Assembly: GCF_017654315.1 (NCBI RefSeq)
Contig: NZ_CP072203.1
Location: 4,464,001-4,528,000, forward strand
Length of the DNA stretch: 64,000 bases
Source of the DNA: Gordonia polyisoprenivorans
Lineage (GTDB): Bacteria > Actinomycetota > Actinomycetes > Mycobacteriales > Mycobacteriaceae
Direction: 5' to 3'
This document shows, one piece after another, positions 1 through 64,000 of the stretch (position 1 is the stretch's first letter; every line of letters begins with the position of its first letter). The translations under genes were made by a program, and so were the position numbers. Below the pieces are notes generated by a model that did no database searches, was not told the origin of the DNA, and saw only the letters and a list, made by a program, of their open reading frames with translations.

Positions 1-158
1 TCGAACGCGGCCTCGCCGACGGCGTCAATGCGGTGGTGCGGGATCCGGCGACCGCCGAGTCGATGGGCAAGGCCGGACGCGAACGGGCCGCTGCGGAATT
101 CTCCTGGGATGCGATCGCCGAGCAGACCCTCGCGGTATATCAGGCCGTCACGCACTGA
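1..158 (+). CDS. Glycosyltransferase, 3' end only (GlgA/GlgM-like)
   Basis: Only the last 51 codons are in the window, in the frame beginning at base 3 and ending in TGA. The visible tail (an ERGLADGVNAV segment, then GKAGRERAAAEFSWDAIAEQT) is typical of the C-terminus of GT-B family 4 glycosyltransferases. There the conserved final helix contains a W preceded by F-S and packs against the N-terminal domain. Position next to DUF3117 and the gpgS cluster matches the mycobacterial alpha-maltose-1-phosphate synthase/glycogen synthase gene (Rv1212c type), which elongates alpha-1,4-glucan precursors from ADP-glucose. That assignment rests on context and a short tail. It converges on the methyltransferase gene with a 25-nt gap. 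Confidence 0.75.
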   Translation, partial: ERGLADGVNAVVRDPATAESMGKAGRERAAAEFSWDAIAEQTLAVYQAVTH

Positions 159-183
159 TCCGCGGCCCGACGCGCGGGACCGG

Positions 184-1086
184 TCAGCGGATGCGGCACA
201 CCGTGACGGTGACCGCGACGGTGATCTCGAGGCTGCCACCGTGAGCGGCGGCCACGCCGTCGGCGACCTCGTCGATGTGCGCGCGCTCGTGATGAAATGC
301 CGAGGGCCCCATGGCGACGAGGTCGGCGATCGTCGGCGCGGTCACCGTGCGCGTCTGCTGCACCACGTGCCGGTCGACGATGTCGAAAACCGGCGACAAC
401 GCGGCCTCGATCCGATCGTCCTTGTCCGGCGCCACCGTCAGCATGCCCAGCGGGCCGACGAGTTCGGTGAGGTGATCGGGACGGGGTGCCACGATGACGA
501 GATGACCACCGGCGCGCAGGACACGCGCGGTCTCGGCGATGTTGCGCGGGGCGAACACCGACAACGCCACCGCTGCCGAACCGGACCTCATCGGGATCTG
601 CCGCCACACGTCGGCGACCACACTCGCGGCGGTCGGCTCGCCGCGCACCACCGCCCGGGCGCACGCCTTGGACAGGTCGATGACCACCCCGCGCGCGTTC
701 GGGGCCCGGCGCAGACACGCGCGGAGATACACCCCTGGGCCGCCCCCGAGATCGACGATCAGGGGCGACTGCGCATCGGGCGACTGCTCGTCGGCGGGGC
801 ACAGATCGGCGACGGCGGTGGCGGTGGCCTCGACGACCGGCGACAGGACGCCTGCGTCGTGCACACGGAGTCGAGCGGCAACCATCTCCGGGGTGTCGGC
901 GCGGAGCGCACCGGAGCGCCCGTCGAGGAGCGCGACGTAGCCATGGCGGGCGATGTCGAAGGAATGTCGCCGACCGCACCGCAGCGCGGCGTGGTCGGCG
1001 GTGAGATCCAGGGCATCCGAGCAGATCGGACACCTCAGGTCGGGAAGTAGCTCGGTCAGCGCCGAGCGGGCCTGCGACCCGGTCAG
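184..1086 (-). CDS. RlmA-type 23S rRNA (guanine-N1) methyltransferase
   Basis: SAM-dependent methyltransferase related to RlmA/RrmA, which modify a guanine in 23S rRNA helix 35. The N-terminus carries the diagnostic zinc finger: C19 and C22 (CPIC), then C37 and H41 (CGRRH), followed by SFDIARHGYVALL. The SAM-binding loop DLGGGPG is at about residues 112-118. No ATG, GTG or TTG lies in frame upstream of the zinc finger. The first ATG (base 885) would remove the finger. The best candidate is a CTG whose last two bases start the TGA stop of the upstream DUF3117 gene (CTGA overlap), giving 300 aa. A frameshift or sequencing error near the 5' end is the alternative. Coupling to DUF3117 is likely. 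Confidence 0.82.
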   Translation of the reverse strand: MTGSQARSALTELLPDLRCPICSDALDLTADHAALRCGRRHSFDIARHGYVALLDGRSGALRADTPEMVAARLRVHDAGVLSPVVEATATAVADLCPADEQSPDAQSPLIVDLGGGPGVYLRACLRRAPNARGVVIDLSKACARAVVRGEPTAASVVADVWRQIPMRSGSAAVALSVFAPRNIAETARVLRAGGHLVIVAPRPDHLTELVGPLGMLTVAPDKDDRIEAALSPVFDIVDRHVVQQTRTVTAPTIADLVAMGPSAFHHERAHIDEVADGVAAAHGGSLEITVAVTVTVCRIR

Positions 1087-1250
1087 CCGGTGACCCCGCG
1101 GAGTTCTTCGCCGAGAGCTGCGGCCTCGTCCGGGGTCAGTTCGACCACCAGTCGTCCACCACCCTCGATCGGAATGCGCACGACGATCCCACGTCCCTCC
1201 TTGGCCGCTTCCATTGGCCCATCCCCAGTTCGTGGCTTCATCGCCGCCAT
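1083..1250 (-). CDS. DUF3117 small conserved protein
   Basis: A 55-aa protein beginning MAAMKPRTGDGP and containing EAAKEGRGIV and a GGGRLVVELTPDEAAAL segment. This is the highly conserved actinobacterial DUF3117 family (Rv1211 type), of unknown function. It is short, basic at the N-terminus and acidic at the C-terminus. The ATG at 1250 was preferred because family members start MAAMKPR. Its stop overlaps the likely CTG start of the methyltransferase. Near-invariance of such a small protein across the order suggests a housekeeping role, but no activity can be read from the sequence. Confidence 0.9.
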   Translation of the reverse strand: MAAMKPRTGDGPMEAAKEGRGIVVRIPIEGGGRLVVELTPDEAAALGEELRGVTG

Positions 1251-1422
1251 TCTCAAACTCCCTTCAGAGTCTCGCGTCGCCGAGGGCTCCCGGCCGTCGC
1301 CGGACGATCATTCCGACAAGACGGAGAAGCCCGGATCGCGGCCATGCGGCCGGTGACGGTGGTTGCCGCCAGAGCAATGATACGTGGCGCACCGACGTGC
1401 AGATGCCCCACGCGCCCGCAAG

Positions 1423-1902
1423 TCAGTCACGCGATTCGGTCACGGCCCCGGCAGCGGGGTCGACCGAGGCCTCCCCGGCACCGTCCGGGTGGTGGTCCCC
1501 GGCTCCTGTCGCGTGCGACTCGACGGCGCTTGCCTGCGGACCATCGACTCCCTCGGCCACCGTGCCGGCCTCGTGACGACCGATACCCGCGGCGACCGGG
1601 TGTACGGATGCGGCGTCGCGGTCCTGCAGTTGCTGGATCAGCGCCCGGAGGTCGTCGATCTCGTCGGCGAGCCGGGCCAGCGCCCAGTCGACCTCGCTCT
1701 GCTTGTACCCGCGGACGGTGAGCGCGAACCGCAGTGTGCGCACGTCGTATCCGTTGATCCCGTTGCGCGGAAGACGGGTCAGCGTCGAGGTCGCGTCGAC
1801 CGGCGGGAGGTCCTCGCCGCGACCGAACACGAACCAGACCACGGCGAAGACGACGGCCACCACGACCGCCATGATCAGCAGGTACAGCAACAGTGTCTGC
1901 AT
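1423..1902 (-). CDS. Membrane-anchored DivIVA-domain protein
   Basis: 159 aa. One N-terminal transmembrane helix (about residues 4-27, hydrophobic and Val-rich) is followed by a cytoplasmic DivIVA-type motif. That motif reads YDVRTLRFALTVRGYKQSEVDWALARLADEID, shown here in pieces around GYKQSEVD, and is followed by a short coiled coil. A low-complexity Ala/Gly/His tail completes the protein. DivIVA-domain proteins mark poles and organise wall growth in actinobacteria, and this single-pass form corresponds to Rv1209. It sits between gpgS and DUF3117, the same order as in mycobacteria. Polar localisation is inference. Confidence 0.85.
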   Translation of the reverse strand: MQTLLLYLLIMAVVVAVVFAVVWFVFGRGEDLPPVDATSTLTRLPRNGINGYDVRTLRFALTVRGYKQSEVDWALARLADEIDDLRALIQQLQDRDAASVHPVAAGIGRHEAGTVAEGVDGPQASAVESHATGAGDHHPDGAGEASVDPAAGAVTESRD

Positions 1903-2002
1903 GATCCCATGGTGTCAGAGAGGTGACCGGTCGCGCCGCCGTGGCCCGTCCGATGCCACGTCGCGACGGCAGGGGCGGGCGAGCGCCCCACCAGGCGAGG
2001 GC

Positions 2003-3064
2003 CTACGAGGCGATCTCCTCGTCGTCGGCGGCGATGTCGACCGCGCGCAGGGTCTTCATCGGCGGGCGGTCCTCGAGATAGACGTCGGTGGTGTGCGGGG
2101 TGAAGGTGCCGTCGGGCTCCGCGGTGAACTGGGTCAACCCGACGCCCGAATCCTCGATGCCGCAGCGGCGCATCAAGGTGCCCACGATCTGTCGGCTCAT
2201 CACACCCAGCTCGATGAGCGGGCGGTTGCGGTGGGTGCGCACCCCGAGATTCACCTGGCCGATGCCCTCGAGGCCGTAGCGGTCGTAGGTATCGATCAGC
2301 AGCCCGATCTCGACACCGTAACCGGGGGCGAACGGCACCGACGCGAACATCTCGCGGGTACCGGCGTACTCCCCGCCGAGGGGCTGGAGCACCGCGGTGA
2401 GTTCGGGCTTCTGCGAGGCGAGCAGTGGTCGTGCGACGAGCTCGGTGACCCTGCCGCCACCGTTGGCGTCCTGGGTGCCCCCGGTTCGCAGGGGACGCCG
2501 ATAGTAGCCCTTGACCAGCTGGATGTCCGGATTCACCAGCAGGGGACCGAGCATCTTCGGCACGAACATCGGGTCGGGGTCGATCAGATCGGAGTCGACG
2601 AAGGCGATGATGTCGCCGGTGGCGACGGCGATCGAGCGCCACAGCACTTCGCCCTTGCCCTTGACGGGCTCGAGTTCGGGGACCGCGTCCTCGCGGCTGA
2701 TCACCTCGGCGCCGGCGGCCCGCGCGCGTTCGGCGGTCGCGTCGGTGGACCCGGAGTCCAGCACGATCAGCTCATCGACCAGGGTTCCGACCAACGGCCG
2801 GATGGTGGCGATGACGTCGGCGACGGTCTCTTCCTCGTTCAGGGCGGGCAGCACCACCGATACCGTGCGTCCGTCCTTGGCCGCGACGAGTTCGTCGATC
2901 GTCCAGTCCGGTTGTTCCCAGGTATGGGTGGCCGACCACGAACCCCGGTCGACGGTGTCTGCGGGCGCCGGCCACATGGCGGCCTTGTCCCGACCGGTGG
3001 ATGCCGACGGTGTCCGTCCGGCGACGTGTGGGCGGTTCTGGGTTCGACGTACCTTCTTGGTCAT
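2003..3064 (-). CDS. gpgS: Glucosyl-3-phosphoglycerate synthase
   Basis: GT81 glycosyltransferase (353 aa) that transfers glucose from a nucleotide-glucose to D-3-phosphoglycerate, the first step to glucosylglycerate and the methylglucose lipopolysaccharides. Visible features are VLPALNEEETV (71-81), LDSGSTDAT (102-110), the metal-binding D157-S-D159 in FVDSDLIDPDP, and the C-terminal acceptor-binding region containing GGRVTELVARPLL, SGEYA-type and GVEIGLLIDTYDRYG elements. The N-terminus is about 45 residues longer than usual before the conserved W-T-I-D-E-L segment, so a later start is possible. The ATG overlaps the folP2 stop (ATGA), implying translational coupling. Confidence 0.96.
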   Translation of the reverse strand: MTKKVRRTQNRPHVAGRTPSASTGRDKAAMWPAPADTVDRGSWSATHTWEQPDWTIDELVAAKDGRTVSVVLPALNEEETVADVIATIRPLVGTLVDELIVLDSGSTDATAERARAAGAEVISREDAVPELEPVKGKGEVLWRSIAVATGDIIAFVDSDLIDPDPMFVPKMLGPLLVNPDIQLVKGYYRRPLRTGGTQDANGGGRVTELVARPLLASQKPELTAVLQPLGGEYAGTREMFASVPFAPGYGVEIGLLIDTYDRYGLEGIGQVNLGVRTHRNRPLIELGVMSRQIVGTLMRRCGIEDSGVGLTQFTAEPDGTFTPHTTDVYLEDRPPMKTLRAVDIAADDEEIAS

Positions 3065-3969
3065 GCGAGTCCCCTGACTGTTCTGGCTGGAGGCCGTGTG
3101 CCCGCTATCGCGGCGACCATGTCGACCACGCGGCGGGTGGCGGCGACCTCGTGGACGCGGAAGATCCGGGCGCCGTGTTCAGCGCTCAGAGCGGTCGCCG
3201 CGAGTGTGCCCTCCACCCGGTGTTCGAGGTCCACTCCCAGAGTCTCCCCCACAAAATCCTTGTTGCTCAGCGCCATCAGCACCGGCCAACCTGTCTTAAC
3301 AAGATCTTTTACGTGACGTAACAAGGTCAGCCCGTGGTGAGTGTTCTTGCCGAAATCATGCGTCGGATCGATCACGATCGAGTCACGTGCGACACCTGCG
3401 GCCTCGGCACGACGGGCCGCCGACGTCACCGCCTCGAGCACATCGGCCACGACGTCGGTGACCGCATCGCCGTAGGAGACCCGATGCGGTCGGGTCCGCA
3501 CCACCGCGCCACCGGTGTGCGAACACACGATCCCGGCCCGGTGCGCCGCGGCCACCTCGACCAATCCCGGGTCGGCGCCGGCCCAGGTGTCGTTGATGAG
3601 GTCGGCGCCCACCGCGCACGCCCCATCGGCGACCTCACTGCGCCACGTGTCGACACTGATGAGCAGATCGGGGTAGCGATCACGAATCCACGCGATGAAC
3701 GGCACCACCCGCGCGATCTCGCCCGCGGCGTCGACCTCCGCACCCGGACCGGCCTTGACGCCGCCGATGTCGACGATGTCGGCGCCCTCGGCCACGACGC
3801 GGTCGACCCGGTCCTTGGCCGCATCGTCGGTGAAACTGGCCCCACGGTCGTAGAACGAATCGGGCGTGCGGTTCACGATCGCCATCACGAGTGCGCGGTC
3901 GGCCGCGACCGGGCGGCCGCACAGGGTCTCGCCCCCGTACTTCACACGTCGCGCGTCCATGGCGTCCAT
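3061..3969 (-). CDS. folP2: FolP2, dihydropteroate synthase paralogue
   Basis: 302 aa TIM-barrel protein of the pterin-binding family. Seen: MAIVNRTPDSFYD (pterin/PPi loop region), DIGGVKAGPG (the D-I-G-G replaces the D-V-G-G-E-S of true synthases), SVDTWRSEVA, LINDTWAG, IDPTHDFGKN and FRVHEVAATRRV at the C-terminus. FolP2 proteins of mycobacteria do not replace FolP1 in folate synthesis as far as is known, and they co-occur with gpgS and fadD6. A role in modified-sugar/glucosylglycerate metabolism is therefore often inferred. The ATG at 3969 was chosen; another in-frame ATG lies 9 nt downstream. Confidence 0.93.
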   Translation of the reverse strand: MDAMDARRVKYGGETLCGRPVAADRALVMAIVNRTPDSFYDRGASFTDDAAKDRVDRVVAEGADIVDIGGVKAGPGAEVDAAGEIARVVPFIAWIRDRYPDLLISVDTWRSEVADGACAVGADLINDTWAGADPGLVEVAAAHRAGIVCSHTGGAVVRTRPHRVSYGDAVTDVVADVLEAVTSAARRAEAAGVARDSIVIDPTHDFGKNTHHGLTLLRHVKDLVKTGWPVLMALSNKDFVGETLGVDLEHRVEGTLAATALSAEHGARIFRVHEVAATRRVVDMVAAIAGTRPPARTVRGLA

Positions 3970-3991
3970 GACGTCCAGACTACGAAAGCGT

Positions 3992-5761
3992 TCAGTTCTT
4001 GGGCGCCTTGGCCGCCGCGACGTCGTCGGGATAGGAGTCGTAGTACTCGACGTATCCATCGGATCGTCCGGCGAGCACGTAGAGCGGATCGTCGCCGACC
4101 TTCTCGTAGCCCTCGTCGCGCAGTTCGACCTTGCGATTCTTGAACGTCGAGGTGGCCTCGAGCTGACCGACGATCCGGATGAACAGTGGCATCGCATACG
4201 ACGGCAGTGCCTCGTAGAGGTGCGAGGCCACCTCCTTGCCGTCGAAGTCCGCACCCTCGCGCAGCGTCACCGCCGCCATTCCGGCCTTGCCGTCTGTGCC
4301 CGGGACCTCGACACCGAAGACCACCGACTGGGCGATCGACGGGTGCCCGTCGAGTCCGGCCTCGACCTCGGTGGTCGCGACGTTCTCACCCTTCCAGCGG
4401 AACGTATCGCCGAGCCGGTCGACGAAGGCGATGTGGCTGAAACCCTGATCACGGACGAGATCGCCCGAGTTGAACCAGGCGTCGCCGTCCTTGAAGGCAT
4501 CGCGGACGATCTTCTTCTCGGTCTCCTCCGGATCGGTGTAACCGTCGATCGGGACCCGATCGTTGATACCGGAGATGAGCAGACCCGTTCCGCCGCGCTT
4601 CACCTTGGTCAGCCGGCCGTCGGCGTTGCGTTTGGGTTTGCCGTCCTCGTCGTAGTCCACGATCGCGTACGGCAGCGGGCAGAACCCGGCGGTGCGGCTG
4701 GCGCTGAAGGCGTTGACGAACACCAGGTTCAGTTCGCTGGCCCCGTAGAACTCGACGATCCGGTCGATGCCGAACCGCTCGCGGAATTCGTCCCAGATGT
4801 CGGGGCGCATGCCGTTGCCGACCACGAGGCGCACGCTGTGGGCGCGGTCGGTCGGCTTCTCCGGCTGCGCCAGGAGGTACCGGCACAGTTCACCGATGTA
4901 GCAGAACGCGGTGGCACGATTGAGGATGACGTCGTCCCAGAACTTCGACGCCGAGAAGTGCTTGCCGATGGCGATACAGGCGCCCGAGGCGAGCACCGAC
5001 GACAGCGACACCGACAGGGCGTTGTTGTGGTACAGCGGCAGCGGCACGTACATGGTGTCGCTGGCGCGCAGGCGCACCGCGAGTCCGCCGATACCCGAGA
5101 GGCTGGCCAGCCACCGGTTGTGGCTCATCACGCTGGCCTTGGGCAGGCCGGTGGTCCCGGAGGTGAAGATGTAGAACGCCTCGGTGGATGCCGGCAGGGT
5201 CGCGGTGACCTTCGGGTCGGACTCCGACCGTCCCTGCGCCGCGGCATCGAGTGCGGCGAAATCGAGGACGTGCTCGGGCAGCGCGCTCTCCGGGATCGAC
5301 CCGAAGGCCTCCGCGCACTCCGGGTCATGGACGAACACCCGGGCGCCGAGGAGTTTCATGCTGTGCTCGAGGACGTTGCCGCGCTGGTTGTAGTTGATCA
5401 TCCCGGCGATCGCACCGAGTTTGACCGTCGCGAGCATCACGAACAGGTCGGTCGGGCAGTTCTTCGACAGGATCGCCACCACGTCGCCGGTCTGCACACC
5501 CTTGTCGGCGAGTACCGCGGCGTACCGGTTCACCGTCCGGTTGGCCTCGCCGTAGGTGGTCGACTTGCCTTCGAACCGCACGAACGGCCGGTCCGGATGG
5601 TTGGCCGCGTGCTGTTGGAAGATCAGGCCGATGGTGCGCTTGGCGTCGGCGGGCCGGCGGATCAGACCGGGTGCGTGCTTGATCATCTGGGGAGCCTGCG
5701 GCGCCATCTTGAGCACGCCTCTGAACAGATCTGTGATTCCGACGGTGTCCTGGGACGACAT
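3992..5761 (-). CDS. fadD6: FadD6-type long-chain acyl-CoA synthetase
   Basis: 589 aa ANL-superfamily enzyme activating fatty acids to acyl-CoA through an acyl-adenylate. The AMP-binding P-loop YIFTSGTTGLPKA is at 197-209. FYGASELN follows, then the GDLVRDQGF region with the adenylate-binding D, and near the C-terminus the motif containing TFKNRKVELRDEGYE with its catalytic Lys. The N-terminal APGLIRRPADAKRTIGLIFQ segment is typical of the FadD6/very-long-chain (FATP-like) branch. Only 22 nt separate it from folP2, so it probably heads the fadD6-folP2-gpgS transcription unit, as in M. tuberculosis Rv1206-Rv1208. Confidence 0.95.
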   Translation of the reverse strand: MSSQDTVGITDLFRGVLKMAPQAPQMIKHAPGLIRRPADAKRTIGLIFQQHAANHPDRPFVRFEGKSTTYGEANRTVNRYAAVLADKGVQTGDVVAILSKNCPTDLFVMLATVKLGAIAGMINYNQRGNVLEHSMKLLGARVFVHDPECAEAFGSIPESALPEHVLDFAALDAAAQGRSESDPKVTATLPASTEAFYIFTSGTTGLPKASVMSHNRWLASLSGIGGLAVRLRASDTMYVPLPLYHNNALSVSLSSVLASGACIAIGKHFSASKFWDDVILNRATAFCYIGELCRYLLAQPEKPTDRAHSVRLVVGNGMRPDIWDEFRERFGIDRIVEFYGASELNLVFVNAFSASRTAGFCPLPYAIVDYDEDGKPKRNADGRLTKVKRGGTGLLISGINDRVPIDGYTDPEETEKKIVRDAFKDGDAWFNSGDLVRDQGFSHIAFVDRLGDTFRWKGENVATTEVEAGLDGHPSIAQSVVFGVEVPGTDGKAGMAAVTLREGADFDGKEVASHLYEALPSYAMPLFIRIVGQLEATSTFKNRKVELRDEGYEKVGDDPLYVLAGRSDGYVEYYDSYPDDVAAAKAPKN

Positions 5762-5841
5762 CGACTTACTCGCTCTCCGGTTGGACGACGATGGCGCGCG
5801 CTGTCCGCCGTGAACGCACGGCGCCAGCTCGTGTCCACACC

Positions 5842-6384
5842 TTACCGGTCAGTAGCATGACGCAGCGCACCCTCCACCGAATCGGTGACGACGAGCTGGT
5901 CCAGTGAACTCTGTGCGACGAATCCCGGGGCCACCAGACCCTGCAACCACGACAACAGCGGCGTGTAGAAACCCACCGGATCGAGCAGTACGACGGGCTT
6001 GCTGTGCATGCCGAGGAATCCGCCGGTCCACGTCTCGAACAACTCCTCGAGCGTGCCGATACCTCCCGGCAACGTGATGAAGCCGTCGGCCCGATCGTCC
6101 ATCAGCTTCTTGCGTTCCCGCATGGTGTCGGTGATGACGAGTTCATCGGCGTCGAGGTCGGCGACCTCGCGCTGCATCAGGGCCCGCGGGATGATCCCGA
6201 CCGTCGTACCACCGGCCGCGCGCGTGGCGTCGGCGACAGCGCCCATCATCGACACGTTGCCGCCACCGGAGACCAGCGTGTGTCCGCCCGCCCCGATCGC
6301 GGTGCCGAGTTCGGCCGCGAGATCCAGATACTCCTGCCCCACATTGCGTCCCGACGCGCAGTACACGCAGATCGCGCTCATCAT
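5842..6384 (-). CDS. LOG-family cytokinin riboside 5'-monophosphate phosphoribohydrolase
   Basis: 180 aa TIGR00730/LOG (lysine decarboxylase-like fold) protein. Members cleave the N-glycosidic bond of (modified) AMP to release the free base; the mycobacterial orthologue Rv1205 makes cytokinins. Seen: a nucleotide-binding SGGGNVSMMGAVADA segment at about 39-53, the active-site Arg region MRERKKLM (88-95), and the hallmark PGGIGTLEELFETWT (106-120). Length is the standard compact LOG size. It precedes fadD6 with an 80-nt gap, and a second, longer paralogue lies immediately upstream. Confidence 0.92.
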   Translation of the reverse strand: MMSAICVYCASGRNVGQEYLDLAAELGTAIGAGGHTLVSGGGNVSMMGAVADATRAAGGTTVGIIPRALMQREVADLDADELVITDTMRERKKLMDDRADGFITLPGGIGTLEELFETWTGGFLGMHSKPVVLLDPVGFYTPLLSWLQGLVAPGFVAQSSLDQLVVTDSVEGALRHATDR

Positions 6385-6514
6385 TCCCCCGCCCTCTCGC
6401 TGTGTCCGCAGACCTCGTGGTCGGCGGATGTGTGTTCGTCTCGCCCGATCGCGCCGGACGCTGCCGGTCCCTGAGTCGGGGCCGGTGTCGGTCGGGCCGG
6501 ATCGTCAGTCGGCG

Positions 6515-7399
6515 TCACCGCGCGTCGCGCGGCGCTGCGCGGCGCTGCGCGGCCGCCCGGATGACCTCGACCGCCTCGTCGGGTTCGTCGACAACGGTCA
6601 CCAGATCGAGATCCTCGGCCGAGACCATCCCCTTGGCGACGAGGACCTCACGCATCCAGGCGAGCAGCCCGGCCCAGTGCGCACGGCCGACGAGCACGAT
6701 CGGGAACCGGACCACCTTCTTGGTCTGCACCAGAGTCAGCGCCTCGAAGAGTTCGTCGAGGGTGCCGAGGCCGCCGGGCAGACAGACGAAGGCCTGCGCG
6801 TACTTCACGAACATCGTCTTGCGGACGAAAAAGTAGCGGAAGTTCATGCCCAGGTCGACCCAGGGATTCAGATGCTGCTCGAACGGCAGCTCGATGTTGA
6901 GTCCGATCGACGTCGCCGACGACTCGTGGGCACCCTTGTTCGCGGCCTCCATGACGCCCGGTCCACCGCCGGTGATCACCGCGTAGCCCGCCGCGCCGAG
7001 TGCTCTGCCCACGCGCACCGCGAGCTCGTAATCGGGTGAGCCGGGCTGCAGACGCGCGGACCCGAACACCGTGACCGCCTCGGCGACGTCGGACAGGGCG
7101 TCGAAACCCGCCACGAACTCCGACTGGATTCGCAGCACGCGCCAGGAATCGCGCATGGTGCGTTCGGCCCGGCGCTCGGCGTCGCGCGGATCGACCCACT
7201 CGAGCAGTCGACGATCGGTGGTGCGTTCGTCGGTGTCGGTGCGACGCACCCGCATCGGGCCGATGTAGCGGGTGCCCTGCTGATCCTCGATGTCGAGATC
7301 GGTGACCGGATCACGCTCGGCGGGCTCGCTGCCTGACGTGGTCTCGCTGCCAGAAGTCGTCTCGCTGCCAGAGGTCGTCTCGCTGCCAGAGGTTGTCAT
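6515..7399 (-). CDS. Long LOG-family paralogue with repeat-bearing N-terminus
   Basis: 294 aa TIGR00730 family protein. The core carries VFGSARL, GGGPGVMEAANKGA (144-157), RKTMF (193-197) and PGGLGTLDELFEA (208-220), so the LOG signature residues are intact. Residues 1-25 are four tandem copies of a Thr/Ser/Gly/Glu hexapeptide encoded by 18-nt repeats, and about 75 further residues of a charged extension come before the Rossmann core. This longer type is usually annotated as nucleotide 5'-monophosphate nucleosidase/TIGR00730. The substrate may be a plain nucleotide rather than a cytokinin precursor. It is probably co-transcribed with the compact paralogue downstream. Confidence 0.9.
   Translation of the reverse strand: MTTSGSETTSGSETTSGSETTSGSEPAERDPVTDLDIEDQQGTRYIGPMRVRRTDTDERTTDRRLLEWVDPRDAERRAERTMRDSWRVLRIQSEFVAGFDALSDVAEAVTVFGSARLQPGSPDYELAVRVGRALGAAGYAVITGGGPGVMEAANKGAHESSATSIGLNIELPFEQHLNPWVDLGMNFRYFFVRKTMFVKYAQAFVCLPGGLGTLDELFEALTLVQTKKVVRFPIVLVGRAHWAGLLAWMREVLVAKGMVSAEDLDLVTVVDEPDEAVEVIRAAAQRRAAPRDAR
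7325..7396 (-). repeat. Four tandem 18-nt coding repeats
   Basis: Directly after the start codon of the long LOG-family gene there are four 18-nt units (72 nt), each ending GGCAGCGAG and differing only at third-base or first-codon positions. They encode the hexapeptide TTSGSE four times. Copy number could vary by slippage without breaking the frame. Confidence 0.93.
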
Positions 7400-7465
7400 G
7401 GGCGTAACGCTAGCGCGCCCGGCCGATGTCCCCGCCGCACCGACGGGAACCCGGTGCGCGTCGGA

Positions 7466-8560
7466 TCAGCTCAGGTAGGCCCGCAACAACTCGGTGACCT
7501 CGCGGATCTGGGCGACCGGGACGCGTTCGTCGACCCGGTGGGCCAGGCTCGGATCCCCCGGTCCGAGGTTCACCGCAGGAATGCCGAGAGCCGAGAATCG
7601 CGACACGTCGGTCCAGCCGTACTTGGCGCGGAATCGTCCTTGCGCGGCGTCGACGAGTGCAGCCGCCGCCGGATGCGACAGGCCGGGCAGCGCGCCCGCG
7701 GCGGAGTCGGTGAGTTCGAGCGTCACCGCACCGGAGGCCAGTGGCCCGGCGAACACCTCACTAACGTGGTCGAGTGCGGTCTCGACGCTGCGGTCGGGTG
7801 CGAAGCGGAAGTTGACGTCGACGTGGGCGGCATCGGGTACGACATTGCCGGCCACGCCGCCGCCGATCCCGACGGCCGAGAGTCCCTCGCGATACTCGCA
7901 ACCATCGATGTCGACGCGGCGCGGCGAATACCCGGCGAGGATGGTGAGAACCTCCCCCAGCTTGTGAATGGCGTTGTCGCCCATCCACGCTCGCGCCGAG
8001 TGCGCTCGGGTCCCGGTCGCGGTCAGCCGCACCCGCAGGGTGCCTTGGCATCCTGCCTCGATCTGCCCGGCCGTGGGTTCGCCGAGGATCGCCACGTCAC
8101 CGGAAAGCCACTGCGGCAGTTCACGTTCGATGACCCCCAAGCCGTTGTACTCGGCGGCGATCTCCTCGCAGTCGTAGAAGATGAGCGTGAGGTCGTGGCG
8201 CGGATCGGCCAGCGTTGCCGCGAGATGCAAGAACACCGCGTCACCGGATTTCATGTCCACCGTTCCGCACCCGTGCAGGACGTCGCCCTCGGTGACGTCG
8301 TCGGTGCGCCGGCTCGGCAGGTTCCCGGCCACCGGGACCGTGTCGAGGTGCCCGGCAAGGATGACCCGGCTGCCCAGACCCCGGTCGGTGCGCGCGAGCA
8401 CCCGGTTGCCGTGACGCACGATCTCGAAGCCGGTGGTCTGCTCCCGGAGCGCGGATTCGACGGCGTCGGCGATGGCAGTTTCGTCCCGGGATTCACTGTG
8501 GATGTCGACCAGCGCCGCGGTTAGGTCGATCGGATCGCCATGGAGGTCGAGGGCATTCAC
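7466..8560 (-). CDS. dapE: Succinyl-diaminopimelate desuccinylase
   Basis: 364 aa M20-family dinuclear metallohydrolase. It hydrolyses N-succinyl-LL-2,6-diaminopimelate to LL-diaminopimelate and succinate in the lysine/peptidoglycan pathway. Metal and catalytic residues visible: H71 and D73 in AGHLDTVP, D102 in [11 protein letters not shown], the E-E pair (132-133) in [14 protein letters not shown], and a C-terminal His in SLAHRVDE. The lid/dimerisation domain contains [18 protein letters not shown]. dapD and dapC lie 1.3-4.5 kb to the right, so three lysine-pathway genes are clustered here though not in one operon. Confidence 0.95.
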
Positions 8561-8645
8561 GCCCCCACCGTAACGAAGCCGATGGCGCGGCGCCGAAAAG
8601 GGTTACGCCTGCGTGGTTTACACCGCACTGTGTACAGCACAGGGG

Positions 8646-9218
8646 TCATACCGGACGAAGTTCGGCCGCGCCGAACGACACGTCGAACTGCACACACCAC
8701 AGCACCACCGCCGGGAACCGGGCGAGGTCGGTGGTCGCGGGCACCTGATACACCTGATTGCCACGGTTGCCCTTGATCGGGCCGAGGTCGACGTGCGGGG
8801 CGCCGCCTGCGGTACGCCAGCCGGCGAAGCCGCCGATCACCTCCCCGGCCGAGAGCCACACGTGCACATCGGGGCCGGTGGTGGTGTCGAGGTTCTCGAT
8901 GGCGAGAATCCTTGAGCCGTACGGCTTCTCGATGATCGACACGGCACCGGTGGTGTCGTGTTCGTGGCTGATGAACGTCCCCGACGAGAGCACCACGGGC
9001 GTGGCCGATGAGGTACCCGACGCCGGCGCGCCGCTCGCGGCGACCGGGATCTCGTCGGCGATCTCGGTGTCGACGAACACCAACCACGGCTTGAAGATCA
9101 CGCCGCCGACCACCGCCGCGACGATGACCACCACACCGAGTCCGGCGAGCACCCAGGGCCAACGCCGGCGTCGGGGCGGCCCGCCCTGGTGCGGAGTCCG
9201 GTGTCCACGTTCGACCAT
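8646..9218 (-). CDS. Membrane-anchored DM13-domain protein
   Basis: 190 aa. A basic N-terminus (HQGGPPRRRR) precedes one transmembrane helix (about 20-42). The remainder is extracytoplasmic: a spacer rich in Ala/Ser/Thr, then a DM13 domain recognisable by GTFISHEHDTTGAV, DVHVWLS, LGPIKGNRGNQVYQVP and the VVLWCVQFDVSFG ending with its conserved Cys. DM13 domains are thought to be redox or electron-transfer modules. The partner is unknown here. It stands alone, 85 nt downstream of dapE on the same strand and divergent from the next gene. Confidence 0.85.
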   Translation of the reverse strand: MVERGHRTPHQGGPPRRRRWPWVLAGLGVVVIVAAVVGGVIFKPWLVFVDTEIADEIPVAASGAPASGTSSATPVVLSSGTFISHEHDTTGAVSIIEKPYGSRILAIENLDTTTGPDVHVWLSAGEVIGGFAGWRTAGGAPHVDLGPIKGNRGNQVYQVPATTDLARFPAVVLWCVQFDVSFGAAELRPV

Positions 9219-9277
9219 GATGCGACAATACGGACATCACACGGCCACGACCAGCGCGTTCGGCCGTTCGGATGATG

Positions 9278-9321
9278 GCTCGATCGTGTCCGGAGATGAG
9301 CTCGATCGTGTCCGGAGATGA
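9278..9321 (+). repeat. Perfect 22-nt tandem duplication
   Basis: Two identical 22-nt copies (9278-9299 and 9300-9321), each beginning GCTCGATCGTG and ending GGAGATGA, lie in the divergent intergenic region between the DM13 gene and the small membrane protein. They could be a duplicated operator for either promoter or a recent slippage event. No function is evident. Confidence 0.85.
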
Positions 9322-9402
9322 TCGGCGAAACGTCTACTCGACTGTCGTGACCGTCGTAGCGTGGAGGTGTAGCGGAGTGTTCGAACCGAGGAGATGATCG
9401 CC

Positions 9403-9705
9403 ATGTCCGCTCGTTCTCACGATGTCCACCGTTCTCATGATTCCCACGGTCAGCATCCTGCGGGGGTGCTGGCGTTCTTCCTGCTCATCGTCGGTTTCGC
9501 GAGCCTGGCCGTGCTGCTCGTGTCGGTGGTGGTCGGCAACACCGCGCTGGCCGTCACCGCCGCCGTCGTCGGACTGCTCGCCTTCGGTGTCGCCGCCACG
9601 ACGATGACCATGCTGGGCCGGAAGCTGCATCACAGCGCACTGATTCCCGACTACACCGACACCGAGACGGAGCACTACCTGCGCGACTATCGACACAGTG
9701 ATTGA
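9403..9705 (+). CDS. Small two-helix membrane protein, His-rich N-terminus
   Basis: 100 aa of unknown function. The N-terminus is His/Ser-rich (HDVHRSHDSHGQH). Two transmembrane helices follow (about 23-45 and 48-68), then a short cytoplasmic tail ending in an acidic/Tyr-rich segment (DYTDTETEHYLRDY). An in-frame ATG lies 9 nt upstream, but the GAGGAG ribosome site (9388-9393) abuts it directly and is well spaced from the ATG at 9403, so 9403 was chosen. The His cluster might bind metal; that is speculation. Confidence 0.8.
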   Translation: MSARSHDVHRSHDSHGQHPAGVLAFFLLIVGFASLAVLLVSVVVGNTALAVTAAVVGLLAFGVAATTMTMLGRKLHHSALIPDYTDTETEHYLRDYRHSD

Positions 9706-9750
9706 CCTGGCGGCTCCGCCGCGGCCTGACTTGGCGGCTCCGCCGCGGCG
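9703..9750 (+). repeat. 24-nt tandem repeat beginning at a stop codon
   Basis: Two 24-nt copies (9703-9726, 9727-9750) differ at two positions. Each begins with TGA and contains the short hairpin GGCGGCTCCGCC. The first TGA is the stop codon of the small membrane protein, so the duplication repeats its stop. A third degenerate start (TGACCCGGCGG) follows. It may act as a weak terminator upstream of dapD. Confidence 0.8.
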
Positions 9751-9811
9751 TGACCCGGCGGTCTGATCCGGCTGCCGACCACACGACGCCCCACCGGTAA
9801 GCTCGGGTGCC

Positions 9812-10777
9812 GTGACGAACAATGGTGCACACGCAGTCGGAATCGCCACGGTGACCAACGGGGGTTCCGCCGATCCCGGCGTCATCCTCGACGTCTGGTT
9901 CCCCGAGCCGCAGCTCGGTACGAGTGAGCAGAGCGGCACGACGATCCTGGACGACACCGCTACCCCCGGCGACCTCCGTGACCTCGTCGGCGTCGACGCC
10001 GTCCGCCGGGTCAAGACCGTCGCCGTGTCGACCACGATTGCCGATCTGTCGGCGCCGCCAGTCGACGCCTACGACGTCTACCTGCGTCTGCACCTGCTCT
10101 CGCATCGCCTCGTCGCGCCGCACGGCGCCAACCTCGACGGCATCTTCGGCCTACTCGCCAACGTCGTGTGGACCAATCACGGCCCGTGCCCCGTCGAGGG
10201 ATTCGAGAAGATCCGCGCCGGGCTGCGCGCCCGCGGCGCGGTGACCGTCTACAGCATCGACAAGTTCCCCCGCATGGTCGATTACGTCGCGCCCGGTGGT
10301 GTACGCATCGGTGACGCCGACCGCGTCCGACTCGGCGCGCACCTCGCGCCCGGCACCACGGTCATGCACGAGGGCTTCGTGAACTTCAACGCCGGCACCC
10401 TCGGCGAGTCGATGGTCGAGGGCCGCATCTCGGCGGGTGTCGTCGTCGGCGACGGCTCCGACATCGGCGGCGGCGCGTCCACGATGGGCACGCTGTCCGG
10501 GGGCGGCAAGGAGCGCATCGTGCTCGGCAAGCGCTGCCTGCTGGGCGCGAACTCCGGCTGCGGCATCCCGCTCGGCGACGACTGCGTCATCGAGGCCGGC
10601 CTCTACGTCACCGCGGGCACCAAGGTCACCGGGCCCGACGGGACCACCGTCAAGGCCCGCGACCTCTCCGGCCAGTCCAATCTGCTGTTCCGTCGCAACA
10701 GCCTCAACGGCGCCGTCGAGGTGGTCCCGTGGAAGGGCGACGGCATCGCCCTCAACGAGGCCCTGCACAAGAACTGA
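9812..10777 (+). CDS. dapD: Tetrahydrodipicolinate N-succinyltransferase
   Basis: 321 aa enzyme transferring succinyl from succinyl-CoA to tetrahydrodipicolinate in the lysine/DAP pathway. The start is GTG. The N-terminal domain (to about 150) is the actinobacterial type. The C-terminal half is a left-handed beta-helix seen as hexapeptide-like runs: [54 protein letters not shown], then [22 protein letters not shown], given here in parts. E-S-M-V-E-G-R and G-G-G-A-S are conserved in the family. It forms a trimer in characterised homologues. Confidence 0.96.
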
Positions 10778-10855
10778 CACCAACACACCGCCGACTGCCG
10801 GGATCTGTCCGAAACGTTCAAGACGCCCGGGGTGCGGTGGCCATACGTTGAGCGT

Positions 10856-11266
10856 ATGACCGACACAACACGCACTACGGGACCGATCCTCGACGCCCTG
10901 TCCATCGTCGTCGCCGACATGGCGGCCACCGTCGACTTCTACACTCATCTGGGTCTGCGGTTCGATCCCGGCGCCGCCGACGCCCCGCACGCGGAGAGTT
11001 CGGTGGGCCCGATGAGGATTCTCTTCGACACCCGCGCCGTCGTCGAATCGTTCATGCCGGGGTGGACCGAACCCGCGGGCGGCCACCGGATGGCGCTCGC
11101 CTTCGCCTGCGCAACCCCCGCCGATGTCGACGCCGAGCACACCGCGCTCGTCGCCGCCGGACACCGGTCGATACGCGAACCGTTCGACGCCTTCTGGGGT
11201 CAGCGCTATGCCGTCATCGCCGACCCCGACGGCAACCCCGTCGACCTCTACAGCCCGCTGGCCTGA
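10856..11266 (+). CDS. VOC-superfamily (glyoxalase/bleomycin resistance-like) protein
   Basis: 136 aa single-unit vicinal oxygen chelate protein. Two beta-alpha-beta-beta-beta halves are apparent: ALSIVVADMAATVDFYTHLGLRF at the start and AFDAFWGQRYAVIADPDGNPVDLYSP at the end, with the usual DPDGN turn. Metal ligands of glyoxalase I are not clearly conserved, so the substrate is unknown. The ATG at 10856 was taken because the fold starts shortly after it. An upstream in-frame ATG would add eight residues without homology. It converges on the AraC gene with a 19-nt overlap of 3' ends. Confidence 0.85.
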   Translation: MTDTTRTTGPILDALSIVVADMAATVDFYTHLGLRFDPGAADAPHAESSVGPMRILFDTRAVVESFMPGWTEPAGGHRMALAFACATPADVDAEHTALVAAGHRSIREPFDAFWGQRYAVIADPDGNPVDLYSPLA

Positions 11267-11943
11267 CCGCCACCGGTCCACGCCGTCGGCGGCCCGCCGG
11301 CGAGTTCGGCGAAGTCGCGGCACATGTGCGCATGGTCGGCGTATCCCGCGCGCGCAGCGATGCCGCTCAGATCCTCCCCGGCGTCGTCGAGTAGCGCCAG
11401 CGCGGCCTGCATCCGCAGGATCCGGGCGAGAGTCTTGGGGCCATAACCGAAGTACTGCAACGAGATCCGGTGCAGGGTGCGCACCGACACCGACACCGTG
11501 TCGGCACAAGCGGAGACCGGGACGCCACGGACGAGCATCGAGGCCAGCGTGCCGATCCACGGCGGGAGTGGCTCACCCGGCACTGCGTCGCACAGCGCGG
11601 ACAGGACCGCGCCCACATCGTCGGCAGCAGCGAGTGTCTCCTCCCAGCGGCGCACGCCCGACGCCGGCCAGAGATCGCTCAGCGACACCCGCGAGTCCCG
11701 GAACTCCGATGCGGGGACACCGAGAAGTCCGGGCGCGTACCCCGGCGCGAAGCGCAATCCGGTCATGTCCCGGTGCCGGTCGGTACGGAAGACGTACGGT
11801 CCGGTGTCGGGACCCGCAACCAGCAGTTCCTCACCGGTCCAGATCAGATCCATGCATCCGTCCGGCAGGATGATCGACTCGCCGGGTGCGGTATCGGCGC
11901 GCCAGCACGTCGCCGGCCTCGCAGGACACTCCGCGAATGTCAC
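11248..11943 (-). CDS. AraC-family transcriptional regulator
   Basis: 231 aa. The N-terminal half resembles the DUF6597-type sensor domain found in many AraC regulators (ILPDGCMDLIWTGEELLVAGPDTGP). The C-terminal two-HTH domain runs from about 130 to 225, with VSVRTLHRISLQYFGYGPKTLARILRMQAAL and the second recognition part AGYADHAHMCRDFAELAGGPPTAW. It may control the convergent VOC gene or itself; no operator is evident. It starts 13 nt from the dapC stop on the same strand. Confidence 0.9.
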   Translation of the reverse strand: MTFAECPARPATCWRADTAPGESIILPDGCMDLIWTGEELLVAGPDTGPYVFRTDRHRDMTGLRFAPGYAPGLLGVPASEFRDSRVSLSDLWPASGVRRWEETLAAADDVGAVLSALCDAVPGEPLPPWIGTLASMLVRGVPVSACADTVSVSVRTLHRISLQYFGYGPKTLARILRMQAALALLDDAGEDLSGIAARAGYADHAHMCRDFAELAGGPPTAWTGGGQASGL

Positions 11944-11956
11944 CGGCGACCGCGTC

Positions 11957-13072
11957 TCAGCCGAGCCGCTGCACCGCGGTGGCGATCCGCTCGTCGGTCG
12001 CCGTCAACGCGATCCGCACGTGGTCGACGCCCGCGGGCCCGTAGAAGTCGCCCGGCGCGGCGAGGATGCCTCGCTGCGCGAGCCAATCGACGGTCTCCCG
12101 GCACGGTTCGCCGCGGGTGGCCCACAGGTACAGACCGGCTTCGGAGTGGTCGATGGCGAAACCCGCTGCGCGGACCGCCGCGGCCAGCTCGGTTCGGCGC
12201 TCGGCATACCGGGCGCGCTGGACCTCGACGTGCGCATCATCGGTGAGCGCTGCTGTCATCGCCGCCTGGATCGGGTACGGAACCATCAGCCCGGCATGTT
12301 TGCGAACGGCCAGCAGCTCGGCGATCAGGTCGCGGTCACCGGCGAAGAAACCCGCGCGATAGGACGCCAGGTTGGAGATCTTCGACAACGAGTGGACCGC
12401 GAGCAGACCGGTGTGGTCGCCGTCGGAGACACGCGGGTCGAGCACCGAGACGGCCTCGGCATCCCACGACAAACCGAGATAACACTCGTCGGAGATGACG
12501 ACGGTCCCACGCTCGCGTGCCCAGTCGATCACCTTGCGCAGGTGGTCGACCCCGAGCACCTTGCCGGTCGGATTGGACGGTGAGTTCAGGAACAGCACGG
12601 CCGGGCGTGCCGGTCCGAGTGCCACCGTCGAATCGGCGCGCACCGGTGTCGCACCGGCCAGCAGGGCACTGACCTCATAGGTCGGGTAGGCAACCTCCGG
12701 GATGACGACCATCTCGCCGGCACCGACACCCAGCGTCGAGACCACCCCGGCGATGGCTTCCTTGGTGCCGATCACCGGGAGGATGCTCGACTCGTCCACG
12801 CCGACGGCTCCGTAGCGACGGCTCAGCGCCGCAGCCGCGGCGGCACGCAGGGCCTCGGTACCGATCGTCGTCGGATAGCCCGGGAACCCCGAGGCCTCCG
12901 CGAGGGCCTCACGGATGACCGGATCGACCGGATCGACCGGGGTACCGACCGAGAGATCGACGATGCCGCCGGGATGGGAGTTCGCCGTGGCCTTCGCCTC
13001 GGCGAGGGTGTCCCACGGGAAATCGGGGAGGGCGGCACTGACCCGGCGTCGGGCCGGACGGTCACCGGTCAC
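11957..13072 (-). CDS. dapC: Succinyldiaminopimelate transaminase, actinobacterial type
   Basis: 371 aa fold-type I PLP aminotransferase converting N-succinyl-2-amino-6-ketopimelate to succinyl-DAP. Seen: IGTKEAIAGV, the substrate region LNSPSNPTGKVL, VISDECYLGLSW, the PLP-lysine motif VHSLSKISNLASYRAGFFAGD, and a C-terminal Arg in DHVRIAL for carboxylate binding. The start is GTG, 7 nt after the ferredoxin stop. The fdxC-dapC pair is conserved in Mycobacteriales (Rv1177-Rv1178). A generic aminotransferase role remains possible. Confidence 0.93.
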   Translation of the reverse strand: MTGDRPARRRVSAALPDFPWDTLAEAKATANSHPGGIVDLSVGTPVDPVDPVIREALAEASGFPGYPTTIGTEALRAAAAAALSRRYGAVGVDESSILPVIGTKEAIAGVVSTLGVGAGEMVVIPEVAYPTYEVSALLAGATPVRADSTVALGPARPAVLFLNSPSNPTGKVLGVDHLRKVIDWARERGTVVISDECYLGLSWDAEAVSVLDPRVSDGDHTGLLAVHSLSKISNLASYRAGFFAGDRDLIAELLAVRKHAGLMVPYPIQAAMTAALTDDAHVEVQRARYAERRTELAAAVRAAGFAIDHSEAGLYLWATRGEPCRETVDWLAQRGILAAPGDFYGPAGVDHVRIALTATDERIATAVQRLG

Positions 13073-13079
13073 CTCGAGC

Positions 13080-13409
13080 TCAGTCCTCGTCCTCGTTCAT
13101 CGGGGGCAGTTGCTTGATGAAAGGCGGATCGAAATCGGTCTTGCCGACCTTGCTGGCACCGCCCGGCGAGCCGAGCTCGTCGAAGAAGTCGGCGTTGGCA
13201 CTGACGTACGGATCCCATTCGTCGGGGACGTCATCCTCGTAGAAGATGGCCTCCACCGGACACACCGGCTCGCAGGCACCACAGTCCACACATTCATCCG
13301 GCTGGATGTAGAGACTGCGACCACCTTCGTAGATGCAATCGACCGGGCATTCCTCCACACATGCCTTGTCCATCACATCCACGCAGGGTTCCGCGATGAT
13401 GTAGGTCAC
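13080..13409 (-). CDS. fdxC: 7Fe ferredoxin
   Basis: 109 aa low-potential electron carrier of the FdxA/FdxC type. Cluster ligands: C9, C17, C21 and C25 in the first half, then C40, C43, C46 and C50 in CVDCGACEPVCP. The Cys spacing of the first motif (CX7CX3CP) is that of [3Fe-4S]/[4Fe-4S] 7Fe ferredoxins, and the family's acidic C-terminal extension is present. The start is GTG (13409), preceded by AAAGGAG at good spacing. It may supply electrons to radical-SAM or P450 enzymes. The nearby CofG is a plausible but unproven client. Confidence 0.95.
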   Translation of the reverse strand: MTYIIAEPCVDVMDKACVEECPVDCIYEGGRSLYIQPDECVDCGACEPVCPVEAIFYEDDVPDEWDPYVSANADFFDELGSPGGASKVGKTDFDPPFIKQLPPMNEDED

Positions 13410-13769
13410 CACACACTCCTTTGCTGCAAGCACTTCGGGTCGGCCGCCGTCGTCCGGCCGGCCGAGATGTACGCGAGGGCTGGTCGCGCCGAACACGCAT
13501 GCAGCGGCAATCCGCAGCTCCACACCGCACACACGTGTCGTCCTAGAGTATCTGCCCACCAGCAGGCCCTCCCACACCCGCCCCTGCTCGCCGGCGGTCG
13601 TTGAGTCACAAATCACACCGAGACCCGGTTGCACCCAGGGTGAGGAGAACCCTCCCGCTCGCGCCGATGCCCGGCCACCCTGGTCGCGTGAGCACTCCAT
13701 CGAGGCGATGTCGCGGCCGTCACCGTATCCGGCGCACTCTCCCCTCGCCCCTCGTTCACAGGAGAACTC
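13410..13769 (+). promoter_or_regulatory. Divergent promoter region with a possible structured leader
   Basis: This 360-nt gene-free stretch separates fdxC (minus) from the cysteine dioxygenase gene (plus). On the plus strand an 8-bp perfect pairing, CCAGGGTG (13635-13642) with CACCCTGG (13676-13683), encloses a smaller GAGG/CCTC hairpin. The whole precedes the dioxygenase start by about 90 nt. It looks like a folded 5' leader, but it matches no riboswitch consensus I can recall (not SAM-I, SAM-IV, TPP or cobalamin). An AGGAG ribosome site lies just before the ATG. Confident promoter boxes could not be assigned. Confidence 0.4.
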
Positions 13770-14399
13770 ATGACCTCGACCCTGCCCTCCCGTACCCAGC
13801 CAACCCGTACGTACCGCCCGGACCGCTCCGCCCGCCACACCGCCGCCCACCTACCGACCCGGCTGCGTCCGGCCGACCTGCTGCGGATCACCGACCAGGG
13901 CGTCGCCGACGTCCTCGACGGACGATATGACCGCCTGCTGCCCGCAACCTGGGACCCGGTGGAACGGTGGTCGACCCGTCTGGAATCCGACGACGACCTC
14001 GACCTGTGGCTGATCAGCTGGACGCCGGACCGCTCCACCGACCTGCACGACCACGCCGGATCGCTCGGCGCCCTGACCGTCCTGAGCGGCGCACTGCGCG
14101 AATACCGCTGGACCGGAGACGATCTCGCGCTGCGCATCCTCTCGGCCGGTGATCAGGCCGCATTTCCTCTCGGCTGGGTCCACGACGTGCAGCACCACGG
14201 CAGCATCCCGCCCGCGCGTGGGCTCACCGCCCCGACGGGCGACACCTCCGTGCCCACTCCGAGCGTGGCCACTCCGAGTGGTCCGACGCTCAGCGTCCAC
14301 GCCTACTCCCCGCCGCTGACCGCGATGTCGTTCTACGAGGTCACCGACGGCGGCGCGCTCCGCCGGACCCGGACCGAACTGACCGACGAACCGGAGTAG
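13770..14399 (+). CDS. Cysteine dioxygenase-like cupin
   Basis: 209 aa cupin related to type I cysteine dioxygenases, which oxidise cysteine to cysteine sulfinate with non-haem Fe(II). The Fe ligands are visible: H93 and H95 in TDLHDHAGS, and H138 in GWVHDVQHHG. SVHAYSPPLTAMSFYEV supplies the conserved C-terminal strand. A low-complexity Thr/Pro/Ser insertion (about 155-172) sits in a loop. It is followed after 18 nt by a rhodanese gene, which supports a sulfur-catabolism unit. Thiol substrate (cysteine or 3-mercaptopropionate) cannot be told from sequence. Confidence 0.87.
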   Translation: MTSTLPSRTQPTRTYRPDRSARHTAAHLPTRLRPADLLRITDQGVADVLDGRYDRLLPATWDPVERWSTRLESDDDLDLWLISWTPDRSTDLHDHAGSLGALTVLSGALREYRWTGDDLALRILSAGDQAAFPLGWVHDVQHHGSIPPARGLTAPTGDTSVPTPSVATPSGPTLSVHAYSPPLTAMSFYEVTDGGALRRTRTELTDEPE

Positions 14400-14417
14400 A
14401 ACACCTATCGTGAACCC

Positions 14418-14792
14418 ATGCCGATGACCATCGACGACATGCTCCTCGTCGCGCGGGAGTCCCTGCAACGACTGCCCGCCGAGGATCTCGACGCCGAACT
14501 CGCCGCCGGTGCCGTGCTCGTCGACATCCGGCCCGCCGCGCAACGCGCCGCCGAAGGGGAGGTTCCCGAGGCACTCGTCATCGAACGCAACGTCCTGGAA
14601 TGGCGATGCGATCCGGCCAGCGACGCGCGCATCACACAAGCCGTCGACCACGACGTACGGTGGATCATCCTGTGCTCGGAGGGATACACCTCGAGCCTGG
14701 CGGCGGCATCGTTGCAGCAGTTGGGATTACACCGGGCCACCGATGTCGTCGGGGGCTACCGGGCCCTCGCGGCGCACCACGATCGCCGGTGA
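14418..14792 (+). CDS. Rhodanese-domain sulfurtransferase
   Basis: 124 aa single rhodanese domain. LVDIRPAAQRAAEGEVPEAL is the substrate-side segment, and the active-site loop is CSEGYTSS with the persulfide-carrying Cys at 86. It probably moves sulfane sulfur in the cytoplasm. It is co-directional with the cysteine dioxygenase-like gene 18 nt upstream, so the two likely form one operon for cysteine/thiol sulfur turnover. It converges on cofG with an 11-nt gap. Confidence 0.9.
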   Translation: MPMTIDDMLLVARESLQRLPAEDLDAELAAGAVLVDIRPAAQRAAEGEVPEALVIERNVLEWRCDPASDARITQAVDHDVRWIILCSEGYTSSLAAASLQQLGLHRATDVVGGYRALAAHHDRR

Positions 14793-14803
14793 TGTCGCGG
14801 GGC

Positions 14804-16048
14804 TCACGCCACCGCCGGCCACGTCCGGGGTGACGGAATCCGGTCGGCGGCCAGACCGCTGTCCGGATCGCTCAGGGCCGCCACGTGATCATGCAGTGCC
14901 GGATCGATCCACGACGACGCGTCGAGGATGTACGGCGGCTGCGCGGTGAGACGTTCGGTCAGGGTGAATCCGGCGCCGGCGGTGAGATCGGCGAGCACGT
15001 CGAGGTTGGGCCAGGGACGTTCGGGATTGACGTGATCGGGTGTCAACGGCGACACCCCGCCCCAGTCGTCGACGCCGGAGGCGATGAGTGCCTCGCACTC
15101 GGCTGCCGACACCAGGTTCGGCGGCGCCTGGATTCGCATGTGCGGACCGAGTACGATCCGCGCGGTCGCGACCGCGGCGAGGAATTCGGTCATCTCGGCG
15201 TCGGGGGTGCCGCGCATCGCGGTGTCCGGCTTGGCCCGGAAGTTCTGCACGATCACTTCCTGGATGTGCCCGCCCGCCGCGGCGATCTCGGCCATCGCGA
15301 GCAGCGATTGCGCTCTCTCGGTGAGACTTTCGCCGATGCCCACGAGTATTCCGGTGGTGAACGGAATCCCGACCGCACCCGCATCGCGCAACACCTGCAG
15401 CCGTACCAGCGGATCCTTGTCGGGGCTGCCGTAGTGAGGCATACCCTTCTCGGTGAACAGCCGGCGCGAGGTGGTTTCGAGCATCATGCCCATCGACGGG
15501 GCGACCGGACGCAGGGCGGTCATCTCCTCGGCGCTCATCACCCCCGGATTCAGGTGCGGCAACAGTCCCGTTTGTGACAGGACCGCGATCGCGGCGGCGC
15601 GGACGTAGTCCAGCGTGGAGGTGTAACCACGCTCGGCCAGCCATTGCGCGGCCTGCGGCCATCGATCCTCCGGGCGATCGCCGAGGGTGAACAGCGCTTC
15701 CTTACAACCGAGTTCGGCACCCTTGCGGGCGATGTCGACGACCTCGTCGAGTTCGAGGTACATCCCCGCACCGGCGCGCGCGAGCTTTCCCGGGATCGTC
15801 ACGAAGGTGCAGTAGTGGCAGCGGTCGCGGCACAGTTTGGTCAGCGGGATGAACACCTTGCGCGAGTAGGTGACCTGCCCGGTTCGTCCCGCGGCCGCGA
15901 GGCCCTCGTCGCGGAGATCGGCGGCGATCCGTTGCAGCGCATGCAGATCGGAGCCGGACGCCGACAACAGTGTGCTCACCACCTCGTCGTCGGTGACCTC
16001 GGCGCTCGTCGCGGCATCGAGTGCCGCGGCCATGCTCATGGATGCCAT
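14804..16048 (-). CDS. cofG: CofG, FO synthase radical SAM subunit
   Basis: 414 aa protein matching the N-terminal half of fused FbiC. The radical-SAM cluster motif is intact: C73, C77 and C80 in [76 protein letters not shown] and IQAPPNLV are all conserved. CofG closes the deazaflavin ring of FO, the F420 chromophore, on the adduct made by CofH. In most mycobacteria CofG and CofH are fused. Here CofG is a separate last gene, 6 nt after a Baeyer-Villiger-type monooxygenase and downstream of a CofH-like gene lacking its own cluster motif. Confidence 0.93.
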
Positions 16049-16054
16049 GGGTGC

Positions 16055-17560
16055 TCACTCCCCTCGTTCGCTGGTGGTGGCCGCTGACAATCGGGTGAGG
16101 AACGGCTCCGGCTCGAACGTGCCGTTGCGCTCTCGGAACGACAACGCCGTCCCCGGCCAGAGCAGTGTCAGCCGACCACTCTCGGGATCGACATACCAAC
16201 TGTCACAACCGGTCAACCACACCGTATCGGAACTCCGGTCGTCGATCTCCCGGGTGTAGGCGGCCTCGGCGTCGGCGGTGACCTCCAGTGCGGCCACCCC
16301 CGCCTCGGCCATGTGATCGAGAGCGCCGACGACGTAGTCGAGTTGCGTCTCGATCATGTAGATCGCCGAATTGTGGCCGAGGGCCGCATTCGGGCCGTCG
16401 AGCACGAACATGTTCGGGAAACCGGCGACCACGGTCGAGGCATAGGAGACCATGCCGTGTCGCCAGTGGTCGGCGAGCAACTCGCCGTCCCGGCCGTGCA
16501 CGCGCGTAGCGACCGGCGGTCGCGCCGCCTCGAAACCTGTTGCCATCACCAGGATGTCGAGATCGTGGCTGCCGCCACTGGCCGCCCGCGCCTTCGATTC
16601 GACCACCGACTCGAGGGCGCCGGGCTCGAAGACGACGTTCTCGCGCAACAGCGTCGGATAGAAATCGTCACTGAGAAGTATTCGTTTACAACCGATCTCG
16701 TAATCGGGGGTGAGTTCGGCCCGCAGCACCGGATCGGGGATCTGGGCGCGCAGGTGCGTCAGGGCCCGCGCCCGGATCTCGTCGATGTCGGGACGGCGGC
16801 GCAGCCGTTGCGCGAACGCGGCGTCGGCATTGCGCAACAGTTCGTTGCGATGTGCGGCCGCCCGCTGCGGGTCGACGAGCTCGGCCCGCTCGGCAGCGTC
16901 GAGGCGACGATCCTCGCGCGGCACGATGTAGGGCGGGGTGCGGCTGAAGATGACGAGTTCGGCGGCGCGCGCGGCCACATGCGGCACGATCTGGATCGCC
17001 GACGCCCCGGTGCCGACCACCCCGACCCGGGCGCCCGTCAGTTCGAGATCGGGCTCCCAGGCGGCCGTGTGGACCACGGTCCCCGGGAAATCGTCGAGGC
17101 CCTCGATGTCGGGGATTCTCGGCTCCGACAACCGGCCGACGGCCAGCAGCAGGATCCGGGCGGTCAGCGACTGCGCACCGTCGACTCCTTCGGTGACCAG
17201 ATGCCATCGATCGCTCTCGGCATCCCAGGTGGCACAGGTGAGTTCGCGGCCGAGGCGGATGTGGTCGGCCAGTCCTTCGTCGTGTACGAGCCGGTCGAGA
17301 TAGGCGCGGATCTCGGCGCCGGCGGGATAAATCGCCGACCAGTCGGCGGGGGGACGGAACGAGAACGAATAGAGGTGACCGGGGATGTCGCAGGCGATGC
17401 CTGGATAGATGTTGTCACGCCAGGTGCCGCCGACGGCGTCGGCGCGTTCGAGGACCACAAACGATTCCCTCGCGCGCCGCGCCAGATGCGTGGCCATGCC
17501 CAGCCCGGCGAATCCCGCCCCGACGATCGCGACGTCGACCTGGGGTGCGGCCGCGGTCAC
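16055..17560 (-). CDS. Baeyer-Villiger-type FAD monooxygenase
   Basis: 501 aa class B flavoprotein monooxygenase. First Rossmann motif VGAGFAGLG (13-21) binds FAD. VGGTWRDNIYPGIACD is the classic ArAE/BVMO segment. The BVMO fingerprint FPGTVVHTAAW (158-168) fits FXGXXXHXXXW exactly. A second Rossmann motif, VGVVGTGASAIQ, binds NADPH. It starts with GTG overlapping the stop of the CofH-like gene (GTGA) and ends 6 nt before cofG, so it is embedded in the FO-synthase locus. The substrate is unknown. Ketone oxidation is the family norm, but operon position suggests a role with a deazaflavin or an F420-linked metabolite. Confidence 0.92.
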   Translation of the reverse strand: MTAAAPQVDVAIVGAGFAGLGMATHLARRARESFVVLERADAVGGTWRDNIYPGIACDIPGHLYSFSFRPPADWSAIYPAGAEIRAYLDRLVHDEGLADHIRLGRELTCATWDAESDRWHLVTEGVDGAQSLTARILLLAVGRLSEPRIPDIEGLDDFPGTVVHTAAWEPDLELTGARVGVVGTGASAIQIVPHVAARAAELVIFSRTPPYIVPREDRRLDAAERAELVDPQRAAAHRNELLRNADAAFAQRLRRRPDIDEIRARALTHLRAQIPDPVLRAELTPDYEIGCKRILLSDDFYPTLLRENVVFEPGALESVVESKARAASGGSHDLDILVMATGFEAARPPVATRVHGRDGELLADHWRHGMVSYASTVVAGFPNMFVLDGPNAALGHNSAIYMIETQLDYVVGALDHMAEAGVAALEVTADAEAAYTREIDDRSSDTVWLTGCDSWYVDPESGRLTLLWPGTALSFRERNGTFEPEPFLTRLSAATTSERGE

Positions 17561-18684
17561 CGGCCTGCCCGGTGCAGGATCGGCTGGTCGCCGGGCTGCC
17601 GATAGGCGGTGGTCCGTTGGACCGGCGTGCGGCCGGCGCGTTCGGCGAATCCGGCGAGGCGCTCGGCGTCGAGGACGCGACCGGCCTCCGGGCCGGCCGA
17701 CGGCATCACGGTGCCGTCGAGCAGCATCCCGCCGATGTCGTCGACCCCGCCCCGCAACACCTCGTCGACGACGCCGGCGTCGAGCTTGGTCCAGGCGACC
17801 TGGATGTGGTCGAACCGGCCCAGGGTGAACAGCCTCGCCACGGCGTGAATCGCGCGGGTCTCACGGCGTGAGGCGCCGGCCATCGCGGCCGACCGCAGGT
17901 GGGGTGGGGTGTTGTCGGCGACCATCGGCATCAGGATGAGCTCACTGAACCCGCCTGTACGCGACTGGATCCCGGACAGCGTCCGCAGATGGGCAACGAC
18001 CTGGCCCGGCGTTTCGACATGCCCGTACAACACCGTCGCCGTCGAAAACAGTCCCGCCTCGTGCGCTGCGGTGATCACCTCGATCCATCGGTCGCGGGCG
18101 TGGTCGGCCCCGGGTGGTGCGAGGACGGCACGGACCTCGTCGTCGAGGATCTGCGCCGCGGTGCCCGGCACCGAGCCGAGTCCGGCAGCACGTGCTCGGC
18201 GGAGGAACTCCTCGACGTCGACGCCCAGCCGGGCGGCGGCGTCGCGGATCTCCGGCGGGCGAAAGGCGTGCAGATGGACCGGCGCCGCAGCGGTGATCCG
18301 CTCGATCAGGTTCAGGTACCCCTCGGCCGGGGCATCGGCGGGTAGTGGCCCCTGCATGCAGATCTCGGTCGCCCCGAGCTCGCGGGCCTCGACGACCAGA
18401 TCCTCCAGTGCCGGGTCGGTGGTCAGGCCTGCGGCCACGGCGGTGTCGAGATTGCGATTCACCACGAAGGTGAGGGCCTCGGGATCGGTGACCGCTCGGC
18501 GGGCCGCGTCGGCGTGCGCGCACAGCTCGTCGAGGAGATCACCGTCGGCGCCGAGCAGCGCGATCCACTCGTCGTCGGAGAGGTCGGCCGGCGTTCCCAC
18601 CGGGGCGGCGGACAACCGCTCCAGCGCCGCGGCGACCCGCTCGACGGGCGCCCGATGATCGGTCGCCCACGCGCGCAAAACCAT
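17557..18684 (-). CDS. CofH-like protein lacking the Fe-S cluster motif
   Basis: 375 aa protein aligning (from memory of FbiC) with the FbiC linker plus CofH domain. TFVVNRNL (72-79) is present, then ATEICMQG (105-112), PGTAAQILDDEVR, YGHVETP, RTGGFSEL, HIQVAWTKL and a RTPVQRTTAY ending. In true CofH, VVNRNINFTN is followed by CX3CX2C. Here about 20 residues (80-100) join NRNL directly to the next helix, with no Cys there. The [4Fe-4S]/SAM site is therefore gone while the barrel is otherwise kept. The reading frame is clean. It may be a scaffold, a substrate-binding pseudoenzyme, or an enzyme with new chemistry. Confidence 0.85.
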   Translation of the reverse strand: MVLRAWATDHRAPVERVAAALERLSAAPVGTPADLSDDEWIALLGADGDLLDELCAHADAARRAVTDPEALTFVVNRNLDTAVAAGLTTDPALEDLVVEARELGATEICMQGPLPADAPAEGYLNLIERITAAAPVHLHAFRPPEIRDAAARLGVDVEEFLRRARAAGLGSVPGTAAQILDDEVRAVLAPPGADHARDRWIEVITAAHEAGLFSTATVLYGHVETPGQVVAHLRTLSGIQSRTGGFSELILMPMVADNTPPHLRSAAMAGASRRETRAIHAVARLFTLGRFDHIQVAWTKLDAGVVDEVLRGGVDDIGGMLLDGTVMPSAGPEAGRVLDAERLAGFAERAGRTPVQRTTAYRQPGDQPILHRAGR

Positions 18685-18734
18685 GGACCCACTCTAACCG
18701 CAGGGTCCCGGGCGTTCGGGGTGGCTCGGGATGC

Positions 18735-19109
18735 TCAGGCGTCCGGGCGCGGCAGCCGTCCCGACCAGATGAGCGCCACCGGGATTCCGAGACCGAACAA
18801 GACCAGCATCAGCGTCGCGGGAACGGTGGTGCCGCCGAGATAGAGCACCACGTCGCCACCCGGACCGGTGAACGCCGCGACCAGTAGGACCAGAACCCAC
18901 GCGGCCAACGGCGCGAACCGCAGCGGTGACTCGGTCGTGCGCGCCGCCAGCCACAGCAATATCGCGTTGACCAGGCCGGCGACGAGGGCGACGACCGGAA
19001 CGGGCTGCCCCCAGAACCGCAGGTAGCAGAACGCCACCGATCCCAGCCCGACCACGACCCCGTCGACGATCAGCATCGCGAGGAGGAAGCGGTCGAGCGC
19101 GCGGGTCAC
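18735..19109 (-). CDS. Small four-helix membrane protein
   Basis: 124 aa with four predicted transmembrane helices (roughly 8-30, 37-57, 64-84 and 92-114) and a short basic/Pro tail. It is the positional equivalent of the Rv1171-type membrane protein downstream of mshB. The GTG start overlaps the mshB stop by GTGA. There are no catalytic motifs and its function is unknown. Persistent linkage to mshB in the order suggests a membrane role near mycothiol or cofactor biosynthesis, but that is inference. Confidence 0.85.
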   Translation of the reverse strand: MTRALDRFLLAMLIVDGVVVGLGSVAFCYLRFWGQPVPVVALVAGLVNAILLWLAARTTESPLRFAPLAAWVLVLLVAAFTGPGGDVVLYLGGTTVPATLMLVLFGLGIPVALIWSGRLPRPDA

Positions 19110-20035
19110 GGGTGCGCCTGCGCGGGACGGCGTTGCGGGGTGAACAGATCGTCGTTGCGTCGCGACGCCTCCGGTGCGGGGGTCGAGGCCCCCTCCGGTG
19201 CCGGGCTGCGCAGGATGAAGTGCTCGACGTCGAAGATCGGCTGAAGGATGTTGTTGGACAAGGCGTATTCGGTCCGCGACGGCGCCACCTTCACCTGGGT
19301 CGCGTGTGCGGCCAGGGCGTCGACCTTGCGCTGATACACCCCGCCGACGTCGATGGCGGTGGTGATCCGGTCGTCGGGGTAGCTGGGCAGTTCGTCCTCG
19401 AGCGGCATCCGCCAGCCGTCGGGAACGCGGTCGGCCGCCGCAGCGAGACCGGCACGCAGTGCACTCGCCTCGGTGACCGACTCGTACACCAGGTACTCGG
19501 TTCCGGTCCGCTCCGACGCGATCGGCACCGCGGCCACCGAGGCCTCGTGCACCGTCATGTGGTCGGGATGCCCGTAGGTGCCCGCGGTGTCGTAGGTGAC
19601 GACCACCTGCGGATCGAACTCGGCGATCTCGTCGGCCAGCGCCGCGACGACCGCGTCGAACGGGCCCTGCGCCAGCGCGCGCGGATGCTCTGCCGACGGC
19701 GTCCCGGCCATCCCGGAGTCGCGCCAGCGTCCGGCACCACCGAGGAATCGCGGGGCCAGCGGAGGCCGACCGGGCGGGGTGAGGGCCTCGAGCGCCCGGG
19801 TCAGTTCGAGGATGCGGTAGCCGCCGAGCTGATCGGCACCGCCGTCGGCGACCAGTTGCGCCCAGCGGTCGCCGATCACCTCACCCTCCTCACCCAGGGT
19901 GAAGGTCACCACGCGCACGTCGACACCCTCGTCGAGATACCGGGCGATGGTGCCGCCGGTCATGATGGTCTCGTCGTCGGGGTGGGCGTGCAGCAGCAGC
20001 AGTCGGCGTCCTGCCGACTCGAACGATGCGGTCAT
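19106..20035 (-). CDS. mshB: Mycothiol biosynthesis deacetylase MshB
   Basis: 309 aa LmbE/PIG-L-type zinc deacetylase. It removes acetate from GlcNAc-inositol in the mycothiol pathway. The zinc motif HAHPDDET spans 16-23 and the third ligand sits in YGHPDHMTVHEA. GEEGEVIGDRWAQLVAD and ANRLGGYR-like LGGYRILELTRAL are typical of MshB rather than Mca. A C-terminal extension (about 275-309) rich in Pro/Ala is variable. The ATG overlaps the stop of the lipoprotein gene (ATGA), tying mycothiol synthesis to the typA-lpqW unit. Confidence 0.95.
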   Translation of the reverse strand: MTASFESAGRRLLLLHAHPDDETIMTGGTIARYLDEGVDVRVVTFTLGEEGEVIGDRWAQLVADGGADQLGGYRILELTRALEALTPPGRPPLAPRFLGGAGRWRDSGMAGTPSAEHPRALAQGPFDAVVAALADEIAEFDPQVVVTYDTAGTYGHPDHMTVHEASVAAVPIASERTGTEYLVYESVTEASALRAGLAAAADRVPDGWRMPLEDELPSYPDDRITTAIDVGGVYQRKVDALAAHATQVKVAPSRTEYALSNNILQPIFDVEHFILRSPAPEGASTPAPEASRRNDDLFTPQRRPAQAHP

Positions 20036-21951
20036 TTGATGTCCCAGGTGGCGGCGGTGCCGTAGATGGAGGTCTGGATCGGCCCGGACAGCGGCACACC
20101 GGTCACCGCCGGCGTCACCCCCACGAGCATGCTGTCCTGGTAGAGCGGCAGGTAGATCGCCTGATCGGCCAGCAACGGCTCGGCCTCGGCGAGCATCGGC
20201 GTCGGATCGTCGGCCGACAGCGCATCACGGGCCAGGGAGATCAGCGCGGGATCGCACACCCCGGAGATGTTGCTGGCGTAGACGGTGGTCGCGCCGGACG
20301 CGTCCTGGCTGGGTGCGACGCTGGTGGGGGTCGGGGGTGTCGACAGCGACGGCGCGGTGCCGGGCTTGGGCTGGTCGCAGTCGACCTGGGAGGCCAGCGC
20401 GGCCGCCGGGGGCACACCGAGCCCCGTCCATCCGACGACGAGATCGACGCGTGAATCGGTCAGCGCGACGCCGTAGAGATCGCTGTTGGGCAGCGACACC
20501 ACCCCGGCTCGTACACCGGCGGAACGCAATTGATCGACGATGTTCGCCGCGGCCGATGTCGACCGGGGGTCACCGCTGATCGCGCCGACCCGGACCGTCA
20601 GATCCTGCCCGTCCTTCTCGAACGGGATGACGCCGTCGGGTACCGGGGCAACGCTGGGCGCCTCGGACGTCGGCGTGCTGCTCGGTGCCGACGAACTGCT
20701 CGGGCTCGCCGAACTCGACGGGCCGGTCGAACCCGATGGGCTCGGCGAGCCGGATGTCGGGGTGTCCGGAGCGGGTGGTGTGCGCCTGTATCCCGCCGAC
20801 GCGAGCAGATCGTCGATCGCCTGCGGCGCGGGCCGGGGGCGGCTCACCGGGAAGTACCCCGGGTCCGACGGCGCGTACACGGTGTTGGCGTACTGCTGCA
20901 CCACCCATTCGCCCGCACCGGCCAGCGTCGCGAGGTTGGTGTCGATCATCGACAGGATCGCGCGCCGCATTTCCACCCGATTCATCACCGGGGTACGCGC
21001 GTTGACGCTGACCGTGAGGGCCCGCGAGGTCGGCCCGCGCTGATCAGTCAGCCCGGGAACCGCGGTGAGCTCGGCGGTCGTCGCCGGGCCCGCGCCGACC
21101 GTCGCCAGCGCCGAGCCACCCGAACGAATCGAATCGATCATCTGCGAGTCGGTACCGGCCCGGCGCAACACCACCTGGTCGAGCTTCGACGGCGTCATCC
21201 AGTAGCGGTCGTTGCGGATCAACCGCACCTCGTCCCGGGTGGGATCGAGAGAGAAGATCTGAAAAGGACCGGCCGACACCGGTTTCCCCGAGTCCATGCC
21301 GGTCTGGAAGCCGGCCGGGGTGCCACGCAGCACGTGGCTGGGCAGCAGGTTGGTGAACAACTCGCGCCACCGCGGATAGGGCTGTGCGAAGCGGACCTCG
21401 ACGACCTTGCTCCCCGCACTGGAGGTGACCGAGTCGATCAGCCGATAACCGGCCGGCGCCACCACATTCGGCTGTCGCGACATCTGCTGCCACAGATAGT
21501 TGAAATCGTCGCCGGTGACCGGCAGGCCGTCGGACCATTGCGCATTGGTATGGATGCGGTAGGTGACCGTGAACGGCTGGGTCGAGGTGACCTCCGCCGA
21601 GGTCACCAGCGCGTCGTTGCGTTGCCAGACAACGCCGTCGGGCGTCTGCACCGGCAGGAACGCACTGGGCAGGGTCATCGCGGCGATGGCCGTGGTCACC
21701 GGATTCTGGTCGGCGCCCAGGTGCGGATTGAAACCGGTACCGATCGAGTCGGTGGCAACGTAGATCGTCTTGCCGTCGGGATACTCGGTCGGCGTCTGTG
21801 GGGTCGCGGTGTCTCGCACCGGCGGCGGCGGGTTGGCGGTACACGCCGCCACCCCGAGCACCGCCGCCAGGACCGTGAGGACGAGCAGGAGTGATCGCCC
21901 GGCCGAATACGTCACGCGACGCCGCCTCGACCGCTCACATCCCACGTCCAT
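20032..21951 (-). CDS. LpqW-type lipoprotein, ABC substrate-binding family 5
   Basis: About 639 aa. A basic n-region (RSRRRR), a hydrophobic segment and the lipobox LGVAAC show a lipid-anchored exported protein. The body is a type 5 (oligopeptide/nickel-like) solute-binding fold: GFNPHLGADQNP, TYRIHTNAQWSDGLPVTGDDF, GPFQIFSLDP. A long Ser/Pro/Thr insertion lies at mid-length. M. tuberculosis LpqW has this fold but steers PIM/lipoarabinomannan synthesis rather than import, and no transporter genes adjoin here. The start could also be GTG at 21915, which has a GAGG site 9 nt upstream. Confidence 0.88.
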   Translation of the reverse strand: MDVGCERSRRRRVTYSAGRSLLLVLTVLAAVLGVAACTANPPPPVRDTATPQTPTEYPDGKTIYVATDSIGTGFNPHLGADQNPVTTAIAAMTLPSAFLPVQTPDGVVWQRNDALVTSAEVTSTQPFTVTYRIHTNAQWSDGLPVTGDDFNYLWQQMSRQPNVVAPAGYRLIDSVTSSAGSKVVEVRFAQPYPRWRELFTNLLPSHVLRGTPAGFQTGMDSGKPVSAGPFQIFSLDPTRDEVRLIRNDRYWMTPSKLDQVVLRRAGTDSQMIDSIRSGGSALATVGAGPATTAELTAVPGLTDQRGPTSRALTVSVNARTPVMNRVEMRRAILSMIDTNLATLAGAGEWVVQQYANTVYAPSDPGYFPVSRPRPAPQAIDDLLASAGYRRTPPAPDTPTSGSPSPSGSTGPSSSASPSSSSAPSSTPTSEAPSVAPVPDGVIPFEKDGQDLTVRVGAISGDPRSTSAAANIVDQLRSAGVRAGVVSLPNSDLYGVALTDSRVDLVVGWTGLGVPPAAALASQVDCDQPKPGTAPSLSTPPTPTSVAPSQDASGATTVYASNISGVCDPALISLARDALSADDPTPMLAEAEPLLADQAIYLPLYQDSMLVGVTPAVTGVPLSGPIQTSIYGTAATWDIK

Positions 21952-22006
21952 CACGAATCCACTCACCCCCAGACCACGACCACGTTCACCCGAGCGCGTA
22001 CGGGGC

Positions 22007-23932
22007 TCAGCCCGCCGCGGCATCCCGCGTCTTGGCGCGCGAACGCTCGCGGGCTCGGGTGGTGGCATCCAGATGCACCTTACGCACCCGCACCACCTCG
22101 GGAGTCGCCTCGACACATTCGTCGGCGGCACAGAACTCCATCGCGCCCTCGAGTTCGAGATGCATCGGCTTGGCGAGGGTTTCCATCACGTCGGCCGACG
22201 ACTGCCGCATGTTGGTCAGCTTCTTCTCGCGGGTCACGTTGATGTCGAGGTCCTCGGCGCGCGGGTTGATGCCCACGACGTGTCCCTCGTAGGTGTCGTC
22301 ACCGGGATTGACGAAGAACGTGCCGCGGTCGGCGAGCTGGATCATCGCGAACGGCGTGACGGTACCCGCGCGGTCACTGACCAGTGATCCGGTGTGCCGG
22401 GCGCGGATCTCGCCGGCCCACGCCGCGTACCCGTCGAAGACCGCGTTGGCGATACCGGTGCCGCGGGTCTCGGTGAGGAAGTCGGTGCGGAAGCCGATCA
22501 GTCCGCGGGAGGGCACGGTGAACTCCATCCGCACCCAGCCCGAGCCGTGGTTGTTCATCTGGTCCATCCGCCCCTTGCGGGCCGCGAGCAACTGGGTCAC
22601 CGCGCCGAGGTACTCCTCGGGCACGTCGATGGTGAGGTGCTCGAACGGCTCGTGCACCTTGCCGTCGACCCGGCGCGTGACCACCTGCGGCTTGCCGACG
22701 GTCAGCTCGAAGCCCTCGCGGCGCATCTGCTCGACGAGGATCGCCAGTGCCAGCTCGCCACGACCCTGGACCTCCCAGGCGTCGGGACGCCCGATGTCGA
22801 GGACACGCAGCGACACGTTGCCGATCAGCTCGGAGTCGAGGCGATCCTTGACCATGCGCGCGGTCAGCTTGTGGCCCTTGACCCGGCCGGCCAGCGGCGA
22901 GGTGTTGGTGCCGATGAATACCGCGATGGCCGGTTCGTCGACGGTGATGCGCGGCAACGCGACAGGGTTCTCGGCGTCGGCGAGGGTGTCGCCGATCATG
23001 ATCTCCGACATTCCGGCGACCGCGACGATGTCGCCCGCGACAGCCGACTCGGCCGGGCTGCGCTCGACGCCGACGGTGGCGAGCAGTTCGGTGATCTTGG
23101 CGCGTTCGACAACGGGCTCCGCTGTTCCGTCTTCCTTCGTGACCTCACGCAGCCATGCGACGGTTTGCCCCTTCTTCAGGGTCCCGTTGTGGATGCGGAC
23201 CAGCCCGAGGCGGCCGAGGAACGGCGACGCGTCGAGGTTGGTGACGTGGGCCTGCAGGGGCGCTTCCGGATCGCCCTTGGGGGCCGGGACGTGCTCGAGC
23301 AGCACGTCGAAGAACGGATCGAGGTTCTCACCCTCGGGCACCTCACCGTTGGCGGGCTGCACGGTGCTCGCGATGCCCGCGCGCCCCGAGGCGTAGAGCA
23401 CCGGAAGGTCGAGGACCTGTTCGGCGGCCGCGGCGGCCTCTTCGGGAAGGTCGGACGCGAGATCGAGGAGCAGGTCGTGGGTCTCCTCGACGACCTCGGC
23501 GATACGCGCGTCGGGCCGGTCGGTCTTGTTGACCAACAGGATGACCGGCAGCGATGCCGACAGCGCCTTGCGCAATACGAAACGGGTCTGGGGCAGCGGG
23601 CCCTCGGAGGCGTCGACGAGCAGCACCACGCCGTCGACCATCGACAGACCGCGCTCCACCTCGCCGCCGAAATCGGCGTGACCAGGGGTGTCGATGACGT
23701 TGATGACGACCTCGGTGCCGTCGGGCTGGCGACGGTGGACCGCGGTGTTCTTGGCGAGAATGGTGATGCCCTTCTCGCGCTCCAGGTCACCGGAATCCAT
23801 CACGCGGTCGACGAGCTCGGCGCGCTCGCCGAACACCCCGGACTGCCGGAGCATCGCATCGACCAACGTGGTCTTGCCGTGGTCGACGTGCGCGACGATC
23901 GCGACGTTGCGGAAGTTGGGAGCAGGGCTCAC
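22007..23932 (-). CDS. typA: Translational GTPase TypA/BipA
   Basis: 641 aa ribosome-associated GTPase of the EF-G family, involved in stress adaptation and 50S assembly. G1 is AHVDHGKTTLVDAML, the switch region EREKGITILAKNTA, G3 DTPGHADFGGEVE and G4 LVNKTDRP. Domain II/III and the TypA-specific C-terminal segments (GKVHEPFEHLTIDVPEE, GSGWVRMEFTVPSRGLIGF, REKKLTNMRQSSAD) follow. It is probably the first gene of the typA-lpqW-mshB unit (55 nt to the next gene). Confidence 0.97.
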   Translation of the reverse strand: MSPAPNFRNVAIVAHVDHGKTTLVDAMLRQSGVFGERAELVDRVMDSGDLEREKGITILAKNTAVHRRQPDGTEVVINVIDTPGHADFGGEVERGLSMVDGVVLLVDASEGPLPQTRFVLRKALSASLPVILLVNKTDRPDARIAEVVEETHDLLLDLASDLPEEAAAAAEQVLDLPVLYASGRAGIASTVQPANGEVPEGENLDPFFDVLLEHVPAPKGDPEAPLQAHVTNLDASPFLGRLGLVRIHNGTLKKGQTVAWLREVTKEDGTAEPVVERAKITELLATVGVERSPAESAVAGDIVAVAGMSEIMIGDTLADAENPVALPRITVDEPAIAVFIGTNTSPLAGRVKGHKLTARMVKDRLDSELIGNVSLRVLDIGRPDAWEVQGRGELALAILVEQMRREGFELTVGKPQVVTRRVDGKVHEPFEHLTIDVPEEYLGAVTQLLAARKGRMDQMNNHGSGWVRMEFTVPSRGLIGFRTDFLTETRGTGIANAVFDGYAAWAGEIRARHTGSLVSDRAGTVTPFAMIQLADRGTFFVNPGDDTYEGHVVGINPRAEDLDINVTREKKLTNMRQSSADVMETLAKPMHLELEGAMEFCAADECVEATPEVVRVRKVHLDATTRARERSRAKTRDAAAG

Positions 23933-24084
23933 TGAGATCTCTTTCGTGTACGGGGACGGTCACTCGGCGCACGCGGAACCGGCGCCGGCAGACTGACGAC
24001 GGCTAACAGCGTATCGGGTCCGTGGGAGAGACCGCGATCACAGCGGAGTGTCAGCGGGTGAACAGCCGGTGCTAGCGTCAGCGC

Positions 24085-24261
24085 ATGGGCAAGAAAAACC
24101 CGGCAAAGGTCGCCGACCTCACGCCCAAGAAGAAGTGTTGTCGCTCCAAGACCCGCTGCGTACGGTGCCCGGTCGTCATCGCACGGATGCGCAAACTCGA
24201 CGTCGACTCGATGAGCAAGAAGGAACTCGGCAAGGCCCTCAAGAAGGCACGGGCCGCCTGA
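24085..24261 (+). CDS. 58-aa Lys/Cys-rich small protein
   Basis: A very basic small protein (MGKKNPAKVADLTPKKK at the start) with four cysteines arranged CCX5CX2C (residues 18, 19, 25, 28), followed by a helical, Lys-rich tail. The pattern resembles a one-knuckle zinc or redox site and suggests nucleic-acid or ribosome binding, but I do not recognise the family. It is divergent from typA (152-nt gap). Codon use is like its neighbours. The ORF ends 14 nt before the first unit of the 21-nt minisatellite. Confidence 0.7.
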   Translation: MGKKNPAKVADLTPKKKCCRSKTRCVRCPVVIARMRKLDVDSMSKKELGKALKKARAA

Positions 24262-24274
24262 CCCGAGTCCTCGC

Positions 24275-24540
24275 GACAGCGCCCTCCCCTCCGCCGACAG
24301 CGCCCGCTTTACCCCTGACAGCGCCCTCTGTCCCGCCGACAGCGCCCTTCTCGTCGCCGACAGCGCCCTCTTTACCCCCGACAGCGCCCTTCTCGTCGCC
24401 GACAGCGCCCTCTGTTCCGCCGAGCGCGCTCGTCCCAACCTCGACAGCGCCCTCTGTCCCGCCGACAGCGCCCGCCCCAACCCCGACAGCGCCCTTCTCG
24501 TCGCTGACAGCGCCCGTCCCAACCCCGACAGCGCTGTAAC
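24275..24540 (+). repeat. 21-nt minisatellite array A (12 units plus part)
   Basis: Twelve consecutive 21-nt units (24275-24526) plus a truncated thirteenth, nearly all beginning GACAGCGCCC with a pyrimidine-rich variable half; unit 8 is degenerate. It fills the space between the convergent stops of the Cys-rich protein and the TetR gene. Because 21 is a multiple of three, the array is open in several frames and encodes heptads on both strands. I treat those as by-products. A second array with the inverted core lies at 25893-26060. Confidence 0.93.
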
Positions 24541-24552
24541 CACGCGGAGCGA

Positions 24553-25137
24553 CTACGCAATGGCGTCGACCGCACCGATCACCAACGCCTCGACGTCAAT
24601 CTCGATCAACGCTGCCATCGGTTCAAGCGCACGGTTGGCCACCAGCACGGCCAACCCGTGAATGGACATCCAGAAACGAACGGTGGCGGTCCACGAATGA
24701 TGATCACCAACGAATTCCGCAGCGACTGAGTGCAATTCGGCGATCATCGGTACCGATAGCGATCGCAGGTCGCCGCCAGCCCCGTCAAGAATGTCGTGAC
24801 GGAACATCAGCTCGAACATCGCGCGCCGGCGTCGGGCAAAGCCGACGTACACGTTCGCCGCGGAGACGAGTCGATCCCGCGGAGGCGTCGAGCGGTCTCG
24901 CAGTACCGGCGCGATCTCCGTACCAAGGTCGTCGAGTCCGCGACGAGCGACGGCGGCCAAGAGTTGCGCGTGCGTCGGGAAGTACCGCCGTGGGGCGCCG
25001 TGAGACACACCCGCGCTCCTCGCGATCGCCCGCACCCCCAGTGCTGCGAGCCCGTCAGTCTCGAGCAACTCCACTCCCGCCGCCACCAGACGAGAACGTG
25101 TCGTGTCAGAGGGTTTCCCTCCTTCTGCAGCAACCAT
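24553..25137 (-). CDS. TetR-family regulator
   Basis: 194 aa. N-terminal HTH: TRSRLVAAGVELLETDGLAALGVRAIARSAGVSHGAPRRYFPTHAQLL, given in part, with recognition helix AGVSHGAPRRYF. The C-terminal ligand domain is TetR_C-like (FARRRRAMFELMFRHDILDG, then WTATVRFWMSIHGLAVL). ATG at 25137 was chosen over 25155 because the latter lies inside a palindromic operator; the chosen start follows that operator directly, so the mRNA may be leaderless. Divergent from an acyltransferase gene whose promoter region holds a second copy of the operator. It most likely represses both. Confidence 0.92.
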   Translation of the reverse strand: MVAAEGGKPSDTTRSRLVAAGVELLETDGLAALGVRAIARSAGVSHGAPRRYFPTHAQLLAAVARRGLDDLGTEIAPVLRDRSTPPRDRLVSAANVYVGFARRRRAMFELMFRHDILDGAGGDLRSLSVPMIAELHSVAAEFVGDHHSWTATVRFWMSIHGLAVLVANRALEPMAALIEIDVEALVIGAVDAIA

Positions 25138-25152
25138 GTAGACATTGTCTAC
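25138..25152. promoter_or_regulatory. TetR operator 1 (15-bp palindrome)
   Basis: GTAGACATTGTCTAC: perfect 7-bp arms around one central base, ending immediately upstream of the TetR start codon. The same arms recur 25 bp away. Binding here would block transcription of the regulator itself. Confidence 0.85.
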
Positions 25153-25162
25153 CATGGAGCGC

Positions 25163-25177
25163 GTAGACAGTGTCTAC
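25163..25177. promoter_or_regulatory. TetR operator 2 (15-bp palindrome)
   Basis: GTAGACAGTGTCTAC: the same arms as operator 1 with a different central base. It lies 43 bp before the acyltransferase start. Centre-to-centre spacing of the two operators is 25 bp, a bit over two helical turns. Confidence 0.85.
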
Positions 25178-25219
25178 GCCAACTCAACGGTCCTTTCATC
25201 GAAAAGCACAGGGGAACGC

Positions 25220-25894
25220 ATGTGGTACTGGCTGTTCAAGTACGTCCTACTCGGGCCGGCATTGTGGGTGAGCTGTCGCCCGCGAATCGTCGGCCGCGAT
25301 CTCCTACCGGCGACTGGTCCGGTCATCGTCGCGGCCACACATAGCGCCTTCATCGACTCGCTCCTTCTGTGTCTCATTCTCCCTCGCCGGTTGACCTTCG
25401 TCGCGAAAAGCGACTACTTCGACCGACCGGGTTTGCGCGGGCGGATGCAGCGATGGTTCTTTCTCGCGGCCGGTCAGATTCCCATCGATAGATCCGGTGG
25501 CGACCGTGCCGCCACCACATTGGCCACGGCGACCAGCCTGGTGTCGGGAGGTGGCGCGTGGGCAATCCATCCCGAAGGGACTCGTAGTTGCGACGGACGC
25601 GTGCACCGCGGCCATACCGGCGTGATGCGGGTTGCCCGGGCAACCGGCGCGCCGGTGGTCCCTATTGCCCTGCGCGGCACCGAGCGCGTAAACCCCCCGG
25701 GTCGTCTGATGTGGCGCCCGCATCGAGTCGACATCGTCATAGGATTCCCAGTTCCCGTCGACCAGACAATGGCGGACGACGATTTACGGAGCGCCACCGA
25801 TCGCCTGATGTTCGAACTCGCGGCAATGGCGGGGCGGCCCTATGAGGATTCCTACGCCGAACGCCGTCCGCAGGCGCCGACAGCAACACCATGA
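25220..25894 (+). CDS. PlsC-like 1-acyl-glycerol-3-phosphate acyltransferase
   Basis: 224 aa lysophospholipid acyltransferase family member. The catalytic HX4D motif is H41-S-A-F-I-D46. The second block has FFLAAGQIPIDRSGG, the third IHPEGTRS (117-123), and a VPIALRGTERV block follows. One N-terminal hydrophobic helix suggests membrane association. An AGGGGA site precedes the ATG at 25220, so an upstream in-frame start inside the operator region was rejected. It is controlled with its divergent TetR gene. Whether it acts in phosphatidate synthesis or acylates another lipid is unknown. The pair is absent from the mycobacterial order I recall and is likely acquired. Confidence 0.9.
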   Translation: MWYWLFKYVLLGPALWVSCRPRIVGRDLLPATGPVIVAATHSAFIDSLLLCLILPRRLTFVAKSDYFDRPGLRGRMQRWFFLAAGQIPIDRSGGDRAATTLATATSLVSGGGAWAIHPEGTRSCDGRVHRGHTGVMRVARATGAPVVPIALRGTERVNPPGRLMWRPHRVDIVIGFPVPVDQTMADDDLRSATDRLMFELAAMAGRPYEDSYAERRPQAPTATP

Positions 25895-26060
25895 GCTCTG
25901 TCGCCGATGTGCAGAGCGCTGTCGGCGAGGTGGAGGGCGCCGTCGCCGACGTGGAGAGCGCCGTCGCCGACGTGGAGAGCGCCGTCGCCGACGTGGAGAG
26001 CGCTGTCGGCGAGATAGAGAGCGCCGTCGACGAAATGAAGAGCGCTGTCGGCGCGGATCA
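25893..26060 (+). repeat. 21-nt minisatellite array B (8 units, inverted relative to A)
   Basis: Eight exact 21-nt periods from 25893 to 26060, each starting GAGCGCNGTCG (unit 1 GAGCTCTGTCG). The reverse complement of the unit contains GAC-A/G-GCGCTC, matching the GACAGCGCCC core of array A. The array starts two bases before the acyltransferase stop codon ends and finishes exactly with the last base of the mutT stop codon, filling this convergent intergenic space. In one plus-strand frame it reads as SAVADVE-type heptads. Confidence 0.93.
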
Positions 26061-26468
26061 GGGGCGGCGTAGCCGCGCCAGCAGTTCCGGAACCCACACG
26101 GTGTCGGCGGGGACGAGACTCCCCTCACTGCACAGCGTCGACAGTTCCTCCGCATCGACCCACCGCACCGCTTGATGTTCACGCGCGGCGGGTTCGCCGG
26201 CGATCACTCGCGCCCAGCGGGCGATCAACACCAGTTGGTCGGAGAGCGTCACCTGTTCAGCTAGCTCGGACTCGACGCCGACGTCGATACCCAGCTCCTC
26301 TGCGAGTTCACGACGCAGGGCTTCCTCGTCGCTCTCCCCCGCCTCGACCTTTCCGCCGGGCAGTTCCCAGAGGCCTTCCAATTCGACCGGCCGCGCGCGG
26401 CGCGCCAGCAATATCCGCGTGCCCGAGGAATCGAGGATGGCGCCGGCCAACACGTGCCGACGACTCAT
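26058..26468 (-). CDS. Nudix hydrolase, MutT2 type
   Basis: 136 aa. Complete Nudix box GX5EX7REX2EEXG from G39 (GGKVEAGESDEEALRRELAEELG, in parts: G39, E45, R53, E54, E57, E58, G60). WELPGGK precedes it and AVRWVDAEEL follows. Position next to typA matches Rv1160 (mutT2), whose product hydrolyses dCTP/5-methyl-dCTP and, weakly, 8-oxo-dGTP, for nucleotide-pool cleaning. The start overlaps the stop of the ABC ATPase gene (ATGA), so it is translated from the transporter mRNA. Confidence 0.9.
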   Translation of the reverse strand: MSRRHVLAGAILDSSGTRILLARRARPVELEGLWELPGGKVEAGESDEEALRRELAEELGIDVGVESELAEQVTLSDQLVLIARWARVIAGEPAAREHQAVRWVDAEELSTLCSEGSLVPADTVWVPELLARLRRP

Positions 26469-27508
26469 CGTCCGATCACCGCGATCCGGTCGGGAACCAA
26501 TCGCACCAGGACCCGGTCACCGACCGCGATCGCTCCGGCGCCGATGGCGTCGATCTCGCCGTGATCGGTGGCCACCCGTACGCGAGGACCTCCGGGAAGG
26601 TCGGCGACCACCATCGCCGTGCCGACTGCACCCGACGTCGTCTCGCTCTGCATCGTGTCACCATCGCCGGCCGGCGCGGCGAGCACCGACTCGGCCCGCA
26701 AACCCAACCGTGCGCGCGAGTCCGCCAGGTCGACGGCAACCGCCCCGAAGACGGTGTCGGCCAGCCCTTCTCGCTTCTTATGCGCATCGATGATGGTGGT
26801 ACACCCGAGGAATCGCGCCGTCCACTCGTCCGCAGGCGCCGACCACAGACCGGCCGGTCGCGCCGTCTGGACGATCTCACCCTCCCGCATCACCGCGACG
26901 GAGTCGGCCATCAACGCCGCTTCCGTGTGGTCATGGGTGACGACGATCGTCGGAGTCCCTGCAGCACGGACGATTTCGGCGATCTCCACGGCCAGGCTGT
27001 CGCGGAGTCGACGGTCCAGAGCGGCCAGCGGCTCGTCGAGGAGCAGCAGCCGTGGCCGGGGGGCCAGCGCCCGCGCCAGCGCCACCCGCTGTGCCTGTCC
27101 ACCCGAGAGCGACTCGACGCGGCGTTTCTCGACGCCGGGAAGTCGTACCAATTCGAGCATCTGGCCGACTCGTGCGGCGATGTCGGCTCTCGACCACCCC
27201 CGCACGCGCAGTCCGTAGCCGATGTTCGCGGCCACCGTGCGTCCCGGGAAGAGCTGGCCGTCTTGGAAGACGACCCCGAAATCCCGCCGGTGGGTGGCGA
27301 TCTCGGCGAGATCGTCCCCGTCGAAACGAATCGTCCCGGCGGTTGGTCGTTCCAGCCCGGCTACGGCGCGAATCAACGTCGACTTGCCGCATCCGGACGG
27401 CCCGAGCAGTGCGGTGACAAGTGAATCCTGGCCGCCCACAGACCAATCGAGCCCCTTGACGACCGCTTCGGCCCCGTAGGCGACGCTCAGCTTCTCGATC
27501 TGCAGCAT
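26465..27508 (-). CDS. ABC importer ATPase, thiamine/iron type
   Basis: 347 aa nucleotide-binding subunit. Walker A GPSGCGKST, Q-loop VVFQDGQLFPGRTV, signature SLSGGQAQRVALARAL, Walker B LLLLDEPLAALD and the H-switch VVTHDHTEA are all present. A C-terminal TOBE-like domain of about 110 residues (GLRAESVLAAP, IGAGAIAVGDRVLVRLVPDRI) is typical of sugar, iron and thiamine importers. The ATG overlaps the permease stop (ATGA). Based on the ThiB-like binding protein upstream, it most likely energises thiamine uptake (ThiQ role). Confidence 0.92.
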   Translation of the reverse strand: MLQIEKLSVAYGAEAVVKGLDWSVGGQDSLVTALLGPSGCGKSTLIRAVAGLERPTAGTIRFDGDDLAEIATHRRDFGVVFQDGQLFPGRTVAANIGYGLRVRGWSRADIAARVGQMLELVRLPGVEKRRVESLSGGQAQRVALARALAPRPRLLLLDEPLAALDRRLRDSLAVEIAEIVRAAGTPTIVVTHDHTEAALMADSVAVMREGEIVQTARPAGLWSAPADEWTARFLGCTTIIDAHKKREGLADTVFGAVAVDLADSRARLGLRAESVLAAPAGDGDTMQSETTSGAVGTAMVVADLPGGPRVRVATDHGEIDAIGAGAIAVGDRVLVRLVPDRIAVIGR

Positions 27509-29226
27509 CAGATCAGTGTCCCCGAGCGAGGCCGGAAGATCTCCACGGCAAGCACCGCGACGGTGGTCACGACCACCAACACCATCGATGCGGCCATCGC
27601 CGTGGCGAGTTCGGTGGCGCCCGGACGGTTGAGGGCCGATCCGATCAGGACCGGCAGGGTGGTGGTGTCGGCGCGCGCGAGAAAGCTCGTCGCACCGAAC
27701 TCCCCGAGCGCCATGACGAAAGCGAAACCGCCTGCGGCACCGAGTGATCGACCGATCAGTGGGAGATCGACGGTGCGGAATACCCGCCACGGCCCGGCAC
27801 CGAGGACCGCCGCGGCCTGACGCAACCGCTCGGGTACCGATTCCAGGGCTGGGATGACGATGCGGATGACGACAGGAATCGCGATCAGCGCCTGTACGCA
27901 CGGGATCACCAACGGTGAGCCGGCGATCTCAGCCGGCAGGGCGGCCAACACGATCAGGTATCCGAATCCCAGTGTGACCGCACTGATCCCCAAGGGGATC
28001 ATGGCGATGGTGTTCCCCACTGCGCCGGCAACACACCGTGACCGATGCAGGGTGATCGCCGCGAGACCACCGACGACCAGCGCGACGACCGTGGCCAGGA
28101 TCGCGCTGAGCAGCGAGTACCGCAACGTGTCCAGCGGCGTCACGCCGTTCACCGGCTCGGACAGCGCCCGATACCCGGCGAGCGTCCACGATCCACCGAC
28201 GGTCGGACGCACCGACCGGATCGCCAGTACCGCAATCGGTCCCACCAGAACCAGTACCGTCCACGCCCAGGCCAGCACCACCGGTATCCATCCGATGCCG
28301 GTGATCGCCGACGGCCGACGCCGCGCGCCTGCGCCGCCGGACGCGCCGCCCGGGGCGACGATCCTGGTGCACAGCAACACCGCGACGACCACGACGATCT
28401 GCAGCAGCGACAGCATCACCGCCTCCGGCAGCCGGAAGTAGCCGATCGCCTGTGTGTAGATCTCGGTCTCCAGAGTCCGCAGGGCGCCTCCGCCGAGGAT
28501 GATGATCACCCCGAAACTGGTGGAGCAGAACAAGAACACGAGGGCCGCGGCGCCACCGGCAGCCGGGGCCAGCCGCGGCGCGACCACCGACCACCAGGCC
28601 CGGGTCCGGGTCGCACCGAGCACACGGGCCGCCTCCTCGGTGCGGGTGTCGAGCGAACGCCAGGCCGCACCCACCACCCGCACCATGACGGCGACGTTGA
28701 GAAAAGCGTGCGCAGCGAGCACCGCGGGCCAGCCGCTGCCCATCCCGAGTCCGGCGAGCGGACCGTTCAGCAGTGCCCGGAATGCAACCCCCACCACGAC
28801 CGTCGGCAGGACGAAGGGCACGGTGACGATCACCGTGAGGACCACCGACCCCGATCCCGGTAGCCGGGCGTAGAGCCACACGATCGGTGCGGCGACGATG
28901 GCTGCGACCACGGTGGACGCAGCAGCCTGGCCGAGGGTGACCCAGAGTAGGTGCAACGCATGGGTGCGTTCGAGCAACACGACCGGCGAATCACCGGCGG
29001 AACCGACCTCGATCGCCCGCCGCACCAGGGCCGCCACCGGCCACAAGAAGAACACCCCGAGGAACACCATCGGGATCGCCTGCAGCGCCGCGATGGCAAA
29101 GCGCGCCGACCCTGTCGGAGGCTGACGTCGTGGTCGGTCACGGTCGCGCTGCGGCCCCGGCGGGGACGGTTCCCCGCGGGTCGTCTCGGCGGACGGATCG
29201 ATCAACGACCGACCGCGGCGCGCCAT
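27508..29226 (-). CDS. Fused double-domain ABC permease (ThiP/FbpB type)
   Basis: About 572 aa with roughly twelve transmembrane helices and two BPD_transp_1 domains. Each has an EAA-like cytoplasmic loop: EEAARVLGATRTRAWWSVVAPRL in the first half and LRQAAAVLGAGPWRVFRTVDLPLIG in the second. ThiP and FbpB share this fused layout. The 5' end overlaps the binding-protein gene by 25 nt. MARRGRSL (29226) was picked from two nearby ATGs. A long charged linker precedes helix 1. Confidence 0.91.
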   Translation of the reverse strand: MARRGRSLIDPSAETTRGEPSPPGPQRDRDRPRRQPPTGSARFAIAALQAIPMVFLGVFFLWPVAALVRRAIEVGSAGDSPVVLLERTHALHLLWVTLGQAAASTVVAAIVAAPIVWLYARLPGSGSVVLTVIVTVPFVLPTVVVGVAFRALLNGPLAGLGMGSGWPAVLAAHAFLNVAVMVRVVGAAWRSLDTRTEEAARVLGATRTRAWWSVVAPRLAPAAGGAAALVFLFCSTSFGVIIILGGGALRTLETEIYTQAIGYFRLPEAVMLSLLQIVVVVAVLLCTRIVAPGGASGGAGARRRPSAITGIGWIPVVLAWAWTVLVLVGPIAVLAIRSVRPTVGGSWTLAGYRALSEPVNGVTPLDTLRYSLLSAILATVVALVVGGLAAITLHRSRCVAGAVGNTIAMIPLGISAVTLGFGYLIVLAALPAEIAGSPLVIPCVQALIAIPVVIRIVIPALESVPERLRQAAAVLGAGPWRVFRTVDLPLIGRSLGAAGGFAFVMALGEFGATSFLARADTTTLPVLIGSALNRPGATELATAMAASMVLVVVTTVAVLAVEIFRPRSGTLI

Positions 29227-30272
29227 TGCTCGAGCCATGACTCCCGGTTCTCGGCAACGTATTTCGGCGGCATGCTGACCGTCCACTGAGGCAGCGGAGC
29301 GCGCTGGGCCCAACCGTCGGGCAAGGGCGTGTTCTTCTGCACCGGATAGACATACATCGACGACGGCAGCGCCTTCTGCACTGCGGGGCTGAGCATGAAG
29401 TCGACGGCCTTGCGTGCACCGGTGATGTTCTTGGTGCCCTTGAGGATTCCGACGTACTCGACCTGACGGAAGCACCCGTCGAGAAGCGCGCTGGTTCCCG
29501 GTGTCGCCGCGGGCGAGGACGCGTAGGACAACACGATCGGCTTGGGCCCCTTGCCCTCTCCGGCGCTGAACTGCTGGTTGTAGGCGATCTCCCATCCGGA
29601 GTCGATGGCGGCTCCGCCCTTGGTCACGTCCTGCCAGTACGACTTCCAGTCATTGCCGAACATCCCGATCGTGGTGAGCAGGAAGGCCATTCCGGGTGAG
29701 GAGGTGCTCGGGTCGATGAGCGCGGCCTGCGCGGCGTAGGTCGGGTTGCGCAGATCGCGCACGCTGGTCGGCGGCTGCTGGTGGTGACTCGCATACCACT
29801 TGTCATCGATGTTGAGGCAGACGTCGCCACGGTCGACGGCGGTCAGTTCGTTGTTCGAATCCGGCACCGCGAACTGGACGGCTCCGTCGGCGGCGGCGGG
29901 CGGATTGTAGGACTCGAGGGCACCGGCGTCGATCGGACGTGAGGCGAAGGTGTTGTCGATGCCGTACACGACGTCGGCCTTCGGCGATCCGGGGGTCAGC
30001 GACACCGTCGAGGCAAGTGTGCCGGCATCGCCGGACTTCACGATCTTCAGATTCAGCCCGGTGTCGGTGCGGAAACTGTCGAGTACCGACTGCGGCAGGC
30101 TGAACGAATCATGGGTCAGCATCACGACATCGGCCGACGACGACGCATCGTCACCACATGCGGTCACCAGGGTGGCGCCTGCGGCGAGGACGACGGCAGC
30201 GATCCCCACACGCCGCAACGACGACGCGCCGGCTCGGACGGATCTGCGCACGGACTCGCTGTAGTGACTCAC
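29202..30272 (-). CDS. ThiB-like thiamine ABC substrate-binding lipoprotein
   Basis: 356 aa. A Tat/Sec-like basic n-region, a hydrophobic core and the lipobox LVTAC are followed by a type 2 periplasmic-binding fold. Matches to ThiB: LTHDSF, KADVVYGIDNTF, SPGMAFLLTTIGMFG, SGWEIAYNQQF, IVLSYASSPA, SSMYVYPV and the WLEQWRAAVGR C-terminus. Family members deliver thiamine, TMP or TPP to ThiPQ. GTG at 30272 is preceded by AGGGGAG at short spacing. No TPP-riboswitch signature was seen in the leader. An iron- or phosphonate-type ligand is less likely. Confidence 0.88.
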   Translation of the reverse strand: MSHYSESVRRSVRAGASSLRRVGIAAVVLAAGATLVTACGDDASSSADVVMLTHDSFSLPQSVLDSFRTDTGLNLKIVKSGDAGTLASTVSLTPGSPKADVVYGIDNTFASRPIDAGALESYNPPAAADGAVQFAVPDSNNELTAVDRGDVCLNIDDKWYASHHQQPPTSVRDLRNPTYAAQAALIDPSTSSPGMAFLLTTIGMFGNDWKSYWQDVTKGGAAIDSGWEIAYNQQFSAGEGKGPKPIVLSYASSPAATPGTSALLDGCFRQVEYVGILKGTKNITGARKAVDFMLSPAVQKALPSSMYVYPVQKNTPLPDGWAQRAPLPQWTVSMPPKYVAENRESWLEQWRAAVGR

Positions 30273-30678
30273 GGGCTCCCCTGGACGGTGACGCGGCAAC
30301 GGGTGGACGGACTCGGCGGAGGCGCCACCGGTCACCGGTTCGGCCGATGTCCGACGCGTGGCACCGCGTTCGTACGTCCGCGTTGATCTAACCAGGTGAT
30401 CAGTGCCCACACGAGCCCAGCCCGCGACACACCAACAGTAACAATTGCATCAATTGCCTCACGTGTCACAGCGGATCGGCGTTAGGCTGCCTGGACACCG
30501 CCCCACCCGAGGGGCTTAGAATGACCGGCGACGTCCGCGGTGTGCTCACTGAGCGCCGGGTCCGATTACTCGGCACGCCGCAGTGCTCGAGGGTGTCGGG
30601 GGGACGTCGGAGCCAGAGAACGCCAGCGTGGGCCGTGAATGATCTCGGCGCACATCGACTTTGATAGGACCTCGCCTC
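30273..30678. other. Divergent intergenic region, thiB / secreted protein
   Basis: 406 nt without a supportable gene. The AT-richest part holds CAATTGCATCAATTG (30442-30456), two copies of the palindrome CAATTG separated by 3 nt, which could be an operator or part of a promoter. GGCACGCCGCAG and neighbouring short GC stems do not form a convincing terminator. The thiB-proximal 150 nt were checked for the CUGAGA and other conserved TPP-riboswitch elements and none was found. Confidence 0.5.
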
Positions 30679-31527
30679 GTGCGTCTGCAAGCACCGATGA
30701 GCCGATCCCGACGCCTGATCGCCGCCACCGCGGTGGCCATCGCCACGTCGCTCGCCATCCCCGCCGTCGCCATGGCGGCACCGACCAGCCCGGCGCCGAC
30801 CTCGCAGACGCCGACACCGCAGACGCCGACCCCGGATCAGCGCACACTCGACTCCCTCGGCGCCTTCGCGCCGGCCATCATCGGTGCGGTCACCACGCCG
30901 GGCCCGGACGGCAAGGTCAACGCCGACCTGCTGGCCCAGGCACAGACACTCGCCGACAATCCCGCGCTGCCGCCGCAGATCAAGGACATCTGGAAGCAGA
31001 TCACCGACTTCCTCGGCGATCCGGGGCGTCAGCAACTCGCTGCCCAGCGGGCCGCCGAGACCCGCGTGGCCAAGCCCGGCGACCCGGTGATCCCGCACGG
31101 CCCGAACGCTCCGCGTATTCAGGAGTTCCTGTATCCGACGCTCGGCTTCGGCTGTATGCCGGGTAACGGCAACTCCCTGGGTCGGGCGCTGGTGACCGCG
31201 GGCCCACAGGCCGCGCCCGCGCCCGGGCCCAAGAGGGGCGAGGCCGGTTACGTCTACACCAGCCTCGGCACCGGCCCGGCCGTCAACAGCCCGGTCCGCA
31301 AGCTCTGGGTGAGCTGGCTCAACATCGACAACGGCCGCACCGGCCAGTTGCAGCTCAAGCGCAACGACAAGATCAACGCCACCGCGGGACCGGGCACGTT
31401 CACCGGGATCGCGGCCACCGGCAAGGGCCGGATCATCTCCACCATCTACGGAGACGTCACCACCAAGACCAAGGGCCGGGTCCTCTCGTGCACGATCGCA
31501 CCGACGATCGGTATCGCGATCATCTGA
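30679..31527 (+). CDS. Secreted Ala/Pro-rich protein (Rv1157c-type)
   Basis: About 282 aa. A signal peptide (SRSRRLIAATAVAIATSLAI, cleaved near AMAA) is followed by a Pro/Thr-rich linker with PQTPTPQTPTP-type repeats, then a folded domain. KLWVSWLNIDNGRTGQLQL and TGKGRIISTIYGDV lie near the C-terminus, and two Cys probably form a disulfide. I recognise it as the mycobacterial Rv1157c/Rv1158c family of exported proteins of unknown function. GTG at 30679 was chosen for the AGGA site 9 nt upstream. The next gene encodes a paralogue. Confidence 0.85.
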   Translation: MRLQAPMSRSRRLIAATAVAIATSLAIPAVAMAAPTSPAPTSQTPTPQTPTPDQRTLDSLGAFAPAIIGAVTTPGPDGKVNADLLAQAQTLADNPALPPQIKDIWKQITDFLGDPGRQQLAAQRAAETRVAKPGDPVIPHGPNAPRIQEFLYPTLGFGCMPGNGNSLGRALVTAGPQAAPAPGPKRGEAGYVYTSLGTGPAVNSPVRKLWVSWLNIDNGRTGQLQLKRNDKINATAGPGTFTGIAATGKGRIISTIYGDVTTKTKGRVLSCTIAPTIGIAII

Positions 31528-31545
31528 GCACTGAGCAGTCACACC

Positions 31546-31573
31546 AACGCCCCGGCCTCGTGGCCGGGGCGTT
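31546..31573 (+). terminator. Intrinsic-type terminator hairpin
   Basis: AACGCCCCGGCC (31546-31557), TCGT loop, GGCCGGGGCGTT (31562-31573): a perfect 12-bp stem 18 nt after the secreted-protein stop, followed by a short pyrimidine run (CGTGTTC). It separates the gene from its paralogue. Confidence 0.9.
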
Positions 31574-31729
31574 CGTGTTCTGACGGGCATATCCCCACGG
31601 TCGCGGGCGTATCACAACTCGGACTCGCGACTTGTCGATCCGGCAACCCTCATGCTTTCTTTTAACTTGAGCACCATCTGTCACATTCGTCCCACTGGTT
31701 GAGGGGCGAGTTGCCGCCTGAGGAGAGCC

Positions 31730-32743
31730 ATGTCCATCGCGCCACGAATGACGGCATCGTCGTCGCAGTCTCCGCACCCGACGCCCTCGGCACGACACAC
31801 GCGTCGGCGATGGGGTCTCGGCGTGAGCGGTATCGCCCTGGCGACCGCGATAACCCTGGCCGGCGGTTCCGGCCTGGCACACGCCGCACCGGCGCCCGCG
31901 CCGCATGCTCCGACCACCCACGCCCCGACCGCGCGCGCAACGGCCACCGTCTCCCCCACCGACCAGCTCGGTGACCTGATCAACCAGATCGAACTCGGCG
32001 CGGTCCCGCTCGACAGCGAACTCGCCGACGCCGTCCGCAAACTGAAGGCCGCAGGCGTGGATCAGATGGCGCTCAAGGCCGCCGAGGCCGTCAAGAGCAG
32101 CCTCGGCCAGATCTCCCCCGACCAGATCACCGGCCTGCTGGGGCAACTGCCGCTCGGCGGACTCTCCTCGGGAACCTCCCAGGTCGCCGCGCGCCGCGAT
32201 GTCGACGCGGTCGCCGACCCGCTGGCCGTCCTGCGCGCCGCGGGCATCCAGACCTTCACCCCGTCGATCGCACCGTTCTGCGCTGCACCGACTGCCGACA
32301 ACCCACTCGGGCTGGTCACCGCCGGAGCGGGCGCCGTGGCCGGGCCGTGGCCGATGACGTCCGAGCCGACGACCCCGATCAACCAGATCCTGCAGATGAT
32401 CCCGGGTGTCAAGGTCCCGCCGCTGGCACCGATCAATCTCGTCCGCGACGGCCAGACCGGGTATGCGTTCGTGCCGGCCTCTCCGGTCACCGACGGCAAG
32501 ATCCAGGTCGCCTGGTTCAACACCAGCACCCTGCAGGGCGGTTTCGCCGACCTGCAGTCACTGACCGACAACCCGCAGGCCGCGCTGCTGACCAGGATGC
32601 TCCCGGCACTCGACGCCATTCGACTGGCGCCGGTGGACACCGGCAAGGGCACCATCCTGTCCGCGGTGTACGGCACGGCTCGCAACGGATCGCAGTCCTG
32701 CTTCTTTCTGCCCGCCGTCGGCATCGTCGACGCGACGTCATGA
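31730..32743 (+). CDS. Secreted protein, paralogue of the upstream gene
   Basis: 337 aa. A long basic n-region (RHTRRRWGLGVSGIALATAITLAGG) and cleavage near AHAAP indicate export. A Pro/His/Thr-rich linker follows. The C-terminal domain repeats the upstream paralogue's landmarks: IQVAWFNTSTLQGG, DTGKGTILSAVYGTA and a terminal Cys-containing strand. It is exported and of unknown function. Its stop overlaps the start of the lipase-like gene (ATGA), so this protein and the next are made together. Confidence 0.86.
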   Translation: MSIAPRMTASSSQSPHPTPSARHTRRRWGLGVSGIALATAITLAGGSGLAHAAPAPAPHAPTTHAPTARATATVSPTDQLGDLINQIELGAVPLDSELADAVRKLKAAGVDQMALKAAEAVKSSLGQISPDQITGLLGQLPLGGLSSGTSQVAARRDVDAVADPLAVLRAAGIQTFTPSIAPFCAAPTADNPLGLVTAGAGAVAGPWPMTSEPTTPINQILQMIPGVKVPPLAPINLVRDGQTGYAFVPASPVTDGKIQVAWFNTSTLQGGFADLQSLTDNPQAALLTRMLPALDAIRLAPVDTGKGTILSAVYGTARNGSQSCFFLPAVGIVDATS

Positions 32744-34011
32744 TCACCCTGCGACGTCGGCCCCGCTGGGTCGCCAGACGCACCCGACTCGGCACCGCCC
32801 TCGCGACCACCGCAGTGGTGGTGTCCGCGGGCATCACCGGCTCGGTGATCGGCCTGGCACATGCCGCGCCGGACGCCGACCCCACCGCCGAGGCCACCTC
32901 GACCACCCCGTCGGCAGATCCCTCCGCCGGAGCCATCACCTCGACGGGCATGCCGTCGGCGAGTGCGGGACAGCAGGCCGGAACCGTCTACGCCAACCGA
33001 CAGATCCCCGGGTCGACCCTGTTCGCCGGGGCACGTCAGGGCAACCAGTTCACCTATTGGAGCGTCGGCGCCGACGGTGCCCCGCATCTGAGCACCGGAT
33101 CGCTCTACCTGCCACCGCAGGCGGCACCGGCCGGGGGGTACCCGATCGTGGTGTGGGCGCACGGTTCTCGCGGTCTCGCCGACGCCTGCGCCCCATCCGT
33201 CCACCCGACCGACACCGATCTCGACGCGTTGCGCACCTGGTTGCGCCGTGGCTATGCCGTCGTCGGCACCGACTACGCCGGCCTCGGAACCACCGGCACG
33301 CCACAGTATTACGACGTCGACGCGACCACCCGGAACATCGTCGACGCGGTCCGCGCCGGTCGCGACATCTCCGATGAGCTCTCCGCCCGGTGGGCCGTCG
33401 TCGGTGAAGGGCAGGGCGCGTCGGCGGCGATCGCCCTGGCACGTTCGGCGCCGAAACTACAGGGCCCGAAGCTCGATTACCGTGGCAGCGCGGCGACGTC
33501 GATTCCCGCAGACTTTGCTTCTCTGCTCAGCAATCTCGGCCCCACGACGACCCTGACCGCACCTCCTGGATGGGTTTCCGACGCGCTGTACACCCTTGCC
33601 GCGATCCGCACCGCACACCCCGAGGTCGGCCTCGACGGCTACCTCAGCGACACCGGACGTGCGTGGATGACCAAGGCGCAGAACCAATGTGTCGGCGATC
33701 TGACGCGCGAGGTGGCCGGGCTCTCACTCGGGTCGCTGTTCAGCAGGCCGCTGGCCCAGAACTCGACGCTGACCACCATCCTGTCGTCGGCGTCGACCCT
33801 GCCGTCGAGCGGTTTCACCCGACCGGTGCTGATGACGCAGACCCTGCAGGACCCGAATGTGGTTGTGCCGCTGGCCCTGAAGTACATCAACGACGCCCGC
33901 ACCGCCGACCGGCGTGTCTCCGGTCGCACCTACCTGACCCTCGACGAGCGCCAGGCAGCCTCGATGTCGGACAACGACACCCGTGACTTCGTCGCCGGCC
34001 TGATGCGGTGA
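32740..34011 (+). CDS. Secretory lipase-like protein without its nucleophile serine
   Basis: 423 aa. Signal peptide (GTALATTAVVVSAGITG, AHA cleavage) and an alpha/beta-hydrolase domain of the secretory-lipase (LIP) family: WAHGSRGLADACAPS, GYAVVGTDYAGLGTTG, ATTRNIVDAVRAGRD. The nucleophile elbow normally reads GHSQGG. Here it is GEGQGA with Gly224 (codon GGG) in place of Ser. The acid/His region (QTLQDPNVVVPL, TYLTLDERQAASM) also lacks the usual catalytic His. It is probably a non-catalytic binding protein. It overlaps both neighbours (ATGA and GTGA). Confidence 0.85.
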   Translation: MITLRRRPRWVARRTRLGTALATTAVVVSAGITGSVIGLAHAAPDADPTAEATSTTPSADPSAGAITSTGMPSASAGQQAGTVYANRQIPGSTLFAGARQGNQFTYWSVGADGAPHLSTGSLYLPPQAAPAGGYPIVVWAHGSRGLADACAPSVHPTDTDLDALRTWLRRGYAVVGTDYAGLGTTGTPQYYDVDATTRNIVDAVRAGRDISDELSARWAVVGEGQGASAAIALARSAPKLQGPKLDYRGSAATSIPADFASLLSNLGPTTTLTAPPGWVSDALYTLAAIRTAHPEVGLDGYLSDTGRAWMTKAQNQCVGDLTREVAGLSLGSLFSRPLAQNSTLTTILSSASTLPSSGFTRPVLMTQTLQDPNVVVPLALKYINDARTADRRVSGRTYLTLDERQAASMSDNDTRDFVAGLMR

Positions 34012-34697
34012 GGCGCTTACCCTACGCACTCGCCGCGGGTGTCGCCGCTGTGGCGGGCGCCTACGGGCCCCGTCGGGCCGCCGCACTCACCAAACCGGTA
34101 CCGCTGGCGTTGCTGGCAGCCGAGGTCGGTCGTGGTTGGCGCACACGGGCACCGGTCGACAACGCGCTACTCGGCGCTGCGGTCGCGTTCTCGGCGGCCG
34201 GTGATCGCGCAATGCTTGCCGAGGAGTTCGCGCCGACAACCCCGGAGGATCAGCGCACCCGTCGGCCCCGCGCACATCCGTTGAGCACCAAGGATTCCCG
34301 GCTGGTGCTGGGGGCTGCACTGTTCGCCGGTGCGCAGCTGTCGTACTGCTCGCTGCTGTGGCGCCGTGGAGCGCGCCCACGGGTGCGCGAGGTCGCCCCG
34401 CGGATGCTCGCACTCGCCGAGGCGGCGGCGGTCATCGGCTACCACCGACCCCGACTGCTGTCGGTCCTCGGGCCCTACGGCAACACGCTGGCGACCATGT
34501 CGGCGCTCGCCGGATCCGCACCCACCGGGCAACCCGACCTGCGCATCGGCGGATTGTTGTTCCTCGCTTCGGATCTGAGCATCCTCAACCGCCGTCATCT
34601 GATGAGTGACCCGGCGCGGCGACGAGTCGTCGAGGTGTGGGTGCTCGCCTCGTACTTCGCCGCGCAGGCATTGCTCGTCGGGACGCTCGCCGAGTAA
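34008..34697 (+). CDS. YhhN-family membrane protein (lysoplasmalogenase-like)
   Basis: 229 aa, about seven to eight transmembrane helices, matching the YhhN/TMEM86 family. LTKPVPLALLAAEVG near the N-terminus, AAVAFSAAGDRAMLA with the conserved Asp, ALFAGAQLSYCSLLW and GGLLFLASDLSIL with the second Asp are the usual signature. Family enzymes hydrolyse the vinyl-ether bond of lysoplasmalogens. The bacterial substrate is uncertain. GTG overlaps the lipase-like stop (GTGA). The 3' end converges on the sugar porter, with 7 nt between. Confidence 0.88.
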   Translation: MRRLPYALAAGVAAVAGAYGPRRAAALTKPVPLALLAAEVGRGWRTRAPVDNALLGAAVAFSAAGDRAMLAEEFAPTTPEDQRTRRPRAHPLSTKDSRLVLGAALFAGAQLSYCSLLWRRGARPRVREVAPRMLALAEAAAVIGYHRPRLLSVLGPYGNTLATMSALAGSAPTGQPDLRIGGLLFLASDLSILNRRHLMSDPARRRVVEVWVLASYFAAQALLVGTLAE

Positions 34698-34704
34698 CCC
34701 AGAG

Positions 34705-36192
34705 CTACTTGACGCGCGAGGACTTGGCCGCGTATTTGCTTTGTAGCGCCGACAATTCGGAGTCGGCCATCGCATCCATGTCCTCGAGTTCCATACCCTT
34801 GGTCTCGCGGACCTTGAATCGCACGAAGAAGTACGACGCCGCCGCACAGAAGGCGAAGAACCCGTAGATCCACCCCAATCCGACGACCTTGCTCATCTGC
34901 GGGAACAGCATCGAGATGATGAAGTTGGCGACCCAGTTGAAGGCGGTGCACACACCGAGGGCGACGCCGCGGATGCGGTTGGGGAACATCTCGCCGAGCA
35001 TCACCCACATCACCGGGCCCCATGTCGCGGCGAAGGCGACGACGAACAGATTGGCACCGACGAGGGCCAGCGGCCCCCACGGATCGGCCAGTGACGTCTT
35101 GGGTTCACCGTCGACGACCGTGGTGACCGCCTGGGTGAAGGCCACGCACGCCATGACCAGTCCGATGAACATGCCGACCGAACCCCACAGCAGCAGCACC
35201 CGACGACCGATGCGGTCGACGAACAAGATCGCCACGAACGTCATACCCACGTTGATCGCCGAGGTGATGACCGAGGTGGTGAACGCGTCGTCGGTGGAGA
35301 ATCCCACCGACTGCCACAGCGTCGTCGAGTAGTAGAAGATCGCGTTGATACCCACGAACTGTTGGAAGATCGCGAGCCAGATGCCCACCCACACTAGGGG
35401 ATGCAGACCGAACGAAGGACCACGGATGTCGGCGAGCGAACTGTTGCGTTCACGCTTGACCGTCAACCGGATCTCCTTCACCCGCTCGAGCGGGTGGGGT
35501 TCACCGGTGACCTCTTGCAGGATGCGCGCCGCCTCCTCGTCACGGTTGCGTCCGACGAGATAACGCGGGGATTCCGGGATCGACAGCGCCAGAAGGCCGT
35601 AGATGACCGCCGGGATGACGCCGACGAGGAACATCCACCGCCATGCGTCCAGTCCCCACCAGAGGTCCTTCTCGGGTCCGCCGGCCTGGTTCTGTAGCAA
35701 GGTGTCCGAGAGCAGCGCGGCGAAGATGCCGAGGGTGATCGCCAGCTGCTGCATCGACGCGAGGGCGCCGCGGTAGCGTGCGGGCGCGATCTCGGAGATG
35801 TACGCGGGAGCGATGACCGACGCGATACCGATGCCGAGGCCACCCAGGATGCGCCACAGCAACAGATCCCACAGCGTCTGGGTGTATGCGGTACCGATGG
35901 CCGAGATGATGAACAACGCCGAGCCGAGCAGCATCACCCGTTTGCGGCCCCAGGAGTCGGCGAGCCTACCGGCGAACCATGCACCGACCGCGCACCCGAG
36001 AAGCGCGACGGCCACCGCGAATCCGTTGACGAGGAAGCTCAGCTCGAAGGTGTCCTGAATGGAGTTGACGGCGCCGTTGATGACCGAGCTGTCGAATCCG
36101 AACAGGAAGCCGCCGACCGCGGCGGCGATGGAGACGCCGATGACCTTGGCCGTGTGTTGTTCGGCGATCTCGGCGTTGTGCGCTTCTGACAT
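34705..36192 (-). CDS. MFS sugar porter
   Basis: 495 aa, twelve helices, of the sugar:H+ symporter/GLUT family. GFDSSVINGA in helix 1, GRLADSWGRKRVML between helices 2 and 3, PESPRYLVGRNRDEEA before the central loop, QQFVGINAIFYYS in helix 7, DRIGRRVLLL, and GPVMWVMLGEMFPNRIRG. These match bacterial glucose/galactose/xylose permeases such as GlcP/XylE. A monocistronic layout with its own upstream region suggests independent regulation. The sugar cannot be told from sequence. Confidence 0.95.
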   Translation of the reverse strand: MSEAHNAEIAEQHTAKVIGVSIAAAVGGFLFGFDSSVINGAVNSIQDTFELSFLVNGFAVAVALLGCAVGAWFAGRLADSWGRKRVMLLGSALFIISAIGTAYTQTLWDLLLWRILGGLGIGIASVIAPAYISEIAPARYRGALASMQQLAITLGIFAALLSDTLLQNQAGGPEKDLWWGLDAWRWMFLVGVIPAVIYGLLALSIPESPRYLVGRNRDEEAARILQEVTGEPHPLERVKEIRLTVKRERNSSLADIRGPSFGLHPLVWVGIWLAIFQQFVGINAIFYYSTTLWQSVGFSTDDAFTTSVITSAINVGMTFVAILFVDRIGRRVLLLWGSVGMFIGLVMACVAFTQAVTTVVDGEPKTSLADPWGPLALVGANLFVVAFAATWGPVMWVMLGEMFPNRIRGVALGVCTAFNWVANFIISMLFPQMSKVVGLGWIYGFFAFCAAASYFFVRFKVRETKGMELEDMDAMADSELSALQSKYAAKSSRVK

Positions 36193-36363
36193 GATCCGAA
36201 CCCCTTCGTCCGGGCCCGATATCGGAAGGGATCGGGCTACCGCGGATTACGCTACCCTGCGAATTCGCCCGGCCCCCATGGTTTCGCCCACCCGCATGTC
36301 GCCATGGCCGAAGTGTTATCGGCCTCGGGCACTCGCCATACCGGGGTGTACCAGGTCAACTCC

Positions 36364-36411
36364 GGGCTGTATCAACTCTGGGCTGTATCGTCTCCTCGCT
36401 GTATCGTCTCT
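36364..36411. repeat. Short imperfect tandem repeats upstream of the sugar porter
   Basis: Three imperfect 15-17-nt units (36364-36379, 36380-36396, 36397-36411) share GCTGTATC followed by a pyrimidine-rich end. They occupy the 3' flank of the secreted-protein gene and the far upstream region of the porter gene. They may be operator half-sites or neutral duplications. Confidence 0.7.
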
Positions 36412-36418
36412 GGGCGGC

Positions 36419-36967
36419 CTAGGCGGTCGCCTGGCCCCGACAGCTGGAGTACTGCGGGTTCACCATCGGCACGAACGCCAGCGCACCGATCTTCTGGTTG
36501 ATCGTGAAGCTCACGGGGCCGCTACCGGGGTGCAACACCACTTCCCAGCCCACCACCTGGGTTCGGGTCGGGACCCGCACCGTGCCGGTGCGTCCGGTCC
36601 GCAGATTGCGCCACGCGACCGTCACCTCGACGGTGAATTCGAGTACGCCGGGCTTCGCTCGCGAGGACCCGACGAGCGAGATCGCCGGCCCGGGCAATCC
36701 GTCGGAGGGGAAAGCGATCTGGTTGTAGACGTCCACCGACACCGGAATGCGGGGCGCGGGCCACGGATTGGCGCTGTCGCAGCGAAGCGTGGTCACGTAA
36801 TTGGGTTGCGGGTCGGGTAACGCCGACGCCGTACCCGAGGCCTGGGCGGTCAGCCCGAGCACCACCGCCGCCATCGAGACGACCGCGATCACCGCCGACC
36901 GGAAGCGCCGACGGCATCGGCCACGCAACCCAGACGTCGACGGTGTTGTTGTCGGCGGTGTTGTCAT
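36419..36967 (-). CDS. Secreted protein of unknown function
   Basis: 182 aa. The Thr/Pro-rich start, basic stretch RGRCRRRFR and hydrophobic segment AVIAVVSMAAVVLGLTA form a signal peptide, probably cut near ASA-L. The mature domain is beta-rich (VLEFTVEVTVAWRNLRTGRTG, VVGWEVVLHPGSGPVSFTI) and has two Cys that could pair. No known family is recognised. ATG at 36967 has a GGGGGAG site 9 nt upstream and is preferred to the ATG 48 nt earlier. Divergent from the HhH-GPD gene. Confidence 0.78.
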   Translation of the reverse strand: MTTPPTTTPSTSGLRGRCRRRFRSAVIAVVSMAAVVLGLTAQASGTASALPDPQPNYVTTLRCDSANPWPAPRIPVSVDVYNQIAFPSDGLPGPAISLVGSSRAKPGVLEFTVEVTVAWRNLRTGRTGTVRVPTRTQVVGWEVVLHPGSGPVSFTINQKIGALAFVPMVNPQYSSCRGQATA

Positions 36968-37047
36968 CGGCGGCGTCTCCCCCGAGCGCCGAGAATCCAC
37001 GGACCCACGCAGCATGGGGCTCAGTGTAGGGGCACTACCCTGGTGCC

Positions 37048-37626
37048 ATGGCGAAACTGCAGATTGCCCAGGATCCCATCGCCGACGAATTGTTGTCGAC
37101 CGATCCGTTCGCGCTGCTCACCGGGATGCTCCTGGATCAGCAGTTCCCGATGGAGCGCGCTTTCGCCGGGCCTGCGAAGATCAAGGACCGCTTCGGCTCG
37201 CTCGATCCCGAGGCGATCGCCGCCGCCGACCCCGCCGAATTCGCCGACCTCTGCGCCACCCCGCCGGCGATTCACCGCTATGGTCGCTCGATGGCCGGGC
37301 GGGTTCAGGAGCTCGCCCGAACCGTGGTGGCGGAGTACGACGGTGAGACCGCACGGATCTGGACCGAGGCCACCACCGGCGCCGACCTGTTCGCGCGGCT
37401 GCACAAGCTCCCCGGCTTCGGTGAGCAGAAGGCCAAGATCTTCACCGCATTGCTGGCCAAACAACTCGACGTGAAGCCGGCCGGGTGGACGAAGGTGGTC
37501 GGCGACTACGGCAAGAAGGGTTTCCGCTCGGTCGCCGATGTGACCGACGCGGATTCGCTGCTTCGGGTTCGCGAGTTCAAGAAGGCCGCCAAGGCGGCGG
37601 CCAAGGCCGAGTCCGCTCAGCGCTGA
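37048..37626 (+). CDS. HhH-GPD-type DNA glycosylase-like protein
   Basis: 192 aa member of the compact actinobacterial HhH-GPD family (TIGR03252/Rv1156 type). LLTGMLLDQQFPMERAFAGP matches the N-terminal helical core and LHKLPGFGEQKAKIFTALLAKQL is the helix-hairpin-helix. After the hairpin, classical Nth/MutY enzymes carry a catalytic Asp in V-D-T-H. Here the segment reads DVKPAGW, so the usual Asp is not in the standard place. There is a Lys/Ala-rich tail. A base-excision role is suggested by fold only. Confidence 0.87.
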   Translation: MAKLQIAQDPIADELLSTDPFALLTGMLLDQQFPMERAFAGPAKIKDRFGSLDPEAIAAADPAEFADLCATPPAIHRYGRSMAGRVQELARTVVAEYDGETARIWTEATTGADLFARLHKLPGFGEQKAKIFTALLAKQLDVKPAGWTKVVGDYGKKGFRSVADVTDADSLLRVREFKKAAKAAAKAESAQR

Positions 37627-37645
37627 CGCGCGCTATCGTTCCCGC

Positions 37646-38608
37646 ATGAACTCCCCCGACACCGGCGACGCCGGCGCGAGTGGGTCGGTGCCCCGCCGAC
37701 AGTCCCCTGGTCCGATCGACGTCCGGTCCCTGATCGAGTTCCCTTTCCAGTTGGGTTTCGCGGTCACCGGTGTCACGCTCACCGCCGCGGAGTCGGCGGT
37801 GAACATCGCACGCATCACCGCCGGCAGCGTGCAGCACGAGCTCAATCACGCTCTGGGTATTTCCGGTGACGAACTCAGCGGGGCCCGCGCGCCGCTGGCG
37901 TTACTCGGTCAGCTGGCCGATCTCCTCGGTCCCGATCGTCCTTTCGGCCGGATCGTCGCCGCGGGCGGTCCACTCGAACGCCTTCTCAATCCCGGTGGCG
38001 TCATCGACCGCCTGACCGCCAAGGACGGATTGCTCGAAAAGCTCACGGCGCCCGGCGGAATCCTGGATCAGATGTCGGAGGACGGCGGCATCCTGACGCG
38101 GTTGACCGCCAAGGACGGTCCGCTGGACCGCCTCACCCGCACCGGCGGGGTGATCGACCAGTTCACCGAGAACGAGGGCATTCTCGAACGCCTGACGTCG
38201 GAGGGCGGCATCATCGACAAGTTGACCGCACCCGACGGCGTCCTGGAAAAGGTCACCGCCGACGGCGGAATCCTCGATCGCCTCGCCGAGGACGGCGGTC
38301 TGCTCGATCAGCTCGTCGGCGAGAACGGCGCGGTCGAGCGTGCCATCGCGCCGGACGGCCCGCTCGACCGCATCACCGAGCTCACCGAGGTGATCGGTCA
38401 GCTCGCACCCAACCTGCTCGCCATGCAGGACACGGTGCACGAGTTGGCCGAGACGGTCGATCTGCTCAATCAGACGGTGGCCCCGCTCGGCGGGCTCGCC
38501 GAGCGCCTGCCGAAGCGCCTGACGCGAGGCCATCGGGGCGGCAACGATTCTCCGACGTCGACGCGTGGGTCGGAGCCGGACGACGGCCCTCCCCAGATCA
38601 CGTCCTGA
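37646..38608 (+). CDS. Decapeptide-repeat protein
   Basis: 320 aa of unknown function. Residues 25-65 form an amphipathic/hydrophobic segment (SLIEFPFQLGFAVTGVTLT). Residues 107-246 are fourteen exact ten-residue repeats with consensus G/D-G-h-h-D/E-R/K-L-T-x-x (for example GGVIDRLTAK). A predicted coiled coil (247-280, ITELTEVIGQLAPNLL) and a charged tail follow. There is no signal peptide. The gene starts 20 nt after the HhH-GPD gene and may share its mRNA. The strict period suggests a solenoid or elongated scaffold. Confidence 0.85.
   Translation: MNSPDTGDAGASGSVPRRQSPGPIDVRSLIEFPFQLGFAVTGVTLTAAESAVNIARITAGSVQHELNHALGISGDELSGARAPLALLGQLADLLGPDRPFGRIVAAGGPLERLLNPGGVIDRLTAKDGLLEKLTAPGGILDQMSEDGGILTRLTAKDGPLDRLTRTGGVIDQFTENEGILERLTSEGGIIDKLTAPDGVLEKVTADGGILDRLAEDGGLLDQLVGENGAVERAIAPDGPLDRITELTEVIGQLAPNLLAMQDTVHELAETVDLLNQTVAPLGGLAERLPKRLTRGHRGGNDSPTSTRGSEPDDGPPQITS
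37964..38383 (+). repeat. Fourteen 30-nt coding repeats
   Basis: Codons 107-246 of the decapeptide-repeat gene form 14 in-register 30-nt units with no insertion or deletion. DNA identity between units is moderate and largely limited to GGCGG-type Gly codons and the Leu-Thr positions. The array is therefore old and kept by selection on protein rather than freshly expanded. Confidence 0.88.
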
Positions 38609-38627
38609 CCGACTCGTTCCGGGCAGC

Positions 38628-40004
38628 TCACCGTCGGAGGGCTTCGGTCAGCAACGCGAGGTAACGGTCGATATCGGGGCATCGGCGGGGTGCAGCGATC
38701 ACCGAAAGTGTCACGCGCGCACCGAGACCGTGCACGCCGTGGTTGAGTCCGTGCACCGGGGACAGTGCCGGGAAGCCTGCGGTGATCACGGATCTGCTGC
38801 CCCCACCGAGCGTGAGATCGGCCGGTCCCCGATCGACGGAGGAGACCACGCTGATGCCGTCGATGCGCTCCGGGAGCGGCGCCGCCCCCGCCTGGCGGGC
38901 GCCGAGGATTCGGAGCGGGGCCGGTGTGGCGTGTTCGGCCCGACGGGCGGCTGCGCGTTCAGGGGTCATGTGTTCGTCACGGGCGCGGGCGATCTCGGCG
39001 GCGATCGCCGAGGCTCGACCGTCGAGGTCGGCGATGTCGGTGCGCAGGTCGATGCCGACGGTCCGGAAGTCGTTGCGGGAACCGGTATTCGGGTCCGTGG
39101 CGGCCCGTCGCCGGGCGACGGTGAGGGTGATCGTCACCGGCATCGACGCGTCGCCGAGGAAGCGCGGAAGTGCGTCGGAGATCGCGATGAGGGCCCCGAC
39201 GGTGACGGTGCCGCCACGGGCGGTGAGCACATCGGCGGGGACGGTCAGGGTGCGCAGTTCGCGTCCGCGACCGGGCGGCCCGTTGATCGATGTCGGCGCG
39301 ACACTTGAGGTCGCCTGACCCGAACCTGTTGTCCCCGAAACCTGTCGGTGGCGGTGAAACGCGAGACCGCCCCAGAAGAGCATGCGTGCGACGTCGATGG
39401 GCATGCGGGCCACACCGAGTGCCGCGGCGGCCGGGACGTGCATCACCGTCGTCGGCCGCCGTTCGGCCGGGCACCGCGCCTGTACCTCGATCTCCTTCTC
39501 GGAAAACAGTTGTCGCGCAATGGCCGACGATCGACGGCCGTCGCCGAGCGCGTGTGCGACCTGCAGAACCGCGACGACGAGATCGCTGCCCTCGGCCACG
39601 CCCGGGGCGGGGGCGACCGCCCCGTAGAGATACAACCGCCACATCTGTTGTCGCGCATCGAGTTGATCGTCCATCGACTGCGCGATGCGATCGAGACACG
39701 CCTGCCACGTCATGGGACCCTGGGTCACCCGCACCTGATCCGCGGAGACCGGAGCGCGCCGCCAGTACGGCCGATCGAGATGTGCCGGGACGTCGGCGAC
39801 ACGCAGTCCCAGATCGTCGATCGTCGCGGCCCGCCGCCGCAGGTACCCGGCGATGACGTCGAGAGACGTTCGCGGCGAGGTGAACCCGTAGACCAGGAAC
39901 TGGTCACTGGGCATCGCCGACGACATCCAGTACCACATCGCGTCGACGGCACTCATCCGCTGCACCGGGCTCACCCTACCGCCGGATGCGCCGGGGGCGG
40001 ACAT
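38628..40004 (-). CDS. WS/DGAT-like acyltransferase
   Basis: 458 aa. The N-terminus RMSAVDAMWYWMSSAMP is characteristic of wax-ester synthase/diacylglycerol acyltransferases. The catalytic HHX3DG motif reads AHALGDG (the second His and DG kept, first His replaced by Ala). GNDF-like RNDFRTVGIDLRTD, the DUF1298-type C-terminal domain with a PLTLGG-like ADLTLGGG, and NHGVHGLG near the end complete the fold. It likely makes triacylglycerol or wax esters. The first-His change may alter activity. A start closer to RMSAVDA (GTG about 33 nt in) is possible. Confidence 0.85.
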   Translation of the reverse strand: MSAPGASGGRVSPVQRMSAVDAMWYWMSSAMPSDQFLVYGFTSPRTSLDVIAGYLRRRAATIDDLGLRVADVPAHLDRPYWRRAPVSADQVRVTQGPMTWQACLDRIAQSMDDQLDARQQMWRLYLYGAVAPAPGVAEGSDLVVAVLQVAHALGDGRRSSAIARQLFSEKEIEVQARCPAERRPTTVMHVPAAAALGVARMPIDVARMLFWGGLAFHRHRQVSGTTGSGQATSSVAPTSINGPPGRGRELRTLTVPADVLTARGGTVTVGALIAISDALPRFLGDASMPVTITLTVARRRAATDPNTGSRNDFRTVGIDLRTDIADLDGRASAIAAEIARARDEHMTPERAAARRAEHATPAPLRILGARQAGAAPLPERIDGISVVSSVDRGPADLTLGGGSRSVITAGFPALSPVHGLNHGVHGLGARVTLSVIAAPRRCPDIDRYLALLTEALRR

Positions 40005-40044
40005 CGTCGATGACGATGCCCGCCCCGGTGTGACCGCGCGCGGC

Positions 40045-40242
40045 TCAGTTGCCGGTCAGCTTGTCCTTGACCTTGCCTGCGGCGTCCTTGACGCTCTCGA
40101 TGCCGTCCTTGACCGCGGCCGAGGCCTGATCGGCCTTGCCCTCGCTCTTGAGGCTGTCGTCGCCGGTGACGTCGCCGCCGACTTCCTTGGCCTTGCCCTT
40201 GGCGTCTTCGACCTTGTTCGAGATCTTGTCCTCGAGTGCCAT
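40045..40242 (-). CDS. CsbD-family stress protein
   Basis: 65 aa, Lys/Glu/Asp-rich, beginning MALEDKISNKVEDAKGKAKEVGGDVTGDD and ending in a helical KDAAGKVKDKLTGN. This is the CsbD family of general-stress proteins, small hydrophilic and largely helical, found under SigB-type control in Gram-positives. The gene lies just downstream of the Asp23/AmaP cluster on the same strand. Both types are stress-induced in other bacteria, so common control is plausible. Confidence 0.92.
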   Translation of the reverse strand: MALEDKISNKVEDAKGKAKEVGGDVTGDDSLKSEGKADQASAAVKDGIESVKDAAGKVKDKLTGN

Positions 40243-40373
40243 GACAGCTCCTTCTCTTGATGGTCCCGGCGCGCAGTGCGCTCGGGTCTGCCGGGGGCTC
40301 CCGGCGAGTTCGTGGCGACACCGAGATGCGGTGTCGTGTCTGATATTCGTGAGTTCTGCGCTCGTGTGCAGCC

Positions 40374-40931
40374 TCAGCGACTCGGATTCTGTAGGTGGAC
40401 CAACGCCTGGACGTGGATGTCGGCCCCGTCGACCGCGCGACGGATGTTCTCCACGGCGGGCCCGAGTACCTCGGCGATCTCGTCGTAGGAGTAGCGCGGC
40501 GGTGCGGTGACGTCGATGCGGATGATGCTGCGTCCGCGATCATCGAGGGCACGCACGGTCGCCTTGTCGAACATCGTCCGTTCGGACAGTTCGTCGGCGA
40601 CGGCGGCGGCGATCAGCTTGGGCGGAACCGTCAGGATTCCGTCGGCACCGCTGCCGGTCAGGGTCAGGTCGTCCACCCGACCGGGACGCGACGCCGCACC
40701 GAGTAGCGCGAACCCCCAGACCACCGCGATGACGACGGCCCCGAGAAGCACAGCCCACCACCAGTTCTCCGCTGTGGTGCGGCTCGCCCAGGTGGGATCG
40801 AGATGATCGACCCAGCCGTGGATGGGGGTGATGTCGAGTTGCCAACCGATGGCACCGACACCCACCACCAGAAGTGCCAGGCCGATCACCGCGGCGGTGA
40901 ATCGGTGCAGGATCGCTGGACGCCGGTTCAC
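40374..40931 (-). CDS. AmaP-like membrane anchor of the Asp23 system
   Basis: 185 aa. Two transmembrane helices (about 11-31 and 56-78) flank a short external loop, and a cytoplasmic AmaP/Asp23-like domain follows (PPKLIAAAVADELSER, RSIIRIDVTAPPRYSYDEIAE). In staphylococci AmaP tethers Asp23 to the membrane. GTG at 40931, with GGAGG upstream, overlaps the stop of the preceding gene (GTGA). It is the last gene of the overlapping Asp23 unit. Confidence 0.85.
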   Translation of the reverse strand: MNRRPAILHRFTAAVIGLALLVVGVGAIGWQLDITPIHGWVDHLDPTWASRTTAENWWWAVLLGAVVIAVVWGFALLGAASRPGRVDDLTLTGSGADGILTVPPKLIAAAVADELSERTMFDKATVRALDDRGRSIIRIDVTAPPRYSYDEIAEVLGPAVENIRRAVDGADIHVQALVHLQNPSR

Positions 40932-41536
40932 GAGCGTGCCTCCTTGCTGCGGACCACGCGCCGGATCACCACGCGTGGAGGATGTTTCACCGGGGCCAGT
41001 GCCTCGGCAACGCGGTCGCACATGGTCTGCTCGTCCACACCGCCCGACACGGTGACGGTGACCTTTGCCCGTCGTCGGGTGACCACGGTCGTGGCGTGCT
41101 CGACCCCGGGGACGGTGAGCAGTGCGGCACTCGCGCGGCGCGCCATGTCGCCGCGGCGGGTCCACATCACCTCGAAGTCTCCGAGTGGGACGTGGGTGCG
41201 GCGCCGGGGCTTGACGGCCAGCCACATCAACCACAGTCCGACGATCACGCAGATCACCGCGACCGGCCACATCCAGTCCTGCCAGGTACTTCTCGTGATC
41301 CAGTCGGCGGTATTCGTCGTCCATCGGGTCCCGTCGATCCATCCGGCGTCCACAATGAGATCTCGGATCCCGACGCACGCCAGGCCGAGGAACAGGAGCC
41401 CGATCACCGACCCGACGATCGCCGCGCCCGGGTAGGCGGCCGGGGCGAAGACCTTACCGCCGGCGAGATCCTGGTTCTCGGCGACGATCTCGGCCCGTGG
41501 CCGCGATGCGGATTCGGGTGTCGTCGATGTGGTCAT
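40928..41536 (-). CDS. DUF6286-type membrane protein of the Asp23 cluster
   Basis: 202 aa. A cytoplasmic N-terminus, two transmembrane helices (about 38-62 and 88-110) and a C-terminal domain with RRRAKVTVTVSGGVDEQTMCDRVAEALAPV, reminiscent of an Asp23-like alpha/beta fold. Actinobacterial DUF6286 proteins are found next to Asp23/Gls24 genes. The ATG overlaps the upstream Asp23 stop (ATGA). It probably forms a membrane complex with the AmaP-like protein; function is inferred from linkage. Confidence 0.85.
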   Translation of the reverse strand: MTTSTTPESASRPRAEIVAENQDLAGGKVFAPAAYPGAAIVGSVIGLLFLGLACVGIRDLIVDAGWIDGTRWTTNTADWITRSTWQDWMWPVAVICVIVGLWLMWLAVKPRRRTHVPLGDFEVMWTRRGDMARRASAALLTVPGVEHATTVVTRRRAKVTVTVSGGVDEQTMCDRVAEALAPVKHPPRVVIRRVVRSKEARS

Positions 41537-42138
41537 GAGTGAACCCTCCCCTGCACTGTCTCGGTGTCGGTGTCGGTGACCATGTCGATGTCGGTGTCAT
41601 CCGGCGCGGTGTCATCCGACGGGCTGTCATCCGGCGCGGAATCGCGCTTCTCGATCTCCGAGGGGGCCGGTAGTTCCACGTAGCCGTCGCGGGTGGTCGA
41701 GTCCCCGTTATCGGTGGTGATCGTTCCCACCGTCACATCGACCCGCGAGGGCCGAATCCCGGTGAATCGCGCCAGTTCGTCGGCGACGTGGGCGCGCACG
41801 TCCCGGCACACCTGCGCCACCGCGCACGGCCAGGTCAGCGCAACCGTGACCTCCACCAGCGGGGCGGTGTCGGACATGTCGACGCGCACCGCGGGGTATG
41901 CCGCGCCCAGTGCTCCCGGTCCGAGCAGTGATCCGATCGTGTTGCTGTACCGGGTGACCCCGTCGATGTCGAGTGCTGCCCGGCGGGCGATCTTGGCGCC
42001 CACTCGGTCGGCGATGATCAACGCCCCCTTGGCATCCCCGGTGGCCGGTGCCGCGGTCCCGACGGCGTCCGGACGCACGTTGTCGACGCCTCTCGTCACG
42101 GTGGCGCCGGTGCGCGTCGGGTTCGACGACTCAGCCAC
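41533..42138 (-). CDS. Asp23/Gls24-family envelope stress protein (copy 1)
   Basis: 201 aa. The Asp23 domain runs from about 38 to 150: GALIIADRVGAKIARRAALDIDGV, a middle beta section, VTVALTWPCAVAQVCRDVRAHVADEL and VDVTVGTI. The C-terminal tail is strongly acidic, a long Asp-rich stretch of DD-P-S/T units. It starts with GTG inside the last codons of the small membrane gene (8-nt overlap). In Gram-positives these proteins coat the membrane and respond to cell-wall stress. Confidence 0.88.
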   Translation of the reverse strand: MAESSNPTRTGATVTRGVDNVRPDAVGTAAPATGDAKGALIIADRVGAKIARRAALDIDGVTRYSNTIGSLLGPGALGAAYPAVRVDMSDTAPLVEVTVALTWPCAVAQVCRDVRAHVADELARFTGIRPSRVDVTVGTITTDNGDSTTRDGYVELPAPSEIEKRDSAPDDSPSDDTAPDDTDIDMVTDTDTETVQGRVHS

Positions 42139-42313
42139 GGTTCCGGCTTCGCAGCAGCGCACCGAGATCGATGGCGCCGTCGCGTTGTAGACCCAGTGCC
42201 AGCCCGATACCACCGAGGACCAGCGCGAGGACGAAGCCGCCGAATCCACCGGTGGTGACCGCGAGCGCAAGCAACAGTCCGACGATCAGGCCGATGGTTG
42301 CGTTGTTACCCAT
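42131..42313 (-). CDS. Small two-helix membrane protein, DUF2273-like
   Basis: 60 aa. Two Gly-rich hydrophobic helices (about 5-22 and 25-44) with a short tail ALLRSRNRG. Similar small integral membrane proteins (DUF2273) accompany Asp23/AmaP in firmicutes and actinobacteria. Both its ends overlap neighbours by 8 nt. The ATG at 42313 was taken because an extension upstream would be hydrophilic and unlike the family. Confidence 0.8.
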   Translation of the reverse strand: MGNNATIGLIVGLLLALAVTTGGFGGFVLALVLGGIGLALGLQRDGAIDLGALLRSRNRG

Positions 42314-42740
42314 TGTTTTTCCTGTCTGTCGCGCCGGGTGTGTCATCGCCGGCGGGGGTGCCGCGTCGGGAACCCGAATTCTGTTGTTCCGGAGCTTGTT
42401 CCGCCCGCTGTCCCGGGAAGCTGATGTCCTCGACGGTCACATCGACCGGTACCCCGGCGACCTCCGTGGCAACAGCCACCGCGTTCGCGGCGACGGTACG
42501 CAGGTCGTGGGAGATGTCGACGATCACGTGCACTCCGCCGCGGTCGTCGTCGAGTTGCACACCGCTGACCCGGCCGCCGGGAAGATAGGTGGCGATCTCG
42601 CCGAACACGCCGCCGTGCAGACCGGTGACCCCGTCGACCGCGGTCACCGCGTCCGCGACCCGCTGCGCAAGGTCGGCGCCCGGCTCCCCGGAACGTGTGG
42701 GGAGCCGGTCACTTCCGGATTCGGCCTGCACAGCGATCAC
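42306..42740 (-). CDS. Asp23-like protein (copy 2, short)
   Basis: 144 aa. ADAVTAVDGVTGLHGGVFGEIATYLPGGRVSGVQ is the core signature of the Asp23-related 'asp23/Gls24 family envelope stress response' small members. HVIVDISHDLRTVAANAVAVATEVAGVPVDVTVEDI completes the domain, and the tail is Gln/Gly-rich. It starts within the stop of the upstream Asp23 gene (ATGA). Shorter than copies 1 and 3, it lacks the N-terminal extension. Confidence 0.85.
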   Translation of the reverse strand: MIAVQAESGSDRLPTRSGEPGADLAQRVADAVTAVDGVTGLHGGVFGEIATYLPGGRVSGVQLDDDRGGVHVIVDISHDLRTVAANAVAVATEVAGVPVDVTVEDISFPGQRAEQAPEQQNSGSRRGTPAGDDTPGATDRKNNG

Positions 42741-43237
42741 TGGACCCGAGGCGGGGTGTCGGTCTGGTCGTCGTCGTCATCGCCGAAGTTGATGTCGTGC
42801 ACGGTGACGTTGACCTCGGTGACCTCGAGCCCGGTCATGGATTCGATCGCGTTGATCACGTTGCGCCGGATCGCCGCGGCCAGTTGATGAATGGCGACGC
42901 CGAAGTCGGCAACGATCGATACGTCGACGGCCGCTTGCTTCTCGCCGACCTCGACGTTGATGCCCTGGGTGGTGCTCACCGAGGTTCCCGGGAGGACCTC
43001 ACGCATCTTTCCGACGACACGCTCGGCGGCACCACCGACGTCGTGGACGCCGTCGATCTCGCGGGTCGCGATGCCGGCGATCTTCGCGACGACAGCATCG
43101 GCGATCACGGTCCTGCCACGGTCACCGGGCGCGCCGCTCTCGCGGGCCAGTGCCAGGCCCTTTCCGGTGGGCTCGCTGGTGTCCGTCGCTGGGGCGGCGG
43201 TGGTCTTGGTCTTTTCGGTCACAGTTGAATCGGTCAC
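42737..43237 (-). CDS. Asp23/Gls24-family envelope stress protein (copy 3)
   Basis: 166 aa, first gene of the cluster. VIADAVVAKIAGIATREIDGVHDVG, VEVGEKQAAVDVSIVADFGVAIHQLAAAIRRNVINAIESMTGLEVTEVNVTVHDI, given in parts, is a full Asp23 domain. The acidic tail has five consecutive Asp. It is divergent from an ECF sigma factor gene 143 nt away, which probably drives it. Family members bind the membrane anchor AmaP. Confidence 0.92.
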   Translation of the reverse strand: MTDSTVTEKTKTTAAPATDTSEPTGKGLALARESGAPGDRGRTVIADAVVAKIAGIATREIDGVHDVGGAAERVVGKMREVLPGTSVSTTQGINVEVGEKQAAVDVSIVADFGVAIHQLAAAIRRNVINAIESMTGLEVTEVNVTVHDINFGDDDDDQTDTPPRVQ

Positions 43238-43380
43238 GAGAACTCCTCTGTACTCACTCGACTACTCGACGGTGGACACTGCTCGCGGCATCCGCCGCAC
43301 AGGGCGCGGCGAGAAGACCTCGGTGCGTCTCATCGTCGTCCCGGATTGCGGTGCGCGATGCCGGTATAAGGTGAGTCGTA

Positions 43381-44070
43381 GTGGAACCGAAATGTGCACG
43401 CATGAATTCGAGTGAGTCCGGTCACAGCTCCCAGGCTTCGGGTCTGGCGTTGGGCAATCTGTCCGACGACGAGTTGGCCGCGGCCGCTGCCGTCGGCGAC
43501 ACCGAGGCGTTCTCGGAGCTGGTCGCCCGGCTGACCCCGCCCTTGCTGCGGTATCTGCGCCGGATGGTGCCCGATTCCCAGACCGCGGAGGACCTGGCCC
43601 AGGACACCTTGCTCGATGCCTGGCGGGGGCTGCCGGACTTCGCTTTTCGCAGCAGTGTGAAGACGTGGGTGTTCGCGATCGCGCACCGCAAGACCATCGA
43701 TTACCGACGCCGTCGTCGCGACATCCCGACCGATGACGTCCAATTCGCCGACCTGGCCGCCGCCGAACCGCTACCGTCGGATGAGGCGATGCGGCAGACC
43801 CTGGTCGAGGCGCTGGGTAACGAATTGCTCACCCTGCCGCAGAATTCCCGGGCGGTGTGGTGGCTCCGCGAGGTCGAGGGATTGTCGCTGGCCGAGATCT
43901 CGCGAGTTCTGCAGATCAGCACCGGATCGGTCCGCGGACATCTTCAGCGCAGTCGCCGCTACCTCGCCACCCGGCTGGAACCCTGGCGGCCGGGTGGCCG
44001 ATCGTCTGGCCCGCCCGACGACCCCGAAACCGACACCGACCCGACACCGCAGGAAGGAGCCCAGGAGTGA
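43381..44070 (+). CDS. ECF-family RNA polymerase sigma factor
   Basis: 229 aa. Region 2: LVARLTPPLLRYLRRMVPDSQTAEDLAQDTLLDAWRGL with TWVFAIAHRKTIDYRRRRR (the -10 recognition helix). Region 4: LLTLPQNSRAVWWLREVEGLSLAEISRVLQISTGSVRGHLQRSRRYL. The tail is Pro/Asp-rich. GTG at 43381 has AAGGTGAG upstream; ATG at 43402 is the alternative. No classical zinc anti-sigma factor follows. The next gene, overlapping by GTGA, is the only candidate modulator. It probably controls the Asp23 cluster. Confidence 0.93.
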   Translation: MEPKCARMNSSESGHSSQASGLALGNLSDDELAAAAAVGDTEAFSELVARLTPPLLRYLRRMVPDSQTAEDLAQDTLLDAWRGLPDFAFRSSVKTWVFAIAHRKTIDYRRRRRDIPTDDVQFADLAAAEPLPSDEAMRQTLVEALGNELLTLPQNSRAVWWLREVEGLSLAEISRVLQISTGSVRGHLQRSRRYLATRLEPWRPGGRSSGPPDDPETDTDPTPQEGAQE

Positions 44071-44534
44071 CCAGCCAACTCGACGACGAACAGACCGACG
44101 CCTGGCTCGTTGCTGCCGGACGTGAACTCGACGGTGCCACCGACCGTCTCAGCGAGGACGCCAATCGCCTCGTCACCGCGATCACCGCGAACCTCGGGCG
44201 GGTGCGCCGACCGGGCCGACCCCTCGACACAGACACTCCCGGGGTTCAGGTCTCCGACCGGGTCCTCAAGCAGGTCCTCGCGGTACGACTCCGCCGCACC
44301 GTGGGTCGCCTGGTGGTGCATCTGCTCGTCGACGGCGAGGACGGACGCGTCGACCGCATCCGGATCGGCCTGATCGCCCGCTACCACGACGTGTTGCCGT
44401 CGGATTCGGAGCAGGTGCGCGACATCATGACCAACGTGCTGACCGAGTTACTCGGGCCCGAACACGCCGCTGTGGCCGCCTGCCACCTCGATGTCCGCTG
44501 GCAGGATCTGGAAACGCACGAGTGGTCGGCGTGA
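44067..44534 (+). CDS. Asp23-locus protein coupled to the ECF sigma factor
   Basis: 155 aa, soluble, no signal peptide. VSDRVLKQVLAVRLRRTVGRLVVHLLVDGEDGRVDRIRIGLIARYHDVLPSDSEQVRDIM resembles an Asp23-like alpha/beta arrangement, but no firm family match can be made. The GTG overlaps the sigma-factor stop (GTGA), so its amount is linked to the sigma factor. An anti-sigma or partner role is possible. It contains no ZAS His/Cys motif. It ends within a strong terminator hairpin. Confidence 0.8.
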   Translation: MTSQLDDEQTDAWLVAAGRELDGATDRLSEDANRLVTAITANLGRVRRPGRPLDTDTPGVQVSDRVLKQVLAVRLRRTVGRLVVHLLVDGEDGRVDRIRIGLIARYHDVLPSDSEQVRDIMTNVLTELLGPEHAAVAACHLDVRWQDLETHEWSA

Positions 44535-44550
44535 ACCGCCGACCACTCGT
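44518..44550. terminator. Bidirectional terminator spanning a stop codon
   Basis: ACGAGTGGTCGGCG (44518-44531), loop TGAAC containing the stop codon, CGCCGACCACTCGT (44537-44550): a perfect 14-bp stem. It lies between convergent genes and could terminate both. The last five codons of the upstream gene are inside the stem. Confidence 0.88.
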
Positions 44551-44591
44551 CGTCACTTTCACCCGCGCCCGGGCCGGGCGGTGGGCTGCCC

Positions 44592-45872
44592 TTACTCGCC
44601 CTGTGTTGCCTCGACTTTCACCGACCCGCGGTCACCTGCGCTCCACGCATAGGGGAGATCCGCACCGTTGAGGACGTGATCGCCGATGGCGCGCAGCTTG
44701 AAGATGAGCGGGTTGTGCACCGAGATCACCCGCGCGTTGCGCCAGTGCCGGTCCAGGCGCAGCCGCTCGGAGGTGATCGACGCGCCGCCGACCTCGAACA
44801 GGGCTGAGGTGGCGTCGAGCACCGTCGTGATGACCGCGTGCTGGGCGCGGGCGACGTCGAATTCGACCTCGTCGAGCAGCGTTTCGTCGGTGGCACCCCC
44901 GTCGAGGAGCAGATCGAGCTTGCCCGCGATGTCGAGGACCAGGGTGCGCGCGGTGTATGCGGCAGCGGCCAGGCGTCCGATGACCTGCTGCACCAACGGA
45001 TCCTCGCGGGGCAGATCCGCCGCGGCGTGGGTGAAGGTGCGGGTGCGGGCCCGCACCCATTCGGAGGTGTCGTCCAGCGCGCGTTGCGCGATACCCGCGA
45101 GCACCGCCAGCTGCACCAGCTGCAGATACGAGGTCGCATACGTCCGGCCGGGGGCTCCGTATCCGGCGCCGAGCAGCCGATCGGCGGGCACCTCGACACC
45201 GGTGAACTCCGTGGTGCCGCTCGCGGTCAGCCGCTGACCGAAGCCGTCCCAGTCGTCGTGCTGGACGACCCCGTCGGCGTCGGCGTCGACGAGAACCGAG
45301 ACACGTTCTCCCCCATGATCACCGGCGACGAGGATGTGGTCGGCGTAGAGACTGCCGGTGCTGTAGTACTTGGTGCCGTCGACGCGGTATCCGCCCTCGA
45401 TGTCGGTCACCGTGGTGCGATAGCGGTCGACGGCGCCCACTCCGGGCTCGGTGATGGCGTTGCCGACCAGGGTGCCGTCGGCCACGGCCTGCAGCCACCG
45501 CTGTCGGGCGGGCGAGTCGTCGGCGAGCAGTTGATCCTCGACGAAGGACCAGTGCACCCGAAGCGCCTGGGGCAGATTGGATTCCGCCGCCGCGAGGTCG
45601 ATCAGCAGCCGGAACAGGGTCTGCACCGATGCTCCGTAACCGCCGAATTCGACGGGGACACGCAGCGCACCGAAACGGACCTGTTTGAGCCATGAGATCT
45701 CGTCGTGGGCGAGGCGGCGGTCCTCCTCTCGCGCGACGGCTCCCTCGGCGATCCGGGCGAACACCGGCCCGAAGACGGCATCGAGGTCGGCGTCGGTGTA
45801 TTCGCCACTCGCGGGGGTGGTGCTTGCGGCGCTCGAGGTGCTTGCGGCGCTCGATGTGGTGGTCGCGGTCAC
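44592..45872 (-). CDS. DszC/SfnB-like flavin-dependent monooxygenase (acyl-CoA dehydrogenase fold)
   Basis: 426 aa. A Thr/Ser/Ala low-complexity start (1-22) precedes an acyl-CoA dehydrogenase fold: LRVPVEFGGYGASVQTLFRLL, the flavin strand AITEPGVGAVDRYRTTVT, YRVDGTKYYSTGSLYADHILV, and C-terminal helices with RLDRHWRNARVISVHNPLIFKLRAIGDH. This matches two-component FMNH2 monooxygenases acting on sulfur compounds (DszC, SfnB, thioester oxygenases). No reductase or sulfonate genes adjoin it. The substrate is unknown. Confidence 0.88.
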   Translation of the reverse strand: MTATTTSSAASTSSAASTTPASGEYTDADLDAVFGPVFARIAEGAVAREEDRRLAHDEISWLKQVRFGALRVPVEFGGYGASVQTLFRLLIDLAAAESNLPQALRVHWSFVEDQLLADDSPARQRWLQAVADGTLVGNAITEPGVGAVDRYRTTVTDIEGGYRVDGTKYYSTGSLYADHILVAGDHGGERVSVLVDADADGVVQHDDWDGFGQRLTASGTTEFTGVEVPADRLLGAGYGAPGRTYATSYLQLVQLAVLAGIAQRALDDTSEWVRARTRTFTHAAADLPREDPLVQQVIGRLAAAAYTARTLVLDIAGKLDLLLDGGATDETLLDEVEFDVARAQHAVITTVLDATSALFEVGGASITSERLRLDRHWRNARVISVHNPLIFKLRAIGDHVLNGADLPYAWSAGDRGSVKVEATQGE

Positions 45873-46220
45873 GGTGGTCCTTCCATGACTCCGGCCGCCG
45901 CGGTGTACGTGCGCGGGGGCAGGGGTCGTCTGGGGTCAGCGGTCTGTCATGTCGTCTGTCCTGTCGGAGCCGCTGGCGGCATCGCGACACGAGGCCCCGA
46001 CAGTCTCCTCCGCCGCTGCGCTGCCGCCCACACTTCTACGCAGCGCGCGCAGAAGGCGTGCGGATCGGCGTGACTCATCCCTCCCGGGTGATTTGTCCGC
46101 GCTCGCGGTGGCGGAAGCGCCCACAACGGGCATCACCGGACCTAGTCTTTGCGGAGAGCACGTCAGCACTGGGCGCTCGGTGGTCTCCGAGCGCCCCGCC
46201 GGAGAAGGGGCACCCCCGAT
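45873..46220. other. Intergenic region with a strong hairpin before the AI-2E gene
   Basis: 348 nt with no gene I can support. It carries the promoter region of the minus-strand monooxygenase and, at the right end, a 10-bp perfect hairpin GGGCGCTCGG (46171-46180), loop TGGTCT, CCGAGCGCCC (46187-46196). The hairpin stops 4 nt before the GGAGAAGGGG ribosome site of the following gene. It may affect translation or be a terminator for readthrough from the left. Confidence 0.6.
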
Positions 46221-47414
46221 ATGGCCAAAGGCCACGCACCCATGTCGCCGCGCGCGAACCCACCGGCGTGGTCGATGCCGCGCGGTGCCATCGTGCTGGT
46301 CTCGATCGCCGGCATCGTGGTGGCCGTCGCGGGTATCCGATCGGTCTCCTCGCTGGTGGCACCGATCTTCTTGGCGTTGATGCTGACGGTGGCGGTGGCC
46401 CCGGCAGCGGGGTGGATGCGACGCAAGGGTTGACCGGCCTGGCTGGCCTTCGTCACGGTCCTGGTGCTGGTGCACGGAATCCTGGTGGGCCTGTTCGCCT
46501 CGCTGGCCTACTCGGTGGCGCGCCTGGCGACGATCCTGCCGAACTACAGCGACAAGTTCAACGATCTCGTCGCCTCGTTCCAGCGGTTCCTGACCTCGCA
46601 CGGGGTCAGTGAACAAAAGGTGCACGACATGCTGCACAACATCGACTCCAGCAAGATCATCGGCGCGGCCACCGACCTCCTGCAGTCGACCGCCGGGGTC
46701 GCCTCGTCGTTGGTCCTGATCCTGGCGCTGCTGTTGTTCATGGCCGCCGACTCGGTCGGTTTCGGCGATCGGATGGAGTATCTGCGCGCCGAGCGCCCCG
46801 ACATCGCGTCGGCCTTCTCCGCCTTTGCCCAGGCCACTCGCAGTTATCTGTGGGTCTCCACGCTGTTCGGTCTGATCGTGGCGGTGTTCGACAGCGTGGC
46901 GCTCGCGATCATCGGCATACCGCTGCCCATCCTGTGGGGCCTGTTGTCGTTCATCACCAACTACATCCCGAACATCGGATTCGTCATCGGCGTCATCCCT
47001 CCCGCGCTGCTCGGGCTCCTCGACGGCGGTGTGCCGACGATGCTGGTGGTCATCGTGGTCTACAGCGTGATCAACGTCGTCATCCAGTCGGTGATCCAAC
47101 CGAAGTTCGTCGGCGACGCCGTCGGACTCTCGACGACCCTGACGTTCGTGTCGTTGCTGTTCTGGGCGTGGGTCCTCGGTCCGCTCGGGGCGATCCTGGC
47201 AGTGCCGTTGACCATCATGTGCAAGGTGCTGCTGCTCGACATCGATCCGTCCACCCGATGGGTCGACGTCCTGCTCAATTCCTCTGTCCCGCAACGAACG
47301 ACGCCGCCGTCCGACGAACACGTCGAGAGCGACGACAATGCCGACGATCCCGATCCGGCAACACCGCCGCAGGACGACCCGGGCCCGGCCGGCTCAGCTG
47401 CCGACAAGTACTAG
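46221..47414 (+). pseudogene. AI-2E family transporter interrupted by an in-frame TGA
   Basis: The frame from ATG 46221 encodes a polytopic AI-2E/PerM family protein. An N-terminal pair of helices (VLVSIAGIVVAVAGIRSV, APIFLALMLTVAV) is followed, after GWMRRKG, by TGA at 46431-46433 (codon 71). The same frame then continues open for 327 codons with PAWLAFVTVLVLVHG and the conserved LLSFITNYIPNIGFVIGVIPPALLGLL and GDAVGLSTTLTFVSLLFWAWVLGPLGAILAVPLT. Homologues have Trp or a similar residue there, so a TGG-to-TGA change is likely. It could be a recent pseudogene, a sequencing error, readthrough, or internal restart. Confidence 0.85.
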
Positions 47415-47431
47415 GAAGGCCCGCACACACC

Positions 47432-48253
47432 TCACCGGTCGGTCCACACCGGAGCGCGTTTGGCCAGGAACGCCGACACCCCCTCCTGCGCATCGCAGGT
47501 CATCGCGTTGGTCGCCATCGTCTCGGCCATGAGCTCGTATGCGTGCGTTTCGGTTTCGTCGATCTGCTGATAGAAGGCACGTTTGCCGATGGCCAGGGCG
47601 GAGGCGCTCGACCCGGCGATGCGCAGCGCGAGTTCACGCACCGTCGTCGCGAGTTCGTCGGGTGACACGACGTCGTTGACCAGTCCCCAGTCGGCGGCGG
47701 TGTCGGCGTCGATGGCGTCACCGGTGAGCAGCATCTTCATCGCCCGCTTGCGCCCGATCGCGCGCGTGAGCGCCACCATCGGCGTCGAGCAGAACAATCC
47801 GATGCGCACGCCCGGGGTCGAGAACGTCGCGGTCGTGGCGGCCACGGCGAGATCGCAGGTCGCGACGAGCTGACAGCCGGCGGCGAAGGCCGCCCCGGCA
47901 ACCTCGGCGATGACCGGTCGATCGAGTTCGTGGACCGCGGCCATCATCTCCACACACGTGTCGAAGACCGCGCGCTCGTCGTCGAGGGTGCGGGCGACGA
48001 GTTCGGACAGGTCATGTCCGGCGGAAAACGCCGGCCCGTGCGCACGGATCACGACCACCCGGACGGCGTCGTCGGACCCCAACGCCCGCAGGGCCGCGGT
48101 GACGGCCCGCATCGTCTCCGTCGACAGCGGATTGCGCCGCCGCGGGCGGGTCAACGTCACGATCCCCAGTGGCGCCTCGACGACCACCTCGACCGGATCC
48201 GAATCCGATGAGGCGGCGCCGACCCCTGCTGCCGGCTGTGCTGTGTGCGTCAC
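47432..48253 (-). CDS. Enoyl-CoA hydratase/isomerase family protein
   Basis: 273 aa crotonase-fold enzyme. The oxyanion-hole elements HGPAFSAGHDLSELV and AEVAGAAFAAGCQLVATCDLAVA are clear, followed by FSTPGVRIGLFCSTPMVALTRAIGRKRAMKMLLTGDAIDADTAADWGLVNDVV, given in parts. The position of one catalytic Glu of hydratases in GAAFAAGC is Ala-rich, so the exact chemistry (hydratase, isomerase or thioesterase) is open. GTG at 48253 has GAGGAGAAG upstream. Beta-oxidation or a related acyl-CoA pathway. Confidence 0.9.
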   Translation of the reverse strand: MTHTAQPAAGVGAASSDSDPVEVVVEAPLGIVTLTRPRRRNPLSTETMRAVTAALRALGSDDAVRVVVIRAHGPAFSAGHDLSELVARTLDDERAVFDTCVEMMAAVHELDRPVIAEVAGAAFAAGCQLVATCDLAVAATTATFSTPGVRIGLFCSTPMVALTRAIGRKRAMKMLLTGDAIDADTAADWGLVNDVVSPDELATTVRELALRIAGSSASALAIGKRAFYQQIDETETHAYELMAETMATNAMTCDAQEGVSAFLAKRAPVWTDR

Positions 48254-48380
48254 TGTCTTCTCCTCGCTCCCACCCCGCGTAGGGCTGTACCCGGGTCCAG
48301 TGTGCCGATCACCTCGACCCGGCATCGGCATTTCCCGACGAACCCGCCACGGCCCGTCCGTCTGGGCAGGTGGCAGCCGG

Positions 48381-49982
48381 TCAGTCGACGCAGGGAATGG
48401 TGCCCGTGTTGACCACGGCCGGACCGCTGTCGGGCGCCGGTCCGGAGTCGTCGGCACTGGCGTCCTGAGCCCCGTCGGAGGAGTCATCGGTGGTCGGGGT
48501 CGCCTCCGACCCGGAGTCCGACGCCGAACCACCGGACTGCGAACCGCCGGACTGGGAGGTACCGGAGGAGGACGGCGCCGGTGCGGTGACCGGTACCCCG
48601 AAGGCACGCTGGACCTCGGCGCGGATCGCGACGGGATCGATGATGTTGACGTCCTGATCGTCGACGGTCGCATACCGCACGACGGGCAGGGTCTGGAAGC
48701 TGATCTTCTGATCGGGCACGCCGATCATGTCCTGCGCCCAGGACACCACGTCCCAGCCCTGGGAGAAGACGACGTCGTCGTCGACGACGCTCATCAGGCG
48801 GTTCAGCTTGCCGACGTCGGTGAGCGTCCCTGCGCTCTGCACCTGATGTAGGGCGGAGAGCAGGAAGGCCTGCTGGCGGTGGGTGCGGTCGAGGTCGCCA
48901 CGGGTCAGCCCATGACGCTGGCGCACGAAGGCCAGCGCCTGCGACGCCGACAGCCGATGCATGCCCGCACTGAAGTTGGCGCCCGAATAGTCGTCGGACA
49001 CCGCATGATTGAGGCACACCTCGACACCGCCGAGCGCCTTGGCGACGTCGTAGAAACCGATCAGGCTGACCTCGGCGAACCGGTCGATGGGCACCCCGGT
49101 CAAGGTGCGCACCGCCTTGATCGTCGCGGTACGGCCGGCGTCACGGCCCTTGGCCTCGAGGGTGGCCGGATCGCTGATGCCCTCGTTGGCCAGCTGGTCC
49201 TCGGTGGCCGCCTTGGTGCGGCCGTACACCTCTTTGATCTTGGCCTGCGACACGTCGAGATCGGGCGTCTCGACGAGGTCGTCGCGCGGGATGGAGTAGG
49301 CGACGATGTTCTTCCGGTCGGCCGGGATGTGCATCAGGATCAGCGTATTGGTGTTGTAGCCACCCGAGTCGCCGTCACCGGCGTGGAGCTGTCGCATCAC
49401 ATCGTCGGGAAGGTCGTTGCCGTTCTTGTCTTTTCGGGTGTCGAGCCCGATCAGCAGGATGTTCTGGGCGCCATCGGTCGACCGCGGCGCACCCTGCAGC
49501 GCGTTCGAGTACCCGAGCCCACCACGAAAAGTGCTGGCCCCCATCCACATCGCCCCGCAGACGACGAACGCCACGACCGAGCACACCACGACCGCCGCGC
49601 GCGCCAGTCCGATCGCGGTCCGCCGGCGCGCGGGAGGCGCGGGACGCGCGGGACGCGCGGAATCGCGGCCGGACGGGCGGACCCGTGAGCCACCACGACG
49701 AGCCGGAATGGGCCGGGTCGGATCCTCGGAGACCGATCGGCGGCTCGGCCGCGGCCCGGTGGGTCCGGAGCCGGCGAGATCGGGGGGATCGGATACGTCC
49801 GGTTCCGCGGGGAAGCCCCCGACCGGCGTCCAGACGGAGGTGTCCTCGTCGGCTCCGCGCTGCGCCGCCCGGCGATACACCTCGCCCGCAGTCGGCCGAT
49901 CGGGCCGTGCGGCGCGGTGACGTCCGGAGGACGCACGCGACCGACGTCGATCGAACTCGCTGGCCATCCGTTCTCCACTCAT
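48381..49982 (-). CDS. LytR-CpsA-Psr (LCP) family glycopolymer ligase
   Basis: 533 aa. A basic, Pro/Arg-rich cytoplasmic N-terminus (about 120 residues) and one transmembrane helix (about 125-148) are followed by an extracytoplasmic LCP domain: ILLIGLDTRKDKNGNDLPDDVMR, NTNTLILMHIPADRKNIVAYSIPRDDLVE, FYDVAKALGGVEVCL and ALAFVRQRHGLTRGDLDRTHRQQAFL. The conserved Arg/Asp residues are present. A Ser/Gly/Asp tail ends with a single Cys. LCP proteins transfer arabinogalactan or other polymers to peptidoglycan in mycobacteria. ATG 49982 was chosen; 49967 is possible. Confidence 0.93.
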   Translation of the reverse strand: MSGERMASEFDRRRSRASSGRHRAARPDRPTAGEVYRRAAQRGADEDTSVWTPVGGFPAEPDVSDPPDLAGSGPTGPRPSRRSVSEDPTRPIPARRGGSRVRPSGRDSARPARPAPPARRRTAIGLARAAVVVCSVVAFVVCGAMWMGASTFRGGLGYSNALQGAPRSTDGAQNILLIGLDTRKDKNGNDLPDDVMRQLHAGDGDSGGYNTNTLILMHIPADRKNIVAYSIPRDDLVETPDLDVSQAKIKEVYGRTKAATEDQLANEGISDPATLEAKGRDAGRTATIKAVRTLTGVPIDRFAEVSLIGFYDVAKALGGVEVCLNHAVSDDYSGANFSAGMHRLSASQALAFVRQRHGLTRGDLDRTHRQQAFLLSALHQVQSAGTLTDVGKLNRLMSVVDDDVVFSQGWDVVSWAQDMIGVPDQKISFQTLPVVRYATVDDQDVNIIDPVAIRAEVQRAFGVPVTAPAPSSSGTSQSGGSQSGGSASDSGSEATPTTDDSSDGAQDASADDSGPAPDSGPAVVNTGTIPCVD

Positions 49983-50759
<777 letters not shown>

Positions 50760-50805
50760 TCGACGAAAACGCAGCACGGATCCGGTGTGTCCCGGGTCCG
50801 GCCGA

Positions 50806-50834
50806 GGGGACGATCCACTGCGTGGGTCGTCCCC
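50806..50834 (+). terminator. Terminator hairpin after rpf
   Basis: GGGGACGATCCA pairs with TGGGTCGTCCCC across a CTGCG loop (one mismatch), 46 nt beyond the rpf stop, followed by TTGCTCG. It also faces the convergent antiporter gene. Confidence 0.8.
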
Positions 50835-50889
50835 TTGCTCGTCTGGCGGGCTTGCTCGCCTGACGGACGCCCACGCGTGTCCTTCGGCA

Positions 50890-52107
50890 TCACGACGCCG
50901 CGGATGGCGCCGCTGCGTCCTCACGAGCGATCAATCGAGCTGCCAGCGGGAACACCAGCACCGTCGTGGCGCCCGCAGCGACGAGCGTGGAGGCCAGCGT
51001 CGGTGACATCAGATCACTGCTCGTCGCGACCTGGGTGACGGCAACGATGATCGGCAGGCCGGTGGCCGCGTACAGCGCCAGCGAGATGCGTTCGCGTCCG
51101 GCGCGCAGGCTCGCGTCGTGGGTCACCAGCCGCTCGCCCACCCACACCGGGACGCCGCGGGCCACCCCGATGCCGACGACCAGGATCACCCACAGCATCG
51201 GCGCCGACGCCACCGCCGACGGATCGATGTTCATGCCCGAGGTCACGAAGAAGACCGGGATGAGCAGGCCGAAACCGATGACCTCGAGACTCTCGACCAC
51301 CCGGGTGTCCTCGGGCAGCAGGCGCCGAAGGGCGATGCCGGCGGCGAAGGCACCGAGCACCACGTCGAGATCGAAGACCGCGGCCACCGCCATGAACGCC
51401 GCGAGCAGCACCACGACGACACGGACGGGCAACTGGAAGGTGCCGCCCTCCATCTCGACGAGCGCGGCGCGCAGGGCGGGAATCCGGCCGGCTCGCCGCG
51501 GCAGCGCGAACAGGATCAGGGCCGCAATGCCGAACAGGGCGAGCACGATCGCCGCGCCGCCGATGTTGCGACTGGTCAACAGCAACGACATCGCCAGGAT
51601 CGGACCGAGTTCACCGACCGCCCCGTGTGCCATCACCGCGCGCCCCAACGGTTGCTCGAGCAGCCCGTCGGCCTTGATGATCGGCAGCAACGTCCCCAAT
51701 GCCGTCGAGGTCATCGCGATCGCGATCGCCACGTGTGCGGTGAAATCGCCCGGCGCCACCAACAGCGCCACCGCGATCGTCGAGATGAGCAGACTCAGCG
51801 ACCAGATCCCGCCCGCGACCGCGCCGGGCTTGCCGCGCAAGATCGTCGGATCGAGTTCGAATCCGGCGAGCAGGAAGAGCATGCCGAGGCCGAGCTGGCT
51901 GACCGCGGCCACCGAGTCCGGATCACCCACGGCGAGGACGTGCGGCCCGAACACCATGCCGAGAATCAACAGCACCACGACCTCGGGGACGTAGCGGCGG
52001 GTGAGGCGGGCGACCAGCGGCGCGGCCACCGCCGCCACCGCGATCCAGAACAGGGTCACCGCGGTGGTGCGGTCGGGATCCGAGGCCGCCTCGGCAAGCA
52101 CGCTCAC
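50890..52107 (-). CDS. CPA2-family cation:proton antiporter
   Basis: 405 aa, about twelve transmembrane helices, of the Na+/H+ exchanger (CPA2, KefB/NapA-like) family. PEVVVLLILGMVFGPHVL is the first broken-helix region. LGMLFLLAGFELDPTIL and AIAIAMTSTALGTLLPIIK carry the conserved TSTALG. GELGPILAMSLLL, DVVLGAFAAGIALRRLLP and LIPVFFVTSGMNID follow. It lacks a C-terminal KTN/TrkA domain. Likely a role in pH or salt homeostasis. A monocistronic gene. Confidence 0.93.
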   Translation of the reverse strand: MSVLAEAASDPDRTTAVTLFWIAVAAVAAPLVARLTRRYVPEVVVLLILGMVFGPHVLAVGDPDSVAAVSQLGLGMLFLLAGFELDPTILRGKPGAVAGGIWSLSLLISTIAVALLVAPGDFTAHVAIAIAMTSTALGTLLPIIKADGLLEQPLGRAVMAHGAVGELGPILAMSLLLTSRNIGGAAIVLALFGIAALILFALPRRAGRIPALRAALVEMEGGTFQLPVRVVVVLLAAFMAVAAVFDLDVVLGAFAAGIALRRLLPEDTRVVESLEVIGFGLLIPVFFVTSGMNIDPSAVASAPMLWVILVVGIGVARGVPVWVGERLVTHDASLRAGRERISLALYAATGLPIIVAVTQVATSSDLMSPTLASTLVAAGATTVLVFPLAARLIAREDAAAPSAAS

Positions 52108-52210
52108 CCGCGTTATCCTGCCGCATCGCCCTCGACGTGCCTATCATGACGCGACCACCGGCCCGCCATGTCGTCCGTGAGCGCCGGCCCCGATCGCGAG
52201 GAGCGCACCG

Positions 52211-52711
52211 ATGACCCCGCCCGCGCAGGTGCCGTCGCCGCCCGACGCGCACATCCATCCGGGAACCGACCGGTCGACGCTGTACATGTCGCTGCTGATG
52301 ACGCCCGACCTCGCGAACTTCGCCGGCAACGTGCACGGCGGCGCCCTGCTCAAACTGCTCGATCAGGTCGCCTACGCGTGCGCGAGCCGCTACTCGCGCC
52401 ACTATGCGGTCACCCTGTCGGTGGACCGCGTCATCTTCCGGGAGCCGATCCGGGTCGGTGAACTACTGATCCTGTCGGCGTCCATCAATTGCACCGGTCG
52501 GACGTCGATGGAGGTCGGTATCCGGGTCGAGACCGAGTCGATCCAGACCGGCGAGCGCCGGCACACCAACAGCTGCTATTTCACGATGGTCGCGATGGAC
52601 GACGACGGTCGTCCGTGCGCGGTACCGCAGCTGGTCCCGGAGAACGACGTGCAGCGCCGACGGTTCACCGAGGCGCAGCAACGACGCGAGGCGCTGCGCT
52701 CGGCCACGTGA
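52211..52711 (+). CDS. Hotdog-fold acyl-CoA thioesterase (YciA/ACOT-like)
   Basis: 166 aa. The hotdog core includes MTPDLANFAGNVHGGALLKLLDQVAYACASRYSRHYAVTLSVDRVIFREPIRVGELLIL, recognisable from the N-H-G-G-x-L-L-K-x-x-D motif with its catalytic Asp. TSMEVGIRVETESIQTGERRHTNSCYFTMVAMD follows. YciA and ACOT enzymes hydrolyse medium- to long-chain acyl-CoA. There is no partner gene on the same strand. Confidence 0.92.
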   Translation: MTPPAQVPSPPDAHIHPGTDRSTLYMSLLMTPDLANFAGNVHGGALLKLLDQVAYACASRYSRHYAVTLSVDRVIFREPIRVGELLILSASINCTGRTSMEVGIRVETESIQTGERRHTNSCYFTMVAMDDDGRPCAVPQLVPENDVQRRRFTEAQQRREALRSAT

Positions 52712-52726
52712 GCCGTCCGCACGCAG

Positions 52727-53167
52727 TCAGCTCTCGGTGGACTCCCCTGCCGCACCGCCGCGATCCTCGTCCTCGCTGCCGCTGTTGTCGGCGGCGATCG
52801 CCGAACCGCCGAGCGCGCTGACCGCGATGCCGTAGGGCAGGAACCGCACCCGGCGTCGGGGGTCGGTGTTGTGCTGGTTGGCGCGCAGGGCGTCGATCTC
52901 GGTGGCGAAGACCTGCTCCACCCGGGCATCGCCGCGTTCGTCGACGTCGAACACCGCCCAGACGCCTGCCCCGACCTCGCCCGCGGTGGGCGGTTCCGGC
53001 TTGGTGCGGCGGCCCGACGTGGCGTCGACGAAGGTCGAGAACACACTCGACGCCGCCGGTTCGGAGACGAAGCGCCCGAAGACCTGACGCAAGCCGTCGG
53101 CGGCCTCCCGGGCGAAGCGATCGAAGTCCTCGGGATCGAATCCGAAGTTCTCGTTGTGACCAGCCAT
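52727..53167 (-). CDS. Conserved hypothetical protein
   Basis: 146 aa, cytoplasmic, no known family recognised. The N-terminal half is helical and Phe/Asp-rich (NFGFDPEDFDRFAREAADGLRQVFGRF). The central part GVWAVFDVDERGDARVEQVFATEIDALRANQHNTDPRRRVRFLPYGI looks like a single alpha/beta domain, and the tail is acidic and disordered. It converges on the thioesterase gene with a 15-nt gap. I can say nothing firm about function. Confidence 0.75.
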   Translation of the reverse strand: MAGHNENFGFDPEDFDRFAREAADGLRQVFGRFVSEPAASSVFSTFVDATSGRRTKPEPPTAGEVGAGVWAVFDVDERGDARVEQVFATEIDALRANQHNTDPRRRVRFLPYGIAVSALGGSAIAADNSGSEDEDRGGAAGESTES

Positions 53168-53297
53168 CGTTGGGCCTTCCGTCGTGGCCTGTCGTCGGCA
53201 TCAGGCGCTGTGGTCTCCAGTGTGGCGAGCGGGTCGCGACTTCGCCACCGCGATCGATCCGATGACAGCGATGATCCGAGGACAGCGATCGGTCCGA

Positions 53298-53786
53298 TCA
53301 CCGAGTCCGGGGCAATCCCTCGTCGAGTTCGCGGAGCACGTCAAGGGTGGTGCGCAGCCGATCGAGGTCGACCGGCTCGGCCCCGGCCGCCGTCTGCGCC
53401 TGCAGCGCCGCGGACATCGTGTGAACCCAGAACTCGTGGAGCCGGGCGATGCTGGCGAGGGCAAGCTCGGTCGGATACAGCCGCACCGAGCGGCCATCGC
53501 CGGGATCGGGTTCCCGAACGATCATCGTCTTGTCCTCGAGGGAGCGCATGACGACGCTGAAGTTGCTGCGCTGCAGCCTCGTTGCGGTGGCACCCTGAGC
53601 CGGGGTGCCGCCGGGGTGGCGGTGCACCCACCGCATCACCGCGGCCTCGCTGCCGTTGAGTGGCACCACGCCGGACGGACCGTGCGGTCCGTGGGGCTCG
53701 ACCTCGCGTGCCACGCGCAGCACCACGTCGGCGATCTCGATGAGGAGTGCTGCCCGTGACCTCGGTGTGCGTTCGACACGCGCCAT
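53298..53786 (-). CDS. MarR-family repressor
   Basis: 162 aa winged-helix regulator: LNGSEAAVMRWVHRHPGGTPAQGATATRLQRSNFSVVMRSLEDKTMIVREPDPGDGRSVRLYPTELA, given in parts. Recognition helix LQRSNFSVVMRSLEDK and wing REPDPGDGRSVRLYPT are clear. Divergent from an MFS multidrug transporter with only 22 bp between start codons, so it very likely controls that transporter and itself from one site. Confidence 0.9.
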   Translation of the reverse strand: MARVERTPRSRAALLIEIADVVLRVAREVEPHGPHGPSGVVPLNGSEAAVMRWVHRHPGGTPAQGATATRLQRSNFSVVMRSLEDKTMIVREPDPGDGRSVRLYPTELALASIARLHEFWVHTMSAALQAQTAAGAEPVDLDRLRTTLDVLRELDEGLPRTR

Positions 53787-53808
53787 AAAGATATGTTCTC
53801 ATAACCAT
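53787..53808. promoter_or_regulatory. Compact shared promoter/operator of marR and the MFS gene
   Basis: Only 22 bp (AT-rich) separate the two start codons. It contains an imperfect inverted repeat with ATATG (53791-53795) and CATAT (53806-53810) arms. There is no room for Shine-Dalgarno sites on either side, so both mRNAs are probably leaderless and a bound MarR would cover both starts. Confidence 0.65.
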
Positions 53809-55056
53809 ATGCCGTCGACAACACCCGGGATCGCAGCCGAACACGGCGATGTCACCCGCTCCGGCGTCACTCGACCGGTTCTGCTGGTGCTGGCCCTGCT
53901 GTCGGCGGTGGCTCCGTTCGCCACCGACCTGTATCTGCCGGCCTTCCCGGAGATGACCGACGACCTGGGCACCGGGGCGACCGCAATCCAGTTGACGCTC
54001 ACCGCCTTTCTGATCGGCATCACCGCCGGCCAACTCGCCTTCGGTCCGCTTTCGGATCGGTTCGGCCGTCGGGGTCCGCTGCTGGCCGGGGCACTGCTGT
54101 GTGTGGCCTCCGGCGTGCTCGCCGCGCTCGCCCCCACTGTCGGTGTGCTCGTCGCCGCCCGGTTCCTGCAGGGATTCGGTGGAGCTGCGGGCATGGTGAT
54201 CGGCCGCGCGATCATCTCCGACCTCGCGACCGGACGCGCAGCCGCCCGGGCGTTCTCGCTGATGATGATCGTCGGCGGGGTGGCGCCGGTGCTCGCGCCG
54301 CTGCTCGGCGGGTTCCTAGTCGATCCGATCGGGTGGCGCGGAATCCTCGGGGTGGTCCTCGCGATCTCGGTCGTCATGCTCGTCTCGATCGCCTGCGTCA
54401 TCACCGAGACCCTGCCCCGAGATCGCCGGCTCGCACGCCGCCGCGCCGATCACCCGAGATCGACCCGCGAGTTGCGTCGGCTCGGATTCCTCGGCTACAG
54501 CGGCACTTTCGCGTTCTCCTTCGCGGTGATGATGGCCTACATCTCGGCGTCGCCGTTCGTCTATCAGGACATGATGGGACTCTCCAGCGGCGTGTACGGG
54601 CTGGCGTTCGGGGTCAACGCGGCGGGCCTGATGGCCGTCAGCGCGCTGGCCGCACGGTTGGTCGCCACCCGCGCTGTCCGCGGGCTCGTCGCCGTCGGGA
54701 TCACCGTGATGTCCACGGCCACCATCGGTTTCGCGCTGCTGGTGGTGACCGGCGCACCGCCGGCCTGGCTGGCGGTGCCGTTGTTCGTGATGGTCTCGAG
54801 CCTGGGCCTGGTCTTCGGCAACGCCACCGCCCTGGCCATGTCGTCGGTCGTCACCAACGCCGGCGCCGCATCGGCGGTACTGGGCGCCCTGCAGTTCGGG
54901 CTCGGTGCGCTGGTGTCACCCTTGGTGAGCGTCGCCGGGCCCGAGACCGCCAGCCCTCTCGCAATCGTCATGCTGGTCTGCGCGGCGATCGCGGTGTGTG
55001 CGTTCCTCGCCGCCGGCGCCGCCGAGTCGCCGCACGTGGTCGAACAGGCTGTGTGA
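53809..55056 (+). CDS. Bcr/CflA-type MFS drug transporter
   Basis: 415 aa, twelve helices. SAVAPFATDLYLPAFPEMTDDL in helix 1, FGPLSDRFGRRGPLL (motif A), RFLQGFGGAAGMVIGRAIISDL (motif B region) and GGVAPVLAPLLGGFLVD (motif C, antiporter) identify the DHA1 Bcr/CflA subfamily of multidrug exporters. The ATG at 53809 lies directly after the shared operator. Substrate unknown; sulfonamide or bicyclomycin resistance is known for relatives. Confidence 0.92.
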   Translation: MPSTTPGIAAEHGDVTRSGVTRPVLLVLALLSAVAPFATDLYLPAFPEMTDDLGTGATAIQLTLTAFLIGITAGQLAFGPLSDRFGRRGPLLAGALLCVASGVLAALAPTVGVLVAARFLQGFGGAAGMVIGRAIISDLATGRAAARAFSLMMIVGGVAPVLAPLLGGFLVDPIGWRGILGVVLAISVVMLVSIACVITETLPRDRRLARRRADHPRSTRELRRLGFLGYSGTFAFSFAVMMAYISASPFVYQDMMGLSSGVYGLAFGVNAAGLMAVSALAARLVATRAVRGLVAVGITVMSTATIGFALLVVTGAPPAWLAVPLFVMVSSLGLVFGNATALAMSSVVTNAGAASAVLGALQFGLGALVSPLVSVAGPETASPLAIVMLVCAAIAVCAFLAAGAAESPHVVEQAV

Positions 55057-55064
55057 GAAGAGGT

Positions 55065-55718
55065 TCAGACCAGTCCGGCGTCGTGGACGGCGATCGCCAC
55101 CTGTACACGATTGGCCGCCCCGAGTTTGGCGAAGATGTGTGAGATGTGCGCCTTGACGGTGGCCACACTCATGTAGAGCTCGGCGCCGATCTCGGCATTC
55201 GACGCTCCACTGGCCAACGCGATCGCCACTTCGCGTTCCCGCTCGGTCAGGCGCGCGATGCCCTCGCGCGCCTCGACCGACCCCGACCGCTGCCCGGAGT
55301 CGACGACCTGTTTGATGAGCGCCGCGGTCACCGAGGGACTCAGTGCGGGCTGCCCGTCGAGGACGTTGCCGATGGCCGCCACGATCTGCTGCGGTGGTGT
55401 GTCCTTCAACAGGAACCCGTCCGCACCGACCGCCAATGCCCGTACCACATAGTCGTCGGCGTCGAAGGTCGTCAGCACGATGACCGCGGGCGCCGGCTCG
55501 GCAGCCTTCAGGGCCGTGGTGGCCGCGATCCCGTCCATCACCGGCATCCGCAGATCCATCAACACCAGATCGACCGGGTCGCTGCGGTGCGCGTCGAGCG
55601 CCGCACTGCCGTTGGCCGCCTCCGCGGCTATCGACAAGCCCGGTTCGCCGCCGAGCAGCAACTTCAGTCCCGACCGCACCAACGGGTCGTCGTCGACGAT
55701 CATCACCCGTGCGATCAC
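55065..55718 (-). CDS. NarL/LuxR-type response regulator
   Basis: 217 aa. Receiver domain with the acidic pair DDD (9-11), phospho-acceptor Asp in VLMDLRMPVMDG, and Lys in LLKDTPPQQ. C-terminal LuxR HTH: LTEREREVAIALASGASNAEIGAELYMSVATVKAHISHIFAKL. It works with the sensor kinase 31 nt upstream. By analogy with similar loci, targets may include the divergent ABC exporter. Confidence 0.94.
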   Translation of the reverse strand: MIARVMIVDDDPLVRSGLKLLLGGEPGLSIAAEAANGSAALDAHRSDPVDLVLMDLRMPVMDGIAATTALKAAEPAPAVIVLTTFDADDYVVRALAVGADGFLLKDTPPQQIVAAIGNVLDGQPALSPSVTAALIKQVVDSGQRSGSVEAREGIARLTEREREVAIALASGASNAEIGAELYMSVATVKAHISHIFAKLGAANRVQVAIAVHDAGLV

Positions 55719-55749
55719 CGGCCACCTCCTCGAATCTCCGTCGCCCTGA

Positions 55750-56955
55750 TCATCGTGTTCTCGGGTCGTCTCTGTTCGGGTCGTCTCTGGTCGTCACGGC
55801 CGGCGGCAGCCAGACGTGCAGGATGAACATCCCGTCGTCGGTGCGGGTCGTCGAGTACCGGCCACCGCTCAACTCCACACGCTCGCCCAACCCGATCAGC
55901 CCCAGACCCGACGGCGGCAGCGCCGGTGACCGGTCGCCGATCGGCAGCGGATTGGCCACCAGCAGATCGATCCCACCCGAGCGTCCGGGTTCGATGCGCA
56001 CGGTCACCGCCGACGCCGGTGCATGCTTGCGCGCGTTGGTCAAACCCTCCTGCAGACAGCGATACAGGGTCCGTGCGGTGGTGGCCGCGACCGTCTGCAG
56101 GTCGTCGGTGCGCACATAGCTCACCCGCATGCCCGCCGCCCGGCTCTGCTCGACGAGGTTGTCCACGTCGTCGCGGCCGGCCTGCGGCTGTTCCGGGTCG
56201 GCATCGCCGGGTCCCTCGCGCAGCACCCCGAGTACCTCACGCAATTCGGTGAGGGCCAGTCGCGAGTTCTCCTCGATCGTCGACGCGGTGTCTTGTACCT
56301 GCTCCGGCGTCAGGTCGGCGCGGTAGGCCAACGCCCCGGCATACATGCTCACCGTCGAGATTCGATGCGCCAGAACGTCATGCATCTCCCGTGCGATCCG
56401 CGCCCGTTCGACCGAGCGGGCCTGGGCGATCTTCGCCTGCTGCTCCTGCTCGGCCAGCATGGCCCGCGAGCGCCAACTCGCGAGCAGTTCGCGCCGCGAC
56501 CCGATGTACATGCCCCACGCGACCAGTACCGCGGTGATCGCGACGATGAACGAGTATCGCACCAACGGTGATTCACCCGGATCGGGTCGATAGACGAACT
56601 CATCGGCGACCGCACTGCACACGATTCCCAGCACGATCTGCGGCGCTATCTCACGCCAGCGCCGCCGGGTGGACAACGAGACCATCGCCAACGCCCCGGC
56701 TCCCGAGGAACTGACCGACACCGTGGCGGCCAGGTTGGTCAAGGTACAGACCAGGACCGGATGGGTTCGGCGCCACCAGGTCGCGACGAAGCACACCACA
56801 CCGAGGGCCAGATCGAGGATCAGCCACCAGATCACGTGAGCGCCCACGTGATCGGTGCGTCCGATCATCGCCACCGCGGAGATCGCCAGCATCAGCAGCA
56901 GACGCCACGTATGGCTCCACCAATTCAGCGGCGGCTGATACTCCTCGGGACGCAC
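55750..56955 (-). CDS. Sensor histidine kinase, HisKA_3 (NarX/DesK-like)
   Basis: 401 aa. Five to six N-terminal transmembrane helices (to about 155), then a coiled coil and a HisKA_3 dimerisation helix ARIAREMHDVLAHRISTVSMYAGAL with the phospho-His in REMHDVLAH. The ATPase domain has LQEGLTNARKHAPAS (N box) and SGLGLIGLGERVELSGG (G boxes). It is not a separate periplasmic sensor type, so membrane state or a membrane ligand is a likely signal. Upstream and divergent to an ABC exporter, as in antibiotic-sensing loci. Confidence 0.94.
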   Translation of the reverse strand: MRPEEYQPPLNWWSHTWRLLLMLAISAVAMIGRTDHVGAHVIWWLILDLALGVVCFVATWWRRTHPVLVCTLTNLAATVSVSSSGAGALAMVSLSTRRRWREIAPQIVLGIVCSAVADEFVYRPDPGESPLVRYSFIVAITAVLVAWGMYIGSRRELLASWRSRAMLAEQEQQAKIAQARSVERARIAREMHDVLAHRISTVSMYAGALAYRADLTPEQVQDTASTIEENSRLALTELREVLGVLREGPGDADPEQPQAGRDDVDNLVEQSRAAGMRVSYVRTDDLQTVAATTARTLYRCLQEGLTNARKHAPASAVTVRIEPGRSGGIDLLVANPLPIGDRSPALPPSGLGLIGLGERVELSGGRYSTTRTDDGMFILHVWLPPAVTTRDDPNRDDPRTR

Positions 56956-57079
56956 CCCCTCACCGTAGTGGGGGTGATCCCCGAGCCGCCTGCACCCGAC
57001 GGCCAGGCGGTGTCAGACTTTCGTCGTAGATCGGGTCCATCCTCGCGCCCGATGTGCGCACCCACCTGGTGCGGCGACG

Positions 57080-58000
57080 ATGGTCTCCATGATCACAGTG
57101 GAGAACCTCAGCAAGCGCTACGGCGAGTACGTCGCCGTCGACAACGTGTCGTTCGCGTGCCGCCCGGGGCAGGTGACCGGCTTCCTCGGCCCGAACGGGG
57201 CGGGCAAGTCCACCACCATGCGGGTGATGACCGGACTGACCCCGGCGACGTCGGGCTCGGTGACGATCGACGGGCAGGCCTATCGCAACATCCCCAATCC
57301 CGCGGCCGAGGTCGGCGTACTCCTCGACGCGTCCGCACAGCACGCCGGGCGTACCGGTGAGGAGATCCTGCGCCTGACCGCGATGACCATCGGGGTGCCC
57401 CGCACCCGGGTCGACGAGATGCTCGAACTGGTCAGCCTGACACCACAGGAGGCCGGCCGCCGGGTCCGCAACTACTCCCTCGGCATGCGGCAGCGACTCG
57501 GAATCGCCAACGCGCTCATGGGCGATCCGCGGGTGCTGATCCTCGACGAACCCGCCAACGGCCTCGACCCGGCCGGCATCCACTGGATGCGCAGCCTGCT
57601 GCGCGGCTACGCAGATCGTGGCGGCACCGTGCTGCTGTCCTCGCATCTGCTGCACGAGATCGAGATCGTCGCCGACGACCTCGTCGTCATCGGCAACGGA
57701 CGCATCGTCGCCCAGGGCACCAAGGCCGAATTGCTCGCCGGCACCGGGACCACGGTGCGCTCGCTCGACGACCGGGCCCTCGCCGACGCGCTCGACGCCT
57801 CCGGCATCGGTGCGCAGCCGCAGTCCGGTGGCGGACTGACCACCGACGCCGACCCCGAGCAGGTGGGACGGATCGCCGCGGCGAACGCCATCGTGCTCAC
57901 CGAATTGCGCGCCGGCGACGGCGCCAAGCTCGAGGAGATGTTCCTCGAACTGACCGCCTCCACCCAACGCGAACAACCGATGACCGCAGGAGCATTCTGA
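57080..58000 (+). CDS. ABC exporter ATP-binding protein
   Basis: 306 aa. Walker A GPNGAGKSTTMRVMTGL, signature NYSLGMRQRLGIANAL (S-L-G-M-R-Q variant), Walker B VLILDEPANGLDPAGI and H-loop LLSSHLLHEIE. This is the DrrA/NatA-type export ATPase with a C-terminal domain of about 85 residues. The permease starts within its stop codon (TGATG). Divergent from the two-component system 124 nt away, which probably regulates it. A second start at 57089 is possible. Confidence 0.94.
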   Translation: MVSMITVENLSKRYGEYVAVDNVSFACRPGQVTGFLGPNGAGKSTTMRVMTGLTPATSGSVTIDGQAYRNIPNPAAEVGVLLDASAQHAGRTGEEILRLTAMTIGVPRTRVDEMLELVSLTPQEAGRRVRNYSLGMRQRLGIANALMGDPRVLILDEPANGLDPAGIHWMRSLLRGYADRGGTVLLSSHLLHEIEIVADDLVVIGNGRIVAQGTKAELLAGTGTTVRSLDDRALADALDASGIGAQPQSGGGLTTDADPEQVGRIAAANAIVLTELRAGDGAKLEEMFLELTASTQREQPMTAGAF

Positions 58001-58794
58001 TGACCACCCTCGCCGCTGCCCCGGCCGCGCCGACGCGCACCGCAGGCATTCCGATGACCCGCCTGGTCCGGGTCGAACTCCGCAAACTCGTCGACACCCG
58101 CGCCGGATTCTGGCTGGCCGCCTCCATCGGCCTGCTGTCGGTGGTTGTCGTGGTGGCGATGCTGATCGCCAACCGCAACAGTCTCACCAACCTCACCTTC
58201 GGCCAGTTCTTCGGCATGATGAACATTCCGCTGGGCATCATCCTGCCGGTGATGGCGATCCTGTTGGTCACCGGTGAATGGAGTCAGCGCTCGGCATTGA
58301 CGACGTTCACGATGGAACCGCGTCGTGAACGGATCATCGTCGCGAAACTGCTGACGGCGCTGATCGCCTCGGTGATCGCCGTCGGCCTCGCCCTCGTGCT
58401 CGGGGCCGTGGGCAACGTGATCGCCGGTCTCGCTTTCGCCGATCCGGCCGGAGCATGGTCGTTCACCGCCGCGGGACTGGTGAACTCCTTTGTGCTGCAA
58501 CTGTTCGGGCTGCTCCTCGGATTCGGCTTCGCCGCGCTGATCCTGAATACGCCCGGCGCGATCGTCGCCTACTTCGTGCTGCCGACCACGCTGACCCTCG
58601 TCAGTCAGCTGGTGCCGTGGTTCCATGACCATCTCGGAGCCTGGGTCGACCCCGGAATGACCAACGCGCCCTTCCAGTCCGAGCAGTGGGCGAGCGGCGG
58701 CGAATGGGCCAAGCTCGTCGTCTCCGGAATCGTGTGGATCGGTATCCCGCTGTTCTTCGGGGTGCTTCGCATCCTGCGCGGTGAGGTGAAGTAG
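58000..58794 (+). CDS. ABC-2-type exporter membrane subunit
   Basis: 264 aa with six transmembrane helices: VELRKLVDTRAGFWLAASIGLL at the first, then PLGIILPVMAILLVTGEWSQRSALTTFTMEPRRERII, which contains the E-W-S-Q-R-S/T motif typical of ABC-2 bacitracin-like exporters. The rest are Gly/Ala-rich helices. It partners the ATPase upstream by 1-nt overlap (TGATG). Function: export of an unknown lipid, peptide or drug. Confidence 0.92.
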   Translation: MTTLAAAPAAPTRTAGIPMTRLVRVELRKLVDTRAGFWLAASIGLLSVVVVVAMLIANRNSLTNLTFGQFFGMMNIPLGIILPVMAILLVTGEWSQRSALTTFTMEPRRERIIVAKLLTALIASVIAVGLALVLGAVGNVIAGLAFADPAGAWSFTAAGLVNSFVLQLFGLLLGFGFAALILNTPGAIVAYFVLPTTLTLVSQLVPWFHDHLGAWVDPGMTNAPFQSEQWASGGEWAKLVVSGIVWIGIPLFFGVLRILRGEVK

Positions 58795-58889
58795 CCACCG
58801 ACGACGGTGGGCGCCTCAACAGCGAATTGACAGCCAATTCCACACAATCCTCTCGGATTGCTCTCAGTGATCTTGGGCAACGTGGTCTG

Positions 58890-60332
58890 GTGACCACAGA
58901 TCGCCATCCCGACAACCACGTTCCGGGCGAGAGCACCCCAGAGACGCCCACCTCGCCGGTGAGCCCGCCACCGCATGTGCCCGCCGGCGCAACCCACCCG
59001 TACGGCCAACCCGCCGGAGGGTGGGGCCCGACGCCCGGCTACACCCCACCTCCGACCGGCCCGTATGCGACCGGAGGATACGACCCGTCCGGGCACCCCG
59101 GTGGCCACTACCCCACGGGCCCCTCCACCACCGCACCGATACCCACCGGCCCGATGCCCGCCGGAGCCACCGCACGCCGGTCGTCGATGAAACCGATCAT
59201 CGCGACGGCGGTCATCGCGGGATTGCTCGGTGGCGCAGTCGCTCTCGGCGGCAGCGCGCTCGTCGACCACAGCACGTCGGCGGCACCGCAGCTCGCCACA
59301 CCGGCCGCGACGACGGCTGCCCCCGCCCAGCCGGGCTCCATCACCTACGCTGCGCAGGCGACGTCGAAGTTCACCGCCGACATCGAGGTCGCCGGCAGCC
59401 AGGGCACCGCGGTCGGCAGTGGCATCGTGCTCTCCCCCGACGGCTACATCCTGACCAACAACCACGTGATCGCCGGAGCCGGCGGCACCTCGGCGATCCA
59501 GGTCACCACCGCCGACCAGAAGACCTACCAGGCCTCGGTCGTGGGTACCTCACCGTCCTACGACCTGGCGGTGATCAAGTTGCAGAACGCGTCCGGGCTG
59601 ACCCCGGCAACACTCGGCAATTCCGACGGCCTGCAGGTCGGGCAGCAGGTGGTCGCGGTCGGCAGCCCGGAGAACCTGTCCAACACGGTGACCTCCGGCA
59701 TCATCAGCAATCTCTCGCGCACCGTGACCGCGGGCGACGAGCAGGGTTCGCAGGTCGCGGTCTACAACGGACTCCAGACCGACACCCCGATCAATCCTGG
59801 CAACTCCGGTGGGCCGCTGGTCAATCTGTCCGGTCAGGTGATCGGGGTGAACTCGGCGGTCGACACCGGCCAGGCATCCCAGGGTGGCGTCCAGGCCTTC
59901 GGTCTCGGCTTCGCCATCCCCATCAACACGGCTCGGCGCGTCGCCAACGAGTTGCTCGACGACGGCCACGCGACCAAGCCCGTGCTGGGGGTGACCGGTT
60001 CGCTGGCCGAAACCAATGCCGCCGACGTCGAGGGCGCCCAGGTGACCGCGGTGAGCGGGGACGGTGCGGCCGCGGCCGCCGGCATCAAGTCCGGTGACGT
60101 GATCACCAAGGTGGGCGATCAGCGCGTGACGAGCTACGCCGACCTGATGGCCCAGATCCTCACCCACGAACCCGGCTCGTCGGTGCCCATCACCGTGTCC
60201 AGCGGCGGCCAGGAGCACACGGTCACGGTCAAGCTCGGCAGCGCCGTGGACAACACACAGACCACGGTGCCCAGCACCGGCAACGGCAACGGCGGCAATG
60301 GGGGCGGCACGGGAGGCCTGCCCTTCCCCTGA
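58890..60332 (+). CDS. HtrA/PepD-like membrane-anchored serine protease
   Basis: About 480 aa. A Pro/Gly/Tyr-rich cytoplasmic region (about 1-90) precedes a transmembrane helix (KPIIATAVIAGLLGGAVALGG), then a trypsin-like domain with all three catalytic residues: His in LTNNHVIAGA, Asp in SYDLAVIKL, Ser in PGNSGGPLV. A C-terminal PDZ domain (KPVLGVTGSLAETNAADVEGAQVT, KVGDQRVTSYADL) and a Gly/Asn-rich tail complete it. The GTG at 58890 was chosen; TTG at 58827 would extend it. A role in extracytoplasmic protein quality control. Confidence 0.93.
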   Translation: MTTDRHPDNHVPGESTPETPTSPVSPPPHVPAGATHPYGQPAGGWGPTPGYTPPPTGPYATGGYDPSGHPGGHYPTGPSTTAPIPTGPMPAGATARRSSMKPIIATAVIAGLLGGAVALGGSALVDHSTSAAPQLATPAATTAAPAQPGSITYAAQATSKFTADIEVAGSQGTAVGSGIVLSPDGYILTNNHVIAGAGGTSAIQVTTADQKTYQASVVGTSPSYDLAVIKLQNASGLTPATLGNSDGLQVGQQVVAVGSPENLSNTVTSGIISNLSRTVTAGDEQGSQVAVYNGLQTDTPINPGNSGGPLVNLSGQVIGVNSAVDTGQASQGGVQAFGLGFAIPINTARRVANELLDDGHATKPVLGVTGSLAETNAADVEGAQVTAVSGDGAAAAAGIKSGDVITKVGDQRVTSYADLMAQILTHEPGSSVPITVSSGGQEHTVTVKLGSAVDNTQTTVPSTGNGNGGNGGGTGGLPFP

Positions 60333-60398
60333 TGTCCGCACGTCCGATCCGGCGGCCTGCCGTGCACGACAGTGGGTCCGGGTGATCAGATGGTCGGC

Positions 60399-61469
60399 AT
60401 GAACACCAGCGACACCGGGGACTCACTGTCCTCCGAGATTGCCGCACTGGCCACCGACGCGGCGCGCCTGGCCGAGCAGCTGGGCGCCGCCTCGGAATCC
60501 GGGGACGCGCTGCGGCTGCAGATGGCCGATGACGCGATACGCCGCGCACGTCGGGATCTCACCGTCGCCGACGCCGCGCTCGCCGCCTCACCCGCCCGCG
60601 CAGGGGGTCGTCGCGAGACGGTCCGACTCGTCGTCAACGCGGCCCGAGTCCTGCTGCGGCGCACCACCGACGAGGTGGCGCGCGCGTTGCGGACCCGACC
60701 GCACGCGGTGCTGATCCGCGTGGTCATCACCCTCGCGATCAGCCTGTCGCTGGTGGTCGTCTATCGATCGGTGGGATGGGCGACCTACGAGAAGGCCGGG
60801 TCGTTGACCCTGTATGTCTTCGGTGGCGTCGTCGGGAGTGTGGTGTGCACCAACGCCCTGTGCTTCGACGCCGCGCGGGTGTGGACCGACATCCGGGCCG
60901 GTGAACGTCTGTGGCGAATCCTGGTCGCCAAGAACCTGATGATCGTGATCGGGGTCGCGATCGCGGCCGTACCCATCCTCGCCTACCTCGCCGTCACCAC
61001 CGATCTCGACCTCGCGGCGATGATCGACCAGTTCGTCGTCATGGTGCTCGTCTGGCTCGGCGTGGGCAACGTGCTCTCCGTGGTGGCGCCTCTGCGACAC
61101 GAATCGCTCTCGGCGCGGCTTCGCGACGGCACGTGGCGTCCGTATCTGGTGTCGTTCGGCATCTCCTACGTCGTCGGGCTCACGGTGAATCTGATGATCT
61201 ACTGGCGCCTGTGGGCACGCCAGCTGGCGTCGGAATCGCTGACCGCCCCGTCCTGGACCCTGCAGTTGCTGCTGCTGGCCAGCGGTGCGCTGCTGTGGAT
61301 TTCGTTGACCGTGATCGCGGTGTCGGTGGCCGGCCTCGCACCGGTGCGCGTGATGCTGTTGCGTGAGGTGCTCGCCACCCCCGCCGCCGATCAGGTACGG
61401 GCGGGCGCCGATCGTAGGACGAAGGCGGTCGCCGCGTCGACGACGACGTCGAGCTCCGACCCCAGATGA
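60399..61469 (+). CDS. Polytopic membrane protein of unknown function
   Basis: 356 aa. The N-terminal 90 residues are a soluble Ala/Arg-rich helix region (SSEIAALATDAARLAEQLGAA). Then about six transmembrane helices run from 112 to 330 (VLIRVVITLAISLSLVVVYR, SLTLYVFGGVVGSVVCTNALC, LMIVIGVAIAAVPILAYLA, QFVVMVLVWLGVGNVLSVVA and others). It resembles unclassified ABC-2-like or transporter-like proteins, but no motif decides. The 3' end overlaps the convergent TetR gene by 79 nt. Confidence 0.78.
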   Translation: MNTSDTGDSLSSEIAALATDAARLAEQLGAASESGDALRLQMADDAIRRARRDLTVADAALAASPARAGGRRETVRLVVNAARVLLRRTTDEVARALRTRPHAVLIRVVITLAISLSLVVVYRSVGWATYEKAGSLTLYVFGGVVGSVVCTNALCFDAARVWTDIRAGERLWRILVAKNLMIVIGVAIAAVPILAYLAVTTDLDLAAMIDQFVVMVLVWLGVGNVLSVVAPLRHESLSARLRDGTWRPYLVSFGISYVVGLTVNLMIYWRLWARQLASESLTAPSWTLQLLLLASGALLWISLTVIAVSVAGLAPVRVMLLREVLATPAADQVRAGADRRTKAVAASTTTSSSDPR

Positions 61470-62023
61470 CCGCCGAGCCACTGCCGTGCCAGCTCGGCCA
61501 TCGCGCCGGCGAACATCACCGCCCCGACCTGATCGGCCGTCGGACGTGACGTCCGATCACCTTGTCGCCGAACGGTTTCGGCCAGCACCGAGGACATGAG
61601 GAGTTCCTCGGTCGCCACTCGACGGGCGGCGAGCACCGGGTTGGCGCGCGCATGCGTGAACAGGATGGCACCGCGCCGCGGATCATCGCCGGCATGGGCG
61701 AGCACGGCGCGGATACCCGCCGCGGTACGCGATCGTACGGAAGGGCCGGCGCACTCGATCGCCGCCGCGACCACACCCGCGAGGTCGGCGGCCACCTCGT
61801 CGTAGAGCTCGCCGAGTAACTCGTCGACGTCGGCGAAACTCTCGTAGAAGTAGCGGGAGTTGAGGCCGCTCGCGCGGCACAGCGCCCGCACCGACAACGC
61901 CGACGGGTCGTGACCGAGCAGATCGGTACCCAGCAGGTCGTAGGCCGCGGTGATCAGCAGCGCCCGTCGTTCGGTACGCCGATCACTCAACGGCACCCCG
62001 GCCCATCGGGTCGTGTTCGACAT
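61391..62023 (-). CDS. TetR-family regulator
   Basis: 210 aa. N-terminal HTH: ALLITAAYDLLGTDLLGHDPSALSVRALCRASGLNSRYFYESFADVDELLGELYDEVA, given in parts, with recognition helix SGLNSRYFYESF. The C-terminal ligand domain is helical. Divergent from the DUF2236 gene (128 nt), which is the likely target. It overlaps the 3' end of the membrane-protein gene. Confidence 0.9.
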   Translation of the reverse strand: MSNTTRWAGVPLSDRRTERRALLITAAYDLLGTDLLGHDPSALSVRALCRASGLNSRYFYESFADVDELLGELYDEVAADLAGVVAAAIECAGPSVRSRTAAGIRAVLAHAGDDPRRGAILFTHARANPVLAARRVATEELLMSSVLAETVRRQGDRTSRPTADQVGAVMFAGAMAELARQWLGGHLGSELDVVVDAATAFVLRSAPART

Positions 62024-62151
62024 CGTCTCACCGTACGGCGCGTGGTGAAGTCACGAAAGGTCTGGTCACAGGTGCGACCAGACCGTAGTCTGGGTACACG
62101 CGTGGCCAGAATCGGTCCGGTCGCGCACCACCACGAGCGCAGGGAGAGACG

Positions 62152-63246
62152 ATGAAGACTCCGTCCGCGATCAAGCTGCCCCGCAGCGGCCTGGGATCCC
62201 TGCCACTGCCGACTCTGCCGTTCGCCCTGCCGCACCAGTGGGTCGGCGACTGGCTGACCGGTTTCTTCGACGCGAACATCCGCGCAAAGTTCTTCCGCGG
62301 CATGGAGTTCGAGAACCCCGCCGGTGATCCGGGATGGTTCGGTCCGGACAGCGCCACCTGGTATGTCCACTCGCACACGCCCGCCCTCGTCTTCGGGCTG
62401 CAGTGCGCCTCGTATCTGGAGCGCCTCGACCCGAGCATCTACTGGATGGGCATGCACCACTCCCGGCTGGTGCAACGCTCCGACGATCCGGCCGCACTGC
62501 CCCGGATCGATCCCGAGGGCGCATCCATTCGCTTGGGACACTCGGTTGCCTTCTTCATCGGTACCGCCTACGGCAGCACCGAGACCGCCGAACGACTGGC
62601 GCGCACGGTCCGCGCCATGCACCACACGATCAAGGGCACTCGTCCCGACGGTGCCACCTACGACGCCGACGATCCCGAGTGGTTGCGCTGGAATTACGCC
62701 ACTGTGGTGTGGGGACTGGCGACGGCACACGAGATCTATCATCCGCGGCCGCTGCGCGGTGCCGACCTCGATCGCTATTACGGCGAGTTCGTCCGGGTCG
62801 GTCATGCGCTCGGGGGCACCGACCTCCCGACCACCAAGGCCGAGACCCTCGAATGCCTGCGGTCGTATCTGCCGCGTCTGGCGGTGACCTATGGGGCGGC
62901 GATGGCGACCGGCACCAATGTGCCCAATCCCGCTGCGGCTGCGGTCGACTGGGCAATCCGCGACACCCTGCCCCGGTGGGCCGGACAACTCGTCATGTAT
63001 TCCCCGCCTCATCCCGTCGACCGCCGCGCCCGGCGTAGCGCCGTGTGGTCACTGCTCAACGCCGCGCATGCCGGCATCGGCGAGCTTCCGGAGTTCACCG
63101 CGGCCCGCCGCCGGGTGGCCGGTGGGACGAGCGCCGCCCACACCGAGCCGACACATGTGCCCGGCACCGACCCGGTGCTGGGTCGGGCCGAGATCGAGGC
63201 GGAGTTCGCTCAGGCCCGGGCGAGTTTCTCGACCCTCGCCAGATGA
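62152..63246 (+). CDS. DUF2236 (MpaB-type) oxygenase-family protein
   Basis: 364 aa member of the DUF2236/oxygenase MpaB family. PHQWVGDWLTGFFDANIRAKFF near the N-terminus, HSRLVQRS, RTVRAMHHTIKGTRPDG with the R-x-x-x-x-H-x-x-I-x-G signature, YDADDPEWLRWNYATVVWGLATAHEIYHPRPL and YGEFVRVGHALG are typical. Related latex-clearing and Mpa proteins are haem-binding oxygenases or peroxidases. The bound cofactor and substrate here are unknown. Likely controlled by the divergent TetR gene. Confidence 0.88.
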   Translation: MKTPSAIKLPRSGLGSLPLPTLPFALPHQWVGDWLTGFFDANIRAKFFRGMEFENPAGDPGWFGPDSATWYVHSHTPALVFGLQCASYLERLDPSIYWMGMHHSRLVQRSDDPAALPRIDPEGASIRLGHSVAFFIGTAYGSTETAERLARTVRAMHHTIKGTRPDGATYDADDPEWLRWNYATVVWGLATAHEIYHPRPLRGADLDRYYGEFVRVGHALGGTDLPTTKAETLECLRSYLPRLAVTYGAAMATGTNVPNPAAAAVDWAIRDTLPRWAGQLVMYSPPHPVDRRARRSAVWSLLNAAHAGIGELPEFTAARRRVAGGTSAAHTEPTHVPGTDPVLGRAEIEAEFAQARASFSTLAR

Positions 63247-64000
63247 GCGTCGGCTGAACCGAATTCGTATTCGATGACGGTCAGTCGCCGGAAGTAGTGT
63301 CCGATCGCGAGTTCCTCGGTCATGCCCATCCCGCCGTGCAATTGCACCGAGTTCTGGCCGATGAATCGTGCTGCCCGGCTGATCGTGGCCTTGGCCGCAG
63401 ACACCGCCGCAGCCCGCTCGGCGGGTTCGGCGTCGAGCGACAGGATCGCCAGATACTGTGCGGCAACCGCCTGTTCGAGTTCGATGTACATGTCGACCAT
63501 GCGGTGCGCCAATGCCTGGAAGCCGGCGAGCGGACGCCCGAACTGCTGACGCTGGGTGGTGTAGGCGATGGTGTCGGCGAGTACCTTGCGCATCAGCCCG
63601 ACCGCTTCGGAGACCACCGCGGCGGTGGCGGTGTCCCATGCGCGTTCGAGTAGCGCGAGCCCGTCGGCACCTCGGGCGATCAACGCGTCGCCACCCACCT
63701 GCACGCCGTCGAGGGTGAGGTCGGCGGCACGGCGGTCGTCGACGGTACGGAACTCGTGCTGGGTCAGCCCGGCCGGCGTGGCGTCGCCGAGCGGGATCAG
63801 GAACAGGCCGATGCCGTCGCGGTCGTCGTCGTCGCCGGAGATCCGCGCGGTGAGGATCAGCTGATCGGCGATCGGGGCGGTGGTGACAACGGCCTTGGCG
63901 CCGTGGAGAACCCAGCCGCCGTCGGATTCCTCGGCGCGGGTGGTCACGTGGTGCAGCCGTCCGCCCGAGGTGTCCTCGAGCGCGGCGGTGGCCACGAGGG
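63210..64000 (-). CDS. Acyl-CoA dehydrogenase, 5' end beyond the window
   Basis: The last about 263 codons are visible and the frame is open to the right edge. The middle and C-terminal domains are present: SDGGWVLHGAKAVVTTAPIADQLILTARI, YTTQRQQFGRPLAGFQALAHRMVDMYIELEQA, AAKATISRAARFIGQNSVQLHGGMGMTEELAIGHYFRRLTVIEYEFG. RQQFGRP and QLHGGMGMTEE are the standard family motifs. The catalytic Glu of the chain type is not certain. The gene overlaps the 3' end of the DUF2236 gene by 37 nt (convergent). Confidence 0.9.
   Translation of the reverse strand, partial: LVATAALEDTSGGRLHHVTTRAEESDGGWVLHGAKAVVTTAPIADQLILTARISGDDDDRDGIGLFLIPLGDATPAGLTQHEFRTVDDRRAADLTLDGVQVGGDALIARGADGLALLERAWDTATAAVVSEAVGLMRKVLADTIAYTTQRQQFGRPLAGFQALAHRMVDMYIELEQAVAAQYLAILSLDAEPAERAAAVSAAKATISRAARFIGQNSVQLHGGMGMTEELAIGHYFRRLTVIEYEFGSADAHLARVEKLARA

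Follow-up and report, generated by a model that had tools for sequence, protein, structure and literature searches.

Our analysis of the window, a stretch of 64,000 nucleotides of the Gordonia polyisoprenivorans chromosome, revealed an operon that encodes a CofH-like protein devoid of the radical SAM cluster motif (CofH'), a flavin monooxygenase (FMO) and an intact CofG. We consider it probable, at roughly 75%, that these three proteins constitute a three-part FO synthase, in which CofH' and FMO replace the radical SAM step of CofH. In many Gordonia, and in some other actinobacteria, CofH seems to have given way to such a cluster-less relative beside an FMO, an arrangement suggesting that a second route to the F420 precursor exists, one not described so far. 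A 2021 review (PMC8498797) describes FO synthesis in all studied F420 producers as a universal mechanism involving two SAM-radical domain enzymes. The genomes that encode only CofH' keep the rest of the F420 pathway and form an exception to this rule; a search of the open-licence literature found no CofH'/FMO route to FO.

The operon and its missing cluster motif

The genes and motifs of the locus, all on the minus strand, are as follows.

13080..13850, minus strand: ferredoxin-type open frame (Fer4), downstream anchor; the true gene probably covers only about 13080-13523
14804..16048, minus strand: CofG (414 aa), intact radical SAM enzyme; TIGR03550 452.8 bits, cut-off 213.35
15809..15832, minus strand: CRDRCHYC, the CX3CX2C of CofG, residues 73-80; CX3CX2C in 14/14 relatives
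16055..17560, minus strand: type I Baeyer-Villiger-type flavin monooxygenase (FMO, 501 aa), GTG start; two Rossmann motifs, F.G...H...W, D58/K292/R293
17057..17089, minus strand: Baeyer-Villiger monooxygenase (BVMO) fingerprint FPGTVVHTAAW, FMO residues 158-168; also in 14/14 relatives checked
17387..17431, minus strand: GGTWRDNIYPGIACD, FMO residues 44-58, the last being the conserved Asp58 (57/57)
17557..17560, minus strand: GTGA, 4-nt overlap of the CofH' stop (TGA) with the FMO start (GTG), read from the sequence
17557..18684, minus strand: CofH' (375 aa), cluster-less CofH-like protein; open frame, TIGR03551 below cut-off, no CX3CX2C
18376..18450, minus strand: residues 79-103 of CofH', short Cys-free linker in place of the canonical CX3CX2C loop
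19106..20035, minus strand: MshB-like PIG-L deacetylase (PF02585), upstream anchor of the shared locus

The operon is read in the order CofH', FMO, CofG. The initial annotation had described a CofH domain without CX3CX2C, from which about 20 residues including all three cluster cysteines were missing, and both observations were borne out. The landmarks VNRN (residues 75-78) and GATE (104-107) of CofH' are spaced by 25 residues, versus 43 in one Gordonia FbiC, so that 18 residues are gone together with all three cluster cysteines; Cys55 and Cys109 are the only cysteines left. Against the CofH equivalog domain of NCBIfam (TIGR03551) the protein scored 283.2 bits (cut-off 374.1), with an alignment starting at profile position 75, and against the radical SAM family PF04055 it reached 25.3 bits where 29.5 are required, the alignment beginning at model position 31. 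Both in score and in the absent motif it therefore lies outside CofH and the radical SAM superfamily; as with CofH, it is encoded together with CofG, in the same operon, and with CofD and CofE in the genome. The definition of FbiC, one fused gene with two CX3CX2C motifs, does not apply to the split genes of the window with their single motif.

The loss recurs in other Gordonia. CX3CX2C was absent, and the frame open, in all 30 Gordonia CofH' proteins examined (the window's own included), and the motif was likewise missing from the CofH domains of 35/35 other Gordonia loci. At reference columns 134-143, where the second and third Cys of the cluster stand, 51-57 of the 57 cluster-less proteins have gaps. 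Besides losing the loop, CofH' has mostly GP for GG and mostly Gln for Glu243, and it keeps 61 of the 190 canonical invariant columns; with only a third of them kept, its substrate could have changed. The ratio dN/dS, which the initial annotation had proposed to compute, was 0.21 (NG86) and 0.09 (YN00) against a relative of 93% identity (full range seen 0.09-0.35). CofH' is under purifying selection. The description of CofH' as a selected pseudoenzyme rather than a decaying gene was thus right as to selection, while the adjoining FMO argues for part of a replacement module instead of a pseudoenzyme.

The FMO, a partner of CofH' overlooked in the initial annotation, carries the BVMO signature F.G...H...(W/D) and two Rossmann motifs in the window and in 14/14 relatives checked, and H164 and W168 were found in 57/57 sequences. 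In the alignment with cyclohexanone monooxygenase and steroid monooxygenase, Asp58 (57/57) and Arg293 (56/57, with one gap) coincide with the catalytic Asp and Arg of these type I BVMOs. One Gordonia assembly (L046) has a frameshift in its FMO gene.

A second CofH or FbiC, whose absence the initial annotation had made the condition for an FO synthesis that is different or lacking, was not found in the genome by search with TIGR03551 and PF04055, which together with the lost motif supports that expectation. TIGR03551 matched CofH' and two weak CofG stretches only, and all 12 PF04055 matches could be named: mycofactocin maturase (two), MoaA, MiaB, HemW, BioB, LipA, RlmN, the MSMEG_0568 and Rv2578c families, CofG and CofH'. 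The F420 genes, also singled out for checking, are in place: CofD, CofE and Fgd, the combination by which an F420-producing actinobacterium was recognised, exceeded their cut-offs in 59/59 Gordonia genomes, which rules out loss of the whole pathway.

Pairing of CofH' with the monooxygenase across genomes

Among the 59 Gordonia genomes, 36 encode a cluster-less CofH', 23 an intact FbiC and none both. An intact CX3CX2C in the same gene of related strains, which would have spoken against the initial reading, was not seen, the 23 motif-bearing genomes carrying the fused FbiC. CofH' occupies the chromosomal place of FbiC: the MshB-like deacetylase lies upstream in 59/59 fetched Gordonia loci, whether split or of the FbiC type, and the ferredoxin-type gene downstream in 55/59. 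FMO stands between CofH' and CofG in 35/35 fetched Gordonia loci as well as in the window, versus 0/24 FbiC loci at the equivalent place.

The comparison of 97 loci revealed FMO in 57/57 cluster-less CofH loci (55 distinct genomes) and in 0/40 cluster-bearing ones, a count in which 8 of the 22 loci from outside the genus had been fetched for their FMO and four of these (L139, L140, L141, L144) came to light only through it. It leaves out the window itself, the named loci not chosen, and nine loci (L146-L154) in which only CofG or the old FbiC of Williamsia and G121 is present; in three of these nine, a degenerate half of CofH carries CX3CX2C and FMO is lacking. The named loci found via CofH' alone were cluster-less in the CofH part in 34/34 cases and had FMO in 34/34. 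Searched in reverse through 301 genomes of the family, FMO of at least 51% identity occurred in 35, all with low-scoring CofH only, and among the matches listed in none of the other 266. G311, whose FbiC is fragmentary, is the sole genome of the 301 to fall below the cut-off for that reason, and it had no FMO of at least 51% among the matches listed. FMO-like genes at 45% identity in G200 and G303 are not linked to a cluster-less CofH, G200 having an intact FbiC and G303 a weak TIGR03551 match only.

Twenty genomes with a low CofH score were also read, nine with fused-length frames first and the other 11 afterwards. In the nine, CofG and CofH' are fused and the second CX3CX2C is missing; a BVMO-motif open frame follows at the stop codon of the fused gene in 9/9. 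CX3CX2C was present in 10 of the other 11, the sequence of the last (G565) being cut off with the motif region outside the stretch; FMO was found in 0/11 within the stretch read, several stretches being short contigs (3-6 kb) from which a distant FMO could escape. G345, G351, G386, G401 and G613 have as their only CofH-like proteins ones with CX3CX2C and 32-36% identity to FbiC, and the G668 fragment is similar; these proteins are perhaps futalosine-pathway enzymes. G620 combines one such 32-36% protein with a broken FbiC that has the motif, G237 and G311 have a motif-bearing FbiC split over frames, and the canonical FbiC of G403 is cut off by the contig end. The low-score genomes G690, G772, G786, G807, G813 and G945 are left out of these counts. 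Taken together, 57/57 versus 0/40 loci and 9/9 versus 0/11 genomes rule out FMO as a chance neighbour.

The CofH'/FMO arrangement is alike in several genera. Four Williamsia genomes (three of them read) have a degenerate, CX3CX2C-bearing CofH half coexisting with CofH'-FMO, which limits strict exclusivity to Gordonia and shows intermediate stages of the swap. Sequence comparison points to a modular exchange, with a CofG that by this measure is native and conserved and a CofH' that stands apart from canonical CofH and looks foreign. Of the 207 canonical invariant columns of CofG, 140 are preserved in the cluster-less genomes. The CofH tree, drawn from a subset of 16/35 Gordonia CofH' and 12/24 Gordonia FbiC and with meeting long branches flagged by the program, places CofH' far from Gordonia's own FbiC; together with the native CofG it does not favour a local deletion from that FbiC as the origin of the motif loss. 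Distance matrices correlated alike for all three gene pairs (r = 0.92-0.94) and do not tell the pairs apart.

Proposed chemistry and competing explanations

CofH' and FMO very probably make jointly the compound that CofG needs. How they would do so is more tentative, and the following route, free of SAM, is offered as a possibility clearly short of even odds. The BVMO-type FMO, dependent on NADPH and O2, would put an oxygen beside the carbonyl of a tyrosine-derived compound, at a guess 4-hydroxyphenylpyruvate or 4-hydroxyphenylacetaldehyde; the substrates of known BVMOs are ketones, and an alpha-keto acid may just be decarboxylated by a peroxide. The resulting 4-hydroxybenzyl ester would expel oxalate or formate to give a p-quinone methide. 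CofH', with part of the old barrel and polar residues, would hold 5-amino-6-ribitylaminouracil and direct the nucleophilic C5 of this uracil at the quinone methide. The product would match that of normal CofH in formula (C16H22N4O7), with neither radical nor SAM involved. The formula balance of the route agrees with C16H22N4O7. CofG would keep its usual job, ring closure to FO, and since it remains a radical SAM enzyme, the pathway would not be free of oxygen-sensitive enzymes. If this route is real, a former radical enzyme would have been rebuilt as a non-radical C-C bond-forming enzyme.

CofH' and FMO might also replace CofH in the other order, a rather unlikely alternative that rests on the same genomic evidence: a tyrosine-derived enol or imine would be joined to 5-amino-6-ribitylaminouracil first, perhaps once FMO has oxidised the uracil, and the monooxygenase would then clip the side chain. 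An alpha/beta-hydrolase between the fused CofG-CofH' and FMO of Naasia would be in keeping with an ester that is formed on a bound intermediate and then cleaved; however, it was seen in one locus only, and such an order has no known intermediate.

It is improbable that CofG performs both radical reactions, with CofH' as a scaffold or binding subunit only and FMO in a side role. The intact CofG and the part of the barrel retained in CofH' would suit this division of labour, but no new near-invariant positions appeared in CofG (50 versus 40 canonical sequences), hence no sign of a second activity, and an FMO in every one of the 57 loci would not be expected.

Still less credence is given to the idea that FO is no longer self-made, the operon making another compound and FO or F420 being taken up from neighbours. 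It draws on the open-licence literature, where we found no FO or F420 detection or biochemistry for CofH'-only species. Against it stand the conserved native CofG, the complete set of CofD, CofE and Fgd across the genus, and CofC or CofD beside or close to the fused CofG-CofH'-FMO genes of other lineages: CofC lies directly downstream of FMO in L155, CofC or CofD lies near it in L160 and L161, and one or the other was recognised in 3 of the 6 loci with listed frames. A pseudogene or assembly artefact, for which the missing motif itself is the sole argument, can practically be dismissed, as the 30/30 open, motif-less Gordonia proteins and the dN/dS values rule out a sequencing error or an in-frame deletion in this assembly and CofH' is alike in several genera.

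Comparison with known systems

If the replacement of CofH by CofH' and FMO is real, the CofH step would proceed without an Fe-S cluster or SAM, which would be helpful for F420 production in aerobic hosts, and enzymologists would gain a natural example of the radical SAM fold put to a different chemical use. Annotation by the CofH/FbiC cut-off would overlook such F420 producers.

CofH' is homologous over most of the domain to CofH, the C-terminal half of FbiC (TIGR03551; PRK09234), belongs to the same pathway and largely retains the VNRN, GATE, PGT, YGH, TGGF and RTT segments. CofH itself uses SAM to couple tyrosine with 5-amino-6-ribitylaminouracil. Unlike CofH, CofH' lacks the cluster loop, mostly has GTAAQ for GTAAE in addition to the GG exchange, scores below the cut-off and is paired with FMO in every locus examined. 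Its nearest solved relative is aminodeoxyfutalosine synthase MqnE (PDB 6xi9; 86.8 bits, 147.9 bits by profile), which is a genuine radical SAM enzyme and serves menaquinone synthesis. FMO shares the Rossmann motifs, the fingerprint and the aligned Asp and Arg with the type I BVMOs that are its best PDB matches, cyclohexanone, steroid and phenylacetone monooxygenase (PDB 7v8o, 4ap3, 1w4x); the top match reaches only 258 bits, and unlike them FMO is encoded in an operon with CofH' and CofG.

Other radical SAM relatives have the fold without a working cluster, e.g., the pseudo-SAM/SPASM family TIGR04347 of NCBIfam, likened here by family name alone; we know of no link of such proteins to F420 or to a monooxygenase. 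O2-using stand-ins for radical SAM enzymes are HemF for HemN and AcsF for BchE. In those cases the O2-using enzyme takes the place of the radical protein outright, whereas here its cluster-less relative is kept beside a monooxygenase.

The operon and its products

The window's minus strand carries a tight three-gene operon that encodes CofH' (the CofH-like protein), the flavin monooxygenase (FMO) and CofG; the stop codon of CofH' (TGA) overlaps the start codon of FMO (GTG) as GTGA.

Genes of the operon and its neighbors (window coordinates)
17557-18684, minus strand: CofH-like protein (CofH'), 375 aa, matching TIGR03551 and PF04055 below cut-off
16055-17560, minus strand: FMO, 501 aa, with Rossmann motifs and Baeyer-Villiger monooxygenase (BVMO) fingerprint
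14804-16048, minus strand: CofG, 414 aa, intact radical SAM enzyme with CRDRCHYC
13770-14399 and 14418-14792, convergent to the operon: cysteine dioxygenase-like and rhodanese genes (from locus comparison)

The initial annotation described a CofH domain devoid of its radical-SAM cluster motif, and this was borne out: all three cluster cysteines are absent in CofH', and VNRN is separated from GATE by 25 residues versus 43 in a Gordonia FbiC (fused CofG-CofH). The scores of CofH' against TIGR03551 (283.2 bits, cut-off 374.1) and PF04055 (25.3 bits, cut-off 29.5) were both below threshold, and CofH models align to it only from mid-domain onward. Since the cut-off test and the motif test both fail, CofH' cannot be classified as CofH. 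CX3CX2C was absent from all 30 Gordonia CofH' proteins whose full sequences were examined, the one of the window included. The dN/dS of CofH' was 0.09-0.23 versus near relatives and 0.23-0.35 versus distant ones, where the values come from NG86 alone and dS was close to 1; its closest named relative is from G. polyisoprenivorans (93%). Across 57 CofH' sequences, 61 of 190 invariant columns were kept, including Asn-Arg-Asn, His202, His204, Tyr283, His285, Gln358, Trp361 and Asp379 (alignment numbering). The 55 lost columns include the cluster loop, a GG (GP in most sequences) and Glu243 (Gln in most).

Two Rossmann motifs are present in FMO, together with the F.G...H...W fingerprint and the Asp/Arg pair typical of type I Baeyer-Villiger monooxygenases; as far as sequence can tell it qualifies as a member of this class. 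Among proteins of known structure it is closest to cyclohexanone, steroid and phenylacetone monooxygenases. In one Gordonia genome FMO is split across two frames (L046:7788-9238 of G056) by a frameshift or assembly error, the sole locus among 35 fetched where the best single FMO match ends early. CofG matched its profile with 452.8 bits (cut-off 213.35).

A search of the 6.03 Mb single-contig genome for a second CofH or FbiC, suggested by the initial annotation, found none beside CofH', and none of the 12 PF04055 matches in the genome, all of them named, was CofG or CofH other than CofG and CofH'. The genes for FbiA/CofD and FbiB are some 20 kb away from the operon.

Pairing of CofH' with FMO

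Cluster-less CofH' was present in 36 of 59 Gordonia genomes and fused FbiC above the CofH cut-off in the remaining 23; none of the 59 had both. Locus comparison covered 59 loci from the other 58 genomes (one with two FbiC copies). A mshB-like gene lies upstream in all 59 and a ferredoxin gene downstream in 55, and thus the two forms occupy the same place. The order CofH'-FMO-CofG was conserved in 35/35 CofH' loci, as in the window, and FMO was absent from 24/24 FbiC loci. The cysteine dioxygenase-like and rhodanese genes adjoin CofG in most, not all, Gordonia CofH' loci and occur in one of the 24 FbiC loci (L062).

Outside Gordonia, samples of 301, 394 and 294 genomes were searched. The CofH'-FMO pair was present in Williamsia, in G121 from another genus (CofH' identity 55%) and in G. 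jinhuaensis, which the genome set assigns to a different genus. A fused CofG-CofH' without the second CX3CX2C, followed by FMO, was found in Naasia lichenicola, a member of Microbacteriaceae. The same arrangement was seen in three genomes from two more genera of the family of Gordonia (g30, g28), and in nine from other families (genus g60 of family f29 and genus g99 of family f39). In Naasia lichenicola a single alpha/beta-hydrolase gene (L134:7149-8012) lies between the fused gene and FMO; BVMO and esterase are a classic gene pairing.

The cleanest test of the pairing, and the source of the f29 and f39 genomes, were 20 genomes flagged solely by a low best CofH score. Nine were read first because their match lay in a fused-length frame, with the other 11 serving as a check. 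All nine were cluster-less, and in all nine the end of the fused gene is followed, right from its stop codon, by an open frame with the BVMO motif. Among the other 11, CX3CX2C was seen in 10, in proteins 32-36% identical to FbiC or in broken or cut-off canonical FbiC, and one was cut off before the motif position; FMO was found in the stretch read in none of the 11. The CofH-like proteins of about 400 aa with CX3CX2C and 32-36% identity to FbiC (L186, L187-L189 and L190, the last being L160:2048-3121 of G613) belong to genomes lacking any high-scoring CofH and are perhaps futalosine-pathway enzymes. In three of the six loci whose frames were listed, a CofC or CofD gene accompanies FMO: CofC directly follows it in L155, L160 has a CofC-like gene just below cut-off (101.1 bits, cut-off 105) close by, and L161 has CofD close by. 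Within g60, some species have a high-scoring CofH and others a low-scoring one; G772, G786, G807 and G813 (g60), G690 and G945, of family f29 and with low CofH scores, are candidates for the same module.

Altogether, FMO accompanied cluster-less CofH in 57/57 loci versus 0/40 cluster-bearing loci, the 97 loci being related to one another, not independent. The 57 represent 55 distinct genomes (two Williamsia genomes were fetched twice), and eight of them were picked via FMO, four of these also being found via CofH'. Among the matches listed, FMO of at least 51% identity was present in 35 of 301 family genomes, all with low-scoring CofH only; the fragmentary G311 was the only other of the 301 with a similar-strength CofH match below cut-off. 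The record Kitasatospora arboriphila NRRL B-24581 (G331, L128) shares contig positions of its CofH match with Williamsia-group G158 and is probably a mislabelled assembly.

Exchange of CofH

A long, fully supported branch sets canonical CofH domains apart in the CofH tree (66 rows), where Gordonia CofH' is distant from the FbiC of its own genus. The CofG tree (61 rows, built by a quick method) places CofG of CofH'-bearing Gordonia and Williamsia within the family's native clade and CofG of G121 with its own genus; fused CofG-CofH' genes form a separate branch. Hence, in the Gordonia, Williamsia and G121 lineages CofG was retained and CofH exchanged.

Williamsia displays the steps of this exchange. 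Three genomes read have FbiC at the old place with CEPGCRYC kept and a CofH half down to 28-29% identity with CofH', an apparent decay intermediate; a fourth is similar by score. Five other Williamsia genomes have CofG alone there, and G121 likewise has a lone CofG. CofH'-FMO was located elsewhere in all nine genomes read (Williamsia and G121). The worn FbiC genes (L146:7605-9860, L147:5634-7835, L148:6191-8392) have lost VNRN and PGTAAEILDDEVR from the CofH half.

Proposed chemistry and relation to known systems

CofG of cluster-less genomes (50 sequences) kept 140 of the 207 columns invariant in 40 canonical CofG and had no newly fixed position; CofG therefore very probably continues to act on the product of CofH. 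What is observed is that the genes are paired, that CofH was swapped, that CofG is intact and that the F420 genes are complete; CofH' and FMO would jointly provide what CofG needs. FMO may insert oxygen next to the carbonyl of 4-hydroxyphenylpyruvate or 4-hydroxyphenylacetaldehyde, and the resulting 4-hydroxybenzyl ester would shed oxalate or formate to give p-quinone methide (C7H6O), to which C5 of CofH'-bound 5-amino-6-ribitylaminouracil would add. The sum of both would be C16H22N4O7. Canonical CofH joins tyrosine and 5-amino-6-ribitylaminouracil with loss of iminoacetic acid and 2H, and this arithmetic yields the same formula. The attraction of the proposal is that the adduct would need no redox change. 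The course of the canonical reaction is described in a review (PMC8498797).

This 2021 review has FO made by two SAM-radical domains in all studied organisms; Gordonia and Williamsia are absent from its main text. In open-licence literature no paper was found that combines F420, FbiC and Gordonia, or F420 and p-quinone methide, and the two with both FbiC and Baeyer-Villiger concern, by title and abstract, tuberculosis drug targets and resistance. CofH'-FMO-CofG probably represents a new form of F420 biosynthesis, whose CofH' differs from canonical CofH/FbiC by its score below cut-off and the missing CX3CX2C; if the proposed chemistry is true, it would represent a new kind of reaction for the CofH fold.
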